From Immundisolibacterales bacterium (GTDB taxonomy: Bacteria; Pseudomonadota; Gammaproteobacteria; HK1), in the NCBI GenBank assembly GCA_026712715.1, contig JAPOPW010000030.1, forward strand, positions 1-64,000: DNA of 64,000 bases, read 5' to 3'. Shown here in pieces: positions 1-64,000 of the stretch (positions within the stretch are counted from its first letter, which is position 1; each line of letters starts with the position of its first letter). Position numbers and translations under genes: made by a program. The notes below the pieces were generated by a model, which did no database searches, was not told where the DNA came from, and saw nothing but the letters and a program-made list of their open reading frames with translations.

Positions 1-138
1 CTCAATGCCGCGGTGCCACCCGGAGCCACCGGCGCTCCCCTCGGGTGATACAACCCGCATACTACTTGATCACACAAATAGGTATTTTGTCTTTTTCTTC
101 ATATAATCCGGTGGCTTAGATCGATACTCCATCCAACG

Positions 139-537
139 GACACCAAGACCGGTGCAAGGAGGGTACCCCTTTCGGGGCCCGCCTGCGCCGTGATTTCGGA
201 TCTGCCCCGGGTTCCCGGCAATCCTTGGGTCATCCCCGGGCGGAATGCAGGCGCGCCCCTCAGGAACCTCCAATACCCCTGGGAGATCCTGCGCGCGCGG
301 GCTGGTCTGGAGGATGTCCGTATCCACGATCTTCGCCACTCGTTTGCGTCGCGGGCACTCGCCCTGGGAGAGAGTCTGCCGATGATTGGCGAGCTCCTCG
401 GCCATCGCCGCGTCCGGACCACCGAGCGGTACGCACACCTTTCCCGGGACTCGGTAAAGGTATCGGCGAGCCGGGTTGCCGACAGCATCGGGGCAGCGAT
501 TCTTTCGGAGCGGGCCGGGCCGGAGTCGAACGGATAG
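139..537 (+). pseudogene. Relic of a tyrosine recombinase (integrase C-terminus)
   Basis: Only the C-terminal catalytic part of a tyrosine recombinase remains. From the GTG at 190 the frame encodes the HDLRHSFASRALALGESLP block, the LLGH motif and the catalytic RYAHL tyrosine, closely matching the C-terminus of the intact integrase at 642-1853. Similarity continues in the same frame upstream of the GTG to about 139 (a D-T-K-T-G stretch matching D-S-K-T-G of the intact copy). This shows that the first arginine-containing block and the N-terminal DNA-binding domains were lost rather than that the gene is short. I infer an older integrase left behind by an earlier or decayed element at the same site. 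It should not be active. Confidence 0.75.
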
Positions 538-641
538 CTACGGTGGCGTGAGTCACACCGCCGTGCCCGTCCTTAGCCGGGTGGCGCGCGAGGCAGCATT
601 CGAAACCGCATATCGGCAGCGAAGTACCGTAGGGACCAGAG

Positions 642-1853
642 ATGGCCAAGCTGCACGGACGCAGGCTCTCGAACCGCACCGTAGAAAGTCTTTGCGCCGA
701 CCATCGGGACACGGTCTTCTGGGACGGCGAGTTGGCAGGGTTCGGCGTGCGCGTCTATCCCTCGGGCGCCAAGGTCTACGTCGTCCAGACCAGGGCGGGC
801 GGAAGATCGAGACGCGTTACCGTGGGCCTTCACGGGGTGCTCACGGCCCCGCAGGCTCGCCGGCGGGCGGCGCTCGTCATTGCCCGACTCAAGGCCGGCG
901 AGGAGGATCCCTTGCCGCGGCGGGTCAAACCGTCGGGGGATGCCGCGCTCACCGTGGCCGAGCTGGCGGAACGGTTCCTCCGCGAACACGTGGCGGTCCG
1001 GTGCAAGGAATGGACCATGGCGGCCTACCGCGGCGCGATCCGCCGGTGGATCGTGCCTTCGCTCGGTCGCCTCCCGGTACGTTCGGTCGAGCACGAGCAC
1101 ATAGCCGATCTGCACTATCGCCTGCGCGGTATCCCCTACCGGGCCAATCAGGTGCTGGCCATCCTGAACAAGATGTTCAGCCTGGCCGAGGTCTGGGGCC
1201 TGCGCCAGGACGGCAGTCATCCGTGTCGCTCAATCCGAAGATACCGGGAGCACCACCGTGAACGGTTTCTGTCGGAGGAAGAGTTCCGGCGGCTGGGGCA
1301 TGTGCTGGATCAGGTCGAGGCCGAAGCCGGGGAAATGCGCAATGGCGTCGCCGTGAAGTCCGCGGTTGCGGCGCTCCGGCTGCTGATGTTGACGGGCTGC
1401 CGCCGAAACGAAATTCTGACCCTGAAGTGGTCGGACGTCGATTTCGTGGCGAGCGAGTTGCGACTGCGCGACAGCAAGACGGGCCCGCGCGCGGTTCCCA
1501 TTTCTTCCACCGCGCTGTCGGTGCTGTCCAGGCTTCCGCGCGTTCCCGGGAATCCCTGGGTAGTCGCTGGAGCAAGACCGGGAGGACATCTCTCCAATCT
1601 GCACGAACACTGGCATCGGATCCGTTCGCGGGCGAGTCTCGATGATGTGCGTATCCACGACCTACGCCATTCGTTCGCTTCGCGCGCCCTCGCGCTCGGC
1701 GAGAGCCTTCCGACCATCGCACGGCTGCTCGGTCACGGGCAGGTGTCCACCACCGCCCGCTATGCGCATCTTGCCCGCGACGCGGTGAAGACATCGGCGT
1801 CGAGAGTCTCGGACAGCATTGCGGAGGACATCCGGGTGCGCGGTTCGGAGTAA
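642..1853 (+). CDS. Tyrosine recombinase / P4-type integrase (DUF4102 family)
   Basis: Full-length 403-residue site-specific recombinase. Residues about 8-90 look like the DUF4102 N-terminal domain of P4-like integrases, about 103-190 are the SAM-like core-binding domain, and about 207-395 are the catalytic domain. Catalytic residues are visible: R254 in TGCRRNE, H339 and R342 in HDLRH, H365 in LLGH, and the nucleophile Y374 in ARYAHL. The ATG at 642 fits the family N-terminus. Such enzymes insert and excise genomic islands, often at tRNA genes, but I see no tRNA here and no other island cargo nearby. The tandem arrangement with the relic at 139-537 suggests repeated integration at one site or erosion of an island. 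Confidence 0.92.
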   Translation: MAKLHGRRLSNRTVESLCADHRDTVFWDGELAGFGVRVYPSGAKVYVVQTRAGGRSRRVTVGLHGVLTAPQARRRAALVIARLKAGEEDPLPRRVKPSGDAALTVAELAERFLREHVAVRCKEWTMAAYRGAIRRWIVPSLGRLPVRSVEHEHIADLHYRLRGIPYRANQVLAILNKMFSLAEVWGLRQDGSHPCRSIRRYREHHRERFLSEEEFRRLGHVLDQVEAEAGEMRNGVAVKSAVAALRLLMLTGCRRNEILTLKWSDVDFVASELRLRDSKTGPRAVPISSTALSVLSRLPRVPGNPWVVAGARPGGHLSNLHEHWHRIRSRASLDDVRIHDLRHSFASRALALGESLPTIARLLGHGQVSTTARYAHLARDAVKTSASRVSDSIAEDIRVRGSE

Positions 1854-2025
1854 GGCGCCCGCCCGCGGTTACGCGACCGCAGCGCGAGCCCCCACTCTTC
1901 TCGAGGCGAATCCTTGCCTCCCCCGAGACGTGGCTCCCGAAGGCTCGCGGACCCTCCGTTTCGCCGCTCGTTCGCTTTCGATTCGCTTACTGACGGTTGA
2001 GATTTCACTGTCGATCCGAATCGTT

Positions 2026-2070
2026 TAGCAGAAAAAATATGAAATTCAACTAATTATAATTCTATTCCGT
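2026..2070 (+). promoter_or_regulatory. AT-rich island with a consensus -10 box upstream of the first porin
   Basis: A strikingly AT-rich stretch in a GC-rich window. It contains a perfect TATAAT at 2055-2060, with only a poor -35 (AAAAAA) at the right distance. A similar AT-rich patch with its own TATAAT (102-107) lies before the integrase relic, so the two islands bracket the integrase pair. It could be the promoter of the adjacent porin copy or the remnant of an element boundary. The rest of 1854-2096 shows nothing recognisable. Confidence 0.35.
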
Positions 2071-2138
2071 TTCCGTGAACGCCTTACGGAGGCTACAAGG
2101 CACTTACAGTCGCGATTGCGGGTGCTCTCGCGGCCCCG

Positions 2139-3110
2139 ATGGCGGCGCAGGCCGTCGACTTCACGGTGTCCGGTCATGTCAACCGCGCGATCGTGTTCAC
2201 CGACGTGGACGGCGCCTCGTCGACCACGAAGAACAAGGACAACGGTTCGAGCGGAACCCGGGTCCGGTTCACCGGCAGCTCCGACACGATGGCCGGCGTG
2301 ACCGCCGCCGTTAACCTGGAGCTCGGGATCAATCCCAAAGGCAAGCAAAAGGTCAACAACAAGGACGAAGCCGCCGACGACGACGATGTCACCGTGCGCC
2401 ATTCCGTCGTGTCCTTCGGCGGAGAGTTCGGCACCCTCAAGCTCGGCCACACTGGCGAAGCGGCAGACGGCGCCACCTACAGCGACAAGTCCGGCGTCTT
2501 CGGCGTAGGCCACGGTCAGGAGGCCGGCGACTCCACCGCCGCGAGCTACACGCCGGGCATGGGCGGCAGCCGGAATGCAGGCGTCCACTTCAGTTCCGCA
2601 AGCTTCGGACCGGCTCAGCTCCATGTCTCCGCATCAGACGGTGACCGTTTCTCCGCGAAGATCACCTTCGGGGGCGATGCGGGTGTCGCGTCCTATGGCG
2701 GTGCCCTCGCGTATCTCGATACGGGTGACAGCTACCAGGAGGTCGCGGGAAGCCTCGGCGTCAAGCTCGCGAGCGGCGTCACCTTCTCCATGGCGGGGGC
2801 CGGCCGGAGTGACGGAAAGGAGGGGAGCTTCGTGCAGTCGACCCTCGGCTACGTGTTCGGCAATAACGCGGTCGCCGTGAGCTGGTACGGGTCGAGCGAC
2901 GTGTCGGTGACGCGTGACAAGGACACTGCGGACGAGATGATGTACGTCGGCAACGGTCAGGCCATCGGGATCGGCTTCAAGCACACCATGCCGAAGGCGG
3001 GTGTCGAGATCATCGCCGCCGTGCAGCAGTACTCGGCCGATGAGACGATGGAAGGCGACGGCGACATAGACGACACCGTCGCGGTCGTCGGCGCGCGCAT
3101 CATGTTCTAG
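2139..3110 (+). CDS. Outer-membrane porin, start codon and signal peptide damaged (possibly silent or pseudogene)
   Basis: Gram-negative general-diffusion porin: a beta-barrel of about 316 mature residues beginning VDFTVSGHVNRAI and ending in the phenylalanine typical of outer-membrane proteins. It is a close paralogue of the porin at 4573-5541. Similarity at the 5' end starts exactly at the codons for KALTVAIAGALAAPMAAQA (from 2097). The preceding ATG-CAC-AAG of the paralogue is missing, and an in-frame TGA lies six codons upstream of 2097 with no usable start codon between. The first ATG in frame (2139) falls inside the signal peptide and would leave no hydrophobic core. A GTG at 2075 is out of frame by one base. 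The barrel itself is intact, so the loss is recent or the copy is a silent donor. Compared with its paralogue it carries an extra Lys/Asp-rich loop near residues 67-88. Confidence 0.75.
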   Translation: MAAQAVDFTVSGHVNRAIVFTDVDGASSTTKNKDNGSSGTRVRFTGSSDTMAGVTAAVNLELGINPKGKQKVNNKDEAADDDDVTVRHSVVSFGGEFGTLKLGHTGEAADGATYSDKSGVFGVGHGQEAGDSTAASYTPGMGGSRNAGVHFSSASFGPAQLHVSASDGDRFSAKITFGGDAGVASYGGALAYLDTGDSYQEVAGSLGVKLASGVTFSMAGAGRSDGKEGSFVQSTLGYVFGNNAVAVSWYGSSDVSVTRDKDTADEMMYVGNGQAIGIGFKHTMPKAGVEIIAAVQQYSADETMEGDGDIDDTVAVVGARIMF

Positions 3111-3129
3111 CCGGCCTCGCCCCCCTTTT

Positions 3130-3155
3130 GGCCCTCTCCCGCACGGGAGAGGGCC
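3130..3155 (+). terminator. Hairpin after the first porin
   Basis: A perfect 11-bp stem (GGCCCTCTCCC with its complement) around a GCAC loop begins 20 bases after the porin stop codon. There is no strong U run on the plus-strand side, but four T bases precede it. It resembles the hairpins at 3893 and 4515, which share the GGCCCTCCCC-type arm. Confidence 0.55.
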
Positions 3156-3240
3156 TCTTCCCGCCGGGGGTGAAGGAGAGGGAGATGCCGGACCCTGGCA
3201 TGTCAAGAGCATTCCACGGAATACCAGAGGATTTTCCCGA

Positions 3241-3810
3241 ATGAAGACACCGAAACTCACCATCCTTGCTGCGATTGCGCCACTGGCAGCATTCGGCGGC
3301 GTGGACGCCGCGATGGCAGATGAGATGGCAGCGCCCGAGATGCGTGTGTGGAGCACCACGCTGGGCGAGCCTGATGAAGAGGGCATGGGCGCGAGCCTCG
3401 AGATCGTCGCGAGCGCATCCACGATGGGAAGCAACGGCATGATCATCGAGAGCGTCAGTCTCATCGGCACGAAAACGGCCGAGGGCGAGGACGGGACGAT
3501 GATGACGGAAGTGACCAGCTCGATCGCGTGCGGAGGCCCCATCATGGTCGAGGGCGGAAGCTTCATGATCGAGTCCGCCCCCATGGACGAGGACAAAGGC
3601 GAGATGGCCGAGTCCGACGACGATGCCGCAATGGAAACTCCGTGCAAGTTCTCGGTCTCGGGCAGCGCCATGCACACTTATCGTTCGTGGCATAGCTGGG
3701 ATCTCGCCGGAACGGTCACCTTGGGCGAAGCCAGCATGGATTTCGCCATCGAAGACGCGGCTCCCGCGATGATCGTCGAGCCCGAGCCCGAAGCGGAAAA
3801 GGCTTCCTGA
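3241..3810 (+). CDS. Secreted Met- and acid-rich protein of unknown function
   Basis: I do not recognise this 189-residue protein. It begins with a clear Sec signal peptide (MKTPKLTILAAIAPLAAFGG, probable cleavage after about residue 26, at AMA), so the product is likely periplasmic or exported. The mature part is unusually rich in Met, Glu, Asp, Ser and Ala, with two cysteines (in SIACGG and TPCKFS) about 35 residues apart that could form a disulfide. Met-rich exported proteins are sometimes involved in copper or silver binding or in resistance to oxidation, but there is no copper gene nearby and that is only a thought. It sits between two convergent porins, on the plus strand, and is followed by a good terminator at 3893. 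Confidence 0.75.
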   Translation: MKTPKLTILAAIAPLAAFGGVDAAMADEMAAPEMRVWSTTLGEPDEEGMGASLEIVASASTMGSNGMIIESVSLIGTKTAEGEDGTMMTEVTSSIACGGPIMVEGGSFMIESAPMDEDKGEMAESDDDAAMETPCKFSVSGSAMHTYRSWHSWDLAGTVTLGEASMDFAIEDAAPAMIVEPEPEAEKAS

Positions 3811-3892
3811 TCGGATCGGAAGCAATCGTAGCAATCAACCGGATTGTGCCAACGAGTCCGTTGCACGCTCCCCGGTTCTGGTCTTCCTTAAG

Positions 3893-3924
3893 GCCCTCCC
3901 CTGTACCGGGGAGGGCTTTTCTTT
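3893..3924 (+). terminator. Rho-independent terminator of the secreted Met-rich protein gene
   Basis: A 9-bp GCCCTCCCC/GGGGAGGGC stem at 3893-3901 and 3908-3916, followed directly by TTTTCTTT. It lies about 80 bases after the stop codon at 3810. Confidence 0.8.
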
Positions 3925-4501
3925 CGGCAGGGACTTTCCCGCGCCCCGTTGAACGAAGGAGCCCCGAAGCGGAGACCGGTCCCGAGAGTCCTCTCCCGTC
4001 TCTCGGCGAGATCACCGACATGCATCGCGGCCGGCTTCTCATCCGGCCAAGACGGCTCGAACATGCCCGCGCGTTCATCGAGAAGGCACGGCCCTCTCCT
4101 CACGCTACCACGGGTTCTCGCCCTACATCGGTTACTCCATCGAGACCAATCGGGTCCAACATCCCCATTCATGACTCCTGCGTCCACCGGCTTTTCGGCG
4201 GCATGACCCGCACGTTCTGACGTGCTGTTCCCAACTACGCCAAGTCCGCGCGCACGGCGGCATCCGCGTGGACTCTGCCCCGCACGGGGCGGCTCGAAAC
4301 GGATGCCGAGGGCAGCGGCGCGCAGCCGTCTTTGCCGAAAGCGAATCGAAAGCGCCACGGTCGATGGAAGCGGCCAGCCGGCCAAGTGATCTGCTCTCGG
4401 TTCACGACCTCGCCAGGCGGGAACCGGCTGTGTTCGGATGGCCTCGACCTGATCATGGGACACACCGACCCCGCGTCGGTGCGGCCACCGACGGACGTTG
4501 G
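3925..4501. other. Gap without a convincing gene
   Basis: Together with the two terminators, this is most of a 762-base interval (3811-4572) between the Met-rich protein and the second porin. Short open frames exist on both strands, but none has a ribosome binding site, family resemblance or porin-like or integrase-like sequence that I can recognise. It may hold decayed genes, consistent with the accessory character of the first 5 kb. Confidence 0.5.
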
Positions 4502-4547
4502 GCGAAGAAAAGAAAACGGCCCTCCCCCGGGGAGGGGGAGGGCCGTT
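4502..4547 (-). terminator. Rho-independent terminator of the second porin
   Basis: A perfect 14-bp stem (4515-4528 paired with 4534-4547) with a five-base loop. Read on the minus strand it is followed by TTTTCTTTTCTTC. It begins 25 bases after the porin stop codon and is the strongest terminator in the window. Confidence 0.9.
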
Positions 4548-4572
4548 GAAGGTAGTGGTTGCCGGGTCCGGC

Positions 4573-5541
4573 TTAGAACTTGACGCGTGCACCGATGACC
4601 GCGACGGTGTCGTCCACCTCGCCACCGCCGTGCAGATCAGCAGAGTACTGCTGCACTGCGGCGATAATCTCGACGGCCGACTTCGGCATGGTGTGCTTGA
4701 CCCCGAGTCCGATGGCCTGTCCGTCGGCCATCATCCCGTCGTACATTTCAGTGTCGCCGCCGTACGTGACGTCGCTCGAGCCGTACCAGCTCACGCCGAC
4801 CGCGTTGTTGCCGAATACGTAGCCGACGGTCGACTGCACGAAGGTCGCCTCGTCTCCGCTGCTCCGGCTGCCACCCGCCATGGAGAAGGTGACACCGCTC
4901 GAGAGCTTGAGGCCAAGACCGCCCGCGACCTCCTGGTAGCCGTCGCCCGTATCGAGGAACGCGACGCCGCCACCGTAGGATGCGACACCTGCGTCGCCGC
5001 TGAAGGTGACCTTCGCGGAGAAGCGGTCGTCGTCTGCTCCGGAGAGGTGGAGTTGGGCCGGGCCGAAGCTCGCAGAGCTGAAGTGGATGCCAGCTTTCCG
5101 GCTGCCGCCCATGCCCGGAGTCCAGTTCTTCGCCTCGGACATGCCGGTCTCCTGACCGTGGCCGATACCGAAGACGCCGGACTTGTCGTTGTAGGTGACG
5201 CCGTCCGCCGCCTCGCCGGTGTGGCCGAGCTTCAACGTGCCGAACTCTCCGCCGAAAGACACGTTCGAATGGCGAACCGAGACGCCGCTCGCGCTATTGA
5301 CACCAAGCTCCATGTTGACGCCGGCGGTTATGCCGCTCATCGTCTCCGAGCTGCCGGTGAACCGCACCCGGGTGCCGCTCGAACCGTTGTCCTTGTTCTG
5401 CGTGACTGAGCCGCCCGTGTTCTGGTCGGTGAACACGATGGCGCGGTTGACATGGCCGGATACCGTGAAGTCCACGGCCTGCGCCGCCATCGGGGCCGCA
5501 AGGGCGCCCGCAATCGCGACGGTAAGTGCCTTCTTGTGCAT
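4573..5541 (-). CDS. Outer-membrane porin
   Basis: A 322-residue Gram-negative porin forming a trimeric beta-barrel for passive uptake of small hydrophilic solutes. The signal peptide MHKKALTVAIAGALAAPMAAQA is complete, followed by the mature start VDFTVSGHVNRAI. The barrel strands alternate, and the last residue is Phe in GARVKF, the signal read by the BAM complex. The ATG at 5541 is preceded by GAAGGG as a ribosome binding site. It faces the start-less paralogue at 2139-3110 and has its own promoter region (5652-5711) and terminator (4502-4547), so this is the copy likely to be expressed. The two copies are nearly identical in barrel segments but differ in several loops. Confidence 0.9.
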   Translation of the reverse strand: MHKKALTVAIAGALAAPMAAQAVDFTVSGHVNRAIVFTDQNTGGSVTQNKDNGSSGTRVRFTGSSETMSGITAGVNMELGVNSASGVSVRHSNVSFGGEFGTLKLGHTGEAADGVTYNDKSGVFGIGHGQETGMSEAKNWTPGMGGSRKAGIHFSSASFGPAQLHLSGADDDRFSAKVTFSGDAGVASYGGGVAFLDTGDGYQEVAGGLGLKLSSGVTFSMAGGSRSSGDEATFVQSTVGYVFGNNAVGVSWYGSSDVTYGGDTEMYDGMMADGQAIGLGVKHTMPKSAVEIIAAVQQYSADLHGGGEVDDTVAVIGARVKF

Positions 5542-5613
5542 GGTGTATTCCCTTCTGAATAACCCTGTTTCGAGTCCCCCGGCCCCTGTCTGCACTCGTC
5601 GACCGGAGCTGAG

Positions 5614-5633
5614 GGGGCGTTGCGCAACGCCCC
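5614..5633 (-). promoter_or_regulatory. Perfect 20-base palindrome in the porin leader
   Basis: GGGGCGTTGC followed by its exact reverse complement, with TTTT on the plus-strand 3' side. It falls in the inferred 5' untranslated region of the porin at 4573-5541, about 75-95 bases before the start codon. It could be an operator, a transcript-stabilising hairpin, or a plus-strand terminator. Confidence 0.5.
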
Positions 5634-5651
5634 TTTTGAGGAGCGGGCGAA

Positions 5652-5711
5652 ACGCTACCACTACCTTGGGCGCCATGCAACACTTTGTGCAAAAAAACTT
5701 ACGGTGTTGCA
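5652..5711 (-). promoter_or_regulatory. Predicted porin promoter with an overlapping inverted repeat
   Basis: On the minus strand TTGCAT (5675-5680) and TAGCGT (5652-5657) are separated by exactly 17 bases, a plausible sigma-70 promoter giving a leader of about 100 bases for the second porin. The -35 box overlaps one arm of an inverted repeat, TGCAACAC at 5676-5683 and GTGTTGCA at 5704-5711 (centres 28 bases apart), which looks like an operator. The rest of the 403-base gap (5542-5944) between the divergent porin and glutamate dehydrogenase genes shows no gene. Confidence 0.45.
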
Positions 5712-5944
5712 AAAATGCCACATCTTGTCGTGCCGAACATCGTCCGGATGTCCACCCCCCGGAGGCCCGGGCGCACCGGAACGGACCGGTGGACCCGCAT
5801 CGGCGGACGGCGGCACGTGGGGGACCGAGGCCGACGGCACCGCCGGTTGCCCGGGAGCGAAGCATCGTAGCAGGGTCGGGCCGCGCGGGTCTCGGGGGGT
5901 CGTTGCGCTGCTACGATGGGCACGGCGCAGAGCAGGAGGCAGGC

Positions 5945-8900
5945 ATGGCCACCACCGGAGACGCGGCGGCCGCGACCGAGGCCGGACGATGGCGCGGGGA
6001 GCTTGCCGGCATGCTCGCGGAGCGGTTCGGGGCGGAGGCGGGCGCCTCGCTTCGGAGCCGCTACGAGCGGGTATTCGGCTCGGGGTACCGGGGACGGTAC
6101 GGTCCCGACGGCGCGCTCCGGGACATCGAGATCACCGAGGCGCTCGCCGGGCGGAAGGACGAGGTGTCGGTCCTCCCGCCCGCGGCGGCGGAGGATGGCG
6201 AGCCGCCACGCGGCCCGCTCGAGACGGACCTGCTCCGCCCGCCCGGCTCCGATCCCCGATTCTTCCGCTTCAAGATCTTCCACCTCGGGGGCCCGGTGCA
6301 CCTCTCGGACTCCCTTCCCATGCTCGAGAACATGGGGGTCCGGGTGGAGGACGAGCATCCGCGGGTGCTTCGCCCGGCCGGCGAGGACGGGGAGGCGGTG
6401 TGGCTGCACGACTTCGGGCTCCGGCAACGCGGTGCCGGTGCGGCGGCCGACCTCGACTCCGCCGGCGACGCGTTCCGGGAGTGCTTCGCCCGGGTCTGGG
6501 CCGGCGCGGCGGAGGACGACGGCTTCAACCGGCTCGCCCTCGCCCCCGGCCTCGACTGGCGCGAGATCGCGCTCCTTCGCGCCTACGCGAGGTACCTGCG
6601 GCAGGTCCGCTTCAGCCTCAGCCAGTCCTATATAGAGGACACGCTCTTCGCAAACCCGGGGATCGCCCGCGACCTCGTGCGCCTATTCCACGCGCGCTTC
6701 GATCCTGCGGGACCGAGCGCGGGCGGTGCCGGGGCGGACGGAGCCGAAGCCGCGGGCGCGGCTTGCGACGCGGCACCTTCGGACGGTGACCCGCCCTATG
6801 CCATCGCGGAGCGGATCCTGGGCGGCCTCGAGGCGGTCGCGAGCCTCGACGAGGACCGGATCCTTCGCACCTACCTCGAGCTCGTCGACGGAACCTTGCG
6901 CACCAACTACTACCAGCGCGGTCCGGACGGCCGCCGCCGCCCGTGCCTCGCCCTCAAGCTCGATCCGTCGTGCGTGCACGAGATGCCCGAGCCGCGACCC
7001 CGCTTCGAGATCTTCGTGTACTCCCCGCGGCTCGAGGGGGTGCACCTTCGCGGCGGACCGATCGCGCGGGGCGGGATCCGCTGGTCGGACCGGCGCGAGG
7101 ACTTCCGCACCGAGGTCCTCGGCCTCCTCAAGACGCAGATGGTGAAGAACGCGGTCATCGTGCCGGTCGGCTCCAAGGGCGGCTACGTGCTGAAGCGCCC
7201 GCCCGCCGATCGGGCCGCCCTCGCCGAAGAGGGCGTCGCGTGCTACCGGGAGTTCATCGGCGCCCTGCTCGAGCTCACCGACAACTACGACTACCCCGCC
7301 AAGGGGGCCGGGGGTAGCGCCGGGAGCGAGATCACCCCGCCGCCCGACACGGTGCGCCACGACGGCCCCGATCCGTACCTCGTGGTCGCGGCCGACAAGG
7401 GAACCGCCACCTTCTCCGACACCGCGAACGAGCTCTCCGCGGCGGCGGGGTTCTGGCTCGGCGACGCCTTCGCCTCGGGGGGCTCCGACGGCTACGACCA
7501 CAAGGGGATCGGCATCACCGCCCGGGGCGCATGGGAGTCCGTCAAGAGCCACTTCCGGGTGCTCGGGCTCGATCCCGCGCGCGATCCGTTCACCGCGGCC
7601 GGCATCGGCGACATGAGCGGCGACGTATTCGGCAACGGCATGCGTTGCTCGCGCCGCATCCGGCTCGTCGCCGCGTTCAGCCACCTCCACGTATTCATCG
7701 ACCCCGACCCCGACCCGGAGGCTTCGTTCGCCGAGCGCGAGCGGCTGTTCCGGCTGCCGGGCTCGACGTGGGCGGACTACCGCGCGGAGCTCGTCTCGCG
7801 AGGCGGCGGGGTGTGGCCGCGGAGCGCGAAGTCAATCACCCTCTCCCCGGAGGCGATGGCCGCGCTCGGGATCGCGGGCGGAGCCGCCGCCCGAACGCCG
7901 AACGACGTCATTCGCGCGATCCTCCGGGCCCCGGTCGATCTCCTCTGGAACGGGGGGATCGGCACGTACGTCAAGTCGTCCGGCGAGACGCACGCCCAGG
8001 TCGGGGATCGGTCGAACGATCCGGTGCGCATCAACGCCCGCGAGCTCCGCTGCCGGGTGGTGGGGGAGGGCGGCAACCTCGGGTTCACCCAGGCGGCCCG
8101 CATCGAGTACGCACGGGCCGGCGGGCTCGTCAACACCGATGCCATCGACAACTCGGGCGGGGTCGACTGTTCCGACCACGAGGTCAACATCAAGATCCTC
8201 CTCGACGCCGCGGTCCGCGACGGGGCGCTCGACCCGGCCGAGCGAAGCGGGCTCCTCCACGCGATGACGGACGAGGTGGCCGACGGGGTCCTTCGGAACA
8301 ACTACCTCCAGAACGTGGGACTCGCGGTCGCGCGAACCCAGGCGGCCCCTCTCGTCGAGGTGCACGCGCGCTTCATCGAGCATCTCGAGCGTTCCGTCGC
8401 GCTCGACCGCGCCGGGGAGGGCCTGCCGGACCGGGACGAGATCGCCGAGCGGCGCCGGGCGGGCGAGGGTCTCGCCGGCCCGGAGCTCGCGGTGCTCGTG
8501 GCCTATGCGAAGCTCGACCTCTTCGATGCCCTCATCGGCTCCGATCTGCCGGAGGACCCGGAGATGGCGGCGGAGCTCGCGGCCTACTTCCCGCTGACCC
8601 TGCGCGAACGCTTTGCGGCCGCCATTCCCGGGCACCGGCTGGCGCGGGAGATCATCTCCACCCTGGCCGCCAACGAGACCGTGAACCGGGCCGGGATCAC
8701 CTTCGCGTTCCGCGTATCGGACGAGATCGGCGCGGCCCCCGAGGATGCGGTCCGGGCCTGGTTTGCCCTGCGCGGCCTGTACCGGCTGCCGGAGCTGTTC
8801 GAAGCTGTCGAGGGAGCGGGGCTCGCGGCCGCGGCGCACGTCGCGGCGGTGCTGGAGATCCGCAAGCTCATGGACCGGGGCGCGCGCTGGCTGCTCCGCA

Positions 8901-9568
8901 ACGCCCCGCGCCCGCTCTCGGTGACCTCGGTGGTAGAACGCTACCGGGAAGGGGTGAGGATGGCCTCGGCCCTCATCCCGGAGCTCGCCTCCGAAGCGGT
9001 CCGCGGCGAGATACGGGCGGCGCGGGACAAGCTCGTGGAAGCGCAGGTGCCGGCGGCCCTCGCGGAACGGCTCGCGGTCTGCTCCGAGCTGCCGTCCGCC
9101 CTCGACATCACCGAGGTGGCCTGGCGATGCTTCGTTCCCGGTGGTGGCGTGGGGGAGCGGACCACCATCGCGGACTCCGGTATCGAGCGTGCCGCGCGGG
9201 CGTGGTACGGGGTCGACGCGCTGCTCGACGTCGGCTGGCTGCAGGCGCGTATTGCGGCCCTTCCCCGTGCCGATCGCTGGCAGGCGCTCGCCCGGGGGGC
9301 GCTCCGCGGGGACCTCCTGCGCCGCCACCGCGTCCTCGCTGCCGGAGTGCTGCGCGAGGGAGCGGGCGCACGGCCCGATGCCGCGCTTCGCGCCTGGCGC
9401 AATTCGAACGCCCGCGCCATCCAGCGCTGGAGCGAGCTCGTCGCCAACCTCAAGGCGGAGCCGCAGGTCGAGTATCCGATGATGGCGGTCGCGCTCCGCG
9501 AGCTCCGGGAGGTGGCGCGCGGAGGGTCCGCCGGGGCCGTTGGCGGACCGGGGTCGGCATTGCGCTGA
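5945..9568 (+). CDS. gdhB: NAD-specific glutamate dehydrogenase, large type, N-terminally short
   Basis: Converts glutamate to 2-oxoglutarate and ammonia with NAD, a catabolic cytosolic enzyme. The sequence has the large-GDH hallmarks: GGPIARGGIRWSDRREDFR, then the lysine-bearing VPVGSKGGYV (K411), the DKGTATFSDTAN and DMSGDVFGNGM blocks, GEGGNLGFTQ, and the helical C-terminal domain. At 1207 residues it is about 400 shorter than the usual 1600-residue members: the long N-terminal region with ACT-like regulatory segments is cut down to about 300 residues. The ATG at 5945 has GGAGGCAG upstream and is chosen because frames further upstream run antisense through the porin. The gene stands alone, divergent from the porin and convergent with gcvR. 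Confidence 0.93.
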   Translation: MATTGDAAAATEAGRWRGELAGMLAERFGAEAGASLRSRYERVFGSGYRGRYGPDGALRDIEITEALAGRKDEVSVLPPAAAEDGEPPRGPLETDLLRPPGSDPRFFRFKIFHLGGPVHLSDSLPMLENMGVRVEDEHPRVLRPAGEDGEAVWLHDFGLRQRGAGAAADLDSAGDAFRECFARVWAGAAEDDGFNRLALAPGLDWREIALLRAYARYLRQVRFSLSQSYIEDTLFANPGIARDLVRLFHARFDPAGPSAGGAGADGAEAAGAACDAAPSDGDPPYAIAERILGGLEAVASLDEDRILRTYLELVDGTLRTNYYQRGPDGRRRPCLALKLDPSCVHEMPEPRPRFEIFVYSPRLEGVHLRGGPIARGGIRWSDRREDFRTEVLGLLKTQMVKNAVIVPVGSKGGYVLKRPPADRAALAEEGVACYREFIGALLELTDNYDYPAKGAGGSAGSEITPPPDTVRHDGPDPYLVVAADKGTATFSDTANELSAAAGFWLGDAFASGGSDGYDHKGIGITARGAWESVKSHFRVLGLDPARDPFTAAGIGDMSGDVFGNGMRCSRRIRLVAAFSHLHVFIDPDPDPEASFAERERLFRLPGSTWADYRAELVSRGGGVWPRSAKSITLSPEAMAALGIAGGAAARTPNDVIRAILRAPVDLLWNGGIGTYVKSSGETHAQVGDRSNDPVRINARELRCRVVGEGGNLGFTQAARIEYARAGGLVNTDAIDNSGGVDCSDHEVNIKILLDAAVRDGALDPAERSGLLHAMTDEVADGVLRNNYLQNVGLAVARTQAAPLVEVHARFIEHLERSVALDRAGEGLPDRDEIAERRRAGEGLAGPELAVLVAYAKLDLFDALIGSDLPEDPEMAAELAAYFPLTLRERFAAAIPGHRLAREIISTLAANETVNRAGITFAFRVSDEIGAAPEDAVRAWFALRGLYRLPELFEAVEGAGLAAAAHVAAVLEIRKLMDRGARWLLRNAPRPLSVTSVVERYREGVRMASALIPELASEAVRGEIRAARDKLVEAQVPAALAERLAVCSELPSALDITEVAWRCFVPGGGVGERTTIADSGIERAARAWYGVDALLDVGWLQARIAALPRADRWQALARGALRGDLLRRHRVLAAGVLREGAGARPDAALRAWRNSNARAIQRWSELVANLKAEPQVEYPMMAVALRELREVARGGSAGAVGGPGSALR

Positions 9569-9627
9569 AGTCGGATTCGCGAAGCGCAATCCGACCGGGG
9601 ATGGTGACGTGACGGGCAGGGACCGGG

Positions 9628-10167
9628 CTACCGCACCGGCGTCAGCATGGCATCGAGGTTGAGCTCGTCGCAGAAGTCCATGAACTCCCCCCGGATGGCC
9701 GCGATGGCCGAGTCGGCGGGAATCCCCACCGTCATGTGCAGCGAGTACATGGGCGCGCCGGTGTGGGGAGCGGTGTAGCTGACCGTCATCAGGTCCTCCA
9801 CGTTGATCTCCCGCCGCGCGAAGAAGTCCGCCACGTCGTGCACGATGCCGGGCTGCTCGAGCGCGATGACCTCCACGGTGTAGGGGATCAGCCCGGCCGA
9901 GTCGGGCCGCGGGCCGGTGCGGCGCGCCTGCAGCACCAGGTCGTGCTCGGACTCGAGCTTCGGAAGCATGCTCTCCGCCTTGGCGATCGCGTTCCATTGA
10001 CCGGCGAGCAGCAACACCATCGCGAACTCGCTCCCGAGGACGGCCATCCGGCTGTCCTTGATCGAGCAGCCGCAGTCGCGAAAGGCGGCGGCGAGACCGC
10101 GCACGAGGGCAGGCCGGTCGGCCCCGAGGGCCGAGATGACGAGGTGCGATTCGATCGGCGCCTTCAT
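9628..10167 (-). CDS. gcvR: Glycine cleavage system transcriptional repressor GcvR
   Basis: A 179-residue cytoplasmic protein made of two ACT domains (about 6-80 and 93-172), the ligand-binding fold used to sense amino acids. Known GcvR binds glycine and counteracts the activator GcvA to control the gcvTHP operon. Visible support: SALGADRPALVRGLAAAF and IALEQPGIVHDVADFFARR, the typical starts of the two ACT repeats. Its position two genes from dapA-bamC is the same as in enterobacteria, which favours GcvR over other ACT-only proteins. It lies 13 bases downstream of the DUF3800-type gene on the same strand, so the two may be cotranscribed. Confidence 0.85.
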   Translation of the reverse strand: MKAPIESHLVISALGADRPALVRGLAAAFRDCGCSIKDSRMAVLGSEFAMVLLLAGQWNAIAKAESMLPKLESEHDLVLQARRTGPRPDSAGLIPYTVEVIALEQPGIVHDVADFFARREINVEDLMTVSYTAPHTGAPMYSLHMTVGIPADSAIAAIRGEFMDFCDELNLDAMLTPVR

Positions 10168-10180
10168 GGATCCGGAAGAT

Positions 10181-11188
10181 TCAGGTGTCCCAGGGGGTAG
10201 CCCGGTTCTCGTTCGATTCGGGCTGGCGGTCCGGGTCCCGCTCCGAACCGGCTCCGGGGGACGAGTAGGACGGGTAGCGCTCCGCGCTGCCGAAGCGCTG
10301 GTCGCTGTCGGGAGGCGCGTCGTGTTGGCGGCCGCCCGCCGCTTCCTCGGCCGGGCCGCGCGGCTGGTGGTCGGAGCGGCGCGGCGGCGGCGGATCGCCG
10401 CGTGCCGTTCCTTCGCGCCCGCCCTCGTTGTACGAGGCGGCGTTCGACGCACGGTACGAGTAGCAGGCCGGGCACCAGCACGCGTCCACCCCCGCGGTCC
10501 GGTGGGTGAGGCCGTGCAGGCGGGTCCCCTCGCGGTCGAACTTCGGCAGCATGTCGTCGAAGTGCCGGGCAATCCCCTTCTCGTAGCGTCCCCATACCTC
10601 GTTGGTCACCAGGCCGGCCGCCTGCAGCAGGCGGGTCCGGGACTTGGAGACGAAGAGCGGCACCTCGGACAGGTTCCGGGTTCGGCCCCACTGGGTGCCC
10701 TCCGAGACCGACGGTCCGGCCGCCCGCTCCGCCTGGCGCAGGGTGCTCGACTCCGACATGATGACCACGCCGCGCTGGGTCCGGTTGGCGGCGTGGAACC
10801 GGGCCAGCATCAGGTCGAACCGGCTGACCACGTCCTCGAACGCCATCCGGTAGGCGTCGCCGCTCGTGGCCGCCTCCTTGTCCACGACCGTCGCGAAGAG
10901 CACGGGATGCCGGGAAACGAGAAGGGTGGAGTAGCACGCATCGAGCATCTGCCGGCGCTCGCTCGCGGCGAGTCCCGCATAGGTTTCCGGGAGCCCGCGC
11001 GTGCCGCCGGTGCGAAGGCGCGGCGCGTGGATGGGAACCTGCTGATCATTCGGAAAGAAACGGGCGACGGTGTCCGCGAGATCCCGTTTCAGCCAGTACG
11101 CGGCCCGCTCGAATACCGCCACGCCTCCGACCACCACGCGGTCCGACGACGGATGGGTACCAGATTCGTCGATATACAGGAGATACAT
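10181..11188 (-). CDS. DUF3800 domain protein with disordered C-terminal tail
   Basis: A 335-residue protein starting MYLLYIDESG, the signature beginning of DUF3800 proteins, whose acidic residues suggest an RNase H-like nuclease fold. Function is unproven. The domain occupies about 1-245. Near 245-255 is CWCPAC, a possible zinc-binding knuckle. The last 75-80 residues are low-complexity (Pro, Arg, Ser, Asp, Gln) and probably disordered. DUF3800 genes are often found in phage or defence contexts, but here the gene sits between gcvR and dapA, a core metabolic location. The ATG at 11188 is chosen because it places YIDESG at the N-terminus as in relatives. Confidence 0.75.
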   Translation of the reverse strand: MYLLYIDESGTHPSSDRVVVGGVAVFERAAYWLKRDLADTVARFFPNDQQVPIHAPRLRTGGTRGLPETYAGLAASERRQMLDACYSTLLVSRHPVLFATVVDKEAATSGDAYRMAFEDVVSRFDLMLARFHAANRTQRGVVIMSESSTLRQAERAAGPSVSEGTQWGRTRNLSEVPLFVSKSRTRLLQAAGLVTNEVWGRYEKGIARHFDDMLPKFDREGTRLHGLTHRTAGVDACWCPACYSYRASNAASYNEGGREGTARGDPPPPRRSDHQPRGPAEEAAGGRQHDAPPDSDQRFGSAERYPSYSSPGAGSERDPDRQPESNENRATPWDT

Positions 11189-11564
11189 GACTGACCCCGG
11201 ATAGCTACTACCCGCATACCTCAAGTCGGGCGCCGGCGTGGGGCCGCCGCTGCTTGCTCCGGCCGGGCACCGCTCAGGCGAAGAAACGCGGCCGGCCGCG
11301 CGACAAGCGCGCTGGGGACCAGAGCTCCGAGGTCCTGCCGGCCGGTATCGGATTATCCATGAGCGGTACGGGCTGTCAATGCTGCGGGCGGCGGCCGGGC
11401 GTACTGCGGACCCGATCCCGGGCGACCCCGGACGCGCCCGAATGCGGGGCACGCGGCGAAACGCGGGGCCGGCCCGCGAAGGGCTGCCGCCTGCGCGTGC
11501 CCGCGGGATATGCGCTAATATCGCCGGTGTGAAACCCTGCGCGAAGGCGTGAAGGAGGTTGACG
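11189..11564 (+). promoter_or_regulatory. Divergent intergenic region before dapA
   Basis: 376 bases between the DUF3800-type gene and dapA, with no supportable gene. TAATAT at 11516-11521 is a reasonable -10 box for dapA, but the sequence 17 bases upstream (GCGCGT) is a poor -35. AGGAGG at 11553-11558 is the dapA ribosome binding site, six bases before its ATG. Confidence 0.4.
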
Positions 11565-12455
11565 ATGTTTCATGGAAGCATGGTGGCCATGGTCACCCCG
11601 ATGCGCGGCGACGGTGCGGTCGACGACGATGCGCTCGCCCGGCTGGTGGAATTCCACGTTTCCGCCGGTACCGATGCGATCATCGCGGTCGGCACCACCG
11701 GCGAGTCCGCCACCCTGGACCATGACGAGCACCGCGAGGTGGTGCGCAAGGTCCTCGAGGCGGTGGCGGGGCGGCTCCCGGTGATCGCCGGAACCGGCGC
11801 AAACTCGACGTCCGAGGCGCTCGATCTTACGCGCGACGCCGCCGCCCTGGGGGCCGACGGCTGCCTGCTCGTGACGCCCTACTACAACAAGCCCACCCAG
11901 GAAGGGCTGTACCGGCACTTCAAGCTGATCGCGGAATCGGTGGACATCCCGCAGATCCTTTACAACGTGCCCGGCCGGACGGCCTGCGACATGCAGCCCG
12001 ACACGGTGGCCCGGCTCTCCCGGGTGACCAACATCGTTTCCATCAAGGAGGCATCCGGGGACCTCGCCCGGGTTGGCCAGATCCTGGACCGGGCCGCGGA
12101 CGGATTCGAGGTCGTGAGCGGCGAGGATCCGATCGCCATGGAGACCATTCTGAACGGCGGCAAGGGCGTTATCTCGGTCACCGCGAACGTTGCCCCGGCC
12201 GCCATGCACGAGATGTGCGCGCGCGCCCTGCGTGGTGACCGGGCCGGGGCGGAATCGGTGGACGCGCGCCTTCGCGCCCTGCACAAGAACCTCTTCATCG
12301 AATCGAATCCGATTCCCTCGAAGTGGCTGCTCCACGACATGGGCCTGGTCCCGCCCGGGATCCGGCTGCCTCTCACGCCCCTCTCGGCCGAGTATCACGA
12401 CGTGGTTCGGGCCGCCCTTCGCGAGGCGCAGGGCGCGTTGCCGGCCGCGGCCTGA
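11565..12455 (+). CDS. dapA: 4-hydroxy-tetrahydrodipicolinate synthase
   Basis: Condenses pyruvate with aspartate semialdehyde, the first committed step to diaminopimelate and lysine. It is a 296-residue TIM barrel. The Schiff-base lysine K161 (VSIKEASGD), Y133 (LYNVPGRT) and the T44-T45 pair (GTTGES) sit at the same numbers as in E. coli DapA. A TTG at 11559 is in frame, but the strong AGGAGG sequence favours the ATG at 11565. bamC follows after nine bases, as in enterobacteria, so the two form an operon. Confidence 0.96.
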   Translation: MFHGSMVAMVTPMRGDGAVDDDALARLVEFHVSAGTDAIIAVGTTGESATLDHDEHREVVRKVLEAVAGRLPVIAGTGANSTSEALDLTRDAAALGADGCLLVTPYYNKPTQEGLYRHFKLIAESVDIPQILYNVPGRTACDMQPDTVARLSRVTNIVSIKEASGDLARVGQILDRAADGFEVVSGEDPIAMETILNGGKGVISVTANVAPAAMHEMCARALRGDRAGAESVDARLRALHKNLFIESNPIPSKWLLHDMGLVPPGIRLPLTPLSAEYHDVVRAALREAQGALPAAA

Positions 12456-12464
12456 GCGACTCGC

Positions 12465-13592
12465 ATGACCCGAAGGGGCCTTCGCGGCGCGGCGGTGCTC
12501 GCGGCGGCGGCGTTCGCCGTCGGCGGGTGCACGTACGTCGCCCCGACCGGACCTCCCGCTCCGCGAACCTCCGGGGACACCCTGTACCAGGGCGACACCA
12601 GCCGGGCATCGCTCGAGATTCCGCCGGATCTGTCGCGGGCAGGGGTTCGGGAGGCGTATCCGATACCGGGCGGCGCCCGTTCCACGGGTGCTCGGGTCGA
12701 CACGGTGCTGCCGGACGTGCCGGACATGCGCGTGGAGCGAGACGGCGGGCTGCAGCGACTGGTCGTCGCGGTCCCCCCGGGCGACCTCTGGCAGAGCCTT
12801 CTCGATTTCTGGCGTGCGCAGGGCTTCCAGCTCGAGGTCGATGAGCCGCAGGTCGGGGTCATGGAGACCGGATGGGCGGAGAAGCGTGAAGATCTGCCCG
12901 TCGGCGGCCTGCGCGGGGCCCTCGCGCGGTTCAAGCGCGTCGCCTACGTGTACCGGGTGCGCGACCGGTTCCGCACGCGGGTCGAGCATGCGGGGGAGGA
13001 AGGAGCGACCGCGGTCTACATCGCCCATCGCGGGGCGCACGAAGTGGTCCGCGGCGACGGCTATGCCTGGGACCCGCGTCCTTCCGACCCGGGACTCGAG
13101 GCGCAGATGCTCGGCCGCCTCAGGCTCTTTCTCGCGGGCAGCGAGTCTTCCGGCGTCACGTCCGTCGCCGCGACCGACGCGGGCCGGGCCGCCCCCGCGC
13201 GGGCGGAGCTGGTGGATACGGGCGCGGGCGGGCGGCACATCCGCATCGACGAAGGGTTCGACCGCGCGTGGCGGCTGGTCGGGCTCGCGCTCGACCGGGG
13301 CGGGTTCACGGTGGCCGACCTCGACCGGAGCCGCGGGCTCTACCTCGTTCGCTACATCGATCCGCAGGCGGTCGAGCTGGAGAAACGGGGCTGGTTCCGC
13401 CGCCTCGCGTTCTGGTCGCGTCCCGACCCGGGCGAAAGTGGAGCCCTGCCGACGGACGTGGAATTCCGGGTCGTCGTGGAGCACGGGGAAGGGTCGTCGA
13501 CCCGGGTCGTGATGCACGATGCGAACGGCGGCCTCGATACGAGCGAGAGCGCCGGCCGGATCCTCACCGTGCTCGTCGAGCACATCGAGTAG
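12465..13592 (+). CDS. bamC: Outer-membrane assembly lipoprotein BamC (NlpB)
   Basis: A 375-residue lipoprotein of the BAM complex, which folds beta-barrel proteins such as the porins in this window. The signal peptide ends in a lipobox VGGC with the lipidated cysteine C22. Then comes an unstructured stretch with LEIPPDLSR, a conserved BamC segment that contacts BamD, and two helix-grip domains (about 85-220 and 245-370). It directly follows dapA, the canonical place for this gene, and converges on der. Confidence 0.9.
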   Translation: MTRRGLRGAAVLAAAAFAVGGCTYVAPTGPPAPRTSGDTLYQGDTSRASLEIPPDLSRAGVREAYPIPGGARSTGARVDTVLPDVPDMRVERDGGLQRLVVAVPPGDLWQSLLDFWRAQGFQLEVDEPQVGVMETGWAEKREDLPVGGLRGALARFKRVAYVYRVRDRFRTRVEHAGEEGATAVYIAHRGAHEVVRGDGYAWDPRPSDPGLEAQMLGRLRLFLAGSESSGVTSVAATDAGRAAPARAELVDTGAGGRHIRIDEGFDRAWRLVGLALDRGGFTVADLDRSRGLYLVRYIDPQAVELEKRGWFRRLAFWSRPDPGESGALPTDVEFRVVVEHGEGSSTRVVMHDANGGLDTSESAGRILTVLVEHIE

Positions 13593-13619
13593 CTGCTCTC
13601 CGCCCTCGTCCTTCCTTTG

Positions 13620-13646
13620 CGGCGGCGCGCCTTCAGCGCCGCCGCT
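13620..13646. terminator. GC hairpin between convergent bamC and der
   Basis: A 10-bp stem, GCGGCGGCGC with its complement, around a seven-base loop. Its right arm overlaps the last codons of der (an Arg run). No U run is present, so it is only a candidate bidirectional terminator. Confidence 0.35.
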
Positions 13647-15147
13647 TCACGTGCCGCATCATCCGTTTTCGATGGCGGGCCTGTCGTGGGGTGAGCGCGT
13701 TGCGCCGTCCCGCGTAGGGGTTGTCGCCGGATCGGAACTCGATTCGAAGCGGCGTGCCGCGAAGCCGGAACCGGGTCCGGACGGCGCGGGCGAGGTAGCG
13801 TGCGTACGGCTCCGGGGTTTCCTTTGCGCCGTTGCCGTGGATCACCACGATCGGCGGATTGACCCCCCCCTGGTGGGCGTAGCGGAGCTTGATCCTCCTT
13901 CCCCGTACCACGGGCGGCGGGTGGCGAACGGTGGCTTCCTGCATGGTCCGGGTGAGGTCCGCGGCGGACATGCGGGTGGTGGCGGCCTTCCATGCCTCCT
14001 CCACGGACCGCATGAGCCCGCCAAGGCCCTCGCCGCGCAACGCGGAGATGGAGTGGACGGTCGCGAAGTCGATGAAGCCGAGACGCCGCGAGACCGCCTC
14101 GCGCGCCGCCGTCCGCGCCCCGGGAGCGAGTCGGTCCCACTTGTTCAGGGCGACGACCAGGGCCCGGCCGGCGTCGAGCAGATAGCCGAGGAGCCGGGCA
14201 TCCTGTTCGGAAACTCCCTCCCCGGCATCGAGCAACAAGATTGCGACGTTGGCGGCCTCGATGGCCTGAAGCGCCTTGATGGCGCTCACCTTCTCGACCA
14301 GGTCGAAGACGCGCGCGCGCCGCCGCAGCCCGGCCGTGTCGATCAGGACGTAGGGCTTTCCCGAGCGTTCGAAGGGCACGAACACGCTGTCGCGGGTGGT
14401 TCCCGGCTCGTCGTGCGTGATTACCCGTTCCTCACCGAGCAGGTGGTTGACGAGAGTGGACTTGCCCGCGTTCGGCCGTCCGACGATCGCGATGTGCACC
14501 GCGTCCCGGCGGCCTTGCCCTTCGCCGGGGTCGCCATCGCCCTCTTCCTCGTGCGGCGGCTCCGGTACGAGCGCATGCGCGAGAGCACGGAGCCCGCGCC
14601 CATGCGCCGCGGAAACGGGGAGCGGGGAGCGCAGACCGAGCGCGTGGAACTCCGCGAGCGCGGTCCTCGTGTCGACGCCGTCCGTCTTGTTGACGGCCAG
14701 CACGATCGGCTTGCCGAGCCGCCGGATACGGTCCACGATCGCCTCGTCGCCGGCGGTTCGCCCGGCCCGCGCGTCCGTCACGAGCACGATTCGGTCCGCC
14801 TCGTCCAGCGCGCGGCCGACCTGGTCGCCTACCCGGTCGTCGATCTCCTCCGATTCGCCGGCAAGACCGCCGGTGTCCACGACGATGAACCGGGCGCCGT
14901 GGCGCCGCGCCGTCCCGTATCGGCGATCGCGCGTGAGGCCCGGCCGATCCGCGACGATGGCGTCGCGGGTGCCGGTGAGCTGGTTGAAGAGCGTCGACTT
15001 GCCCACGTTCGGCCGTCCGACGATTGCGACGACGGGCAGCACCGCGGGCTCCTCGCGCCGTGCTTCGTCGGGGGCCGGGTCCTCGACGCCGCGATCGCCG
15101 GAGCGCGTGCCCGACTCCCCGGGCGGCCGGATGGTGTTGCCGTCCAT
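13633..15147 (-). CDS. der: Ribosome biogenesis GTPase Der (EngA)
   Basis: Essential GTPase that helps mature the 50S subunit. The 504-residue protein has two G domains in tandem, the hallmark of Der: the first P-loop GRPNVGKST at about 44-52 and the second GRPNAGKST near 225, with DTGG, NKTD, DTAG and NKWD motifs. A KH-like C-terminal domain follows, ending in a basic tail. An extra charged stretch of about 35 residues precedes the first G domain. In enterobacteria der follows bamB directly; here the same-strand pair is separated by about 6.4 kb holding the SnoaL-like gene and an ABC importer. Confidence 0.96.
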   Translation of the reverse strand: MDGNTIRPPGESGTRSGDRGVEDPAPDEARREEPAVLPVVAIVGRPNVGKSTLFNQLTGTRDAIVADRPGLTRDRRYGTARRHGARFIVVDTGGLAGESEEIDDRVGDQVGRALDEADRIVLVTDARAGRTAGDEAIVDRIRRLGKPIVLAVNKTDGVDTRTALAEFHALGLRSPLPVSAAHGRGLRALAHALVPEPPHEEEGDGDPGEGQGRRDAVHIAIVGRPNAGKSTLVNHLLGEERVITHDEPGTTRDSVFVPFERSGKPYVLIDTAGLRRRARVFDLVEKVSAIKALQAIEAANVAILLLDAGEGVSEQDARLLGYLLDAGRALVVALNKWDRLAPGARTAAREAVSRRLGFIDFATVHSISALRGEGLGGLMRSVEEAWKAATTRMSAADLTRTMQEATVRHPPPVVRGRRIKLRYAHQGGVNPPIVVIHGNGAKETPEPYARYLARAVRTRFRLRGTPLRIEFRSGDNPYAGRRNALTPRQARHRKRMMRHVKRRR

Positions 15148-15199
15148 CAGTCCGGGCGCCCCGGCGTTCTTCCCGCCCGCCCGCGCCGCGCGACCGCGT

Positions 15200-16243
15200 T
15201 CACTTCCCGGGCCGCCTCGCGGGCGGGGGCGGCCCGGCGCCGGCCTCGAATTTCGCTCCCTCCATCGCCGCCGCCCGGTCCAGCAGGTCGAGCCCCATCT
15301 GGCCGAAGAGGTCGAGGAAGTCGAGCAGCACCCAGTTCTCCATGATCCGGCCGCCCGTGCAGCGGTAGAAGTCCATGACCCGGAGGGTCAAGGCCCGGCC
15401 GGTCGCCGGGACCCCCAGGTAGTCGCCGCGGTGGGTCATCGTCATCGAGGGCCACCCGCCGGTTGCCGCGTAGTCGCCGTCCCCGATGCGGCAGAAGTGG
15501 TGGCCTCCCTCGCGGTCGGGGAACGCCCGCAGGAACGGCTCGCGGTGGTCCTTCACGAATCCCGACCAGCGGTAGCTCGAACCGATGCCGGCCGGGCCGT
15601 ACCAGAGCATGTCGTCGTGCCAGTAGCCGCCCGCGCCGGTCTGTCCCGCCGACTCCATCGTCTCCCGATCGTAGACGTGAAGGTCGCCCTGCATCGCCTC
15701 GACCACATCGAGCGCCGCCTCCCCGCGGCCGCGGCTCCCCGGGAGGACTCCGTCGCCGGAAGCCGGGTCCGGGAACGGCATCTCGGCTCCCGGCATCCGC
15801 GCAAGCGGGAATCGGCCCGCCTGGCGGAGCAGGTCCAGGAAATCGACGAGAATCTTCGCCTCCGCGATGCCCCCGCCTTCGAGCCGGTAGAACTCCCCCG
15901 AGCGCAGGAAGACCAGCCGGCCGTTCGGGGCGATGCCGGCGAGAGGGGCCTGGAAGTTGCCGAGATAGTGGGTCACGGAGGCGGTCCAGTCTCCCCCGCC
16001 CCGCCGGTTGCGCCCGCCGATGAAGATGGAGTCGCGGCGGCGCACATGGGAGAGCGCCGCCCGGAGCGGTCGCACGAACCCCTCCAGCACCGCTTCGCGG
16101 CCCTCGAGGCGGTTGATCGGGTGGGCGACGTCCCAGACCGTGTCCGCGCTCAGGTGGGCCGCGGCGAGCGGTCCGATTTCGTGCTCGGGAGCCGCAATCA
16201 CGCGGTTGAGGAACACGTGCGTCGACTCGCGCCGGTCGCTCAT
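15200..16243 (-). CDS. Protein with two SnoaL-like (NTF2-fold) domains
   Basis: 347 residues containing two copies of a SnoaL-like domain, about 15-145 and 185-330. The repeat is visible from the matching ends EFYRLEGGGIAEAKILVDFL and DFYRCTGGRIMENWVLLDFL and from paired Trp-rich openings. SnoaL-like proteins include polyketide cyclases, hydrolases and isomerases, so the reaction cannot be assigned. There is no signal peptide. It is divergent from the ABC importer at 16567, with 323 bases between, and could act on the imported substrate; that is inference from position only. Confidence 0.75.
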   Translation of the reverse strand: MSDRRESTHVFLNRVIAAPEHEIGPLAAAHLSADTVWDVAHPINRLEGREAVLEGFVRPLRAALSHVRRRDSIFIGGRNRRGGGDWTASVTHYLGNFQAPLAGIAPNGRLVFLRSGEFYRLEGGGIAEAKILVDFLDLLRQAGRFPLARMPGAEMPFPDPASGDGVLPGSRGRGEAALDVVEAMQGDLHVYDRETMESAGQTGAGGYWHDDMLWYGPAGIGSSYRWSGFVKDHREPFLRAFPDREGGHHFCRIGDGDYAATGGWPSMTMTHRGDYLGVPATGRALTLRVMDFYRCTGGRIMENWVLLDFLDLFGQMGLDLLDRAAAMEGAKFEAGAGPPPPARRPGK

Positions 16244-16494
16244 TGCGGGACTCCGGGTCGGGGGTGGAGAAGATGGCTCGCATTCATGATCTGACGGACA
16301 CCGCGGACGGAAATTGCGCCGGCCCCCCTGCTGCCGGAGCGCTCCGCCGTGCGAGCAACCGCAGCCTCCCGGCCGGTCGGGTCGGCCGGAGGTGCAGCGC
16401 ACCGAAACGGCTCCGGGTTCCACGCTGTCCGCACGATCGTCAAGTCATCGGCGCGCGCAGAAAAAGCAGCGAGCCTGCAGTGCGCGCAGGCGGC

Positions 16495-16524
16495 TTGCCG
16501 GATTGTGACCCAGCCGTCTAGAGT
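16495..16524 (+). promoter_or_regulatory. Predicted promoter of the ABC importer
   Basis: TTGCCG (16495-16500) and TAGAGT (16519-16524) with an 18-base spacer lie about 40 bases before the ATPase start. They are within the 323-base divergent gap 16244-16566, where nothing else is recognisable. Confidence 0.4.
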
Positions 16525-16566
16525 CGCGCAATCGCGCAGGCAACCGGGTCCGCGCCGGGAGAGGTC

Positions 16567-17664
16567 ATGGCCGAGATCCAGCTTCGCAGCGTATCGAAGA
16601 GATGGGGTGGGTTCGTCGGCGTCGACAACTTCGACCTGACGATCGCCGACCGGGAGTTCCTGGTCCTGCTCGGACCCTCCGGATGCGGCAAGACGACCAC
16701 GATGCGAATGATCGCGGGTCTCGAGGACACCACCGAGGGCGAGATCGTCATCGGCGACCGGGTGGTCAACGACCTCGATCCGAAGGACCGCGACGTCGCC
16801 ATGGTGTTCCAGTCCTACGGCCTCTATCCGAACATGAACGTGTACGAGAACATCCGCTTTCCGCTGAAGGTGCGCAAGGTCGATCCCTCCACCCACGACG
16901 AGCGGGTCAGGCGCGCGGTGGAGATGGTGGAGCTCGGCGACTTCCTCCACCGCCGGCCGGCGGAGCTCTCGGGCGGGCAGCGCCAGCGGGTCGCGCTCGC
17001 CCGGGCCATCGTCCGCGAGCCGACCGTGTTCCTCATGGACGAGCCCCTGTCGAACCTCGATGCGAAGCTGCGCGTCTCGACGCGGGCGCAGATCAAGAAC
17101 CTCCAGCACGAGCTCAAGGTGACCACGATCTACGTGACCCACGATCAGATCGAGGCGATGACCCTCGCCGACCGGGTGGTGGTGATGAATCGCGGGGTCA
17201 TCCAGCAGGTCGGGACGCCGACCGAAATCTACGACCGTCCCGCCAACACCTTCGTGGCCGGCTTCATCGGCTCGCCGGCGATGAACCTGGTGGAAGGCGC
17301 CATCGCCGGCGGCACGTTCTCCGGGGACGGCATCCGGATTTCGGGCCTCGACGGCGTGTCCGGGCGCGGGGCGGTCACCCTCGGCTTCCGGGCCGAGGAC
17401 GCGCAGGTGAGCGAGGCGAGGGCGGAGATCGACGCGCCCGTCTACACGATGGAGCTCCTCGGGGACGCGACCATGATCACCGTTCGCGCCGGGGGGACCC
17501 TGGTATCCGTCAAGGCCCACAAGGACTACCGGGCGGAAATCGGCCAGGAGGTTTCCATTGCGGTGCGGCCCGGCATCTGCCACCTCTTCGACGCCGAAAC
17601 GGGCGCGAGACTCGGTGCCGCCCGGAATGCCGGTGAGCCGGGACAGCCCGCCCGGTCCCTTTGA
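16567..17664 (+). CDS. ABC transporter ATP-binding protein (MalK/UgpC type)
   Basis: The 365-residue ATPase subunit of a carbohydrate-uptake (CUT1) importer at the inner membrane. Walker A is GPSGCGKTT (36-44), the Q-loop is FQSYGLYPN, the signature is LSGGQRQR (134-141), Walker B is VFLMDEP (154-160), and the switch His is in YVTHDQ. A C-terminal OB/TOBE-like domain (about 235-350) is typical of MalK and UgpC. The gene is first in a four-gene importer locus. The exact sugar or polyol cannot be told from the ATPase. Confidence 0.93.
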   Translation: MAEIQLRSVSKRWGGFVGVDNFDLTIADREFLVLLGPSGCGKTTTMRMIAGLEDTTEGEIVIGDRVVNDLDPKDRDVAMVFQSYGLYPNMNVYENIRFPLKVRKVDPSTHDERVRRAVEMVELGDFLHRRPAELSGGQRQRVALARAIVREPTVFLMDEPLSNLDAKLRVSTRAQIKNLQHELKVTTIYVTHDQIEAMTLADRVVVMNRGVIQQVGTPTEIYDRPANTFVAGFIGSPAMNLVEGAIAGGTFSGDGIRISGLDGVSGRGAVTLGFRAEDAQVSEARAEIDAPVYTMELLGDATMITVRAGGTLVSVKAHKDYRAEIGQEVSIAVRPGICHLFDAETGARLGAARNAGEPGQPARSL

Positions 17665-17949
17665 GAAGGGCTGACGTCGGCACGTCGGCGCACGGCTCGC
17701 CCCGCTCGGCCTGCACGACGCGGCGAAGCGACCGGCGACCCGTCGGTTGGGGTTGTACGGTCGGAACGGTTCGAGGGAGTACGGCCCGTTCATGCAGGAG
17801 AACGAGGATTTTCGCGCCTGGACGGGCGGATTGGCGTTCGAAGCGGGAAGTCGGAGATCGTGCCGGGCTAGACTTCGTGCGCGTTCAATCCCGGACGCAA
17901 ACGGGCGTGTGAATCGTGCGCGCGTCCTTCCATCACCAGGGAGACAACG
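17665..17949 (+). other. Long leader between the ATPase and binding-protein genes
   Basis: 285 bases without a gene. A TAGACT at 17869-17874 could be a -10 box for the binding-protein gene, with no good -35. Binding proteins are often made in excess of the membrane parts, so a separate promoter here would make sense. Confidence 0.3.
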
Positions 17950-19164
17950 ATGAATCTGAAGAAATTCGCAATCGCGGCGGTTGCGTCGCTGTTTGCGACC
18001 GGCGCTTGGGCCGGTTGCTCGTTCGAGAACTCCGTGCCGCTCAAGTCGCTCACCGCGGGGTTCGCGGCCTGGAAGGCGGTCACCTCCGCGATGGCCGAGT
18101 GCGGGAACGTCGAGTCGGAGCTGGACCAGGAGTTCCGCACCAAGCAGCCCGCCGCATTTGCCGCGCAGCCCGCGCTCTATCACATCGGCGGGGTTTCGAA
18201 CGGGACCCACGTGCCGCTGCTCAACGAGGGCACGACCCGTCCGCTGGATGACCTCGTCGCCAAGTACGGTGGGCACCTGAGTCCCAATCAGCTCATCAGG
18301 GTGGACGGGCGCACGATGGCCGTCGCGATGATGGTGAACGCGCAGCACCTGATGTATCGCGAGGACATCCTGAACGACCTCGGCATCGCGGTCCCCGCCA
18401 CGTACGAGGAGGTGCTCGCCGCCGCCGAGGCGATCAAGCAGGCCGGGGCCGTCGACTACCCGCTCGGGGGCACCTACAAGACCGGGTGGAACCTCGCCGA
18501 GGAGTTCGTGAACATGTACCTCGGCCACGGGGGCGAGTTCTTCGCTGCGGGCAACCAGCCCGCGATCGACAACGAGAAGGGGGTGGCGTCCCTCGAGATG
18601 ATGAAGCGGCTCACCGCCTACATGGATCCCGAGTACCTCGTCTCCGATTCCACCTACGTCCAGCAGCAGTTCCAGCAGGGCAAGGTCGCGCTCGCGAACC
18701 TGTGGGCGACCCGCGCCGGGGCGATGGACGACGCGGCGGAGAGCCAGGTGGTCGGCAAGGTGAAGATGGCCTCCGCACCCTCCATCGAAGCCGGAGGGCG
18801 TCCCGCCTCCACCCTTTGGTGGGACGGCATCGTGATCGCGAAGAACATCACGGACGAGGAAGCGGATGCCGCCTTCCGGGTGGCGATGGAAGGCATCGAT
18901 CGGGAGATGGTCGAGGCGAACAACGCCGCCGCGGTATGGCTGATCGACGGATTCCAGCCGGGCGCCATGGCGGCGGGCGCGGCGGCGACCGCGGCCAACG
19001 GCGCGGTCCCCTACCCGGCGAGCTCGCAGATGGGGATCATGCACTCCGCTCTCGGCAACGGCATCGCCGACTTCCTGACCGGCGCGAAGGACGCCGCGAC
19101 CGCGCTCGCGGACATCGAGGCCGAGTACCTGACCGCCGCGAAGGAGAAGGGGCTGGTCCAGTAG
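17950..19164 (+). CDS. ABC transporter periplasmic substrate-binding protein (family 1)
   Basis: A 404-residue extracellular solute-binding protein. A Sec signal peptide (MNLKKFAIAAVASLFATGAW, cleavage near GAWA) is followed by a two-lobe sugar-binding fold. Support includes the family stretch MMVNAQHLMYREDILNDLGI, the domain II helix TYEEVLAAAEAIKQAG, and the ligand-loop segment TLWWDGIVIAKN. The aromatic residues fit a carbohydrate or polyol ligand, but I cannot name it. It is followed by two permeases on the same strand. Confidence 0.88.
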   Translation: MNLKKFAIAAVASLFATGAWAGCSFENSVPLKSLTAGFAAWKAVTSAMAECGNVESELDQEFRTKQPAAFAAQPALYHIGGVSNGTHVPLLNEGTTRPLDDLVAKYGGHLSPNQLIRVDGRTMAVAMMVNAQHLMYREDILNDLGIAVPATYEEVLAAAEAIKQAGAVDYPLGGTYKTGWNLAEEFVNMYLGHGGEFFAAGNQPAIDNEKGVASLEMMKRLTAYMDPEYLVSDSTYVQQQFQQGKVALANLWATRAGAMDDAAESQVVGKVKMASAPSIEAGGRPASTLWWDGIVIAKNITDEEADAAFRVAMEGIDREMVEANNAAAVWLIDGFQPGAMAAGAAATAANGAVPYPASSQMGIMHSALGNGIADFLTGAKDAATALADIEAEYLTAAKEKGLVQ

Positions 19165-19231
19165 GCAATCGACCTCCGGGGGGCCGTCGGGCCCTCCGGG
19201 CCTCCGCGCGGTCCGGGAGAGGAGGCTGCGA

Positions 19232-20278
19232 ATGAAGTTCAGGACTTTCGCCGCCTTCGTCGGCCCCTCCCTCTTCCTCATGTTCGTCTTCATCGCCGCG
19301 CCGCTCGTCAGCGTGTTCTGGCAGAGCTTCCATGTGACGAAGGCCCGGTTCGAGACCGTCGAAGTGGAGACCTGCACCCCGGGGTTCCTCAAGCCGACCT
19401 GCGTGACGGAGATGGTGACCCGGCCGGTTCTCGACGAGCACGGGCAGCCCCGGCTGGAGACGCGGTTCACGGGATTCGGGAGCTACCGCAACGTCCTCGA
19501 GCCCGACCGCACGCTCGCGGCGCTCCGCGACCTGGACTGGCGCGCGCTCCTCACGATCGACTTCTGGAAGGCCCTCCGGTTCACGCTCACGTTCACCCTG
19601 ATCACCCTGCCGCTCGTCATCGGGGGCGGGCTGGTCATCGCGGTCGTCGTCAACAACGTCGCCCGATCGCTGCGCGGTCCGGTCATCTTCGTCTCCCTGC
19701 TGCCGTTCATCATCACGCCCGTCATCGGCGCCCTCTCCATCCGCTGGCTCTTCATCGGCGACGGGATCATGACCGCTTTCCTCGAGTGGTGGCTCGAGCG
19801 CGACATCGCGATGTTCGCGCAAGGGGGGACGATCGAGCTGCTCATGCTCTTCTACCGGGTGTGGCACGTTGCGCCGTTCGCATTCGTGGTCTTCTACGCG
19901 GGCCTGCAGACGGTGAACCAGGACACGCTCGAGTCCGCGATCATCGACGGGGCGAGCCGCTGGGAGCGGCTCCGCTACGTCGTCATCCCGCACCTGATGC
20001 CGCTCATCGTCTTCGTCGCGCTCATCCACCTCATGGATGCGTACCGGGTCTTCGAGGAGGTGGTGGGGTTCTCCAGCCAGGCGCACGTCATTTCACTGCA
20101 GTGGCTCACCTATGACCTCCTGACCCCCGACGACAGCGGCAACCGGGCGATCTCGCGCGCCTCGGCGAGCGCCATGCTCACCATGGTCGGCATCGTCATC
20201 CTCCTCGTCCCGCTGCTCCTGCGCACCTGGCGCGACCAGAGACCGGGGGGACCGGGGGGAGCCGGAGGGGGCCGGTGA
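19232..20278 (+). CDS. ABC transporter permease (MalF/UgpA type)
   Basis: The 348-residue inner-membrane subunit. It has an N-terminal membrane helix (about 8-30), a periplasmic segment of about 70 residues with two cysteines, then five further helices. The EAA loop that docks on the ATPase is ESAIIDGASRWERLRYVVIP. The ATG at 19232 has GGGAGAGGAGG upstream. It overlaps the next permease by four bases (GTGA), indicating translational coupling. Confidence 0.9.
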   Translation: MKFRTFAAFVGPSLFLMFVFIAAPLVSVFWQSFHVTKARFETVEVETCTPGFLKPTCVTEMVTRPVLDEHGQPRLETRFTGFGSYRNVLEPDRTLAALRDLDWRALLTIDFWKALRFTLTFTLITLPLVIGGGLVIAVVVNNVARSLRGPVIFVSLLPFIITPVIGALSIRWLFIGDGIMTAFLEWWLERDIAMFAQGGTIELLMLFYRVWHVAPFAFVVFYAGLQTVNQDTLESAIIDGASRWERLRYVVIPHLMPLIVFVALIHLMDAYRVFEEVVGFSSQAHVISLQWLTYDLLTPDDSGNRAISRASASAMLTMVGIVILLVPLLLRTWRDQRPGGPGGAGGGR

Positions 20279-21432
20279 GCGGGCCGCGGGCCCTGCGCCA
20301 GCCGATGGGGCTGCGCGCTGTCTCCGCCGGGTTCCTCGGAGTCTGGTGCCTGCTCGCTTCGTTTCCGTTCGTCTGGATCGCGGCGATGAGCTTCAAGGCG
20401 CCGGTGGACTCGTTCGCCCCCAATCCGCTGCACGTGCTGTTCGGTCCGGCGACCCTGGCGGCCGGGAAGGGTCTCTCGTTGCTGGATCTCGCGGCCGGCG
20501 CGGCGGTGCTCTGGATCGCGGTCCGCCTCGCGGTGCGCTGGCTGCCGGGCGTGGTCGCGCGCGGTACGCCGCCCGGATGGATCGCGGTCGGCTGGTTCGT
20601 CGGGAGCCTGCTGTTCGGGCTCGCCTTCGTCGCGGTCTTCTTCGGCCTCCTGCCCCTGGTGCTCGGCGGTCTGGACCCGGTGGTCGGCCCGCTCGGCGTG
20701 CCGGTCCTCGGACTCACCGCGGAGCACTACGAATCGGTATGGGTCGGCAACGAGTTCTACCGGAACTTCGTCAATTCCCTCATCGTGACGGCGGGCGTGG
20801 TCGCCGTCTCGCTGACGGTGGGAACCCTCGCCGGGTACGGCCTCGCCCGCTCCGGATCGCGGCTCGCGTTCTGGCTGCTCATCGTCGCCCTCGTCTTCCG
20901 GGCGCTTCCGCATTCGGTGCTGGTGGCGGGGGATCTTCCGCCGTTCATCCATTCGGCGGAGGTCCTTCGCCCGCTCCTGGGGGAGGCGGCTCCGACCCTC
21001 TACGGCAAGCCGTGGGCGGTCATCGCGGTCCTCGTATCCATCAACCAGCCCTTCACGATCTGGATGCTGCGGTCCTTCTTCCAGAACATTCCGCTCGACC
21101 TCGACGAGGCGGCGCGGGTCGACGGCTGCACCCACTTCCAGGCCTTCCGCTGGGTGATCATGCCGGTCATGTGGCCGGGGGTGATCACCACCGGGCTCTT
21201 CAGCTTCCTCCTCGCCTACAACGACTACCTGGTGACGTCCCTGCTTCTGGATGCCCAGAACCAGACGATGGTCCCGGCGATTGCGGGCTACTTCAACCGG
21301 GAGACGACGACGACCGACCAGGTGGAGGCGGTCGCCGCCGCGGTCTCGATCACCGCGCCGCTCTTCCTGCTGGTCATGGTTTTCCAGCGCCAGATCGTGA
21401 GCGGCCTCACCGCCGGCGCGGTCAAGGGATGA
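20275..21432 (+). CDS. ABC transporter permease (MalG/UgpE type)
   Basis: The second permease of the importer, 385 residues, starting with GTG inside the stop of the previous gene. The EAA loop is DEAARVDGCTHFQAFRWVIM. Compared with typical MalG proteins (about 280-300 residues) it carries an extra 80-90-residue stretch near residues 60-135 with two more hydrophobic segments, so topology may be eight rather than six helices. It is the last gene of the importer, convergent with bamB. Confidence 0.88.
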   Translation: MSGPRALRQPMGLRAVSAGFLGVWCLLASFPFVWIAAMSFKAPVDSFAPNPLHVLFGPATLAAGKGLSLLDLAAGAAVLWIAVRLAVRWLPGVVARGTPPGWIAVGWFVGSLLFGLAFVAVFFGLLPLVLGGLDPVVGPLGVPVLGLTAEHYESVWVGNEFYRNFVNSLIVTAGVVAVSLTVGTLAGYGLARSGSRLAFWLLIVALVFRALPHSVLVAGDLPPFIHSAEVLRPLLGEAAPTLYGKPWAVIAVLVSINQPFTIWMLRSFFQNIPLDLDEAARVDGCTHFQAFRWVIMPVMWPGVITTGLFSFLLAYNDYLVTSLLLDAQNQTMVPAIAGYFNRETTTTDQVEAVAAAVSITAPLFLLVMVFQRQIVSGLTAGAVKG

Positions 21433-21562
21433 GCCGAAGAGGGCGGCACGGGGCCGTCGTTCCCGGGCGACCGACGGCGCCCTGACAGCGCCCCGGCGGC
21501 GCGGGAACCGGGCGAACGACGACTCCCCGGGGCGGGCGCCCGCCCGGACGCGCCGCCCGCGG

Positions 21563-22906
21563 CTAGCGCAGCTCGTAGGCGGCCAGCCTGCCCCGTCCCC
21601 AGTAGACGACGAGCCGGCCCGCCTCGACGATGGGGGGGCCGGCGAGCTGTCCGCCGCCCGTCGGGGTCCGGACCGCCGGGCGCCCATCCTCGCGACGCAG
21701 CCAGTGGACGTAGCCCTCGCTGTCGACGACCGCGACGAACGCGCCGTGGACGGTCGGCCAGGCGGGTCCGCGTCCGGTGAGGGAGTCCTCGGTCCATACC
21801 GTGGCGCCGGAGATCCGGTCGAGGGCCTGGACGGTGCCGTCGGTGGACGCGGCGTAGAGGAGGTCGGAGTCGGCGGCGAGTCCGGTGCGCGTCTCGATGT
21901 CACGGCGCCAGAGCACGCGGCCGGTCTCGCCGTCGAGGGCCGCAACCCCCCGCTCGTAGCTCGCCGCATGAACCGTGCCCTGCACGACCACGGGCTCGGT
22001 GTCGATGTCGGCCAGCCGGTCGAGCTCCGACTGTCCGCGTGCGGAGGAGACGACGGCCTCCCAGAGGACCTCTCCGTTCGTGTGCCGGACGGCGGCGAGT
22101 CGGCCATTGTCGAAACCCGCGAACGCGACGTCGGACACGATGGCGGGCGGCCCGGTGCCGCGCACCGAAAGGCTCGGGACGCCGCCGTCGTAGCTCCACT
22201 GCGGCTCCCCGGTCCCCGCATCGAGGCCGAACAGCTTGCCGTCGAGGGTGCGCACGACGACCCGGTCGCCCGCAACCCGGGGACGGCTCAGCACTTCGCT
22301 CGAGACCGTTGACTTCCAGGCGACTTCCCCGGATCCGGCGGAGAGGGCGAGCACCTCCCCTTCCGCCGTGCCGGCGACCACGAGGCCGCTTCCGGAACCG
22401 ACTCCGCCGGTAATCTCGGCCCGCGTGTCCGTCCGCCATGCCGTACGGCCGGTCCCGGCCTCGAAGGCGAAGACCCGGCCGCGCGCGTCCGCGACGTAGA
22501 GCCGGCCGCCCTCGACGGTGGGCGTGAGCACGAGCCAGTGGTCGCCGATTCCGGCGCCGGCATCGGCGGTCCAGGAGGTCTCGACCGCCGCCAGCGGCTC
22601 GAGCGTCGGAAGCGGAGGAATTTCGTCCTCGCGGTCTTCCCCTCCCACCCCGAGAAGGCTGCAGCCCGAGAGCAGGACCGCGCCCCCTAGCACGCACGCG
22701 CCGGCAACGCCCGAGCCGGCCCGGCGACGGAGAACCGAGCCGGAGAGCTCCTTGCGCGGATCGACCCGAACCGCGCGGTCGGACGTGCCGCGACACGCCG
22801 AGACCGAGGCTTCCTCGGGCCGGCCGGCCGGCGCGTTCAATGAGTCGTCGCCCGCTGCGGACAACCGGCGGAAATGGCGAATCGGTGCGGTCCTGACGTA
22901 TCTCAT
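21563..22906 (-). CDS. bamB: Outer-membrane assembly lipoprotein BamB, N-terminus uncertain
   Basis: A beta-propeller lipoprotein of the BAM complex. The body shows repeated PQQ-like blades (GKLFGLDAGTGEPQWSYDGG, GEVLWE, VAALDGETGRVLWRRDI). A lipobox LLSGC is present, but with the best start (ATG 22906, GAGGGG ten bases upstream) it lies at residue 82, far deeper than normal. No ATG, and no well-placed GTG or TTG, gives a normal short signal peptide. Either the start is nonstandard or the first 50 codons are extra. It lies 33 bases after yfgM, as in E. coli, but is not followed by der. Confidence 0.88.
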   Translation of the reverse strand: MRYVRTAPIRHFRRLSAAGDDSLNAPAGRPEEASVSACRGTSDRAVRVDPRKELSGSVLRRRAGSGVAGACVLGGAVLLSGCSLLGVGGEDREDEIPPLPTLEPLAAVETSWTADAGAGIGDHWLVLTPTVEGGRLYVADARGRVFAFEAGTGRTAWRTDTRAEITGGVGSGSGLVVAGTAEGEVLALSAGSGEVAWKSTVSSEVLSRPRVAGDRVVVRTLDGKLFGLDAGTGEPQWSYDGGVPSLSVRGTGPPAIVSDVAFAGFDNGRLAAVRHTNGEVLWEAVVSSARGQSELDRLADIDTEPVVVQGTVHAASYERGVAALDGETGRVLWRRDIETRTGLAADSDLLYAASTDGTVQALDRISGATVWTEDSLTGRGPAWPTVHGAFVAVVDSEGYVHWLRREDGRPAVRTPTGGGQLAGPPIVEAGRLVVYWGRGRLAAYELR

Positions 22907-22939
22907 GGCCAAATTGCCCCTCGGGGTGCAGGGGGATGA

Positions 22940-23581
22940 TCAGGGGGTGTTCAGATGTCCGAGATCGTCCAGCTTCAGGGTAACCCGCTGCGCGCCGGCC
23001 GGAGAATCGGTGTATCCCGCGGCGGCTCGTTCCCATGCCTCGCGTGCCTTCCCGGACTCCCCGCGGGCGAAGTGGACGTCTCCGCGCAACTCGTCGCGCG
23101 CGGCCGTGAAGGGCGCAGTGGTCGTCTCGTCGAGCAGGGTCATCGCTTCATCGAGGGCGCCGGCCGCGAAGTTCGCTTCGGCGAGGCGCAGGCGGGCGAC
23201 GTCGCGCAGCTCGGGCAGCTCCGCGTGGTCGATGACCCACCGGAAGTGGGCAATCGCCTCCCCGATCCGGTCCTCGAGCAGCTCGGACCTCGCGACGAGC
23301 AGCGAGCCGGCGACCGCGTACCCGCTTCCGCCGTGATCGGCGAGGAGGGCGGAGCCCGCTTCCCGCACGGCGGCGTGGTCTCCGGACGCGGCCGCTTCGC
23401 TCATCGTCTGAAAGAGGACCGAGGCCGTCTCGGCCCGGCCGTGCTCGTAGTCCAGCCAGAAGGTCCAGCCGGAGACGCCGGCAAGGCCGAGCACCACGCC
23501 GGCAATCAGGGTACGGCCGTGCTCCGACCACCAGTTCTTCAGGGACTCGAGCCGTTCCTCGTCGGTGCGATGAAGCTCCAT
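22940..23581 (-). CDS. yfgM: YfgM-type SecYEG-associated membrane protein with tetratricopeptide repeats
   Basis: A 213-residue inner-membrane protein. A short cytosolic N-terminus is followed by one membrane helix (about 24-42, TLIAGVVLGLAGVSGW) and a periplasmic TPR-like domain with repeated ALA and helix-turn-helix patterns. In E. coli YfgM (AncA) interacts with the Sec translocon and the chaperone PpiD. It lies in the conserved hisS-yfgM-bamB order, which makes the assignment firm even though sequence conservation is low. Confidence 0.85.
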   Translation of the reverse strand: MELHRTDEERLESLKNWWSEHGRTLIAGVVLGLAGVSGWTFWLDYEHGRAETASVLFQTMSEAAASGDHAAVREAGSALLADHGGSGYAVAGSLLVARSELLEDRIGEAIAHFRWVIDHAELPELRDVARLRLAEANFAAGALDEAMTLLDETTTAPFTAARDELRGDVHFARGESGKAREAWERAAAGYTDSPAGAQRVTLKLDDLGHLNTP

Positions 23582-23641
23582 GACGTCGTTTCAGACCTCC
23601 CTAGACTACTTGCAGACTACTTGCGCTGCCCGATCCATACG

Positions 23642-23794
23642 GATGCGTCAAGTCTGCACAGCGGTTTCACGAACGAGACGCGCGAGGCTGCTGCGAAGAA
23701 AGTTGCTGCACTTCTCCCCATATGGCACGTCGGGGGTTCACGCGTGATCGGGCGGCATCGAACATGTCTCGTCGGCCTGAGGCGAATCCTCGCC
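23642..23794. repeat. Dispersed repeat, copy 1 (hisS 3' end)
   Basis: About 150 bases sharing two blocks with the copy at 28619-28749 in the same orientation: block one (23642-23692) matches at about 40 of 51 positions, and block two contains 20 consecutive identical bases, TCGAACATGTCTCGTCGGCC, starting at 23758. The middle is divergent. The hisS stop codon (23738) lies inside it, so the last 17 or so HisS residues come from the repeat. In one minus-strand frame both copies encode a similar peptide (F-V/L-K-P-L-C-R/H-L-D-A/S-S-V). Confidence 0.7.
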
Positions 23795-25090
23795 AGGCGC
23801 AGCCTGCGGCAGCCACCCGGTCAGCGCTTCCCTCAGACGGGCGCGCGCAACCGTGCTCTGCGGCCCGTCCGAGCGCAGCGGCTTGATGCTCACCTCACCG
23901 GCGGCCGCCTCCGCGTCGCCGACGATGACCGCGAACTCCGCGCCGCTGCGGTCGGCGCGCCGCAGCTTGGCTCGGAATCCGCCCTCGCCGGCGTCGAGAA
24001 CCGCGCTCACACCAAGGTCGCGCAGCGCCTCGGCCACGGCGGGCGCGGGGCGGACCGCGTCCGTGCCGACCGCGGCCACCCACGCCGCCGGCGGTTCGCG
24101 CGCTGCGTCCGTCCCGGACTCGACGAGCAGGGCGACGAGCCGCTCGATTCCGGCGGAGAATCCCACTCCTGGTGTCGGGGTGCCGCCTATCTCCGCCACG
24201 AGCCCGTCGTATCTTCCGCCTCCACACACCGCATTCTGCGCTCCGAGCCGTTCGGTGGTCCACTCGAAGACGGTCTTCGTGTAGTAGTCGAGCCCCCGCA
24301 CGAGGCGAGGGTTCAGGGTCCACGGCTCTCCGGCCTCGTCCAGCATCGCGCGAAGGGCGTCGAAGTGGTCGCGCGATTCGGAGTCGAGAGAATCGATGAG
24401 CCTTGGAGCCGCCTCGATGACGGCCCGCATTTCGGGATTCTTGCTGTCGAGGACCCGCAACGGGTTCGTCTCCACCCGGCGCCGTCCATCCTCGTCGAGG
24501 TCCGCGCGCCGATCGAGGAGGTACTCCATGAGGCGCGAGCGGTAGGCGCGGCGGGAGTCGGGCGTGCCGAGGGAGTTCAGCTCAAGGCGCAGGTCAAAGA
24601 GCCCGAGCCGTCGCCACAGGCGCGCGGTGAGCAGGATGATCTCCGCGTCCGCTTCCGGCCCCGCGGGGCCGAAAATCTCTCCCCCGAGCTGGTGGAACTG
24701 GCGGAACCGGCCCCGCTGGGGACGTTCGTGACGAAACATCGGACCCATGTACCAGAGTCGATGGACGCCAAGGTGGATGAAGCCGTTCTCGATGCCCGCC
24801 CGCACGCAGCTCGCGGTCTGCTCGGGGCGCAGGGTGAGGCTGTCGCCGTCGCGATCGGCGAAGGTGTACATCTCCTTCTCGACGATGTCCGTCGCGCCTC
24901 CGATCGAGCGGACGAAGAGCTCCGTGCGTTCGAGCAAGGGCGTTCGAATTTCCTCGAACCCGTAGGAGTCGAGCACGTCGCGGGCGGCCGCCTCGAAGTG
25001 CTGCCACAAGGCGATCGGGCCGGGAAGGAGATCGTGCATGCCCCGCACCGACGCGAGCCGGTTCCGGGAGCGGCGGTCCGAAGCGGGCAT
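23738..25090 (-). CDS. hisS: Histidyl-tRNA synthetase
   Basis: Charges tRNA-His. This is a 450-residue class II synthetase. Motif 1 region SVRGMHDLLPG, motif 2 GPMFRHERPQRGRFRQFHQ, the HisA signature LVRGLDYYTKTVFEW, and motif 3 GVGFSAGIERL are all present, followed by the anticodon-binding domain. The start at ATG 25090 gives the usual short lead before VRGMHD. The C-terminus has an extra tail (PQADETCSMPPDHA) encoded by the dispersed repeat. rodZ is 16 bases upstream; ispG, which sits between them in E. coli, is absent. Confidence 0.96.
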   Translation of the reverse strand: MPASDRRSRNRLASVRGMHDLLPGPIALWQHFEAAARDVLDSYGFEEIRTPLLERTELFVRSIGGATDIVEKEMYTFADRDGDSLTLRPEQTASCVRAGIENGFIHLGVHRLWYMGPMFRHERPQRGRFRQFHQLGGEIFGPAGPEADAEIILLTARLWRRLGLFDLRLELNSLGTPDSRRAYRSRLMEYLLDRRADLDEDGRRRVETNPLRVLDSKNPEMRAVIEAAPRLIDSLDSESRDHFDALRAMLDEAGEPWTLNPRLVRGLDYYTKTVFEWTTERLGAQNAVCGGGRYDGLVAEIGGTPTPGVGFSAGIERLVALLVESGTDAAREPPAAWVAAVGTDAVRPAPAVAEALRDLGVSAVLDAGEGGFRAKLRRADRSGAEFAVIVGDAEAAAGEVSIKPLRSDGPQSTVARARLREALTGWLPQAAPGEDSPQADETCSMPPDHA

Positions 25091-25106
25091 GGATGCCACC
25101 GGTTTC

Positions 25107-26168
25107 TCAGGCGCCCAGCCGGAACCGCGCGGTGCCCGTTTCCTGCTCGATGTACGGGGTGAGGTCGAACGGCACGCCATTGAAGTCGATCTCGATGCCG
25201 TGCGCGTAACCCACCACGACCCGCACGGGTGCTCTCCCGGACAGCTCGAGGACCGTGCCGGCCGCCGCGAGGTCGCGATAGATGAGTCGCTGCTCCGCAT
25301 CGCGCACCATGAGCCAGCAGTCTTCCTTTACCCGAATGACGATCGAGGATTGCCCGCCGGGTGCCTCGACGGCAGCGGGTTCGCCCGGTTGCGCGGTCGC
25401 CGGACCCTGCTCCGCCGGCGACTCCGGTTCGGGCTCCGGAACCGGGACCGTCGCCAGGGGCTCCTCCGAAGCGGAGACCGTCCCGGAATCGCCTTCATCG
25501 ACTGCTCCCGAAGCCTGGCCCCCGGCCGGGGTCGCCTCTTCCCCCACGATCCCGGGCACGTCGAGGTCCTCTTGGTCCGCCGGGGCTTCGGAAACCTCCG
25601 CAGACCCGATTGCCTCCTCTTGTGCCGGCGGCTCGTCCGACACGGCGCCGCCGAACGGAATTCGAAACTCGTCCGATTCGCCAAGGCCGCTCTCGACCCC
25701 CGCGGAGAGGTCGTCCCGGTCCGTCTGCTCCACCGTCGAACCGGTGGTCACGTCGTCCTCGTTCCATTGCTCCCGCCACCACAGGGCGCTCAGGACGATG
25801 AGCACCGCGATCACGATGAGGGTCGTGATGGTGACGGTGAACTCGGAGCCCCGCCCGGTCGACCGGTCGGAATCCTGGGAATGGAGCTGCGGTGGCCCGA
25901 ACCCGCGCCGGTCGTATGCTTCGAGCAACGGTTCGGAGTCGATACCGAGCAGACGCGCGTAGCTGGTCAGGTATCCGCGCAGGAATACCGATACCGGAAA
26001 GAGGTCGAATCGCTCGGCCTCCAGGTTCTCGATGTGGTGACGGCTGAGCCGCAGTCGCTGCGCAACGTCCGCAATCGAATAGCCGGCGGCCTCGCGCGCA
26101 TTGCGCAGCATCGCGCCGATGTCCTCCGGCGCGACCTGCCCTTCGTCCAGCGGACCCGAAACGGCCAT
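25107..26168 (-). CDS. rodZ: Cytoskeleton protein RodZ
   Basis: A membrane-spanning morphogenesis protein that links MreB filaments to the wall-synthesis machinery. The 353 residues divide into a cytoplasmic helix-turn-helix domain (about 14-88, LRNAREAAGYSIADVAQRL), a single membrane helix (about 110-131), a long acidic and Pro-rich periplasmic linker (about 135-268) and the C-terminal RodZ domain (about 272-350, ending YIEQETGTARFRLGA). It lies between rlmN and hisS as in most gammaproteobacteria. Confidence 0.94.
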   Translation of the reverse strand: MAVSGPLDEGQVAPEDIGAMLRNAREAAGYSIADVAQRLRLSRHHIENLEAERFDLFPVSVFLRGYLTSYARLLGIDSEPLLEAYDRRGFGPPQLHSQDSDRSTGRGSEFTVTITTLIVIAVLIVLSALWWREQWNEDDVTTGSTVEQTDRDDLSAGVESGLGESDEFRIPFGGAVSDEPPAQEEAIGSAEVSEAPADQEDLDVPGIVGEEATPAGGQASGAVDEGDSGTVSASEEPLATVPVPEPEPESPAEQGPATAQPGEPAAVEAPGGQSSIVIRVKEDCWLMVRDAEQRLIYRDLAAAGTVLELSGRAPVRVVVGYAHGIEIDFNGVPFDLTPYIEQETGTARFRLGA

Positions 26169-26254
26169 CGTGGGTTACCACCCGCGTCCCGCGTTCGGAC
26201 CGGCGGGTGCCGCGTGCCCCCCGGGGGACGGACCGCGTTCCGGGGAGGCGCCGA

Positions 26255-27391
26255 TCACTGCATCGCCGCCAGGGCGCTTCGCCGCCCCCGGGCCGCCCGG
26301 GCGACCACCTCGCCGGCGAGCTGCCCGCATGCGGCATCGATGTCGTCGCCCCGCGGGCGCCGGGTGATCGCGACGATCCCGGCTCCGTTCAGCCGCTCGC
26401 GGAACGCGTCGATCACGGCCTGCGGCGAGCGCCGGAACGGCGCCCCGGGGAAGGGATTGAAGGGGATCAGGTTGACCTTGGCCGGCACCGTGCCAAGCCG
26501 CTCGATGAGGGCGCGCGCGTGCGCGGGAGAGTCGTTGACGCCGTCGAGCATGACGTACTCGAAGGTGATCTTCTGCTTCGGATTGACCGCCGCGAAACGC
26601 CGGCACGCGGCAAGCAGCTCCGCGATGGGGTACTTGCGGTTGAGGGGCACCAGCCGGTCGCGCAGCGCGTCGTCCGGCGCATGGAGAGACACCGCTAGAC
26701 TTACCGGCGCGCGGTGGGCGAGGCGGTCGATGCCCGGGACGAGTCCCGCCGTGCTCAGGGTCACCCTGCGGCGGGCGAGGCCGTAGGCGAGGTCCTCGAG
26801 CATGAGATCGATCGCCTCGGTCACCGCATCGAAGTTGAGCAGCGGCTCCCCCATCCCCATCAGCACGACGTTGGTCACCGGGCGGTCGAGGGCACGCACC
26901 GCCAGCCAGACCTGTCCGGCAATCTCGGCCGCGGTGAGATTGCGGTTGAATCCCTGCTGCGCGGTGGAGCAGAAGGCGCAGTCGAGGGGACAGCCGACCT
27001 GCGACGAGACGCAGAGCGTCCCGCGATGGCCTTCGGGGATGAACACCATCTCCACGCAGTTGCCGGAGTCGACCCGCAGAAGCCACTTGCGCGTGCCGTC
27101 CGCGGAGACCCGGTGGTCTTCCACCTCGGGCGCCCGGATCTCCGCGACCTCGCCGAGGCGTGCGCGCAGGCTGCGGCCGAGATCGGTCATGGGTTCGAAC
27201 TCGCTCGCTCCACGGGCGTGGACCCACTTGAGGACCTGGCGGGCCCTAAAGGGCCGTTCCCCGAGCGACTCGAAGAACGACTCGAGGCGCGGGCGGGCGA
27301 AACCGATGAGATTCGCCCGTTCCGCAGCGCCGGCGGAGCAGCGGACCGGACGCTCGCGGAGCCGATTGGCGGTGTCGGCGCGGGGGGGCAT
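26255..27391 (-). CDS. rlmN: Dual-specificity RNA methyltransferase RlmN
   Basis: Radical-SAM enzyme that methylates C2 of A2503 in 23S rRNA and A37 in tRNAs. The 378-residue protein has the CxxxCxxC cluster motif at C134, C138 and C141, the conserved C127 in [10 protein letters not shown], and the methyl-carrying cysteine C355 in [13 protein letters not shown]. The N-terminal segment [19 protein letters not shown] is the family start; ATG 27391 is the only start codon upstream of it. This start lies within ndk in a different frame, so about 205 bases are read as both genes. Confidence 0.95.
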
Positions 27392-27819
27392 CGCGTGCGC
27401 GGATGGATGTCTTCCGGCGAGAAGAAAAATGCGATCTCTTCTTCCGCGGTGTCCGGGCCGTCCGAGCCGTGCACGGCGTTCTCGTCGATCGAGCGGGCGA
27501 AATCGGCGCGAATGGTGCCCGGAGCGGCCTCCGCGGGGTTCGTCGCGCCCATGATCTCGCGGTTCCGGGCGATGGCCCCCTCGCCCTCGAGCACCTGGAC
27601 CATGACCGGACCCGAGGACATGAACTCGACGAGGCTCGCGTAGAACGGCCGCTCCCGGTGAACCGCATAGAAATCCCGTGCCTGCGCCAGGGTCGGGTGC
27701 AGCATTCGGGCAGCGACGATTCGAAGCCCCGCCTCCTCGAAACGCGAGTAGATGGCGCCGATGCGGTCGGCGCCGACCGCATCCGGCTTGATGATTGAAA
27801 GTGTGCGTTCGACGGGCAT
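27187..27819 (-). CDS. ndk: Nucleoside diphosphate kinase with an out-of-frame extension over rlmN
   Basis: Transfers the gamma phosphate between nucleoside triphosphates and diphosphates. The first 141 residues are a complete Ndk: [11 protein letters not shown], the active-site His in [20 protein letters not shown], and the normal end at about FSPEDIHPR. Instead of stopping there the frame stays open for another 69 codons through the start of rlmN. This extension is Pro, Ser and Arg rich, as expected of a non-coding frame in GC-rich DNA. Either a stop codon was lost (or misread by sequencing) or this strain makes a longer Ndk of 210 residues. Confidence 0.9.
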
Positions 27820-28250
27820 GGAGTCGTCTCGTTCGAAGGGGCGGCTTCGCCGGCGACCGCATGCGCGCTCGCGCGCGTGCTGCGGAATCGTCCGGGCGGC
27901 GCAATTTTAGCGCGAAAACCCCGCGGACTTTCTGCCGCCGGCGCCGGTCGGCACGCAGTGACGGGAGACGCTCGGTCAAGCCGTCCCGAGGGCGGGGAAT
28001 TGCGCCGGGGGACGGCCGGGTGACGCGCCGTGCGCTCCCCGCTCCGCGCACCGGCGAAGCGGTCGTCCGCCTCCCTTGCGCTCGCGGCGGGACGCGATGG
28101 GCCCGCCGGACCGCGGTCGAAGCGTTCGCCTTCGCCGCACCCGGAGCACGTGCCCCGGCGGCACCCATCGAACCTTGCGAATCCGACCCGGTCGGAGGTC
28201 TCGTGGTATGGATGGCCGGACCTGGTCGGAAAGCCGGCCGGCCGCTCGCT
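27820..28250. other. Gap between iscA and ndk
   Basis: 431 bases with no recognisable gene. In many relatives hscB, hscA, fdx or iscX follow iscA, and no remnant of these is visible. On the minus strand TAAAAT (reverse of 27904-27909) is a possible -10 box about 85 bases before ndk, with a weak -35. Confidence 0.4.
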
Positions 28251-28574
28251 TCAGAACCCGATGCTCTCGCCGCAACCGCACTCGTGCCTCACGTTTGGGT
28301 TGCGGAACACGAAGCCTTCGTTCAGTCCTTCGCGGGCCACGTCCACCTCGGTGCCGTCGAGCATGGGAAGGCTGTTCGCGTCCACGATGACCTTCACCCC
28401 GCGGCTCTCGCATATCCGGTCCGAATCCTGAATCGTTTCCGCCACCGTGGCCACGTACGCAAAGCCCGAACAACCGCTCTTGCGGATGCCGAGGCGCAGG
28501 CCCAGTCCGGAATCGCGTCCCGCGAGGAAGCGTCTGACCCGCTCGGCGGCGGAGTTGGTGAGGTTGATCGACAT
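28251..28574 (-). CDS. iscA: Iron-sulfur cluster assembly protein IscA
   Basis: A-type carrier that delivers Fe-S clusters to target enzymes. The 107-residue protein has the three ligand cysteines at C35, C99 and C101 (SGCSG and ECGCGES), the same positions as E. coli IscA. The start [13 protein letters not shown] matches IscA rather than ErpA or SufA. It follows iscR on the same strand with 185 bases between, in which iscS and iscU would normally be found; instead there is a dispersed repeat. Confidence 0.93.
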
Positions 28575-28618
28575 GGCGGCGGTCCGGCTAGGCTCCTTGA
28601 AGGGCCCTGATCTTGACA

Positions 28619-28749
28619 GATGAGTCAAGATGGCAAAGCGGTTTCAGAAACGTGACGTACGAGGCTGCTACCGCTGGGGAGCGGCGGGGTCTCGAACAGG
28701 GATGGGTGGTTTCGAACATGTCTCGTCGGCCCCGAGGCGCAGACTCGCC
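28619..28749. repeat. Dispersed repeat, copy 2 (between iscR and iscA)
   Basis: The second copy of the repeat at 23642-23794, in the same orientation. It starts ten bases beyond the iscR stop codon and ends 45 bases before the iscA start. The 20 identical bases lie at 28712-28731. As in copy 1, the end with the TCGGCC block abuts the 3' end of a minus-strand gene. Confidence 0.7.
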
Positions 28750-28759
28750 GGTCTTCGTT

Positions 28760-29257
28760 TCAGATGGGGGCGCCCGGCCGGACGTCAAGCGCGGCGCCCG
28801 GTGCCGGCACCATCGGCCGGCACGCGCGGTGCTGGCGCGCCGCCACCTCCCGAACCCGCTTTCGCTCCACCAGGTCCGCGAGGTGGATGTCGCCGAGGAA
28901 CTCGCTGATGTGGTCGCTGAGATCGGCCCACAGATCGTGGGTGAGGCAGCGCGCTTCGCTCTGGCAATTCTCCCGGCCACCGCAGCGGGTGGCATCCACC
29001 GTGCGATCCACGGCCACGATCACGTCCGAGATGGCGACTCGCGAGGGCGGCTGGCACAGCCGATAGCCGCCCCCGCGGCCCCGGGTGCCCGCCACGAGCC
29101 GCGCCTTTCGCAGGCGGGCGAAGAGCTGCTCGAGGAAGGCGAGCGAGATGCCCTGACGTCGTGCGATATCGGAGAGCGCCACGGGACCGTCGCCGTCGTG
29201 GAGGGCGAGGTCCAGCATGGCCGTGACCGCGTATCGACTGCGGGTGTTGAGTCGCAT
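28760..29257 (-). CDS. iscR: Fe-S cluster-sensing transcriptional regulator IscR
   Basis: Rrf2-family regulator that carries a [2Fe-2S] cluster and represses isc genes when cluster supply is adequate. The 165-residue protein opens [19 protein letters not shown], with a winged helix and the RGRGGGYRL wing. The cluster ligands C92, C98, C104 and H107 occupy the E. coli positions. The ATG at 29257 is fixed by the family N-terminus. A promoter is predicted at 29289-29317. iscS and iscU are not downstream, so its usual operon targets must be elsewhere or lost. Confidence 0.96.
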
Positions 29258-29288
29258 GTCTTCGTGGTCGATGTATCGGCGGGACGGC

Positions 29289-29317
29289 AAAATCACACAT
29301 CCGGACCGCACAGTCAA
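29289..29317 (-). promoter_or_regulatory. Predicted iscR promoter
   Basis: Minus-strand TTGACT (29312-29317) and GATTTT (29289-29294) with a 17-base spacer, giving a leader of about 25 bases. The surrounding gap 29258-29555 is GC-rich and has no supportable gene. Confidence 0.5.
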
Positions 29318-29519
29318 GGCGGCCGAGGGGAGGGAGCGGGGCAATTTCACGCTGCGCGGGTCAAGGCCCCTCCCCGCGGGAAAGGGGAGAATGCACGCAC
29401 GCTCCCTGCCGCCGGCCAGCGTGAAACGGCCCTGGGGGAGGGCGACGGCCCGGCGCCCGCGCCGGCGTCCGCCGGCGAGGAGGGCCCGCGACGGAAGCGG
29501 CGCGCGGGATCGGGAACGG

Positions 29520-29538
29520 CCGGCCGGGGGTCGGCCGG
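29520..29538 (-). terminator. Hairpin after lptG
   Basis: CCGGCCG and CGGCCGG arms with a five-base loop, about 18 bases past the lptG stop codon. No U run, so only a candidate. Confidence 0.35.
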
Positions 29539-29555
29539 ACATTCGCCGGAGGGGC

Positions 29556-30719
29556 TCAGGCCGCGCCGCGCCGCAGCCACCACCAGCCGAGCAGGCCGAG
29601 CGCGGCAATCGGAGCGCAAGCGGCGAGGGGCGCGAACCAGTCGTACACCACCCCGAGCTGGCTGAGCACCTTCTGAAGTATGTGGAATCCGATCCCGAGC
29701 CCGATTCCCACCGTGATGCGTGCGCCGAGTCCGGTGCGCTGCAATGGCCCCAGCACCAGCGCCAGCGCGGTGAACAGCATTGCCGCGGTGGAGAACGGAG
29801 CGGCGATCCGGCTCCACAGGGACGCTTCGAACCGGGCGGTCCGAAGTCCGCTCTCCCGAAGGCGCCTGGTGTGGGCCATGATCTCGGGAATCGACAGCCA
29901 CTCCGGACGCGCCGCGAGTCGGTCCAGCCGATCCGCATCGGCGGGCAGGCGCCGTCGCATCGAGCGGACCCGCTCCGGCTCGACCGCGCCTTCGCGGAAC
30001 CGGCTGATCTCCACCTCCTCGAGCCGCCAGTGCCTCCCCTGCGGGTTGCCGGGGGACGGGAGTGCGGCGGCAGCCGTGGACCCCGATGCGGACGCCTCCC
30101 CGGACGGGGGCGTGTCCGGGGAAGGAAGGGGAGATGCGCCGCGGGCACGCCACGCGGAGAGGAGCCGCCCCTGCGGGTCGAACCGGAACGCGCGGATATC
30201 GCGGACCCAGCCGCTCGCCAGTACCTCCCCCAGGTGCACGTAGCGCTCTCCGTCGCGCCCCCACAAACCGGTTCGGGAGCCCGACTCGGCGCCCGCGCCG
30301 ATCCGACCGCGCAGGGCGGATTCGCGCCATTCGTACGCGGCCCGCTCCGCGGGTGGGGCGAGCCACTCGCCGATCGCAAACCCGGCCACGACGACGATCG
30401 CGCCCGCCTGCATCGCGGCGCGCACGAGGCGGGCGACGGACGTGCCCGCCGCCCGCATCGCGACGAGCTCCGACCCGTGGGCGAGCGCCCCGAGACCGAG
30501 GAGTCCTCCGATGAGCGTCGCGGCGGGCAGCAGGGCGACCATCCGGCCGGGAGCGCGCATGAGGACGAACCCGAGGGCGGCGGCGTAGTCGTAGTCCCCG
30601 CGGCCGACGTCGTCGAGGTCGGTGATGAGGTCGCCGACGAAGAACAGCGCCAGGAGCCCGGCGAAAACGACCAGGACCCCCGCGAGCACCCGGCGGGCGA
30701 TGTAGCGATCGAGGATCAC
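29556..30719 (-). CDS. lptG: LPS export ABC transporter permease LptG
   Basis: With LptF and LptB this extracts LPS from the inner membrane and pushes it along the Lpt bridge. The 387-residue protein has the typical layout: helices in about 7-120, a periplasmic beta-jellyroll domain, then helices in about 285-380 (ending [13 protein letters not shown]). A 35-residue Pro/Ser/Gly-rich stretch (near 200-235) interrupts the periplasmic domain. GTG 30719 is the start because it overlaps the lptF stop by four bases, as usual for this pair. Confidence 0.93.
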
Positions 30720-31795
30720 GCGGAGGCCGGGGTTCGCACGGGCAGCGGGCGGCGAAGGCGCAGGCAAAGGAGCGCGACCGCGGCTGCGAACGCGCCGTGT
30801 ACGGGCCAGACCCCGATCCACGGCGGCAGGTGACCCGACTCGACCCCTTTCGCGGTTCCGACCAGGAGGCCGAGGTAGAGAAGGTAGAAGAGGGCACCCA
30901 CGGCCAGGCGGTCGGCGCGTTCCCGGGACGCGAACGAGAGCGCGAAGGCGGCTCCGGCGAGCACGAGGGTCAGCACGGGCTGTGACAGTCGCCACTGGAG
31001 CTCGGCGGATGCGGCCCGATCGGCGCGGCTCGCGGACCACAGGCGGGCGGTGGACACCGTCTTCGGCCGTTCGAACCCGACCCGGCTTCCCTCTTCGCGC
31101 AGCCGCACCGTATAGCGCCCGAAGCGGGTGGTCGTCCAGTTGCCCTCGCCCGGAACCCCCACGTAGCGGCGTCCGTCCTCGAGCACCACGAAGCGCCCGC
31201 CGGGTCGCGACACGTAGCGCGCACGGGGGGCGAACACGATCTCGTCGGCCTCGTCGGAGCGTGCGTGCATGAACACCCGCTCCATCGTGCGGCCGTCCCC
31301 GGCGATGCGCTCGACGTAGAACACGGGGTCCGTTCCTCCGAAGTGGGTGAAGCGTCCGGCGACGATTCGCGTGAAATCCGCGGAGTCGCGCGCGGCCGCC
31401 TTCAACGACTCGTACCGTTCGCTCACCACGGGGGCGGCGGCGAGCGAAAGGGCGCCCGCCACCAGCGAGAACCCGACTCCCAGGACGAGCACGGTGCCGG
31501 CGAGAGCGGTGCGGCTCAGCCCGCCGGCCGACATCGCGACCAGCTCGTGGTCACGTTCGAATCTGCGCAGGGCGAGGACGAGCGCCGCGAACACCCCGGC
31601 CGGAAGCAGCGGCGTCAGGGCGTCGACGCACTTGAGCGCGACGAGCTCCAGAATGTACGAGCGCGAGACCTCGCCCGCGGCGGCCTGCGCAAGGTAGTTC
31701 GCGAAACGGGCCGCGACGACCACGAGCATCAGGATGGAGAGAACCGCCGTGAAGGTGACGAGCGTCTCGCGTATCAGGTAGCGGCGCAGGATCAT
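30716..31795 (-). CDS. lptF: LPS export ABC transporter permease LptF
   Basis: Partner of LptG in the LptB2FG complex. It has 359 residues: N-terminal MILRRYLIRETLVTFTAVL with the first helix, two further helices, a periplasmic domain (about 125-255), and three C-terminal helices. The MILRRYL opening is a reliable LptF signature and sets the start at ATG 31795. It is divergent from pepA across 219 bases, the standard gammaproteobacterial arrangement. Confidence 0.94.
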   Translation of the reverse strand: MILRRYLIRETLVTFTAVLSILMLVVVAARFANYLAQAAAGEVSRSYILELVALKCVDALTPLLPAGVFAALVLALRRFERDHELVAMSAGGLSRTALAGTVLVLGVGFSLVAGALSLAAAPVVSERYESLKAAARDSADFTRIVAGRFTHFGGTDPVFYVERIAGDGRTMERVFMHARSDEADEIVFAPRARYVSRPGGRFVVLEDGRRYVGVPGEGNWTTTRFGRYTVRLREEGSRVGFERPKTVSTARLWSASRADRAASAELQWRLSQPVLTLVLAGAAFALSFASRERADRLAVGALFYLLYLGLLVGTAKGVESGHLPPWIGVWPVHGAFAAAVALLCLRLRRPLPVRTPASA

Positions 31796-32014
31796 CGCGA
31801 ATCCGATGCGCCGCACGGACCCGCGACTTTGCTCGAAATGCAGGCTAGACTTCGGGGTTTGGCCAAGCCACCCGGAGTCTGCCGATCTTCTGAAGGTGAA
31901 GGCGCAGGCGCGCGGGGCGGAGGCGAAGGCAGCGACAATTCCATCCGGCGAGGAGGATCCCGGATCTGGCACTGGGCAGGAGCCTACAGCATACGGGAAA
32001 CGGGACGAACGTTG

Positions 32015-33508
32015 ATGGTCGACTTCTCCACGGGACGCATCAATCCGCTTGCGCGCCGGACAGACTGCCTCGTGCTCGGCGTCTACGAGCGGCGCCGGTT
32101 CACTCCCGCCGCGCAGCAGGTGGACGAGGCGACGGGTGGCGCGCTCGGCCAGCTCATTTCGGACGGAGATCTCGCTCCGGCGACCGGTTCGACCGTGCTC
32201 CTGCACCGTCCGCGCGGCACCTCCGCGCGGCGGGTGCTGCTGGTGCGCCTCGGCGCGCGGTCCGGCCTCGACGACCGTGGCTTCGTACAGGCCGTGCGGG
32301 CGGGCGTGCGGGCAGTGGCCGCCACGGGTTCGCGCGCGGTGGCGGATTTCCTCGGCGAGGCCGAGGTTCCCGGCCGGCTCGAGACCTGGCGGCTGCGCCG
32401 CATCGCCGAGACCTACGGCGATTCCGTGTACCGGTTCGACGAATGCAAGTCCGGACAGGACAGGCCCCCGAGGGGCCGTCTGCGACGGGTCGCGATCAGC
32501 GCGGCCGTCGACCGTGCGGCCGCCCGGCGCGCCCTCTCCGAAGCGGCCGCAATCGTCGCGGGGAAGCGTCTCGCGCGCGATCTGGCGAACCGGCCCGGCA
32601 ACGTCTGCACCCCCTCCCATCTTGCCGAGAACGCAGCCGCTCTCGCCGGCGAGCACGAAGCGGTATCCGTCGAGGTCCTCGACGAGGAGCAGATGCGCGA
32701 CCTCGGCATGGGGGCCCTGCTCGCGGTTGCGCGCGGGAGTCGAGAGCCTCCGAAGCTCATCGTCGTCGAGTACGCCGGGGCGAGCGAGGCCGACGCGCCG
32801 ATCGTCCTCGTCGGAAAGGGAGTGACGTTCGACTCGGGCGGGATCTCCATCAAGCCCGGTGCCGCCATGGACGAGATGAAGTTCGACATGTGCGGCGCGG
32901 CGAGCGTCCTCGGCGCGATCCGCGCGGTTGCCGGGCTCGGACTCCCGCTCAACGTGATCGGTCTCGTGCCCGCGGTCGAGAACCTCCCCGACGGAAACGC
33001 CTGCAAGCCGGGAGACATCGTGACCTCCATGTCCGGCCAGACCATCGAGATCCTCAACACCGATGCCGAGGGGCGGCTCATTCTCTGCGACGCGATGACC
33101 TACGCCGAGCGATACGATCCGGACACGGTCATCGACGTGGCGACCCTTACCGGAGCGTGCGTGGTCGCGCTGGGCCACGTCGTGAGCGGTCTCTTCACGA
33201 ACTCGAGTGAGCTCGGCCGGGCCCTTTTCGAAGCCGGCGCGAACTCCGGGGATCCCTGCTGGGAGCTCCCGGTGTGGGCCGAGTACGAAGAGCCGCTGAA
33301 GAGCAACTTCGCGGATGTCGCCAACGTGGGCGGCCGCGCGGCCGGCGCGGTGACGGCGGCGGCGTTCCTCGCCCGCTTCGCACGCGAGCGCCGCTGGGCG
33401 CACCTCGACATCGCCGGCACCGCGTGGCAGAGCGGAAAGGACAAGGGCGCGACCGGCCGGCCGGTGCCGCTCCTCGTTCAATACCTCCTCGATCGCGCTG
33501 GAAGGTAG
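32015..33508 (+). CDS. pepA: Cytosol (leucyl) aminopeptidase PepA
   Basis: M17 metallo-aminopeptidase, a hexameric two-metal enzyme that trims N-terminal residues; in E. coli it also binds DNA in Xer recombination. The 497 residues comprise an N-terminal macro-like domain (about 1-165) and the catalytic domain with VGKGVTFDSGGISIKP, DMCGAASV and NTDAEGRL (D350, E352). The end QYLLDRAGR is typical. The ATG at 32015 puts the family opening VDFSTG at the N-terminus. TAGACT at 31846-31851 could be a -10 box. First gene of pepA-holC-unknown-valS. Confidence 0.95.
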   Translation: MVDFSTGRINPLARRTDCLVLGVYERRRFTPAAQQVDEATGGALGQLISDGDLAPATGSTVLLHRPRGTSARRVLLVRLGARSGLDDRGFVQAVRAGVRAVAATGSRAVADFLGEAEVPGRLETWRLRRIAETYGDSVYRFDECKSGQDRPPRGRLRRVAISAAVDRAAARRALSEAAAIVAGKRLARDLANRPGNVCTPSHLAENAAALAGEHEAVSVEVLDEEQMRDLGMGALLAVARGSREPPKLIVVEYAGASEADAPIVLVGKGVTFDSGGISIKPGAAMDEMKFDMCGAASVLGAIRAVAGLGLPLNVIGLVPAVENLPDGNACKPGDIVTSMSGQTIEILNTDAEGRLILCDAMTYAERYDPDTVIDVATLTGACVVALGHVVSGLFTNSSELGRALFEAGANSGDPCWELPVWAEYEEPLKSNFADVANVGGRAAGAVTAAAFLARFARERRWAHLDIAGTAWQSGKDKGATGRPVPLLVQYLLDRAGR

Positions 33509-33513
33509 GCCCG

Positions 33514-33948
33514 TTGGACGAGCCGCGCGTCGACTTCTACCTCATCGAGGAGCCGGACGGCGGAGCGCGCGATTCCACCGCCTGCCGGATAGCGGAGAAG
33601 GCGTGGCGCCGGGGACACCGGGTGCACCTGCACGCGGGTTCGCAGGAAGCCGCGCGGCGGCTCGACGACCTGCTGTGGACCTGGCGCGGCGAGAGCTTCG
33701 TGCCGCACGCGGCATGCGGCACCGGCGCGGCGGTGGGCCGCGAACCGGTCACGATCGGATGGGGGACCTTGCCCGACTTCGCCGATGACGTCCTTCTCAA
33801 CCTCGACGACCGCGTCCCGGACGGCTTCGAGCGCTTCGGCCGGATTGCGGAGCTCGTCGGCGGGGGGGGAGCGTCCCGCGCCGCCGGCCGCGAGCGATTC
33901 CGTCGATACCGTGCGGCGGGCCGGGAGCCCGTGACGCACCGCCTCTGA
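33514..33948 (+). CDS. holC: DNA polymerase III subunit chi
   Basis: A clamp-loader-associated subunit that links Pol III holoenzyme to single-strand binding protein. The 144-residue protein shows the HolC pattern: RVDFYLIEE at the start, AWRRGHRVHLHA, LDDLLWTWRGESFVPH, and the late LLNLDDRVPDGFERFGRI. The likely start is TTG 33514, with GGAAGG eight bases upstream and five bases after the pepA stop; no ATG is available. The pepA-holC-valS order is diagnostic. Confidence 0.9.
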   Translation: MDEPRVDFYLIEEPDGGARDSTACRIAEKAWRRGHRVHLHAGSQEAARRLDDLLWTWRGESFVPHAACGTGAAVGREPVTIGWGTLPDFADDVLLNLDDRVPDGFERFGRIAELVGGGGASRAAGRERFRRYRAAGREPVTHRL

Positions 33949-33953
33949 CTCCG

Positions 33954-34586
33954 ATGGCCTACGAACGGAAGCCGGGTCCGCGCCGCCGCCGGGAGGGAGC
34001 GTCCGAGACGTCTTCCGACCCGATCGGAAGGCTCGACGAGGTGCTGGTGACGCTCGAGCAGATCCTGGAGGACCGGGGAGTTCCCCAGGCCCCGCACCAG
34101 CACGAGGGAAGGGCGGAAAGCCCGGCTCCCCCGGACGATCCCTCGGGCCAGGAGCCGCTTCCCCTTCTCCGCGACGTGGTGGCGCCGGCCGTCGCCGGGC
34201 GCGCGGAAGGAACGCGGGAGGGGCGGGCACCGGAACCGGCCCGGGCGCAGTCTCAACCCTTGCACGAGCCGTTGCGGCTCGGGTTCGAGATCGTTCCCGA
34301 CGAGAGCCTGCCGCCGATCGACGACCTGGTTCCCGACCCGGCCGCCGTCGTTCCCCCCGGGGAACGTTACGGCGATGCGCCCCCTCCTTCGCTCGAACCG
34401 GAAGTCTACCGCCATCTCATCGACCGACTCGAGAACGAGATCGACGTCATCGTCCAGACCGGTACCGAGGAGGCGATGCGCCGCGCGGCGGCGGACATCG
34501 CCGCCCGGGTCCGCGCCCACGTCGCAATCATTCTCCCCGAGGTCATCGAGGAGCTCGTCCGGATGTCGCGCCGCCCTTCCGACTGA
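33954..34586 (+). CDS. Conserved-position protein between holC and valS, unknown function
   Basis: 210 residues that I do not recognise as a named family. The first 25 residues are very basic, residues about 45-150 are Pro, Glu and Ala rich and probably disordered, and the last 60 (YRHLIDRLENEIDVIVQTGT onward) form a regular amphipathic, likely all-helical domain. No signal peptide or membrane helix. A small unknown gene is also found between holC and valS in pseudomonads, so it may be cotranscribed with replication and translation genes. It begins six bases after holC. Confidence 0.7.
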   Translation: MAYERKPGPRRRREGASETSSDPIGRLDEVLVTLEQILEDRGVPQAPHQHEGRAESPAPPDDPSGQEPLPLLRDVVAPAVAGRAEGTREGRAPEPARAQSQPLHEPLRLGFEIVPDESLPPIDDLVPDPAAVVPPGERYGDAPPPSLEPEVYRHLIDRLENEIDVIVQTGTEEAMRRAAADIAARVRAHVAIILPEVIEELVRMSRRPSD

Positions 34587-34649
34587 GCGCGGCAGACGCT
34601 GCCGCTTCGTATTCGCCTTCTCCGTCCAGAGGTTCTTCGATCCCTGCAC

Positions 34650-37481
34650 ATGGAAACGACCTACGATCCCCGCCGCGTCGAGAGCGGCGCGTACGCTGCC
34701 TGGGAAGCGGGCGGCCGGTTCGCTCCAAACGGCGAAGGCCGGCGGTACTGCATCATGATCCCGCCCCCGAACGTCACCGGAACGCTGCACATGGGGCATG
34801 CGTTCCAGGACACGATCATGGACACCCTCATCCGTTTCCACCGCATGCGGGGGCGCGACACGCTGTGGCAGATGGGCACCGACCACGCCGGAATCGCGAC
34901 CCAGGTGGTGGTCGAGCGGCAGCTCGAGGCGGCGGGGGAGGACCGGCGCGCGATCGGACGCGACGCGTTCGTGGAGCGGGTGTGGGACTGGACCCGGCAA
35001 TCGGGCGAGACCATCCGGCGCCAGCTTCGCCGGCTCGGCGCGTCCGTGGACTGGAGCACCGAACGGTTCACCCTGGACGAAGGGCTCTCCGAAGCGGTGC
35101 TGGAGACCTTCGTGCGCCTCTACGACAAGGGGCTCGTCTACCGCGGGCGCCGGCTCGTGAACTGGGATCCGGTGCTGCGCACGGCCGTCTCGGACCTCGA
35201 AGTGAAGTCCGAGGAGGAGGACGGCCACCTGTGGCACATCCGCTACCCGTTGTGCGATTCGCCGGCCGGTGGCCCCGAATGGGTGGTCGTCGCCACCACC
35301 CGGCCCGAGACGATGCTGGGCGACGTGGCGGTCGCGGTCCATCCCGACGATCCGCGATACGCGGATCTCGTCGGCCGCCGGGTGGAGCTTCCGCTCGCCG
35401 GTCGAACGATCCCGATCGTCGCCGACGAGTCGGTGGTCCCCGAGTTCGGCACCGGGTGCCTCAAGATCACCCCCGCCCACGACTTCAACGACTACGAGGT
35501 CGGCGAGCGCCACGGACTGCCCTCGATCGACATCTTCACCGAGACGGCCCACCTCAACGAGCGCGCCCCGGCGCCGTACCGGGGGCTCGACCGGTTCGTG
35601 GCCCGCGAGCGGATCGTGACCGATCTGCGCAATGCGGACCGGCTCGACCGGGTGGAGTCCTACCGACATCAGATTCCCCGCGGCGAGCGGACCGGGGCGG
35701 TGGTGGAGCCGCGCCTCACCGCACAGTGGTTCGTGCGGGCGGGCCCGCTTGCCGAGCCCGCCATCCGCGCCGTCGAGTCCGGCCGGGTGCGCTTCGTTCC
35801 CGAGAACTGGGCGAAGGTCTACTACCAGTGGATGCACGACATCGAGGACTGGTGCATCAGCCGCCAGATCTGGTGGGGGCACCGCATTCCCGCGTGGTAC
35901 GACCGGGAAGGCGGCATCTTCGTGGGCCGCAGCGAGGAGGAGGTCAGGGCGCGCCACGGTCTCGGACCGGAGGTACCCCTCGAACGGGACTCGGACGTGC
36001 TCGATACGTGGTTCTCCTCGGCCCTGTGGCCGTTCTCCACCCTCGGATGGCCGCGCGAGTCGGAGCGGCTCGATCGCTACTACCCGACCAGCGTGCTCGT
36101 TACCGGGTTCGACATCATCTTCTTCTGGGTCGCCCGGATGATCATGATGGGCGTCGAGTTCATGGACGAAGTGCCGTTCGACGACGTCTACATCCACGGC
36201 CTCGTTCTCGACGAGAACGGGGACAAGATGTCGAAGTCGAAGGGCAACATCCTCGATCCCCTGGACCTCATCGACGGGGTCGACCTCGAGTCGCTCGTGG
36301 CCAAGCGGACCACGGGGCTAATGCGGCCGGAGGATGCGCCGCACATCGCGAAGGCCACCCGCCGCCAGTTCCCGGATGGGATCCCCGCGTACGGGACGGA
36401 CGCCCTGCGCTTCACGTTCTGCGCCCTCGCGACCAACGGGCGCAACATCCGCTTCGACCTCAAGCGCATCGAGGGATACCGGAACTTCTGCAACAAGCTG
36501 TGGAACGCGGCCCGCTACGTGCTGCGAAGCGTGGACCCGGACGGTGCGGGCACGGGCCGGCCGGCGGAAGCGGCAAGGAGCGCGGAGGCCGAACGGGGTG
36601 CGTCCGGCGTTCCGGGGCCGCAAGCCATGCCCTCCGTCGTCGACCGGTGGATACGTTCGCGCCTCGTCACCGTGGCCGAGCAGGTGCGCGACGGCTTCGA
36701 GAGCTACCGCTTCGACTACGTCGCAAGCAGCCTCTACGACTTCACCTGGAACGAGTTCTGCGACTGGTACGTCGAGCTGACCAAGCCGATCCTCGCCGCT
36801 CCCGGGGTGCCGGAGGCGGCGCGCAGCGCGACGCGCCGCACCCTCGTCGAGGTATTCGAGACCTTGCTCCGGTTTCTCCATCCGATCATGCCGTTCGTGA
36901 CGGAAGATCTCTGGCTCCGCGTCGCGCCGGCGGCCGGGATCGAAGGCGAGACGGTCATGCTCCAGCCGTGGCCGGAGCCGGGGGACGCAGACCCCGAGGC
37001 GGAGACCGAGGTCGAATGGATCAAGGGCTTCGTGCTCGCCGTACGGAACGCTCGCGGCGAGATGGACATCGCGCCCGGGCGCCGGATCGGGGTCAGGTTG
37101 CAGGGCGGCGACGCGCGCGACGCGCAGCGGGTCGCCGAGCACCGGACCCTCCTCGAGAGTCTCGCGCGGCTCGAAGGCTTCACCTGGCTCGAGCCCGACG
37201 CACCGAACCCGCCGGGGGCGGCGGCGTTCGCGGGAGCGCTCAAGATCCTGCTCCCCTTCGAGGGAACGGTGGATCTCGCGGCGGAGCGCGCCCGCCTCGA
37301 ACGCGAGATCGCGAAGCGGGTCCGCGACCTCGGGCAGGTGGAGGCCAAGCTCGCCAACGAAGCCTTCGTGGCACGCGCTCCCGCCCCGGTGGTCGAGAAG
37401 CAGCGCGAGCGCGCGGCGGAGCTCGGGAAGGCGGTCGGGCGGCTCCAGGACCAGGTCGAGCGCCTGGCCGAGGCGGGGTGA
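34650..37481 (+). CDS. valS: Valyl-tRNA synthetase
   Basis: Charges tRNA-Val. This is a 943-residue class Ia enzyme with the HIGH box as HMGH (47-50, in [11 protein letters not shown]), a CP1 editing domain (about 200-400, containing [10 protein letters not shown]), the KMSKS motif at 526-530 ([11 protein letters not shown]), the anticodon-binding domain, and a C-terminal coiled coil (about 870-940, [20 protein letters not shown]) that grips the tRNA. Complete and of normal length. A GTGA overlap links it to the Nudix gene. Confidence 0.97.
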
Positions 37482-37924
37482 GCCCCCGGAGCTATCCTGC
37501 CGCCCCGATCCCCGCCGTCGGCGCCGTGGTCGTCCACGACGGGGCCGTCCTCATGGTGCGCCGCGGGCAGGCGCCCAGCCAGGGCGTCTGGGCGGTCCCG
37601 GGGGGAAGGGTGGAGCTCGGCGAGACCCTCGCCGAGGCCACCGAGCGCGAAGTGCGCGAGGAGACCGGCGTCGAGGTGCGGGCCGGGGAGCCGGTGTGGT
37701 CCTTCGACTCGGTCATCCGCGACGCGGACGGGAGGATCGCCTGGCACTACGTCATCGTGGACCTTCTGGCGGACTACGTCGCCGGCGAGCCGCTGGCCCG
37801 GGACGATGCCCTCGAAGCACGCTGGGTCCGCCCCGAGGACCTGTCCGGACTGCTCGTGAGCAAGCCCACCCTCGAGCTTCTCGGCCGCATCGGGTTCTTG
37901 CCCTCGCTCCATTCTTCCACCTGA
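37478..37924 (+). CDS. Nudix hydrolase
   Basis: 148 residues with a complete Nudix box (about 43-65: [20 protein letters not shown], then ETGV), the metal-binding helix for hydrolysing a nucleoside-diphosphate-linked compound. The opening [20 protein letters not shown] and closing [10 protein letters not shown] resemble ADP-ribose pyrophosphatase or MutT-like members, but the substrate is not predictable. Starts at GTG within the valS stop, so it is translationally coupled. Confidence 0.88.
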
Positions 37925-38088
37925 TTCCGACGGTCTTCCTCTTGGTCGTCGGCACCGGATCGGCTGTTGCAGTCATTCGTGGATTGCGGACACGACCGTG
38001 TTGCGCGGCGAATCATTTCAAGCCCTGGACGGAGGAAGCGGCATCGTGAGCCACGATCCCGCCGCGGCCCGGCCGCCGTCGACCGGTT

Positions 38089-38520
38089 TCATCGAGGTAC
38101 CAGGACGACCCTGGTTCCGGACCATCGGTCATGCCAACAAAGGCGCTCGCGATCCGCGAGGGACCACCAGAAGCCGAGCCCGAGCACGGCCCACGAGACG
38201 ACGGCCGCCGCGAATCGCGCCACCGTCCGCGCCCATCCGACCCGCCCGCCTTCGGCGGTGACGAGGCGGCACCGCCACGCGCGCATGCCGAGAGTCTGAC
38301 CGCCGCGGGTCCAGCTCACCGCGAGGTAGAGCCAGGCGACGAACGCGAGCCACCCCTGGAACCAGAGCTCGTCGGGGGGCACCGCGCCGCCGCGGAGCCA
38401 CACCGCCGGGATCGCGGCGGCATAGAGCGCGGCGGCCATCAGCAGCGTGTCGTAGAGGATGGCCGCGAGGCGGCGGGCGAGGCCGGCGGGTCCGGGGCTC
38501 TCGGATGGGACGGTAGCCAT
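38089..38520 (-). CDS. RDD family membrane protein
   Basis: 143 residues. The RDD signature is recognisable by the Arg in GLARRLAAILYDTLL and the paired Asp in LADRERLCWHDRWSGTRVV. Three hydrophobic segments lie at about 22-42, 55-70 and 105-125. The family is of uncertain function, with some members proposed as small transport or ion-handling proteins. It lies 49 bases downstream of dcd on the same strand and converges with the Nudix gene; the 164 bases between show nothing. Confidence 0.85.
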   Translation of the reverse strand: MATVPSESPGPAGLARRLAAILYDTLLMAAALYAAAIPAVWLRGGAVPPDELWFQGWLAFVAWLYLAVSWTRGGQTLGMRAWRCRLVTAEGGRVGWARTVARFAAAVVSWAVLGLGFWWSLADRERLCWHDRWSGTRVVLVPR

Positions 38521-38569
38521 CGGCGGAAGGAGCGGCCCGGGAACCCGGAGAACGGCCGGACGGGGCCGC

Positions 38570-39136
38570 TCAGGCCCGCGGGAGGGTGACCCCGCGCTGC
38601 CCCTGGTACTTGCCGCCCCGGTCCCGGTACGAGGTCTCGCAGACCTCGTCGGCCCGCAGGAACACCACCTGGGCCACGCCTTCGTTGGCGTACACCCGTG
38701 CGGGGAGCGGAGTGGTGTTCGAGAACTCGAGGGTGACGTGGCCCTCCCACTCCGGCTCGAGCGGGGTCACGTTGACGATGATGCCGCACCTCGCGTACGT
38801 CGACTTGCCGAGGCAGATGGTGAGCACGTCGCGCGGGATGCGGAAGTACTCCACCGTGCGGGCGAGGGCGAACGAGTTGGGCGGGATGATGCACTCGTCC
38901 GCCTCGACGTCGACGAAGCTCGAGTCGGTGAATGCCTTCGGATCCACGACCGCGGAGTTGATGTTGGTGAACACCTTGAACTCGGGGGCGCAGCGCATGT
39001 CGTAGCCGTAGCTCGACGTGCCCCACGAGATCACCGGACGGCCGTCGACCCGGCGGACCTGGCTCGGCTCGAAGGGTTCGATGAGGCCGCGCTCGCGCGC
39101 CATCCGGCGGATCCAGTGGTCGGGCATGACGGCCAT
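38570..39136 (-). CDS. dcd: dCTP deaminase
   Basis: Deaminates dCTP to dUTP, the main source of dUMP for thymidylate in gammaproteobacteria. At 188 residues it is nearly identical in layout to pseudomonad Dcd: [18 protein letters not shown] at the start, [26 protein letters not shown], the catalytic stretch [17 protein letters not shown], and the end [15 protein letters not shown]. dcd normally lies beside apbC; here a TauD-type dioxygenase is between them. Confidence 0.96.
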
Positions 39137-39155
39137 GCGGTCCCTCCGGCGGTCC

Positions 39156-40169
39156 TCAGGCCGGCATCCGGTGCCGGTACGTCTCGGCGTACTCGCGCGT
39201 GTCCGCGTAGTGGGGCGGGAGCGGGCGCCCGTTGGGAATGGTGAGCCACAGCCGCATGAGGTGGCGGCGCTCGAGCGGATCCGGACGGTCCTCGAACGCC
39301 GTTCGTCCGTGCACGATGGTGTGGTTGCTCGCGAGCAGCACGTCCCCGGGCTCGAGCTCGAGCTCGAGCGCCATCCCCGGCTCCTCGGTGATCCGGTGGA
39401 AGAGCTCGAGTGCTTCGATCTGAGCCGGGGTGAGGCGGGGCACCTCGTCGAAGCGCTGCGCCGAGTAGATGTACTCCGCCTTGAGCAGCACGCTCAGACG
39501 GCCCGCGTGGAAGGTGTAGACCGGAAGCACCTGGCAGCGGGCGCCGTCGGGGCGCTGCCCTCGGGCATCCACCCAGAAGTCTTTCTGCAGCACGACCGCG
39601 AGGTCCGGCCGGCGCCGGACGAGCTCGTTGAAGACCTCGACCGCGCTCACGACGAGGGTCGTTCCGCCGTGCGCCCCGCGGCGCACGCACGCAAGGACGA
39701 AGATGTCGCCGCCGTCCGTGTGCAGCCGGATGGCGTGGCGGGTCTGGAAGTAGCGGATCGAGTCGTCGGAGCCGAAGGGGCGGCCGATGTCGCGTACGTC
39801 GTGGAGCAGGCTTCCCGCGAGGTCCTGGCCGACCGGCCGGCCGAGGTGGGTGCCGAGCCCCCAGATCGCGGCTCGGGTCTCGTCCTCGCTCCAGCGCTCG
39901 ACGGGCAAACCCCTGAGAAGCACGAAGCCGCGTCCGCCTTCGAGCGCGTCCAGCATCGTCCGGAAGAGCGCGTGCATCCGCGCGAGGGGAAAGTCGTCGC
40001 GGGTGGACTCGAAGAGCGCAATCCGGCGCCGTCCGATCGCGGTTGCCGCGGCCTCGAGCTCCTCGACCATGCCTTCCTCGACGGCGAGGACCCAGTCGCT
40101 CCGGGCGGCCATCCGGTCGCCGCGCCACGCCGCCGGGTCGTCGACGACGGTGGTCAGGAGCTCGCGCAC
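39156..40169 (-). CDS. TauD/TfdA-family 2-oxoglutarate-dependent dioxygenase
   Basis: A 337-residue non-heme iron oxygenase. The metal ligands of the jellyroll core are visible: H150 and D152 (LHTDGGD) and H287 ([11 protein letters not shown]), with R306 (RRHLMRLWL) positioned to bind 2-oxoglutarate. The family hydroxylates small carboxylates, sulfonates, amino acids or carnitine precursors; the long HGRTAFED segment resembles gamma-butyrobetaine or clavaminate-type members more than taurine dioxygenase. Substrate unknown. Starts with GTG 40169. It interrupts the usual apbC-dcd adjacency. Confidence 0.85.
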
Positions 40170-40200
40170 GGGGGGGCGTGGGTCCGCCGGCCGGAGCGGT

Positions 40201-40335
40201 TCATCGCGGGGCGGGTCCGGGCCGCCGGTGCCCCGAGTGCGGCCCGGCGCGCGCGCTCCGCTCCGGGAGCCGCATCCGCACGACGCCGCCGTGCCGCGGC
40301 AACGTTGTCGGGTCGACGGTCAAGGGGAGACTCAT
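40201..40335 (-). CDS. Possible 44-residue peptide coupled to apbC
   Basis: A short frame whose ATG overlaps the apbC stop as ATGA, followed 31 bases later by the dioxygenase start. It is Arg, Pro and Gly rich (MSLPLTVDPTTLPRHGG at the start) with no recognisable family. The overlap is the only support; it may be chance. Confidence 0.22.
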   Translation of the reverse strand: MSLPLTVDPTTLPRHGGVVRMRLPERSARAGPHSGHRRPGPAPR

Positions 40336-41420
40336 GGCTGGCCGGTCCCGAGCTGCACCGTCCCGAACGCCTGCGACCAGTTCCGGGGATTGCGCGAAAG
40401 TCGCGCCGCGACCCGGCGGGCGGTTTCGCGGAAGCGGCGCGCCACCGGCCCGTCCGGGTCCTTGGCGACGGTCGGACGTCCTTCGTCCGCATCCGCCCGG
40501 ATCTCGCGGGCGAGAGGGAGCTGGCCGAGGAGGGTAATCTCGTAGTCTTCGGCCATTCGCTCGCCGCCGCCGGCGCCGAAGATCGACTCCTCGCGGCCGC
40601 ATCCCGGACAGACGAACACGCTCATGTTCTCGATGATGCCGAGCACCGGAACCTCGACTCGCTCGAACATCTTGAGGCCCTTGCGCGCGTCGGCGAGCGC
40701 GACGTCCTGCGGGGTGGTGACGATGACCGCGCCGCTCACCGGCACCCGCTGGGAAAGGGTGAGCTGGATGTCGCCGGTCCCGGGCGGGAGGTCGACGATG
40801 AGGTAGTCGATGCCGCTCCAGTTGGTATCCCGGAGGAGCTGCTCGAGCGCCTGGGTGACCATCGGCCCGCGCCAGATCATCGGGGTGTCTTCCTCGATGA
40901 GGAAGCCGATCGACATGGCCTGCACGCCGTGCCCGGTCATCGGCTCGATGGAACGCTGGTCGGGCGACTCGGGCCGCCCGGAAATGCCGAGCATGCGCGG
41001 CTGACTCGGGCCGTAGATGTCCGCGTCGAGGATCCCCACCCCGGCCCCTTCGGCGGCGAGGGCCAGCGCAAGGTTGACCGCGACCGTCGACTTTCCGACG
41101 CCCCCCTTGCCGGAGGCGATCGCGATGACGTTCTTGATGCCGTCCAGCAACTGCACGTTCTTCTGCACCGCATGGGCGGCGACCTGCCATTCGATGTCGA
41201 ACGACGCGGAGTCGACACCGGGCATCGCGAGGAGCACCGTGCGAAGGGCGCCCTCGAGCTCCGAGGCGTAGCCGGCGGCCGGAAACCCGAGGACGATGCG
41301 CGCGTGCGCGCGCCCTCCGTCGAGTCCGACCGACCTGACCGCCTTCCCGAGAGGCGCGCCGAGAAAGGGATCCACCCATTCGCAGAGGGTGCGTTCGACA
41401 TCCTGAGCGGTGCTTTGCAT
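40332..41420 (-). CDS. apbC: Iron-sulfur cluster carrier ATPase ApbC (Mrp)
   Basis: Cytosolic ParA/MinD-type ATPase that carries Fe-S clusters. The 362-residue protein has an N-terminal DUF59-like domain (about 5-85), the deviant Walker A GKGGVGKST (104-112), switch segment DADIYGPSQPRMLG, VDLPPGTGDIQL, and the cluster-binding CPGC near residue 270. Divergent from metG across 90 bases, as in enterobacteria and pseudomonads. Confidence 0.94.
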   Translation of the reverse strand: MQSTAQDVERTLCEWVDPFLGAPLGKAVRSVGLDGGRAHARIVLGFPAAGYASELEGALRTVLLAMPGVDSASFDIEWQVAAHAVQKNVQLLDGIKNVIAIASGKGGVGKSTVAVNLALALAAEGAGVGILDADIYGPSQPRMLGISGRPESPDQRSIEPMTGHGVQAMSIGFLIEEDTPMIWRGPMVTQALEQLLRDTNWSGIDYLIVDLPPGTGDIQLTLSQRVPVSGAVIVTTPQDVALADARKGLKMFERVEVPVLGIIENMSVFVCPGCGREESIFGAGGGERMAEDYEITLLGQLPLAREIRADADEGRPTVAKDPDGPVARRFRETARRVAARLSRNPRNWSQAFGTVQLGTGQP

Positions 41421-41510
41421 GGCGTCCGGATTCTACACCCGGGGAACCGGGGCAACGGCCCGGTCCGCGTCCTCACCCGGCCGGCGCGGAAGATGTAGAC
41501 TGCCCGCCGC

Positions 41511-43223
41511 ATGAGCCAAGCACAGCCCGCGTCGCGCCGCATCCTCGTCACGAGCGCGCTTCCCTACGCCAACGGACCCATCCACATCGGGCACCTGGTC
41601 GAGTACATCCAGACCGACATCTGGGTGCGCTTCCAGCGAATGCGGGGCGCCGAGTGCCACTACGTCTGCGCCGACGACGCGCACGGCACTCCCATCATGC
41701 TGAGCGCGGAGCGCGAGGGCGTGAGCCCGCAAGAGCTCATCGATCGAATCGGCAAGGAGCACCGCGCCGATTTCGCCGCCTTTCACCTGAGCTTCGACAA
41801 CTACTACACCACCCACTCGCCGGAGAACCGGGAGTGCTCGGAGCGGATCTACCGCAACCTGAGCGAGCGCGGACACGTGGTCGCGCGCACCATCCCGCGG
41901 CTGTACGACCCGGAGCGCGAAATGTTCCTCCCGGACCGCTATGTCCGGGGCGAGTGTCCCCGGTGCGGGACGGCCGACCAGCTCGGCGACAGTTGCGAGG
42001 TCTGCGGGGCGACCTACGATCCCGGCGAGCTCGGCAACCCGGTGTCCGTGGTGTCCGGAGCGACGCCGGAGTTTCGCGACTCCGAGCAGGTCTTCGTCCG
42101 GCTCGCGGACTTCGAGCCGGTCCTCCGGGGGTGGGTGCGCGACACGTTCGCGCCGCCCGGGGAGGAAGAGCGGCGCAGGGTCCAGCCCGAGATCGCGAAC
42201 AAGCTCGAGGAGTGGTTCGCGGCGGGGCTCGAGGACTGGGACATCTCGCGCAACGCCCCCTACTTCGGGTTCGAGATCCCCGACCGTCCCGGCAAGTTCT
42301 TCTACGTCTGGCTGGACGCACCGATCGGCTACATGGCGAGCTTCGAAAACCTGTGCCGCCGGGTGCGGTCCGAGGGAGGCGAGCTCCGGTTCGACGACTT
42401 CTGGGCGGCGGAGGCGACGACCGAGCTCTACCACTTCATCGGCAAGGACATTGCCTACTTCCACACCCTGTTCTGGCCGGCCGTGCTCCACGGCGCCGGG
42501 TTCCGCATGCCGAGCGCCGTCTTCTGCCACGGGTTCCTCACCGTGGGCGGGGAAAAGGTGTCGAAGCGCCGGGGCGCGTTCATCCAGGCCCGGACCTACG
42601 CGGATCACCTCGACCCCGAGTACCTGCGCTACTACTACGCTTGCCAGCTCGGGAACGGGATCGACGACGTGGTTCTGAACCTCGAGGACTTCGTCGCGCG
42701 GGTCAACTCGGACCTCGTGGGAAAGGTGGTGAACATCGCGTCGCGCTGCGCCCGGCTCGTTCATCGGCTTGCGGACGGGCGTCTCGCCGGCCGGATTCAC
42801 GACCCGGCGCTCTTCGATCGATTCGCGAACGCGGGCGCCGCAATCGCCGGTTGGTACGAGACGCGCGAGTACGGCCGGGCGATGCGCGAGGGGATGGGTC
42901 TCGCCGACCTCGCCAACCAGTACATCGACGAGCACAAGCCGTGGATCGCGGCGCGGGACCCCGAGCGAAGGGACGAAGCGCACGCCGTGTGCTCGACCGG
43001 AGTCGAGCTGTTCCGGGTCCTCGCCGGCTTTCTCAAGCCGGTGCTGCCGGTGACGGTCGAGAAGGCGGAGCGGTTCCTCGGGACTCCGCCGCTCGCGTGG
43101 AGCGACCTCGCCCGGCCGCTCGGCCCGGGCGCGGAGCACCGGATCAACCGGTTCGAGCCGCTGCTGACCCGGGTGGACCGGGACCGGGTGGACGCCATGG
43201 TGGAAGCCTCCGGCGGGCGATAG
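41511..43223 (+). CDS. metG: Methionyl-tRNA synthetase, short form
   Basis: Charges tRNA-Met. The 570 residues include the HIGH box HIGH (25-28), a zinc knuckle with C149, C152, C162 and C165, and the anticodon domain. Two departures from E. coli MetG: the KMSKS loop reads KVSKR (349-353, [10 protein letters not shown]), and the C-terminal tRNA-binding and dimerisation domain of about 100 residues is missing, so the enzyme is probably monomeric. The start is only about ten bases after a TAGACT at 41496-41501; if that is the -10 box the mRNA would be nearly leaderless. Confidence 0.96.
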
Positions 43224-43236
43224 CGGCCAGGCGACG

Positions 43237-43899
43237 GTGACCCCGGAAACCGTCCGCGAGCTCTTCCGCCGTCTGGAGGAGGCGAATCCTGCTCCGACCA
43301 CCGAGCTCGCGTACGCGAACCCCTTCGAGCTCCTCGTTGCGGTGATCCTCTCCGCGCAGGCCACCGACCGGAGCGTGAATGCGGCGACACCGGATCTCTT
43401 CGCCGCCGCCCCGACCCCGGCCGCGATGGTGGACCTCGGGGTCGAGGGCGTGCGCGGGCACATTCGCACCATCGGTCTCTTCAACAGCAAGGCCCGCAAC
43501 CTGGTGCGCGCCTGCGAGGTTCTGATCGCCGAGCATGGCGGCGAGGTACCGCGGACCCGGGACGCGCTCGAGGCGTTGCCGGGAGTCGGCCGCAAGACCG
43601 CGAACGTGGTGCTCAACACCGCCTTCGGTGAGGAGACGATTGCGGTGGATACCCACATCTACCGGGTCTCGAACCGGACCGGCCTCGCTCCCGGGCGCAA
43701 CGTCCGGGAGGTCGAGGACCGGCTGCTCGAAACGGTACCCGGCAAGTACCGCCGCCACGCCCACCACTGGCTCATCCTGCACGGGCGCTATACGTGCATC
43801 GCACGCCGTCCCCGCTGCGGGGAGTGCACGGTGTCGGATCTTTGCGCGTGGCCGCGGGACCGGGCCGGAATCGGATCGCGTCCCCCGCCGCCGGTCTGA
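43237..43899 (+). CDS. nth: Endonuclease III (DNA glycosylase/AP lyase)
   Basis: Removes oxidised pyrimidines from DNA. The 220-residue protein has the helix-hairpin-helix LPGVGRKTA with catalytic K120, the catalytic D138 in VDTHIYRV, and a [4Fe-4S] loop with C187, C194, C197 and C203; all of these numbers equal those of E. coli Nth. GTG start. It begins 13 bases after metG; in many relatives the rnf electron-transport genes lie between, and they are absent here. Confidence 0.96.
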   Translation: MTPETVRELFRRLEEANPAPTTELAYANPFELLVAVILSAQATDRSVNAATPDLFAAAPTPAAMVDLGVEGVRGHIRTIGLFNSKARNLVRACEVLIAEHGGEVPRTRDALEALPGVGRKTANVVLNTAFGEETIAVDTHIYRVSNRTGLAPGRNVREVEDRLLETVPGKYRRHAHHWLILHGRYTCIARRPRCGECTVSDLCAWPRDRAGIGSRPPPPV

Positions 43900-43954
43900 T
43901 AACCTGACCGGCGCGGGGCGGCGCCCGCCCGCCGCCGCAATATCCATTGACGGA

Positions 43955-44917
43955 ATGAACGCCTCGGTGAGTCCCCGTACCGCCCCCCAGCCGGCGCCGC
44001 CGCCCGGAGAGTCGTGGCAGGAACCGGTCGAGTCCTTCCTGCGCCACCTCGCGTACGAGCGGCGCGTGTCCGCGCACACGTGCAAGGCCTACGGCCGCGA
44101 CCTCGCGGCGGCGGCGGGACACTTCGCCGCGGCCGGGAAGTCGGGCTGGCCGGCCCTCACCGCCGTCGAGATCCAGGGCTTCGCGGCGTGGTGCCATCGA
44201 AACGGCCTCTCCGGGCGTTCGATCCAGCGGCGGCTGTCGGCGCTTCGTTCCCTGCTGGACTTCCTCGTCCGGGAGGGCCGGGCGGAAGGGAACCCCGCCC
44301 GTTCGGTCCGGGCGCCGAAGGTCGCCCGGCGGCTTCCGAGGGCGCTCGATCCGGACGAGGTCGCGTCCCTGCTCGACGGCCCGGCGCCGGAGGGATACGA
44401 GGCGGTTCGCGACCTCGCAATGCTCGAGCTCCTCTACTCCTCGGGACTTCGGTTGGCGGAGGTGCAGGGCCTTTCGCTCGGCGACCTCGACCTCGGATCG
44501 GGGCTCGTCAGCGTGCTCGGCAAGGGTTCGAAGCGCCGGATCGTCCCGGTCGGCGGGAAGGCCCGCGAAGCGCTCCGCCGCTGGCTCGCCCTGCGATTCG
44601 GCGGCGGTGAGCCGGCGGTGTTCGTCACCCGCTCCGGAAGACGGCTCGGCGCGCGCGCGATCCAGGCACGGGTGCGGCTGTTCGCCCGGCGCCACGGCAT
44701 CGAGCTTCACCCCCACATGCTCCGGCATTCGTTCGCGAGCCACCTCCTCGAATCGAGCGGGGACCTTCGGGCGGTGCAGGAGCTGCTGGGACATGCCGAC
44801 ATCGGGACCACTCAGATCTATACCCATCTCGACTTCCAGCATCTCGCCGACGTGTACGACACGGCCCACCCGCGCGCGCGACGGGTGGCGGGGCGCGGCG
44901 GCGGACCGCGTTCGTGA
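43955..44917 (+). CDS. xerC: Tyrosine recombinase XerC
   Basis: Resolves chromosome dimers at dif together with XerD and FtsK. The 320 residues comprise an N-terminal SAM-like domain (about 22-112) and a catalytic domain with R166, K190, H254, R257, H280 and the nucleophile Y289. Length and the [20 protein letters not shown] ending are typical of XerC rather than an element integrase. It precedes hslVU as codV/xerC does in many bacteria. Confidence 0.93.
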
Positions 44918-44931
44918 CCGGAGCCGGAGCG

Positions 44932-45477
44932 ATGATCGGCACCACGGTCCTCGCCGTGCGCCGCGCCGGGCGAGTGGTGCTCGGCGCGGACGGGCAGGTG
45001 ACCCTCGGGTCCACGGTCATCAAGGGCAACGCGAGAAAGGTCCGCCGACTCCACCACGGGACCGTGCTCGCGGGGTTCGCGGGCGGGACCGCGGACGCGT
45101 TCACCCTGCTAGAGCGCTTCGAGGGCAAGCTCGAGCAGCACGCCGGGCAGCTCCCGCGGGCGGCGGTGGAGCTTGCCAAGGATTGGCGCACGGACCGGAT
45201 CCTGCGCCGGCTCGAGGCGATGCTCGTGGTCGCCGATCGGTCCGTCACCCTCGTGCTCTCCGGCAACGGGGACGTGGTCGAGCCCGAGCATCCGGTGACC
45301 GCGATCGGTTCGGGAGGGCCCTACGCCCTCGCGGCGGCGCGGGTGCTCCACGAGAACACCGATCTCGGTCCGCGCGCCATCGTCGAGAAGAGCCTTCAGG
45401 TCGCGGCCGAGATCTGCATCTACACCAACGAAGGGCGCACGTTGGAGGAGCTCGGAGCGGAGAACGCGGGTGAGTGA
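44932..45477 (+). CDS. hslV: ATP-dependent protease subunit HslV
   Basis: Proteolytic core of the HslUV protease. The catalytic threonine is the first of TTVLAVRR, exposed after removal of a short propeptide. With ATG 44932 (GGAG eight bases upstream) the propeptide is MIG; a GTG at 44914, overlapping the xerC stop, would add six residues. Other conserved parts: [39 protein letters not shown]. About 181 residues, normal for the family. hslU begins three bases downstream. Confidence 0.95.
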
Positions 45478-45480
45478 CCG

Positions 45481-46797
45481 ATGTCGGCGATGACCCCTCG
45501 GGAGATTGTCCACGAGCTCGACAAGCACATCATCGGGCAGTCCGGAGCCAAGCGGGCGGTCGCGATCGCGCTTCGCAACCGGTGGCGCCGCGCGCAGCTC
45601 GATGATGAGCTGCGCCGCGAGATCACGCCCAAGAACATTCTCATGATCGGTCCGACCGGAGTCGGAAAGACGGAGATCGCCCGCCGGCTCGCCCGTCTCG
45701 CGGGCGCCCCGTTCATCAAGGTGGAGGCGACCCGGTTCACGGAGGTCGGCTACGTCGGGCGCGACGTGGAGTCCATCATCCGCGATCTCGTCGACATCGC
45801 GATCTCGATGGCCCGCACGCGCGCCACGGAGAAGGTCCGACACCGGGCGGAAGCGGCGGCCGAGGAACGTGTCCTCGACGTCCTGCTGCCCGGGGAGCGG
45901 AGGGAGGACGGCGGTTCCGGTTCGGAGACGCGCGAGAAGTTTCGCAAGATGCTCCGCGAGGGCCGGCTCGACGAGCGCGAGGTGGAGGTCGACGTCAGCG
46001 CGTCGCAGATCGGGGTCGAGATCATGGCTCCTCCCGGCATGGAAGAGATGACGAACCAGCTCCAGGGGCTGTTCCAGAACCTCGGAACGGGGCGTACCCG
46101 CACCCGTTCGGTCGCGGTGAAGGAGGCGATGCGGCTCCTCGCCGAGGAAGAGGCGACGAAGCTCGTCGACGACGACGAGCTCAAGGCGCAGGCCCTTCGC
46201 GAGACCGAAGAGAACGCCATAGTGTTCATCGACGAGATAGACAAGGTCGCGCGCCGTAGCGAGTTCCAGGGTTCCGACGTGTCGCGCGAGGGGGTGCAGC
46301 GCGACCTCCTTCCGCTCGTCGAGGGCGCCACGGTGAACACCCGGTACGGGATGGTGCGCACCGACCATATCCTGTTCATCGCGTCGGGGGCGTTCCACGT
46401 GGCACGACCCTCGGACCTCATCCCCGAGCTGCAGGGGCGGCTCCCCATCCGGGTGGAGCTCGATGCCCTCGGCGCGGACGAATTCGTCCGCATCCTGACC
46501 GAGCCCGACGCCTCCCTGACCGCCCAGTACACGGCCCTCATGGAGACCGAGGAGCTCGGGGTCGAGTTCACCCGGGACGGGGTGCGCCGCATCGCGGAGA
46601 TTGCCTGGAGCGTCAACGAGCGGACCGAGAACATCGGTGCGCGCCGTCTCCACACGGTGCTGGAGCGGCTCCTCGAATCGGTCTCCTTCGAGGCGCCCGA
46701 CCGCAGCGGTCACCCGGTGGTGGTCGATGCGGAATACGTCGACCGGGAGCTCGGAGAGCTGCTCGAGAACGAGGATCTCACGCGCTACATCCTGTAG
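45481..46797 (+). CDS. hslU: ATP-dependent protease ATPase subunit HslU
   Basis: AAA+ unfoldase that feeds substrates to HslV. The 438 residues contain [17 protein letters not shown] at the start, Walker A GPTGVGKT, the pore motif GYVGRDVES, the substrate-sensing I domain (about 110-230), Walker [10 protein letters not shown], and the C-terminal YIL-type tail that inserts into HslV to activate it. Complete. Confidence 0.97.
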
Positions 46798-46851
46798 CCT
46801 GCGCGTCCAGCCCGGAGAAATCACCGATTTACCGGCTGGCGGGACCGGTCG

Positions 46852-47583
46852 ATGAACACGACGCATTTCGGATACGAGCGGGTCGACGAGGGCGAGAAGG
46901 CGGCGCGGGTGGGCGCGGTCTTCTCTTCGGTCGCGGGGCGCTACGATCTCATGAACGATCTCATGTCCGGGGGGCTTCATCGGCTCTGGAAACGGTTCGC
47001 CGTCCTTGCCGCGCGGCTCCGGCCCGGGGATCGGGTGCTCGACCTCGCGGGGGGGACCGGGGACTTGGCGCGGCTCGCGCTCGCGCGCGGGGCCGGCGAG
47101 GTGGTCGTCGCGGATCTCAACCCGCGCATGCTGGAGATTGGCCGGGACCGCCTCCTCGACCGGTGTCCGGCCGGAGGGGTCCGCTTCGTCGGTGCGGATG
47201 CCGAGAGTCTCCCCTTTGCGGCGGAGAGCTTCGACTGCGTGCTGATGGGGTTCGGTCTTCGCAACGTCACCCGCCTCGAGCGGGCGCTCGAGGCGGTGCG
47301 CGAGTGTCTTCGCCCCTCCGGACGGTTCGTGGTGCTGGAGTTCTCGCAGGTGACGGTTCCCGCCCTGCGGCCCCTCTACGATCGATACTCGTTCTCGGTC
47401 CTGCCCCGCATCGGGCGCCTCGTGACCGGCGACGAAGCGGCGTACCGCTATCTCGTCGAGTCGATTCGCATGCACCCGGACCAGGACGCCCTGCTCGAGA
47501 TGATGCAGGCGGCCGGATTCCGGCAATGCCGGTACTTCAATCTGACCGCCGGCGTGGTCGCAGTGCATCGGGGCTGGCGATGA
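46852..47583 (+). CDS. ubiE: Ubiquinone/menaquinone C-methyltransferase UbiE
   Basis: SAM-dependent methylase of the quinone ring. The 243-residue protein opens THFGYERVDEGEKAARVGAV and has the SAM motif LDLAGGTGDLA, then the ubiE signature GFGLRNVT and the late YLVESIRMHPDQDALLEMM. First gene of a coupled ubiE-ubiJ-ubiB set; its stop overlaps ubiJ as ATGA. The DUF971 gene that often separates hslU and ubiE is absent. Confidence 0.96.
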   Translation: MNTTHFGYERVDEGEKAARVGAVFSSVAGRYDLMNDLMSGGLHRLWKRFAVLAARLRPGDRVLDLAGGTGDLARLALARGAGEVVVADLNPRMLEIGRDRLLDRCPAGGVRFVGADAESLPFAAESFDCVLMGFGLRNVTRLERALEAVRECLRPSGRFVVLEFSQVTVPALRPLYDRYSFSVLPRIGRLVTGDEAAYRYLVESIRMHPDQDALLEMMQAAGFRQCRYFNLTAGVVAVHRGWR

Positions 47584-48413
47584 GCACCGCCGCGGACCTG
47601 CTGTTCGAAGCGATCGGGCGCGGGCTCTCCGCCGTCGCGACCGCCGCCGAGCCGGACCTTCCGGAGCTGCTGCGCGAGAGCGAAGGGCGAAGGCTCGCGC
47701 TCGTCGTGCGTGGCTCGGAACGATTTCTCGAGGTGGAAGTGCGAAACGGCGCGCTCCGGGTCCTGCCGCCGCGCCGACTGACTGGCGATCGGTACCCGAC
47801 CGGGGCGGTCGGGGAAGCGACGGAGATCGGCCCGCCCGCCGCCGCCGCTTCGTCCGGGGCGGACCGTTCACCGGACGAGGCGGTGCCGTCACCGGTCGAT
47901 GGGGCCGATGCGCCCGATCCGTCCCCCGGTGATCCGCGCGAAGTCCTCGCCGGCGGGTCGGATGGACCGGCGGAGCCGGCGCAGGGAGCGGACCTCGTGC
48001 TCGCCGGGAGCGTTCCCGACTTCGTCCGGTTTCTGCTCTCCATCCGGCGAGACCCCCTTGCCTCCCCTTCGGAGGCCCCCTTCGGGGCGCTCGAGGTGCA
48101 CGGAAGCGCCGCCGCCCGGAACGGGTTCGTGGATCTCCTGCGGCGCATCGACCCGGACTACGAGGCGCTTCTCGCGCGCGCGGCGGGCGGGGTCGTCGCG
48201 CACGCGGTGGCCCGCACCACGGTTGGCCGGTTGTTCCAGGCCCGGCGCACGGCGGTGCGGCTGGTGGACGATCTCGCGGAGTACCTGGAGGAGGAGACGC
48301 GGCTCGTTCCGGACTCCGTGGCCCGCCCCCGCTTCGCCGGCGGTGTCGAAGCGCTGCGCGACAAGGTGGCGGAGCTCGAAGGACGGCTCGACCGGGCGCG
48401 CCGGCGCGACTGA
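47580..48413 (+). CDS. ubiJ: Ubiquinone biosynthesis accessory factor UbiJ
   Basis: Lipid-binding scaffold of the soluble Ubi complex. An N-terminal SCP2-like domain is split by a Pro, Ala, Asp and Gly rich stretch (about residues 78-138), making the protein 277 residues rather than the roughly 200 of E. coli UbiJ. The second part (ADLVLAGSVPDFVRFLLSI onward) and the C-terminal helical coil (VEALRDKVAELEGRLDR) are conserved. Position between ubiE and ubiB supports the call. Confidence 0.88.
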   Translation: MSTAADLLFEAIGRGLSAVATAAEPDLPELLRESEGRRLALVVRGSERFLEVEVRNGALRVLPPRRLTGDRYPTGAVGEATEIGPPAAAASSGADRSPDEAVPSPVDGADAPDPSPGDPREVLAGGSDGPAEPAQGADLVLAGSVPDFVRFLLSIRRDPLASPSEAPFGALEVHGSAAARNGFVDLLRRIDPDYEALLARAAGGVVAHAVARTTVGRLFQARRTAVRLVDDLAEYLEEETRLVPDSVARPRFAGGVEALRDKVAELEGRLDRARRRD

Positions 48414-48436
48414 CCCGGTCGCCCTCGCCGCGTTCG

Positions 48437-49996
48437 ATGGGAAAGCTGTTGCGGTTGGTCCGCATCGCGGCCGTCGCGATGCGCTTCCGCCTCGACCTCG
48501 TCGTGGTCGATCTCCGGAGGGGCCGGACCCACGATGCGCGGCGCGACCCGCGGGGGGTCCGGGTCCGACGGACCCTCGAGACCCTCGGTCCCATCTTCGT
48601 CAAGTTCGGGCAGATCCTCTCCGCCCGCCCCGATCTCGTGCCCCGGGACATCACCGAGGAGCTCTCCGCTCTCCTCGACCACGTCCCTCCATTCTCCGGG
48701 GCGCAGGCGCGCGCCATCGTGGAGCAAGCCCTCGGCATGGCCGTCGAAGAGGCGTTCGAGGCGTTCGACGAGACCCCGCTCGCCTCCGCGTCCATCGCGC
48801 AGGTGCACGAGGCCCGGCTCGCGGGGGGCGTCCCGGTGGTCGTCAAGGTGGTCCGCCCCGGGCTCGCGAAGGTCATCCGGCGCGACGTGGGACTCCTGCG
48901 GTTGCTGGCCGGCCTCGTCGAGCGGTTCGTCCCCGCGGCGCGCTGGCTCCATCCGGTGGCGGTCGTTGCCGAGTTCGAGAAGATCCTGTTCGACGAGCTC
49001 GACATGCTGCGCGAGGGGGCGGCGGCTTCCACCCTGCGCCGTCAGTTCGAGGGCACCGGCCTCCTCGAGATCCCGCGCGTCCACTGGTCCCATACGCGCC
49101 GCGACGTGCTGGTGCTCGACCGCATCGACGGCATTGCGGTGGACGACGTCGACGCGCTGCGGGCGGCGGACGCCGACTTCGAGCTGCTCGCGGAGCGGGG
49201 GGCCGAGATCTTCTTCACCCAGGTGTTCCGGAACAACTTCTTCCACGCCGATCTGCATCCCGGCAACATCTTCGTGTCGCGCGAGGCGCCGCGCTACATC
49301 GCGGTGGACTTCGGGATCATGGGGAGCTTGAGCGACGAGGATCAGCGCTACCTCGCGGAGAACCTCTTCGCGTTCCTCAGCGGCGACTATCGGCAGGGGG
49401 CCGAGCTCCACGTCGCTTCGGGCTGGGTGCCTTCCTACGTGCGGGTGGAGGAATTCGAGTCGGCGATCCGCGCGGTGTGCGAGCCGATCGTCCATCGCCC
49501 CCTGAAGGACATTTCCTTTGCGGAGCTCCTCGTTCGCCTGTTCCGGACCGCACGCCGGTTCGAAATGGAGGTGCAGCCGCAGCTCGTGCTGCTCCAGAAG
49601 ACCCTGCTGCACATCGAGGGGCTCGGCCGGAAGCTCTATCCCGACTTCGACCTCTGGGCCACCGGGCGTCCGTTCCTCGAGCAGTGGATGCGGGACCGGA
49701 TGTCGGCGCGGGCGCTCGCGAAGCGGGTCCGGGATCGCCTGCCGCGCTGGATGCACATCGCGCCGGAGCTTCCCGAGCTGCTCCACGACTACCTGCGGCG
49801 GGAGACGGCGCCCCCGGCCCCTCGTCCGCCGCCGCGCCGGGACGGCCGCATCGTTCTCGCCATCGCGGGGGCGGGCCTCGTCATCGCCGGCGCGCTCCTG
49901 CTCGGCCGGCCGGCCGATGCCCTCGGCCTCTATCCCGGCCTGGCGACCGCCGGGCTCGGTGCGCTGTGCCTGCTCGGCGCCGCCGTGCGGCGCTGA
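48437..49996 (+). CDS. ubiB: Ubiquinone biosynthesis protein UbiB (atypical kinase/ATPase)
   Basis: ABC1/ADCK-family membrane protein needed for coenzyme Q synthesis, thought to extract or chaperone lipid intermediates. The 519 residues show the family KxGQ motif (VKFGQILSARPDLVP), the A-rich loop ASASIAQVHEA, ExD in FDELDMLREG, HADLHPGN and DFGIMG of the kinase fold, and two C-terminal membrane helices (about 472-490 and 497-515). Complete. Confidence 0.96.
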   Translation: MGKLLRLVRIAAVAMRFRLDLVVVDLRRGRTHDARRDPRGVRVRRTLETLGPIFVKFGQILSARPDLVPRDITEELSALLDHVPPFSGAQARAIVEQALGMAVEEAFEAFDETPLASASIAQVHEARLAGGVPVVVKVVRPGLAKVIRRDVGLLRLLAGLVERFVPAARWLHPVAVVAEFEKILFDELDMLREGAAASTLRRQFEGTGLLEIPRVHWSHTRRDVLVLDRIDGIAVDDVDALRAADADFELLAERGAEIFFTQVFRNNFFHADLHPGNIFVSREAPRYIAVDFGIMGSLSDEDQRYLAENLFAFLSGDYRQGAELHVASGWVPSYVRVEEFESAIRAVCEPIVHRPLKDISFAELLVRLFRTARRFEMEVQPQLVLLQKTLLHIEGLGRKLYPDFDLWATGRPFLEQWMRDRMSARALAKRVRDRLPRWMHIAPELPELLHDYLRRETAPPAPRPPPRRDGRIVLAIAGAGLVIAGALLLGRPADALGLYPGLATAGLGALCLLGAAVRR

Positions 49997-50050
49997 CTGC
50001 GCCGCATCGCCCGGCGGTTGGAGGCGAACGCGGCGTTGCCCTGGACGCGG

Positions 50051-50064
50051 GGCCGGAACCGGCC
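50051..50064. terminator. Hairpin between convergent ubiB and glk
   Basis: GGCCGG-AA-CCGGCC, a short perfect stem midway in the 100-base convergent gap. No U run; low confidence. Confidence 0.25.
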
Positions 50065-50096
50065 GCCCTTCGCGGCCGTGCTTCGGGGACGGGAGC

Positions 50097-51062
50097 TCAG
50101 CGCGGAACCTGCCGCGGACCCACCAGGGACGCGAGCCCGAGCAGGGCGGGATACTCGTGCAGGACCACGTAGGTCGGGATGGCGGCGAGGTAGTCCGAGA
50201 ACCGGCCCTTGTCCTCGAATCGATGGCGGAACCCCGATTGCCCGAACGGGTGCGCATAGCGCGGCACCAGCCCCCCTCCGATGTAGACGCCGCCTCGTGC
50301 CCCGAGGGTCAGCGCCACGTCGGCCGCGAACGTGCCGAGCATCGCGGCGGCCAGCCGGAGCGCCTCGCGAGGCCTGGGCGCGTGCCGCTCCAGTCCGGCG
50401 GACACGATGTCGCGCGGCGACATCTGCGGATCGGGGGGCTCGCCGTCGAGGCGGCACAGGGCGGCGTGCAGGTTGACGAGGCCCGGACCGGAAAGCACCC
50501 GCTCGGCCGACACGTGGCCGAAGGTGCGCCCGAGCTCCGCGAGCACCCGCGTCTCGCGCGGGGTGGTCGCCGCCATCGTGGCGTGCCCGCCTTCGCCCTC
50601 GATCACCGCCCATCCGCCGTCGCCGGTCGGGACCAGGCCCGAGACGCCCAGTCCGGTGCCGGGGCCGAGCACCGCCATGGCCGCGTTCGATACGGGCCCA
50701 CCTCCGCCGATCTGCATGAAATCGCCGGCGCGCAAGCGCGGAACCGCGCGGGCGACGGCGGCGAAGTCGTTGACCACCGACAGCGACTCGAAGCCGAAAC
50801 GGTCGCGCAATTCCTCGATCGAGAACGACCAGGGGTGGTTGGTCAGGCTCACCCGGTCTCCGGCGACCGGGCAGGCGACCGAGATCGCCGCCCGGCGCGG
50901 CGGAGCAGCCATCCCCTCGCCCGCCACGTAGTCGGCCAGCGCCTCCGCGAGCCCGGGGCACTCCGCGCACGGGCGTACCGCAACCCTCCCGATCGTGCCG
51001 TCCGGCTCGACCACCGCGAATCGGGCCCAGGTGCCGCCGATGTCACCGACGAGTCCCGCCAT
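50097..51062 (-). CDS. glk: Glucokinase
   Basis: Phosphorylates glucose with ATP. This is a 321-residue member of the bacterial Glk family: GDIGGTWARFAVV phosphate motif at the N-terminus, LTNHPWSFSIEEL, VNDFAAVARAVPRL, GPGTGLGVSGLV, EGEGGHATMA, and the late GGVYIGGGLVPR. The ATG at 51062 places GLVGDIGGT at the start. It is last in a same-strand run ctpA-adaptor-RND-MFS-glk with gaps of at most about 60 bases. Confidence 0.93.
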   Translation of the reverse strand: MAGLVGDIGGTWARFAVVEPDGTIGRVAVRPCAECPGLAEALADYVAGEGMAAPPRRAAISVACPVAGDRVSLTNHPWSFSIEELRDRFGFESLSVVNDFAAVARAVPRLRAGDFMQIGGGGPVSNAAMAVLGPGTGLGVSGLVPTGDGGWAVIEGEGGHATMAATTPRETRVLAELGRTFGHVSAERVLSGPGLVNLHAALCRLDGEPPDPQMSPRDIVSAGLERHAPRPREALRLAAAMLGTFAADVALTLGARGGVYIGGGLVPRYAHPFGQSGFRHRFEDKGRFSDYLAAIPTYVVLHEYPALLGLASLVGPRQVPR

Positions 51063-51123
51063 GGCCTCTACTGTAGACCAGCCCGGAAGGGCCGGCGAGC
51101 GTTCCGGGCCCGGAGCAGGGCGT

Positions 51124-52410
51124 CTACCGGGCGGCCCTTCCCGGCAGCGCAAGGGTGACTACGGTCGCGAGCAGGAGGGCTCCGAGGGCAATGAACGCCG
51201 GGGTGTAGCTGCCGGTCGTCGCCACGATCGCGGCGAACGACGAAGGCCCGACGACGATTCCGAGGAACGTGAACATGAGCCCCCCGCCGGTCGCCGAGCC
51301 GATCTTCTCGCCCGGCATGACCCGGGCAACCTCCGCGAGGTAGACCCCGTTCCACCCGACCGCGGTCATCCCGAGGGCCGCGCTGACGGCCGCGACCGCG
51401 GCGAGCGGCCACGCGCTCGAGAACGCGGCCAGCGCGGTGGTGCTCGCGAGGGTTCCGAGTCCGACCAGCACGAGCAGGGTCCGGGCCGGGAGCCAGCGGT
51501 CGTTGACCCATCCCCACAGCACCCTTGCGACGATCCCGGCGAGCTGCATGACCGAGAACAGCAGACCTGCGGCGACGAGGTCCAGCGCGACCCGCTCGAC
51601 CAGATAGGTGACGAGGAAGGCGAACAGGGTGAGCTGCACGGCCCCGTAGCTGAACGCGACCAGCGCGATTGGGCGCAGGCCCGGAGTGGAGAGGACGAGG
51701 CGGATGGAGTCGCCCGGCGCGCCGGCGATGCCGACGCGGTGGGTTCGGTCGCGATCGATGTCGAGCGGGGCGCGAAGGCGCTGGATGATGAGCGCCGCGC
51801 TTGCCGCCATGATGCACGACAGTCCGATCGCCCACGCCCAGCCGAAGTGTTTCGCGATTGGCGGAAACAGCACGCCGGCGATCAGTCCGCCGATCGGAAC
51901 CCCGGCCTGCTTGATCGAGAACACGACCCCGCGTCGGTCCGGAGGAGTTACCCGGGCGAGGATGTGACTGGCCCCCGGCGTCGCGAGTCCGTATCCCATC
52001 CCGGCGAGGATCGCGCCCAGGGCAATGATCGGGGCTGCGCCCGTGAGGACAAGGGCGACTCCCGCAGCCGAGAGCATCACGCTCGCCTGGTTCACGCGGA
52101 TGCCGCCGTGGCGAAGCACGAACGAGCCGCTCACGAGGGTGAGCGCGGCGGCGCCGGCGTAGGCGATCGACTGGTGAAAGCCGACCGCGGTCGTATCGAT
52201 GGCGAGGGAGCTCGCGATCTCGGGCGCGAGGACCGGCACGGTGACGACCGCCATCGCGGTCATCGCCTGCACGAGCATCATTGCCGCGAGCGGCTGGACG
52301 AAGCCGCGTGTTGCCGGCTTCCCGTACGGGGGGCGCGGGTTCAACTTCCTCTGATTCTTCTGCAGGCGCCCGCGCCGGCGGGCGAGGCCCGGGGGTCCGG
52401 TCGGGATCAC
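51124..52410 (-). CDS. Major facilitator superfamily transporter
   Basis: A 428-residue inner-membrane carrier with about 12 hydrophobic segments in two halves and an MFS-type loop after helix 2 (RHGGIRVNQA). The stretch SIKQAGVPIGGLIAGVLFPP resembles the cyanate-type or general organic-solute MFS families. Substrate unknown. The start is uncertain: GTG 52410 gives a 35-residue basic leader, while MMLVQAMTAM later would also work. It lies 46 bases after the RND pump. Confidence 0.86.
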   Translation of the reverse strand: MIPTGPPGLARRRGRLQKNQRKLNPRPPYGKPATRGFVQPLAAMMLVQAMTAMAVVTVPVLAPEIASSLAIDTTAVGFHQSIAYAGAAALTLVSGSFVLRHGGIRVNQASVMLSAAGVALVLTGAAPIIALGAILAGMGYGLATPGASHILARVTPPDRRGVVFSIKQAGVPIGGLIAGVLFPPIAKHFGWAWAIGLSCIMAASAALIIQRLRAPLDIDRDRTHRVGIAGAPGDSIRLVLSTPGLRPIALVAFSYGAVQLTLFAFLVTYLVERVALDLVAAGLLFSVMQLAGIVARVLWGWVNDRWLPARTLLVLVGLGTLASTTALAAFSSAWPLAAVAAVSAALGMTAVGWNGVYLAEVARVMPGEKIGSATGGGLMFTFLGIVVGPSSFAAIVATTGSYTPAFIALGALLLATVVTLALPGRAAR

Positions 52411-52456
52411 GCGACGATGTGGCGGCAGCCTGTCTGGATTGGACCGGGTACGAATG

Positions 52457-55400
52457 TTAGCCGGAAGGCGTACGGACCGGAAGGATGCGCCAGCGCCGCC
52501 GCCGCCGGCGCTTTCGCGATGGAGCGGCCGGCCGGCGCGCGGCGCGGACCCGGAAGTTCTCCCGCACCATCAGCGCGCAAGGGGTGACGACGAGGGTGAG
52601 GATGGTTGCGAACGCCAGGCCGAACGCCACCGCGGTCGCGAGCTGGGTCCACCACTGGGTCGAGGGGGCGCCGGTCGTGATCTCGCGCGAGAACAGGTCG
52701 ACGTTGACCTGAAGGACCATCGGCATCAGTCCGCAGATGGTCGTCACGGTGGTGAGGAACACCGGCCGCAGGCGCTGCGCCCCCGTGCGCAGGATCGCCT
52801 GCACGGGATCGGCGACGGTTCGACGCAGCCGGTCGAAGGTGTCGATGAGGACGATGTTGTTGTTGACGACGATGCCGGCGAGCGCGATCACCCCGATCCC
52901 GCTCATCACGATCCCGAATGGCTGCCGGGTGACGAGCAGGCCGATCAGCACGCCCACGGTGGAGAGCACGACCGCGGACAGGATGAGGAGCGCGGAGTAG
53001 AAGCGGTTGAACTGGGTCACGAGGATGAGGGCCATCACGAAGAGGGCGATCCCGAACGCCTTGCTCAGGAACTCCCGGGCCTGCTGCTGTTCCTCGTCCT
53101 CACCGCGAAAGGTCCATTCCACCCGGGGGTCGATCCCCTCGGCCGCGATCCAGTCCTCGATCTCGCGCACCTTGTCGTCGGCGAGCACCCCGGGGAGCAC
53201 GTCGGCGCGCACCGTGATCTCGCGCATCGCATCCTTGCGGCGCAAGGTTCCGGTTCGGGGCCGCGCCCGACGCTCGACGAAGTTGCTGATCGGGACGCTG
53301 CCCCCGGCGGTCGGAAAACGGATCCGGTCGAGCTCGTCGATCGTGCGGTATGCCTCCGGATAGCGGATCACGAGCTCGATCTCCTCGTCGCTGTCGTCGG
53401 GACGGTAGTCCGAGATCCGAAGGCCCCGGGTCACGAGCTGCACGAACTGTCCGATGGACGTGACGTCGAGCCCGAATTTGGCCGCCTGCATGCGATCGAC
53501 CCGAATCTCCCATTCGATCCCGGGTATCGGCTTCCCGTCCTCGATGTCCTTGAGCCCGGAAACGGTCCGGAAGAACGCGGCTACCCGCGCCGCTTCCGCA
53601 TCGAGCACGGCGGGGTCGCGGGAGGTGAGCTCCAGCGCGACGGGCTTGCCGACCGGCGGTCCCGCGCGCTGGAAGCGCGTCTCGACCAGGACACCGGCGA
53701 GTGGTTCCGTGCGATCGCGGATCTCGGCCAGGATATCGGTGGCCTTGCGCCGTGTCTGCCAGTCTCCGAACTCGAGGGAGAGGGTGCCGATGACGTCCTC
53801 CGGATCGTCTCCCTTCGAGTCCAGGTTGCCCGCCAGCATGTAGATGGTGTTGAACTCTTCCCGCGTTCGCTGCATCGCGAGAATCTCGGCTTCGACCTCC
53901 GCGACCAGCGCCGCCTTCTCCGCGACGGAGAGGTTCCCCCGTGCGTGAACGAGCACCTTGGCCTGCTCGGGCTCCACGTCGGGGAAGAACTCGACCCCCC
54001 GGCCGAACTGGGTGTAGGACGCCCACGCGAGCACGAGGGCGGCCCCCGCCGCGACGAGGACGCTCCCGGGGCGGCGGAGCACCCGGGACAGGCCCCGCAC
54101 GTAGACGCCGGTGATCCCGGACAGGGTCGTCGGGTCCACATCGCTCTCCGCGCGAAGCGCGCGGCTGGTCTTGATGTCGTCGGTGGGCCGACGGAGAAAG
54201 GAGCGATCCGACCACGTTCTGAGCCGCATTCCCGCCGTCAGACCGAGCCATCCGCCCGCGAGCCCCGCGAGCACACCGAGCGCGCCGCCCGGAAGTCCGG
54301 CCGGCTCGCCGGTCCATGCGCTCCAGCCACGCACGGCGAGACCGCCCGCCAGCAGGGCTCCCGCGACGGTCGCCCCCGCCACCAGGAACCCTCGGGTCAC
54401 CGCCGCGAGGTTGGAGCCGAGGACCGGGACGAACACGAGCGCCATCAGCAGTGAAGCGCTCAAGGTGGCGAGCAGGGTGATCGGGAGGTACTTCATGAAC
54501 TCGCCGACGATGCCCGGCCAGAACAGGAGCGGCGCGAAGGCGGCGAGGGTGGTGGCCGTCGAGGCGATGATCGGCCAGCTCATCCTGCGCGCCGCGAGCA
54601 CGTAGGCATGCCGGGGAAGCTCGCCTTCGCGCATCTTGCGGTCCGCGTACTCGACGACCACGATGGCTCCGTCCACGAGCATCCCGACGGCCAGGATGAG
54701 CGAGAACAGCACGACGATGTTCACGGTGAGGCCGAGGCTGGAAAGCACCAGCATCCCGGCGAGGAACGAGCCCGGAATCGCGACCCCGACGAGAAACCCC
54801 GAACGAAGCCCGAGCGCCCCCACGATGATGACCATGACGAGGAGGATCGCGCTCGTCACGTTGTTCTCGAGGTCCTTGAGCATGGTGCGGATGTCGCCGG
54901 AGCGGTCCTGGGAGAACAGCACCTCCACCCCGGGCGGCCAGCGGGCGCGCTCGGCCGCCACCGCCCGGCGCACGGCGGCGATCGTCTCGATGATGTTCTC
55001 TCCCGCCCGCTTCGAGATCTCGATGCTGAGCGCCGGCTTGCCGTTCACCCGGGCGATGGTCGAGTAGTCCTTGAACGTCCTGCGCACGGTCGCGATGTCC
55101 TTCACCGTGATTGCGCTGTCGCCCGCCACCTTGAGCGGCATGTTCAGGGTGTCGTGACGTGACTCGAAGAGTCCCGGCACCTTGACCGCGAAGCGGCCGT
55201 GGCCGGTATCGATCTGCCCCGCCGCGACGAGGGTGTTCGAGCGCGTCACCAGCCGGAGTACCTGGCCGGCGTCGATCTCGTAGCTCTCCATGAGAAGGGG
55301 GTCGATGACGATCTCCACCACCTCCTTGCGGTCGCCGCCGATCTTCGCGTCGAGGACGCTCGGGATTGCTTCGAGCCGGTCCTCGAGGTCCCGGGCGATG

Positions 55401-55861
55401 CGCAGGAGCGTGCGCTCCGGAAGGGCCCCCCCCAGGGTGACGACGATGACCGGGAACTCGCTCAGGTTGATCTCGACCACGCTCGGCTCGTCGGTGTCGT
55501 CCGGCAGGTCGGGCTTGGCCTTGTCGACCTGCTCGCGAACGTCGGTGAGGGCCTGGTCGGCGTCGAAGCCCGCATCGAACTCGAGCAGAAGGTAGGCTCC
55601 ACCCTGGTACGCGGAGGAGGAGAGCTGCTTGAGTCCCTCGACCGAGCGCAGCTTGATCTCCATCGGCCGTGCGAGCAGGCGCTCGGCGTCCTCCGGACCG
55701 ATGCCCTCGTGGCTCAGGTTGACGTAGATGATCGGAATGGAGATGTCGGGGTCGGCTTCCTTCGGGATCTGGACGTAGGCGACGAACCCGGTGACGAGGA
55801 TGAGCACGAGAGCGGCGAGCGTCGTCCGCGAGCGGCTCACCGCCGCGTCGATGAGGGTCAC
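52457..55861 (-). CDS. RND efflux transporter, inner-membrane subunit with an extra hydrophobic insert
   Basis: 1134-residue AcrB-type proton-driven pump. Two repeats are evident: helix 1 near 10-30, porter domains, helices 2-6 (about 335-480), helix 7 (about 605-625), porter domains, helices 8-12 (about 930-1105). Helix 4 carries LVDGAIVVVEYADR, so one of the two AcrB aspartates is Gly, and helix 10 has VVNNNIVLID with Asn where AcrB has Lys; such changes are common in less-studied RND groups. Between helices 6 and 7 there are about 70 additional Gly/Ala/Leu-rich residues (about 482-555), enough for two more helices. No TolC-like gene is nearby. Starts within the stop of the adaptor gene (ATGA). 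Confidence 0.92.
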   Translation of the reverse strand: MTLIDAAVSRSRTTLAALVLILVTGFVAYVQIPKEADPDISIPIIYVNLSHEGIGPEDAERLLARPMEIKLRSVEGLKQLSSSAYQGGAYLLLEFDAGFDADQALTDVREQVDKAKPDLPDDTDEPSVVEINLSEFPVIVVTLGGALPERTLLRIARDLEDRLEAIPSVLDAKIGGDRKEVVEIVIDPLLMESYEIDAGQVLRLVTRSNTLVAAGQIDTGHGRFAVKVPGLFESRHDTLNMPLKVAGDSAITVKDIATVRRTFKDYSTIARVNGKPALSIEISKRAGENIIETIAAVRRAVAAERARWPPGVEVLFSQDRSGDIRTMLKDLENNVTSAILLVMVIIVGALGLRSGFLVGVAIPGSFLAGMLVLSSLGLTVNIVVLFSLILAVGMLVDGAIVVVEYADRKMREGELPRHAYVLAARRMSWPIIASTATTLAAFAPLLFWPGIVGEFMKYLPITLLATLSASLLMALVFVPVLGSNLAAVTRGFLVAGATVAGALLAGGLAVRGWSAWTGEPAGLPGGALGVLAGLAGGWLGLTAGMRLRTWSDRSFLRRPTDDIKTSRALRAESDVDPTTLSGITGVYVRGLSRVLRRPGSVLVAAGAALVLAWASYTQFGRGVEFFPDVEPEQAKVLVHARGNLSVAEKAALVAEVEAEILAMQRTREEFNTIYMLAGNLDSKGDDPEDVIGTLSLEFGDWQTRRKATDILAEIRDRTEPLAGVLVETRFQRAGPPVGKPVALELTSRDPAVLDAEAARVAAFFRTVSGLKDIEDGKPIPGIEWEIRVDRMQAAKFGLDVTSIGQFVQLVTRGLRISDYRPDDSDEEIELVIRYPEAYRTIDELDRIRFPTAGGSVPISNFVERRARPRTGTLRRKDAMREITVRADVLPGVLADDKVREIEDWIAAEGIDPRVEWTFRGEDEEQQQAREFLSKAFGIALFVMALILVTQFNRFYSALLILSAVVLSTVGVLIGLLVTRQPFGIVMSGIGVIALAGIVVNNNIVLIDTFDRLRRTVADPVQAILRTGAQRLRPVFLTTVTTICGLMPMVLQVNVDLFSREITTGAPSTQWWTQLATAVAFGLAFATILTLVVTPCALMVRENFRVRAARRPAAPSRKRRRRRRWRILPVRTPSG

Positions 55862-57060
55862 GAGGCGCTCCGGGGAACCGCGGCGGTGGCGGCCGAGGGC
55901 GTGCCGGGATCGTCCGAGGCCGGGTCCGCCGCGTCCACCGGACCCGCCGGAACCGGGGAGGCGGTGGCCGGAATCCCCGTGTCCGGTCCGTCATCGTCCG
56001 AATCCACGGGTTCCACTACCTGGCCGGCGACCACGAAGTCCTGCCCTACCGTGATCACCCGAACCTGATCGGGCAGCCCTGCCAGCCAGACCCCCTCCGT
56101 GGTGTCCTCGACGATCTCCACCGGCCGGAACCGCACCCGGTTGCGCTCGTCCACGGTCTTGAGTCCGATGGCTCCGTCGTCGGCGAGGGTCAGCAGGGCA
56201 GGAGTGACGAAATGGGCCATCCTGGTCTCCACTTCGATCGTGATGTCGGCGGTGAGTCCTTCGCGTATCCGGTACTGCGGATTCTCCGCTTCGACCTCGA
56301 TGCGGTACGTCCGGGCCGCGAGGTCCGCCGAGGGGGCGATGTACTTCAGGGTTCCGCGCACCGTCTGCCCGTCGAGGCTCCGCGCCACCGCCGCCAATCC
56401 GGGCCGCAACCACGCGACCGTGCGCTCGGTCACGCTGCCGACGAAGAGGACGGGATCGAGGTCGATGATGCGTCCGAAGTGGTCGCCCTTCTTGAGGTAG
56501 CCACCGATTTCGGCGTGCCCTTCGAGCAGCACGCCGTCGAACGGGGCGCGCAGGCGGGTCCGGTCGATCTCCACTTCGACCTGCTGGACCGCGGCCTTCG
56601 CCGCGTCGATGTCCGCCTTCGCGGTGGCGAGCGCCTCCTTCGAGCTGAGACCCTTTTTCGCGAGCGCCTCCGTTGCCTCGTAGTGAATCTGGCGCAGGCG
56701 CAGCCGGGCTCGGTACTCCTCGATCTTCGCCCGTCGTTCCTCGACCGCGAGACGGGCGAGGAGATCGCCCTTCGCGACCGCGCTTCCCCGCGATGCGCCG
56801 ATCTCGACGATCCGGCCGTCCGTCTCGGCGCGCACATCGACCCGGCGGCTGGCTTCCGTGCGCCCCCGCACCATGATCGCGACGGGGTGGGAGCGGGCGC
56901 GGATCCGCTCCACGCGAACCCGGGGGGACGGGTCCGCCGTCTCGCCGGAGCCCGGCGCGGAATGCTGCGGCTCAGTCCTTTCGCCGACAATCCGGCCGGA
57001 CAGCATCCATCCCACCGTGGCGACCGTGAGCACGATTGCGATGACGGCGGAGGCGCGCAT
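55858..57060 (-). CDS. RND efflux periplasmic adaptor (membrane fusion protein)
   Basis: Links the RND pump to an outer-membrane channel. The 400 residues begin with an uncleaved anchor or signal (about 4-22), then a split lipoyl domain (RVDVRAETDGRIVEIG and APFDGVLLEGHAEIGGYL) flanking a coiled-coil hairpin (about 105-165), a beta-barrel domain, and an Asp/Pro/Ala-rich tail (about 355-400). Its stop overlaps the pump gene start, so the two are coupled. It begins 12 bases after ctpA. Confidence 0.92.
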   Translation of the reverse strand: MRASAVIAIVLTVATVGWMLSGRIVGERTEPQHSAPGSGETADPSPRVRVERIRARSHPVAIMVRGRTEASRRVDVRAETDGRIVEIGASRGSAVAKGDLLARLAVEERRAKIEEYRARLRLRQIHYEATEALAKKGLSSKEALATAKADIDAAKAAVQQVEVEIDRTRLRAPFDGVLLEGHAEIGGYLKKGDHFGRIIDLDPVLFVGSVTERTVAWLRPGLAAVARSLDGQTVRGTLKYIAPSADLAARTYRIEVEAENPQYRIREGLTADITIEVETRMAHFVTPALLTLADDGAIGLKTVDERNRVRFRPVEIVEDTTEGVWLAGLPDQVRVITVGQDFVVAGQVVEPVDSDDDGPDTGIPATASPVPAGPVDAADPASDDPGTPSAATAAVPRSAS

Positions 57061-57072
57061 GGGCTTGGCGAT

Positions 57073-58362
57073 TCAGGAGCTCGGTCGCTGTAGCGCGAGC
57101 CCCTTCAGAAGATTGATCGCCTGGAAGAGCGGAAAGTCCTCGACCGCGAGCGACACCGGCATCGCTCGCGCATCCGCCCTCGCTTCCCCGTCGTCGCCCT
57201 CGAGATGCCCGGGAAGGTTGTTCTCGTGAATCGTCGCCCTCCCGTCGGCCGCCTCGATTCGCAGCGGCGGCAGCTCGATGTCGGGAACGATCCCCCGGGC
57301 CTGGATCGAGTGTCCCGACGGGGTGTAGTAACGAGAGGTCGTGAGCTTGAGCGCGGAGCCGTCCTCGAGGGTGAAGATGGTCTGGACCGAGCCCTTCCCG
57401 AACGTCCGCGTGCCGGCGATGACCGCACGCCGCCGGTCCTGAAGCGCTCCGGCGACGATCTCGGCCGCCGAGGCGGAGCCGCCGTTCACCAGGGCGACGA
57501 TCGGGACCCCGCCCAGGAAGTCGGAAGGCTTGGCGTAGTACTCCTCGCGTGAATCCGGGTCCCGGCCCTGCGTATAGACGATGAGACCGTTGTCCAGGAA
57601 GGCGTCGGCGACGGCAACCGCCCCGGACAGGATTCCCCCGGGATTGTTCCGCAGATCGAGGACCGCGCCGGCAAGCGGACCGTCGTTCGTCTCCTCCATC
57701 CGTCGAATCGCTTCGACGAGGCGTGCTCCGGTGTGGGTCTGGAAGCTCGAGATCCGGATGCGGGCGAAACCGGGCTCGAGGAGATCGGACTTGACGCTCG
57801 AGATCTCGACGATGTCCCGGACGATGGTGAACTCGAGAAGCTCGTCCACGCCCTCGCGGACGATCGTCAGCGTTACCGGGGTGCCGGGGAGCCCCCGGAT
57901 CCGCTTGGCCGCCTCGTCGGCGGTCAGATCGCGCACCGACTCCCCGTCCACCCGCGTCACGAGGTCTCCCGGCAGCAGCCCCGCCTCGTACGCGGGGCTG
58001 TCGTCGAGGGGAGTGATGATGCGGATGAGCCCGTCTTCGGCGGTGATCTCGATGCCGAGCCCGCCGAATTCGCCCGAGGCGCTCTCCTTCATCTCCTCGT
58101 GGTCCTCGACGGTGAGGTACGCGGAGTGGGGGTCCAGCCCGTCGACCATGCCCCGGATCGCGTGCACCAGCAGCTCACGGTCGTCGACCGGCTGGATGTA
58201 GTGCTTCTTGACGAGGTCGAATATCTCGCCGAACGCCTCGAGCTGCTCGACCGGCAGCCTGCCCCCCTCCTCCCCCGAAGCCGGAGGGACCGCGAGCGCG
58301 AGACCCGCCAGGAGCGCGCCTGCCCGCACGATGAGACGGATGGCCTCGCTGGGTCGCTTCAT
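57073..58362 (-). CDS. ctpA: C-terminal processing peptidase (S41 family, CtpA type)
   Basis: Periplasmic serine protease that trims or degrades exported proteins, often controlling wall hydrolases. The 429 residues have a signal peptide (about 1-30), a PDZ domain (about 95-172), and the catalytic core with S296 (NGGSASAAEI) and K323 (FGKGSVQT). ATG 58362 has AAGGAA upstream. In many relatives it follows gpmI and envC; here it heads a minus-strand run with the RND genes, divergent from yibN. Confidence 0.94.
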   Translation of the reverse strand: MKRPSEAIRLIVRAGALLAGLALAVPPASGEEGGRLPVEQLEAFGEIFDLVKKHYIQPVDDRELLVHAIRGMVDGLDPHSAYLTVEDHEEMKESASGEFGGLGIEITAEDGLIRIITPLDDSPAYEAGLLPGDLVTRVDGESVRDLTADEAAKRIRGLPGTPVTLTIVREGVDELLEFTIVRDIVEISSVKSDLLEPGFARIRISSFQTHTGARLVEAIRRMEETNDGPLAGAVLDLRNNPGGILSGAVAVADAFLDNGLIVYTQGRDPDSREEYYAKPSDFLGGVPIVALVNGGSASAAEIVAGALQDRRRAVIAGTRTFGKGSVQTIFTLEDGSALKLTTSRYYTPSGHSIQARGIVPDIELPPLRIEAADGRATIHENNLPGHLEGDDGEARADARAMPVSLAVEDFPLFQAINLLKGLALQRPSS

Positions 58363-58384
58363 CTGGTTCCTTTCGGGGGTTCCA

Positions 58385-58413
58385 TTGGCGTTTGCCGCGC
58401 GCGCGGCTAATAT
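58385..58413 (+). promoter_or_regulatory. Predicted promoter of yibN-secB-gpsA
   Basis: TTGGCG (58385-58390) and TAATAT (58408-58413) with a 17-base spacer, about 65 bases before yibN. On the opposite strand a TATATT overlaps it and may serve ctpA. Confidence 0.55.
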
Positions 58414-58479
58414 ACCGGACCCTCCCGGTTCGCGGGTCGAATCGGCGATCTCCTTCACATTCTTCAACTCCGGGCGCCG

Positions 58480-58899
58480 ATGGAACAGTTCGCCGCATTC
58501 GTGCTGGACCACGCGGTCCTGACCTTCCTCTTCCTCGGGCTCCTCGGGGCGCTGGTGTGGACATCGATTCCGGCCGTCGGCGGGGGTCAGGTGTCGCCGG
58601 CCGACGCGGTCCGCCTCATGAGCCACGAAGACGCGGTGGTCATCGATCTGCGCCCGGATGCCGAGTTCCGCAATGGCCACATCGTCAACGCGGTGCACGT
58701 GCCGATCGATCAGATCGAAGGTCGCCTGGGGCGGCTCGGCAAGTACCGCCAGAAGCCGGTGATCGCCGCCTGCCGCACCGGGCAGCAGTCCGCGAACGCG
58801 GTCAAGCGCCTCCGAACGGAAGGGTTCGAACGGGTCCACCGCCTGCAGGGAGGGATGATGGCGTGGCAGAGTGCGGAGCTGCCCATCACCAAGGACTGA
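58480..58899 (+). CDS. yibN: Membrane-anchored rhodanese-like protein YibN
   Basis: 139 residues: an N-terminal membrane helix (about 10-30) and a rhodanese domain. The catalytic loop is CRTGQQS with C98, and VIDLRPDAEFRNGHIVNAV is the conserved opening, indicating a single active sulfur-transfer domain. In E. coli the order is yibN-grxC-secB-gpsA; grxC is absent here and secB follows after 54 bases. Confidence 0.92.
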   Translation: MEQFAAFVLDHAVLTFLFLGLLGALVWTSIPAVGGGQVSPADAVRLMSHEDAVVIDLRPDAEFRNGHIVNAVHVPIDQIEGRLGRLGKYRQKPVIAACRTGQQSANAVKRLRTEGFERVHRLQGGMMAWQSAELPITKD

Positions 58900-58953
58900 A
58901 CGAGCGGTTCCCCCGCTCTTCGCCGCTACTTCTCGCCTGACAGGATCGATTCC

Positions 58954-59394
58954 GTGAAGCTCGAGCTCGTGCGCGTGTACACCAAGGACCTCTCGTTCGA
59001 GAACCCGCTCGCACCGGGGATCTTCGGCCGGGAGTGGGTTCCGGAAGTGGCGATGAGGCTGCACGCGGGCGGTTCGCGGCGCGACGGCAACCTGCTGGAG
59101 GCGACGCTTCAGGTGAACGTCGAGGCGCAACTGGAAGGCCGGCCGGCCATGGTCATCGAGGTCGTGACGGCGGGTCTGTTCGCGATCGGCGAGGTGGAGG
59201 GAGCGGCGCTCTCCCGGGCGATCGGGGGGAGCTGTCCGACCATCCTCTACCCGTATGCCTGCGAGACGGTCACATCGCTCTCGGTGCGCGGCGGGTTTCC
59301 GCCCTTCCTCATGCAGCCGGCCGACTTCGAGGAGCTGTACCGGCGGCAGAACGCCGCGGCCAGCGAAGAGGCCGCCGATGAGACCGTGGATTGA
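58954..59394 (+). CDS. secB: Protein-export chaperone SecB
   Basis: Tetrameric cytosolic chaperone that keeps outer-membrane precursors such as porins unfolded and passes them to SecA. The 146-residue protein shows VYTKDLSFENPLAPGIF, the beta strands LLEATLQVNVEAQL, the GLFAI core and the signature CPTILYPYACETVTSL with RGGFPPFLMQP. GTG start at 58954. Between yibN and gpsA as in E. coli. Confidence 0.95.
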   Translation: MKLELVRVYTKDLSFENPLAPGIFGREWVPEVAMRLHAGGSRRDGNLLEATLQVNVEAQLEGRPAMVIEVVTAGLFAIGEVEGAALSRAIGGSCPTILYPYACETVTSLSVRGGFPPFLMQPADFEELYRRQNAAASEEAADETVD

Positions 59395-59469
59395 CGCCGC
59401 CGCCGGGCGGATGACGGCCGGGCGGCCCGGCAACGCCGTGCAGGTCCCGGTCCCGGCGGGCACCGGCGC

Positions 59470-60471
59470 ATGATCGCGGTCCTCGGCGCCGGGTCGTGGG
59501 GGACGGCCCTCGCCCTGCTGATTGCCCGCAACCGCGCGCCCGTGCGCCTCTGGACCCGCAACGCGGCGGCCGCTGCCGCGCTCGCGATTGAGCGCGAGAA
59601 CCGGCGCTATCTTCCGGGCCATCCGTTTCCCGCGAACATCGCGGTCGAGCCGGAGCTCGAAGCCGCGGCCGCCGGGGCCGACGAGGTGCTCATCTCGGTG
59701 CCGAGCCACGCGTTCCGGGCGGTGCTCGGGCGGGTCGCAGGCACCGTGATCCGGGACGGTTCCGGGGTGATGTGGGCGACCAAGGGACTCGATCCCGAGT
59801 CCGGGCGCTGGCTGCACGAGGTGGCGGTGGATGCCCTCGGCACCGCGGCGCGGGCCGCCGTCGTGTCGGGGCCGACCTTTGCGGGTGAGGTGGCGAAGGG
59901 GCTCCCGGCCGCAGTGGCCGTCGCGTGCGCCGACCTCGATCGCGCCCGCCGTCTCGCGGGTCTTCTCCACGGCCCGCGCTTTCGCGCCTACGCCAACGAC
60001 GACGTGGCCGGCGTGTCCCTCGGCGGAGCGGTCAAGAACGTCCTCGCGGTAGCGGCGGGGGTTGCGGACGGTCTCGGGCTCGGCGCCAACACCCGGGCCG
60101 CGATCGTTTCCCGGGGGCTGAGCGAGATGCTGCGTCTCGGGAGGATGGTCGGGGCGCGCCCGCAGACCCTGATGGGCCTCGCCGGTCTCGGCGACCTCGT
60201 GCTCACCTGCACCGACGATCAGTCCCGGAACCGGCGCTTCGGCCTTGCCCTCGCCGCCGGAGACCGGCCGGACGAAGCGCGCGAACGGGTGGGCGGGGTG
60301 GTCGAGGGAGCGACCGCCGCGCCGGTGGTGCTCGCGCTTGCGGAGCGTCTCGGCATCGAGATGCCGATCACCGAGCAGGTGGCGGCCGTCGTGCGGGGCG
60401 ACGCGGCGCCCGCCGGCGCGGTCGACGTGCTGCTCGCGCGTTCGCCCTCCACCGAGTACGAACCGGAGTAG
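59470..60471 (+). CDS. gpsA: Glycerol-3-phosphate dehydrogenase [NAD(P)+]
   Basis: Makes sn-glycerol 3-phosphate for phospholipids. The 333 residues have the dinucleotide motif GAGSWGTALA (6-15), SGPTFAGEVAKG, the catalytic Lys in GGAVKNVLAVAAG, ANTRAAIVSRGLSEM, and GLAGLGDLVLTC. Complete. Only five bases separate it from the decarboxylase gene, so gpsA seems to lead into an additional operon. Confidence 0.96.
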   Translation: MIAVLGAGSWGTALALLIARNRAPVRLWTRNAAAAAALAIERENRRYLPGHPFPANIAVEPELEAAAAGADEVLISVPSHAFRAVLGRVAGTVIRDGSGVMWATKGLDPESGRWLHEVAVDALGTAARAAVVSGPTFAGEVAKGLPAAVAVACADLDRARRLAGLLHGPRFRAYANDDVAGVSLGGAVKNVLAVAAGVADGLGLGANTRAAIVSRGLSEMLRLGRMVGARPQTLMGLAGLGDLVLTCTDDQSRNRRFGLALAAGDRPDEARERVGGVVEGATAAPVVLALAERLGIEMPITEQVAAVVRGDAAPAGAVDVLLARSPSTEYEPE

Positions 60472-60476
60472 CGTCC

Positions 60477-61898
60477 ATGGACATTGCGCAATACCGGCGC
60501 CACGCCCACCGTCTGGTGGACTGGATGGCCGACTACCTCGAGACCGTCGAGTCCCGCCCGGTACGTTCCGCGGTGGCCCCGGGCGAGATCGAAGAGCGGC
60601 TTCCCGATCGCCCGCCGGAGACCGGCGAGCCCTTCGAGCGCATATTCGCGGACTTCGAGCGCGACCTGCTGCCGGGGGTCACCCACTGGCAGCACCCCTC
60701 GTTCTTCGCGTATTTTCCGGCGAATTCGAGCCCGCCGTCGGTGCTCGCGGAAATGCTGACCGCCGCGCTCGGCTTGAACTGCATGCTGTGGCAGACATCG
60801 CCCGCCGGCACCGAGCTCGAGACCCGGGCCCTCGACTGGCTGCGGCAGATGATCGGACTGCCCGAGGGGTTCGCGGGGGTCATCCAGGACACCGCATCGA
60901 GCGCGACCCTGTGCGCGATCCTCGCCGCCCGCGAGCGCGCGACGGAATTCGCGGCGAACCGGCGCGGGGTGTCGGGCGAAGACCGGCTCACGGTGTACAC
61001 CTCGGCGGAATCGCACTCGTCGGTCGAGAAGGCGGTGCGCATCGCGGGGCTCGGGAGCGAGAGCCTGCGGGCGGTCCCGGTCGGCGCGGACGGGGCCATG
61101 CGGTGCGACGCGCTCGCCGAGGCGCTCGAGCGGGACGTGGCCGCGGGAGCGAGGCCGATCCTGGTCGTTGCGACCCTCGGCACCACCGGCGCATCGGGTT
61201 TCGACCGGCTGGACGTCGCAGGCGAGCTCTGCCGCCGCCACGGCGCGATGCTGCACGTCGACGCGGCGTGGGCGGGCACCGCGGCCATCGCCCCGGAGTT
61301 CCGCTGGATGCTCGAGGGGGTCGAGCACGCGGACAGCTTCGTCGTGAATCCCCACAAGTGGATGATGGTCAACTTCGACTGCTCGGCCCATTTCGTGCGA
61401 GACCCCGCGGCCTTCGTTCGAACGTTCGAGATCGTGCCCGAGTACCTCAGGACCGCGGAGCACGGACGGGTCATCGACTATCGCGACTGGGGGATCGCGC
61501 TCGGGCGCCGGTTCCGGGCCCTGAAGCTCTGGTTCGTCATCCGCAGCTACGGGGTCGAGGGACTGCGGGCGATCGTTCGCCGCCACGTCGGGCTTGCCGG
61601 AGAGCTCGCCGAAGCCATCGCCCGCGAGGACGACTTCGAGGTGGTCGTCGCCCCTCGCCTCGCCCTGCTCTGCTTTCGCTACCGGCCGTCCGGGATCGAC
61701 GATCCGGCGGCGCTCGACGAGCTGAACGAGCGCCTGCTGCACACCCTCAACGACAGCGGCCGCCTGTACCTGACCCAGACCCGGGTGGCCGGAGCCTACG
61801 TCATCCGGTTCTGCGTGGGGCAGACCGTCACCGAACGTCGCCACGTGGAAACGGCCTGGAGCTTCATCCGGGAGGCCGCGCGCGGGCTCCCGCGCTGA
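60477..61898 (+). CDS. Group II PLP-dependent amino acid decarboxylase (aromatic-type)
   Basis: A 473-residue fold-type I decarboxylase. Opening RRHAHRLVDWMADYLETVES and HWQHPSFFAYFPANSS are characteristic of aromatic L-amino acid, tyrosine or tryptophan decarboxylases. PLP residues: H180 (SAESHSS) stacking the cofactor, D262 (HVDAAWAG) and the Schiff-base K294 (NPHKWMMVNFDCSA). Substrate (tyrosine, DOPA, tryptophan, phenylalanine or another) cannot be fixed by eye. It is followed on the same strand by an LpxL-type acyltransferase (26 bases) and a gamma-glutamyltransferase. Confidence 0.9.
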   Translation: MDIAQYRRHAHRLVDWMADYLETVESRPVRSAVAPGEIEERLPDRPPETGEPFERIFADFERDLLPGVTHWQHPSFFAYFPANSSPPSVLAEMLTAALGLNCMLWQTSPAGTELETRALDWLRQMIGLPEGFAGVIQDTASSATLCAILAARERATEFAANRRGVSGEDRLTVYTSAESHSSVEKAVRIAGLGSESLRAVPVGADGAMRCDALAEALERDVAAGARPILVVATLGTTGASGFDRLDVAGELCRRHGAMLHVDAAWAGTAAIAPEFRWMLEGVEHADSFVVNPHKWMMVNFDCSAHFVRDPAAFVRTFEIVPEYLRTAEHGRVIDYRDWGIALGRRFRALKLWFVIRSYGVEGLRAIVRRHVGLAGELAEAIAREDDFEVVVAPRLALLCFRYRPSGIDDPAALDELNERLLHTLNDSGRLYLTQTRVAGAYVIRFCVGQTVTERRHVETAWSFIREAARGLPR

Positions 61899-61924
61899 GT
61901 CGCGCGCCGGGGGACGGGGCCGGG

Positions 61925-62872
61925 ATGCCGGGGAACGGTCCGCGACGGGCGGCTTCCCGATCCCGGGACCGCGCCCGTTCCGGCATTCGCCGGGCGGCCA
62001 GGAACCGTGCGATCGTCGCGCTGCTGCGGATCCTCGCCGGGTGCCCGGCGCGGTGGAGGGCGGGGGTGGCGGGATCGATGGGTGCGGTGTGGCGGCGCAC
62101 CGCCCGGCGTCGGCGGCGGATCGCCGGCGCGAACCTCGCGTACTGCTTTCCCGAGCTGGACGCCGCGCGGCGCGACGCGCTCGTCGCGGGTCACTTCCAA
62201 TCCCTCGGCTACGCGCTCCTGGAGGTCGCGCTCGCCTGGTACGCCGACCCCGCGCGGCTGCGCGATCTGGTCCGGGTGGACGGACGCGAGCACCTCGAGG
62301 CGGCGCTCGCCCGCGGGCGCGGAGCGCTCCTCCTCGCCGGTCATTTCACGACTCTCGAGATCGGCGCCGCCCGGCTGGGAATCGATGCTCCGGTGGACGG
62401 TGTGTACCGCCCCCACGCCGATCCTTCGATGGAGCGGGCGTCGCGCGACGGGCGCCAGCGTTTCGGGGGCCGGCTCCTCGACCGGACGGACGTACGCGGG
62501 ATGCTCCGCCGTCTCCGGGCCAACCGGGCCGTGTGGTACGCTCCGGACCAGGATCCGGGGCCCCGGAACGGCGTGTTCGCGCCGTTCTTCGGGCGGCCGG
62601 CGGCGACCGTGACCGCCACCGCCCGCATCGCCCGGGCGAGCGGCGCCCCGGTGCTGCCGTTCCGGGTGGAACGCTCCGCCGGAGGGCGCGCGTACCGGGT
62701 GGTCATCGAGCCCGCGCTCACCGGGTTCCCGAGCGGAGACGTGCAAGCCGACGCGGCGCAGGTGAATGCGGTCATCGAGCGGTGGGCGCGCGCGCGTCCG
62801 GAGCAGTACCTCTGGGTGCATCGCCGGTTCAAGACGCGCCCGCCCGGTGAGCCGGACGTGTACGGAGGCTGA
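61925..62872 (+). CDS. LpxL/HtrB-family lysophospholipid-type acyltransferase
   Basis: 315 residues. The family HX4(D/E) catalytic motif is H140 to E145 (LLAGHFTTLEIG), followed by the GVYRPHADPSMERASRDGRQ, the DQDPGPRNGVFAPFFG and the late EQYLWVHRRFKTRPPGE blocks, all typical of lipid A secondary acyltransferases. The first 30 residues are strongly basic with only a weak hydrophobic segment (about 29-40), where LpxL normally has a membrane helix. It could be LpxL or LpxM, or an acyltransferase recruited to the neighbouring decarboxylase and GGT genes. Confidence 0.88.
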   Translation: MPGNGPRRAASRSRDRARSGIRRAARNRAIVALLRILAGCPARWRAGVAGSMGAVWRRTARRRRRIAGANLAYCFPELDAARRDALVAGHFQSLGYALLEVALAWYADPARLRDLVRVDGREHLEAALARGRGALLLAGHFTTLEIGAARLGIDAPVDGVYRPHADPSMERASRDGRQRFGGRLLDRTDVRGMLRRLRANRAVWYAPDQDPGPRNGVFAPFFGRPAATVTATARIARASGAPVLPFRVERSAGGRAYRVVIEPALTGFPSGDVQADAAQVNAVIERWARARPEQYLWVHRRFKTRPPGEPDVYGG

Positions 62873-62875
62873 ACG

Positions 62876-64000
62876 TTGAGACCGAAGCTGCGCGAGACCT
62901 GGGAGGTGCGCAAGCCGCTCGTGCGGTCCGCCGGCGGTGTCGTCTCCTCCCAGCACTACCTGGCGTCCGAGGCGGGCGCGCGGGTGCTCGCCGAGGGCGG
63001 CAACGCGGTGGATGCGGCGGTCACCGCCGGGCTCGCGCTCGGCACCGTGGAGCCCTGGATGAGCGGGCTCGGCGGCTGCGGGCAGATGATCGTGCGCCTT
63101 GCCCGGGAGCCCCGCGCGTGGTCGGTCGACTTCGGGCTGGTCGCGTCGCGGAGCCTCGACCCCGCCGACTATCCCCTGGAGGAAGGCCGCGGGTCCGATC
63201 TTTTCCACTGGCCGGCCGTCGAGGGGGATCGGAACGTGATGGGGCCGCTCTCGATCGCGGTGCCCACCTACGCGGCCGGCGTGGCGGCGGCTCTCGAACG
63301 ATTCGGAACCCGTTCCTGGGCGGAGTGTCTCGCCCCCGCAATCGAGCTCGCGGAGCGCGGACTCGACGCCGACTGGTACGCCACGCTCAAGATCGCGTCC
63401 ACCGCCGCGCACCTCGCCCGTGACGAGGAGGCCCGCCGGGTCTTCCTCCCGGGCGGCTTCCCGCCCTGCTCGGAGTGGAGCGGACCGCCTCCCCGGCTCC
63501 GGCTCGGGAAGCTCGCGCAGACCCTGCGCCGGCTTGGCGAGGCCGGTCCCCGGGATTTCTACGAAGGGGCGATCGCCCGTTCGCTGGTCGCCGACGCGAG
63601 GAGGCTCGGGGCGCGTATCGAACCCGAGGATCTCGCCGGGGTGGAGGTCCGCATCCGCGAGTCGCTGGCCGTCGGCTACGCCGGCGCCACGGTCCGCGCG
63701 GCGCCCGGGCTCACCGGAGGACCGAGCCTGGAGCGCACGCTCGGCCTCCTCTCCGAGCGACGCGCCGCGGCGGCGCACGCCTGGCCCGGCTCCGAGTCCG
63801 ACCTTGCCGTCGCGTACGCGGATGCTCTTTCCACCGCCTACGCGGAGCGCCTCGCCGCGGCGGGCCACGATGCGGAGGCCGCGATGCCCGCCTGCACCAC
63901 GCACCTCAGCGTGGTCGACCGCGACGGCAACCTCGTCGCGCTCACCCAGACCCTGCTCTCGCTGTTCGGGTCCCGGGTGATGTTCCCCGGGACCGGGGTG
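62876..64000 (+). CDS. Gamma-glutamyltransferase, 3' end beyond the window
   Basis: An open frame of 375 codons to the window edge with no stop. It begins at TTG 62876, three bases after the acyltransferase. Ntn-hydrolase features of GGT: SSQHYLASEAGARVLAEGGN, NAVDAAVTAGLALGTVEPWM, SGLGGCGQMIV, and the autocleavage site TTHLSVVDRDGN with predicted nucleophile T341. There is no signal peptide, so unlike E. coli Ggt it should be cytosolic, as in YwrD-like or biosynthetic members. Family members transfer or hydrolyse gamma-glutamyl groups; the partner substrate is unknown. The rest of the small subunit is outside the window. Confidence 0.9.
   Translation, partial: MRPKLRETWEVRKPLVRSAGGVVSSQHYLASEAGARVLAEGGNAVDAAVTAGLALGTVEPWMSGLGGCGQMIVRLAREPRAWSVDFGLVASRSLDPADYPLEEGRGSDLFHWPAVEGDRNVMGPLSIAVPTYAAGVAAALERFGTRSWAECLAPAIELAERGLDADWYATLKIASTAAHLARDEEARRVFLPGGFPPCSEWSGPPPRLRLGKLAQTLRRLGEAGPRDFYEGAIARSLVADARRLGARIEPEDLAGVEVRIRESLAVGYAGATVRAAPGLTGGPSLERTLGLLSERRAAAAHAWPGSESDLAVAYADALSTAYAERLAAAGHDAEAAMPACTTHLSVVDRDGNLVALTQTLLSLFGSRVMFPGTGV

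Follow-up and report, generated by a model that had tools for sequence, protein, structure and literature searches.

A startless porin copy beside tandem tyrosine recombinases and a possible two-state porin inversion switch

Introduction

In Dichelobacter nodosus, multiple site-specific inversions switch between variants of the outer-membrane protein gene omp1 (Moses 1995, cited in PMC5903667 and PMC11852207). In the vsa/HvsR system of Mycoplasma pulmonis, inversion joins a promoter, RBS and first coding part to silent 3' bodies, and a tyrosine recombinase gene lies nearby whose role has been demonstrated (PMC2268961). A literature search returned only known systems, namely these two and the R64 shufflon. 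The Rci system of R64 shuffles the C-terminal segments of pilV at sfx sites, and its alternative segments, like the headless porins described here, are startless.

The locus considered here lies in the window, the whole 64,000-nucleotide stretch that was analysed, which is the left end of contig C6 (188 kb) in a genome of 5.05 Mb and 82 contigs (G000). The switch logic of omp1 and vsa is known; what we propose to be different is a site placed inside signal-peptide codons, at which whole porin bodies would be exchanged. Set beside omp1 as it is described in the papers citing it, the locus likewise has variant outer-membrane protein genes, in inverted geometry in the window; it differs in having only two copies together, and in that its recombinases are tandem arm-domain integrases. 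With vsa it would share a head joined to silent bodies and a tyrosine recombinase gene close by, here with a presumptive role. However, the constant part of vsa has 714 nt of coding sequence whereas the head here ends after three codons, and the proteins are unrelated. Alternative coding segments with an adjacent recombinase gene are also features of the shufflon, in which C-terminal segments vary, whereas here almost the whole protein would change.

Results and discussion

Porins of the window

The features of the locus are as follows.

139..537, + strand: remnant of tyrosine recombinase A, C-terminal residues about 273-404 of a 404-aa family member (tblastn 73% to intA of contig C58; Pfam Phage_integrase)
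642..1853, + strand: tyrosine recombinase B, intact, 403 aa, with arm-binding, SAM-like and catalytic domains (PF13356, PF14659, PF00589)
1854..2096, + strand: spacer from recombinase B to porin A, AT-rich beside the porin, without porin promoter elements
2097..3110, + strand: headless porin A, 337 codons, no start, Porin_4 barrel
2097..2119, + strand: shared 5' boundary and proposed crossover site AAGGCACTTACAGTCGCGATTGC, the homology boundary with porin B and the other headless copies
3241..3810, + strand: small secreted-type protein (tblastn 53% to L080:5180-4692, beside a headless porin in genome G001)
4573..5541, - strand: headed porin B, complete, the sole copy with promoter region, RBS and ATG
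5510..5532, - strand: matching site AAGGCACTTACCGTCGCGATTGC, inverted relative to 2097-2119
5542..5710, - strand: expression head, with a GCAACA/TGTTGC pair, a 20-bp palindrome (5614-5633) and an RBS before the ATG

The initial annotation described a full-length porin barrel without a start behind an in-frame TGA, and this is confirmed. The frame 2076-3110 reads TGA, TPYGGY and then KALTVAIAG...ARIMF and a stop; it is stop-free from 2097 to its end, and a frame scan from the TGA at 2076 to 2097 found no in-frame ATG, GTG or TTG. The first in-frame start is the ATG at 2139, within the signal peptide. Promoter, RBS and start are all missing and the barrel frame is intact. Similarity to the expressed porin does begin at its fourth codon, as had been noted: nucleotide homology runs from 2097 to 3114 against 5532 to 4568 of B at 78%, and ends exactly at codon 4 of B. 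The GTG at 2075 is indeed out of frame with porin A, but the suggestion that a single-base frameshift had separated the two is rejected as unsupported, because the sequence preceding 2097 has no relation to the headed leader, changes from one headless copy to the next and is common to no headed or headless copy. The spacer 1854-2096 has no homology to the headed leader and no TGTTGC or GCAACA.

Both porins match Porin_4 in Pfam. Porin A matches PF13609 with an E value of 2e-13 and has a porin barrel fold; its structure model is of modest confidence (pLDDT 66), and the fold search gave PorB and Omp32 as best matches, whereas the porin sequence profile found no match in the PDB. With porin B as query, A and B are the only porins in the genome, and among the genomes compared no porin outside G000 exceeds 44% identity. 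The two genes converge, which places their 5' sites in inverted orientation (2097, +; 5532, -), with recombinase B just outside. A tblastn search of 3811-4567 for an integrase remnant gave noise only.

Headless copies in related genomes

The genus comparison comprised G000 and two genomes of the same genus, G001 and G002, the latter a single contig. Headless porins beyond the window lie at G001:C274:3596, G001:C358:6613 and G002:1373914. The 5' edge falls exactly at AAGGCACTTAC in three of the four copies and a few bases away in the fourth, that of G002, where the break falls at AACACTTACC, within a recombinase A gene that is itself truncated. The DNA upstream of the junction is different at every copy. 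The site pattern CACTTACNGTNGCNATYGC occurs two, three and two times in G000, G001 and G002, respectively, always at porin copies, with no control hits. Headless copies with nearly one 5' boundary are therefore found in all three genomes, which is beyond chance and is no one-off break; since G002 is a single contig, assembly error is unlikely as a general cause. From its recurrence, a boundary made by recombinases is well supported.

The headless and headed copies of G002 are in direct orientation, 1.13 Mb apart, and the G001:C358 headless copy is also direct. By chance, an in-frame ATG stands 39 nt ahead of the G001:C274 headless porin, the sequence around it being unrelated. A shortened porin fragment is also present in G001 (L080:838-1187). 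The rare codons GCA CTT, kept among the copies, were considered as evidence but carry little weight, given that the copies share ancestry and that such codons are frequent close to starts.

The expression head

The complete head ATGCACAAGAAGGCACTTACCGTCGC, with up to three mismatches allowed, occurs once in the whole G000 genome, at 5541. Each of the three genomes has a single headed porin, with RBS-ATGCACAAG conserved; in G001 and G002 the headed leader is GGGAATACACC-ATGCACAAG-AAGGCACTTACC (G001:C358:13500, - strand; G002:247848, + strand). The features of the head are kept at the headed porins of the genus and are missing from the headless copies. Across the family, 11 of 16 headed porins have TGTTGC/GCAACA elements upstream, for the most part between about -190 and -120; the five headless or 5'-cut copies have none.

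The perfect 20-bp palindrome of the window, GGGGCGTTGCGCAACGCCCC at 5614-5633, lies 73-92 bp ahead of the headed porin start. A palindrome related to GGGGCGTTGCGCAACGCCCC is found in G001, and a different one, GAGAGGTTTCGCGAAATCTCTC, is similarly placed in G016, another genome of the comparison. They are possibly leader hairpins or operators.

Tyrosine recombinases beside porins

Recombinase B has the catalytic motifs TGCRRNE and HDLRHSFASR, and its gene lies 243 bp upstream of porin A. By domain content it is a member of the phage-type Arm-DNA-bind_3 integrases; unlike typical members, these occur as tandem pairs repeatedly beside porin genes. A single recombinase clade is found directly upstream, on the same strand, at the headless porins of the window, G001:C274 and G002, ie at porin A and two of the other three; the contig of the G001:C358 headless porin has no recombinase. 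At G001:C274 it is likewise an A-B pair that precedes the headless porin. Members of the clade also neighbour porins in G015, at a distance of 375 bp upstream, and in G016, where a divergent porin lies on either side, and outside this bacterial family no other genome among the 369 class-level genomes sampled carries the clade at E 1e-70. Because porins are a tiny fraction of these genomes, adjacency in five of the seven recombinase carriers would be unlikely by chance. The clade also occurs as pairs in unrelated islands of G010. One such pair (L087:8370-11460, contig G010:C9) stands beside an IrrE-type peptidase and a CD-NTase (SMODS), in a region that looks like a defence island.

In G002, recombinase A is cut short at about 204 residues and joined without a gap to the headless porin (L083:9297-9920), which suggests a deletion made by a recombinase. 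With no more than one mismatch, the motif CGCTTACGNNAYGCTTACSG stands 50-75 bp upstream of recombinase A (intA) in three genomes, and a further copy lies some 110 bp ahead of the G001:C274 headless porin; only sites at this stringency were counted, as the pattern also hits controls at two mismatches. At the window site the motif was not found within two mismatches.

Elsewhere in G000, at least four further recombinases of the clade, some of them truncated, lie in L044 (contig C58, 1-5229) and L045 (contig C72, 5603-9531), an array interrupted by an IS21-type istA/istB element. Contig C72 ends in an IS21-type element, and its last 141 bp are shared only with the end of C58, which places the C58 integrase array after an oxidoreductase gene (POR/TPP/DUF6537 domains). 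The same gene precedes the G002 locus. No other sequence matches the left end of C6, and C6 plausibly continues the C58 array, the join itself being conjectural.

Selection, divergence and conversion

The headless bodies are open in all four copies of the genus, with no stops. The comparison of synonymous and nonsynonymous changes between A and B that the initial annotation had proposed gave dN 0.15 and dS 0.43 over 319 codons. Polarised nonsynonymous to synonymous changes were 14:17 for A and 8:4 for B, and deviations at conserved columns numbered 55 and 54, respectively. Selection on the headless branches is not relaxed, and the bodies bear no signs of a pseudogene; a very recent beheading is conceivable. 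No conversion tracts were found between A and B: the differences are evenly spread, with a longest identical run of 26 nt against 27.6 expected (P 0.58) and P 0.99 for synonymous runs. Of the earlier proposal that porin A is a silent donor for gene conversion, the silent cassette is favoured by the recurrent boundary, the recombinases and the open frames, and conversion is unsupported in this genome, the geometry pointing instead to site-specific recombination.

Three headless copies group in the tree as sisters of the headed copy of their own genome (support 99-100) and the fourth, G001:C358, is more divergent. Headlessness then needs at least three changes, so that either beheading was repeated at nearly one point or the copies have been homogenised. 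The G001:C274 headless porin and its headed partner form a mosaic pair, almost identical apart from one loop region, some 90 alignment columns long, that defies alignment. The G002 pair has a long insertion difference in the same loop. The variable parts of the porins lie between strands of the barrel model (pLDDT 66).

A possible switch and its alternatives

Our leading explanation, which we put a shade below an even chance, is that porin A is a silent cassette, devoid of promoter and start, and that its 5' edge serves the adjacent tandem tyrosine recombinases as crossover site in a two-state inversion switch. The recombinases would act on AAGGCACTTAC, codons 4-7 of the signal peptide. Recombination between the near-identical inverted sites at 2097 and 5532 would invert 2097-5532 and so swap the porin body at the lone expression head (5542-5710 plus the first codons), which is now joined to porin B, giving two states that express porins with different surface loops. 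We infer the action of the recombinases at the site, the inversion itself and the later expression of A; active inversion in the window is plausible. As in switches of the omp1/vsa type, there is one head per genome, the silent bodies are cut at a common point and a recombinase is adjacent. Inverted sites are present in the window (2097, +; 5532, -) but not at the headless copies of G002 or G001:C358; with their direct orientation these copies cannot at present be switched by inversion, and the switch, if it exists, would not be intact in every genome. Against a switch in the window itself are the truncated partner, recombinase A, the presence of the clade in the unrelated G010 islands and the missing CGCTTACGNNAYGCTTACSG motif. 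A silent cassette is favoured over a randomly broken gene, on account of the boundary shared by three genomes, mostly beside recombinases, the intact frames and the unrelaxed selection. The broader proposition, that the family carries an active porin switch, with tandem phage-type integrases, a signal-peptide crossover and a head (promoter, RBS and three codons) that selects whole bodies, is less likely than not.

The main alternative, though unlikely, is that the porin leader (codons 4-7) is the attachment site of integrative elements; insertion would part the head from the body, the headless porin being the dead attR side. In its favour, the window, G001:C274 and G002 all have integrase genes immediately next to the junction and on the same strand, the usual arrangement at attachment sites; the arrays and truncated integrases of C58 and C72 suggest repeated insertion; IrrE and CD-NTase genes accompany the related pairs in their G010 islands; and the integrase-associated motif has CTTACCG in common with the G001 porin site. 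Such insertion should leave a bodiless head (attL), yet all two, three and two sites of G000, G001 and G002 are porin copies and no head is present on the left side of the G002 locus, and dead stubs do not fit with bodies open in four of four copies under unrelaxed selection. Gene conversion appears less probable again. The pilS copies are a silent reservoir for conversion of pilE, and headless porins could be similar RecA-dependent reservoirs, with the recombinases incidental. This would suit the clustering of three headless copies with their own headed copy and the G001 pair, nearly identical save for its loop, and it works at any distance or orientation, as G002 requires; the even differences of the window pair and its dS of 0.43 argue against it, and the shared 5' boundary beside recombinases is left unexplained. 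An ordinary recent pseudogene, or an assembly error close to the contig end, is very improbable: the junction is only 2.1 kb from that end, in a repeat-prone integrase array, but independent assemblies, single-contig G002 among them, show almost the same boundary.

If the inversion switch is real, both orientations of 2097-5532 are expected to occur, and bacteria for which assemblies are the sole source of knowledge would have a DNA-rearrangement system that alters a major outer-membrane pore. The selective pressure may then be phage or nutrients and not an immune system, and the locus would illustrate how an integrase attacking a gene's leader could become the switch of that gene.

Other porin loci

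In G016 (L085:9226-14382) two divergent porins flank the recombinase in a mirror arrangement, and a near-identical inverted repeat of about 165 bp, spanning about -88 to +80, covers the leader; the porin bodies differ by about 20-25%. One of the two porins is cut off from its ancestral upstream region at -88. By its layout, the locus is a candidate for an independent porin switch. A contig filed under Gemmatimonadetes (L041:1-909) begins inside the leader, at codon 17, of a porin of this family, and was probably mis-binned and broken at a multi-copy leader.
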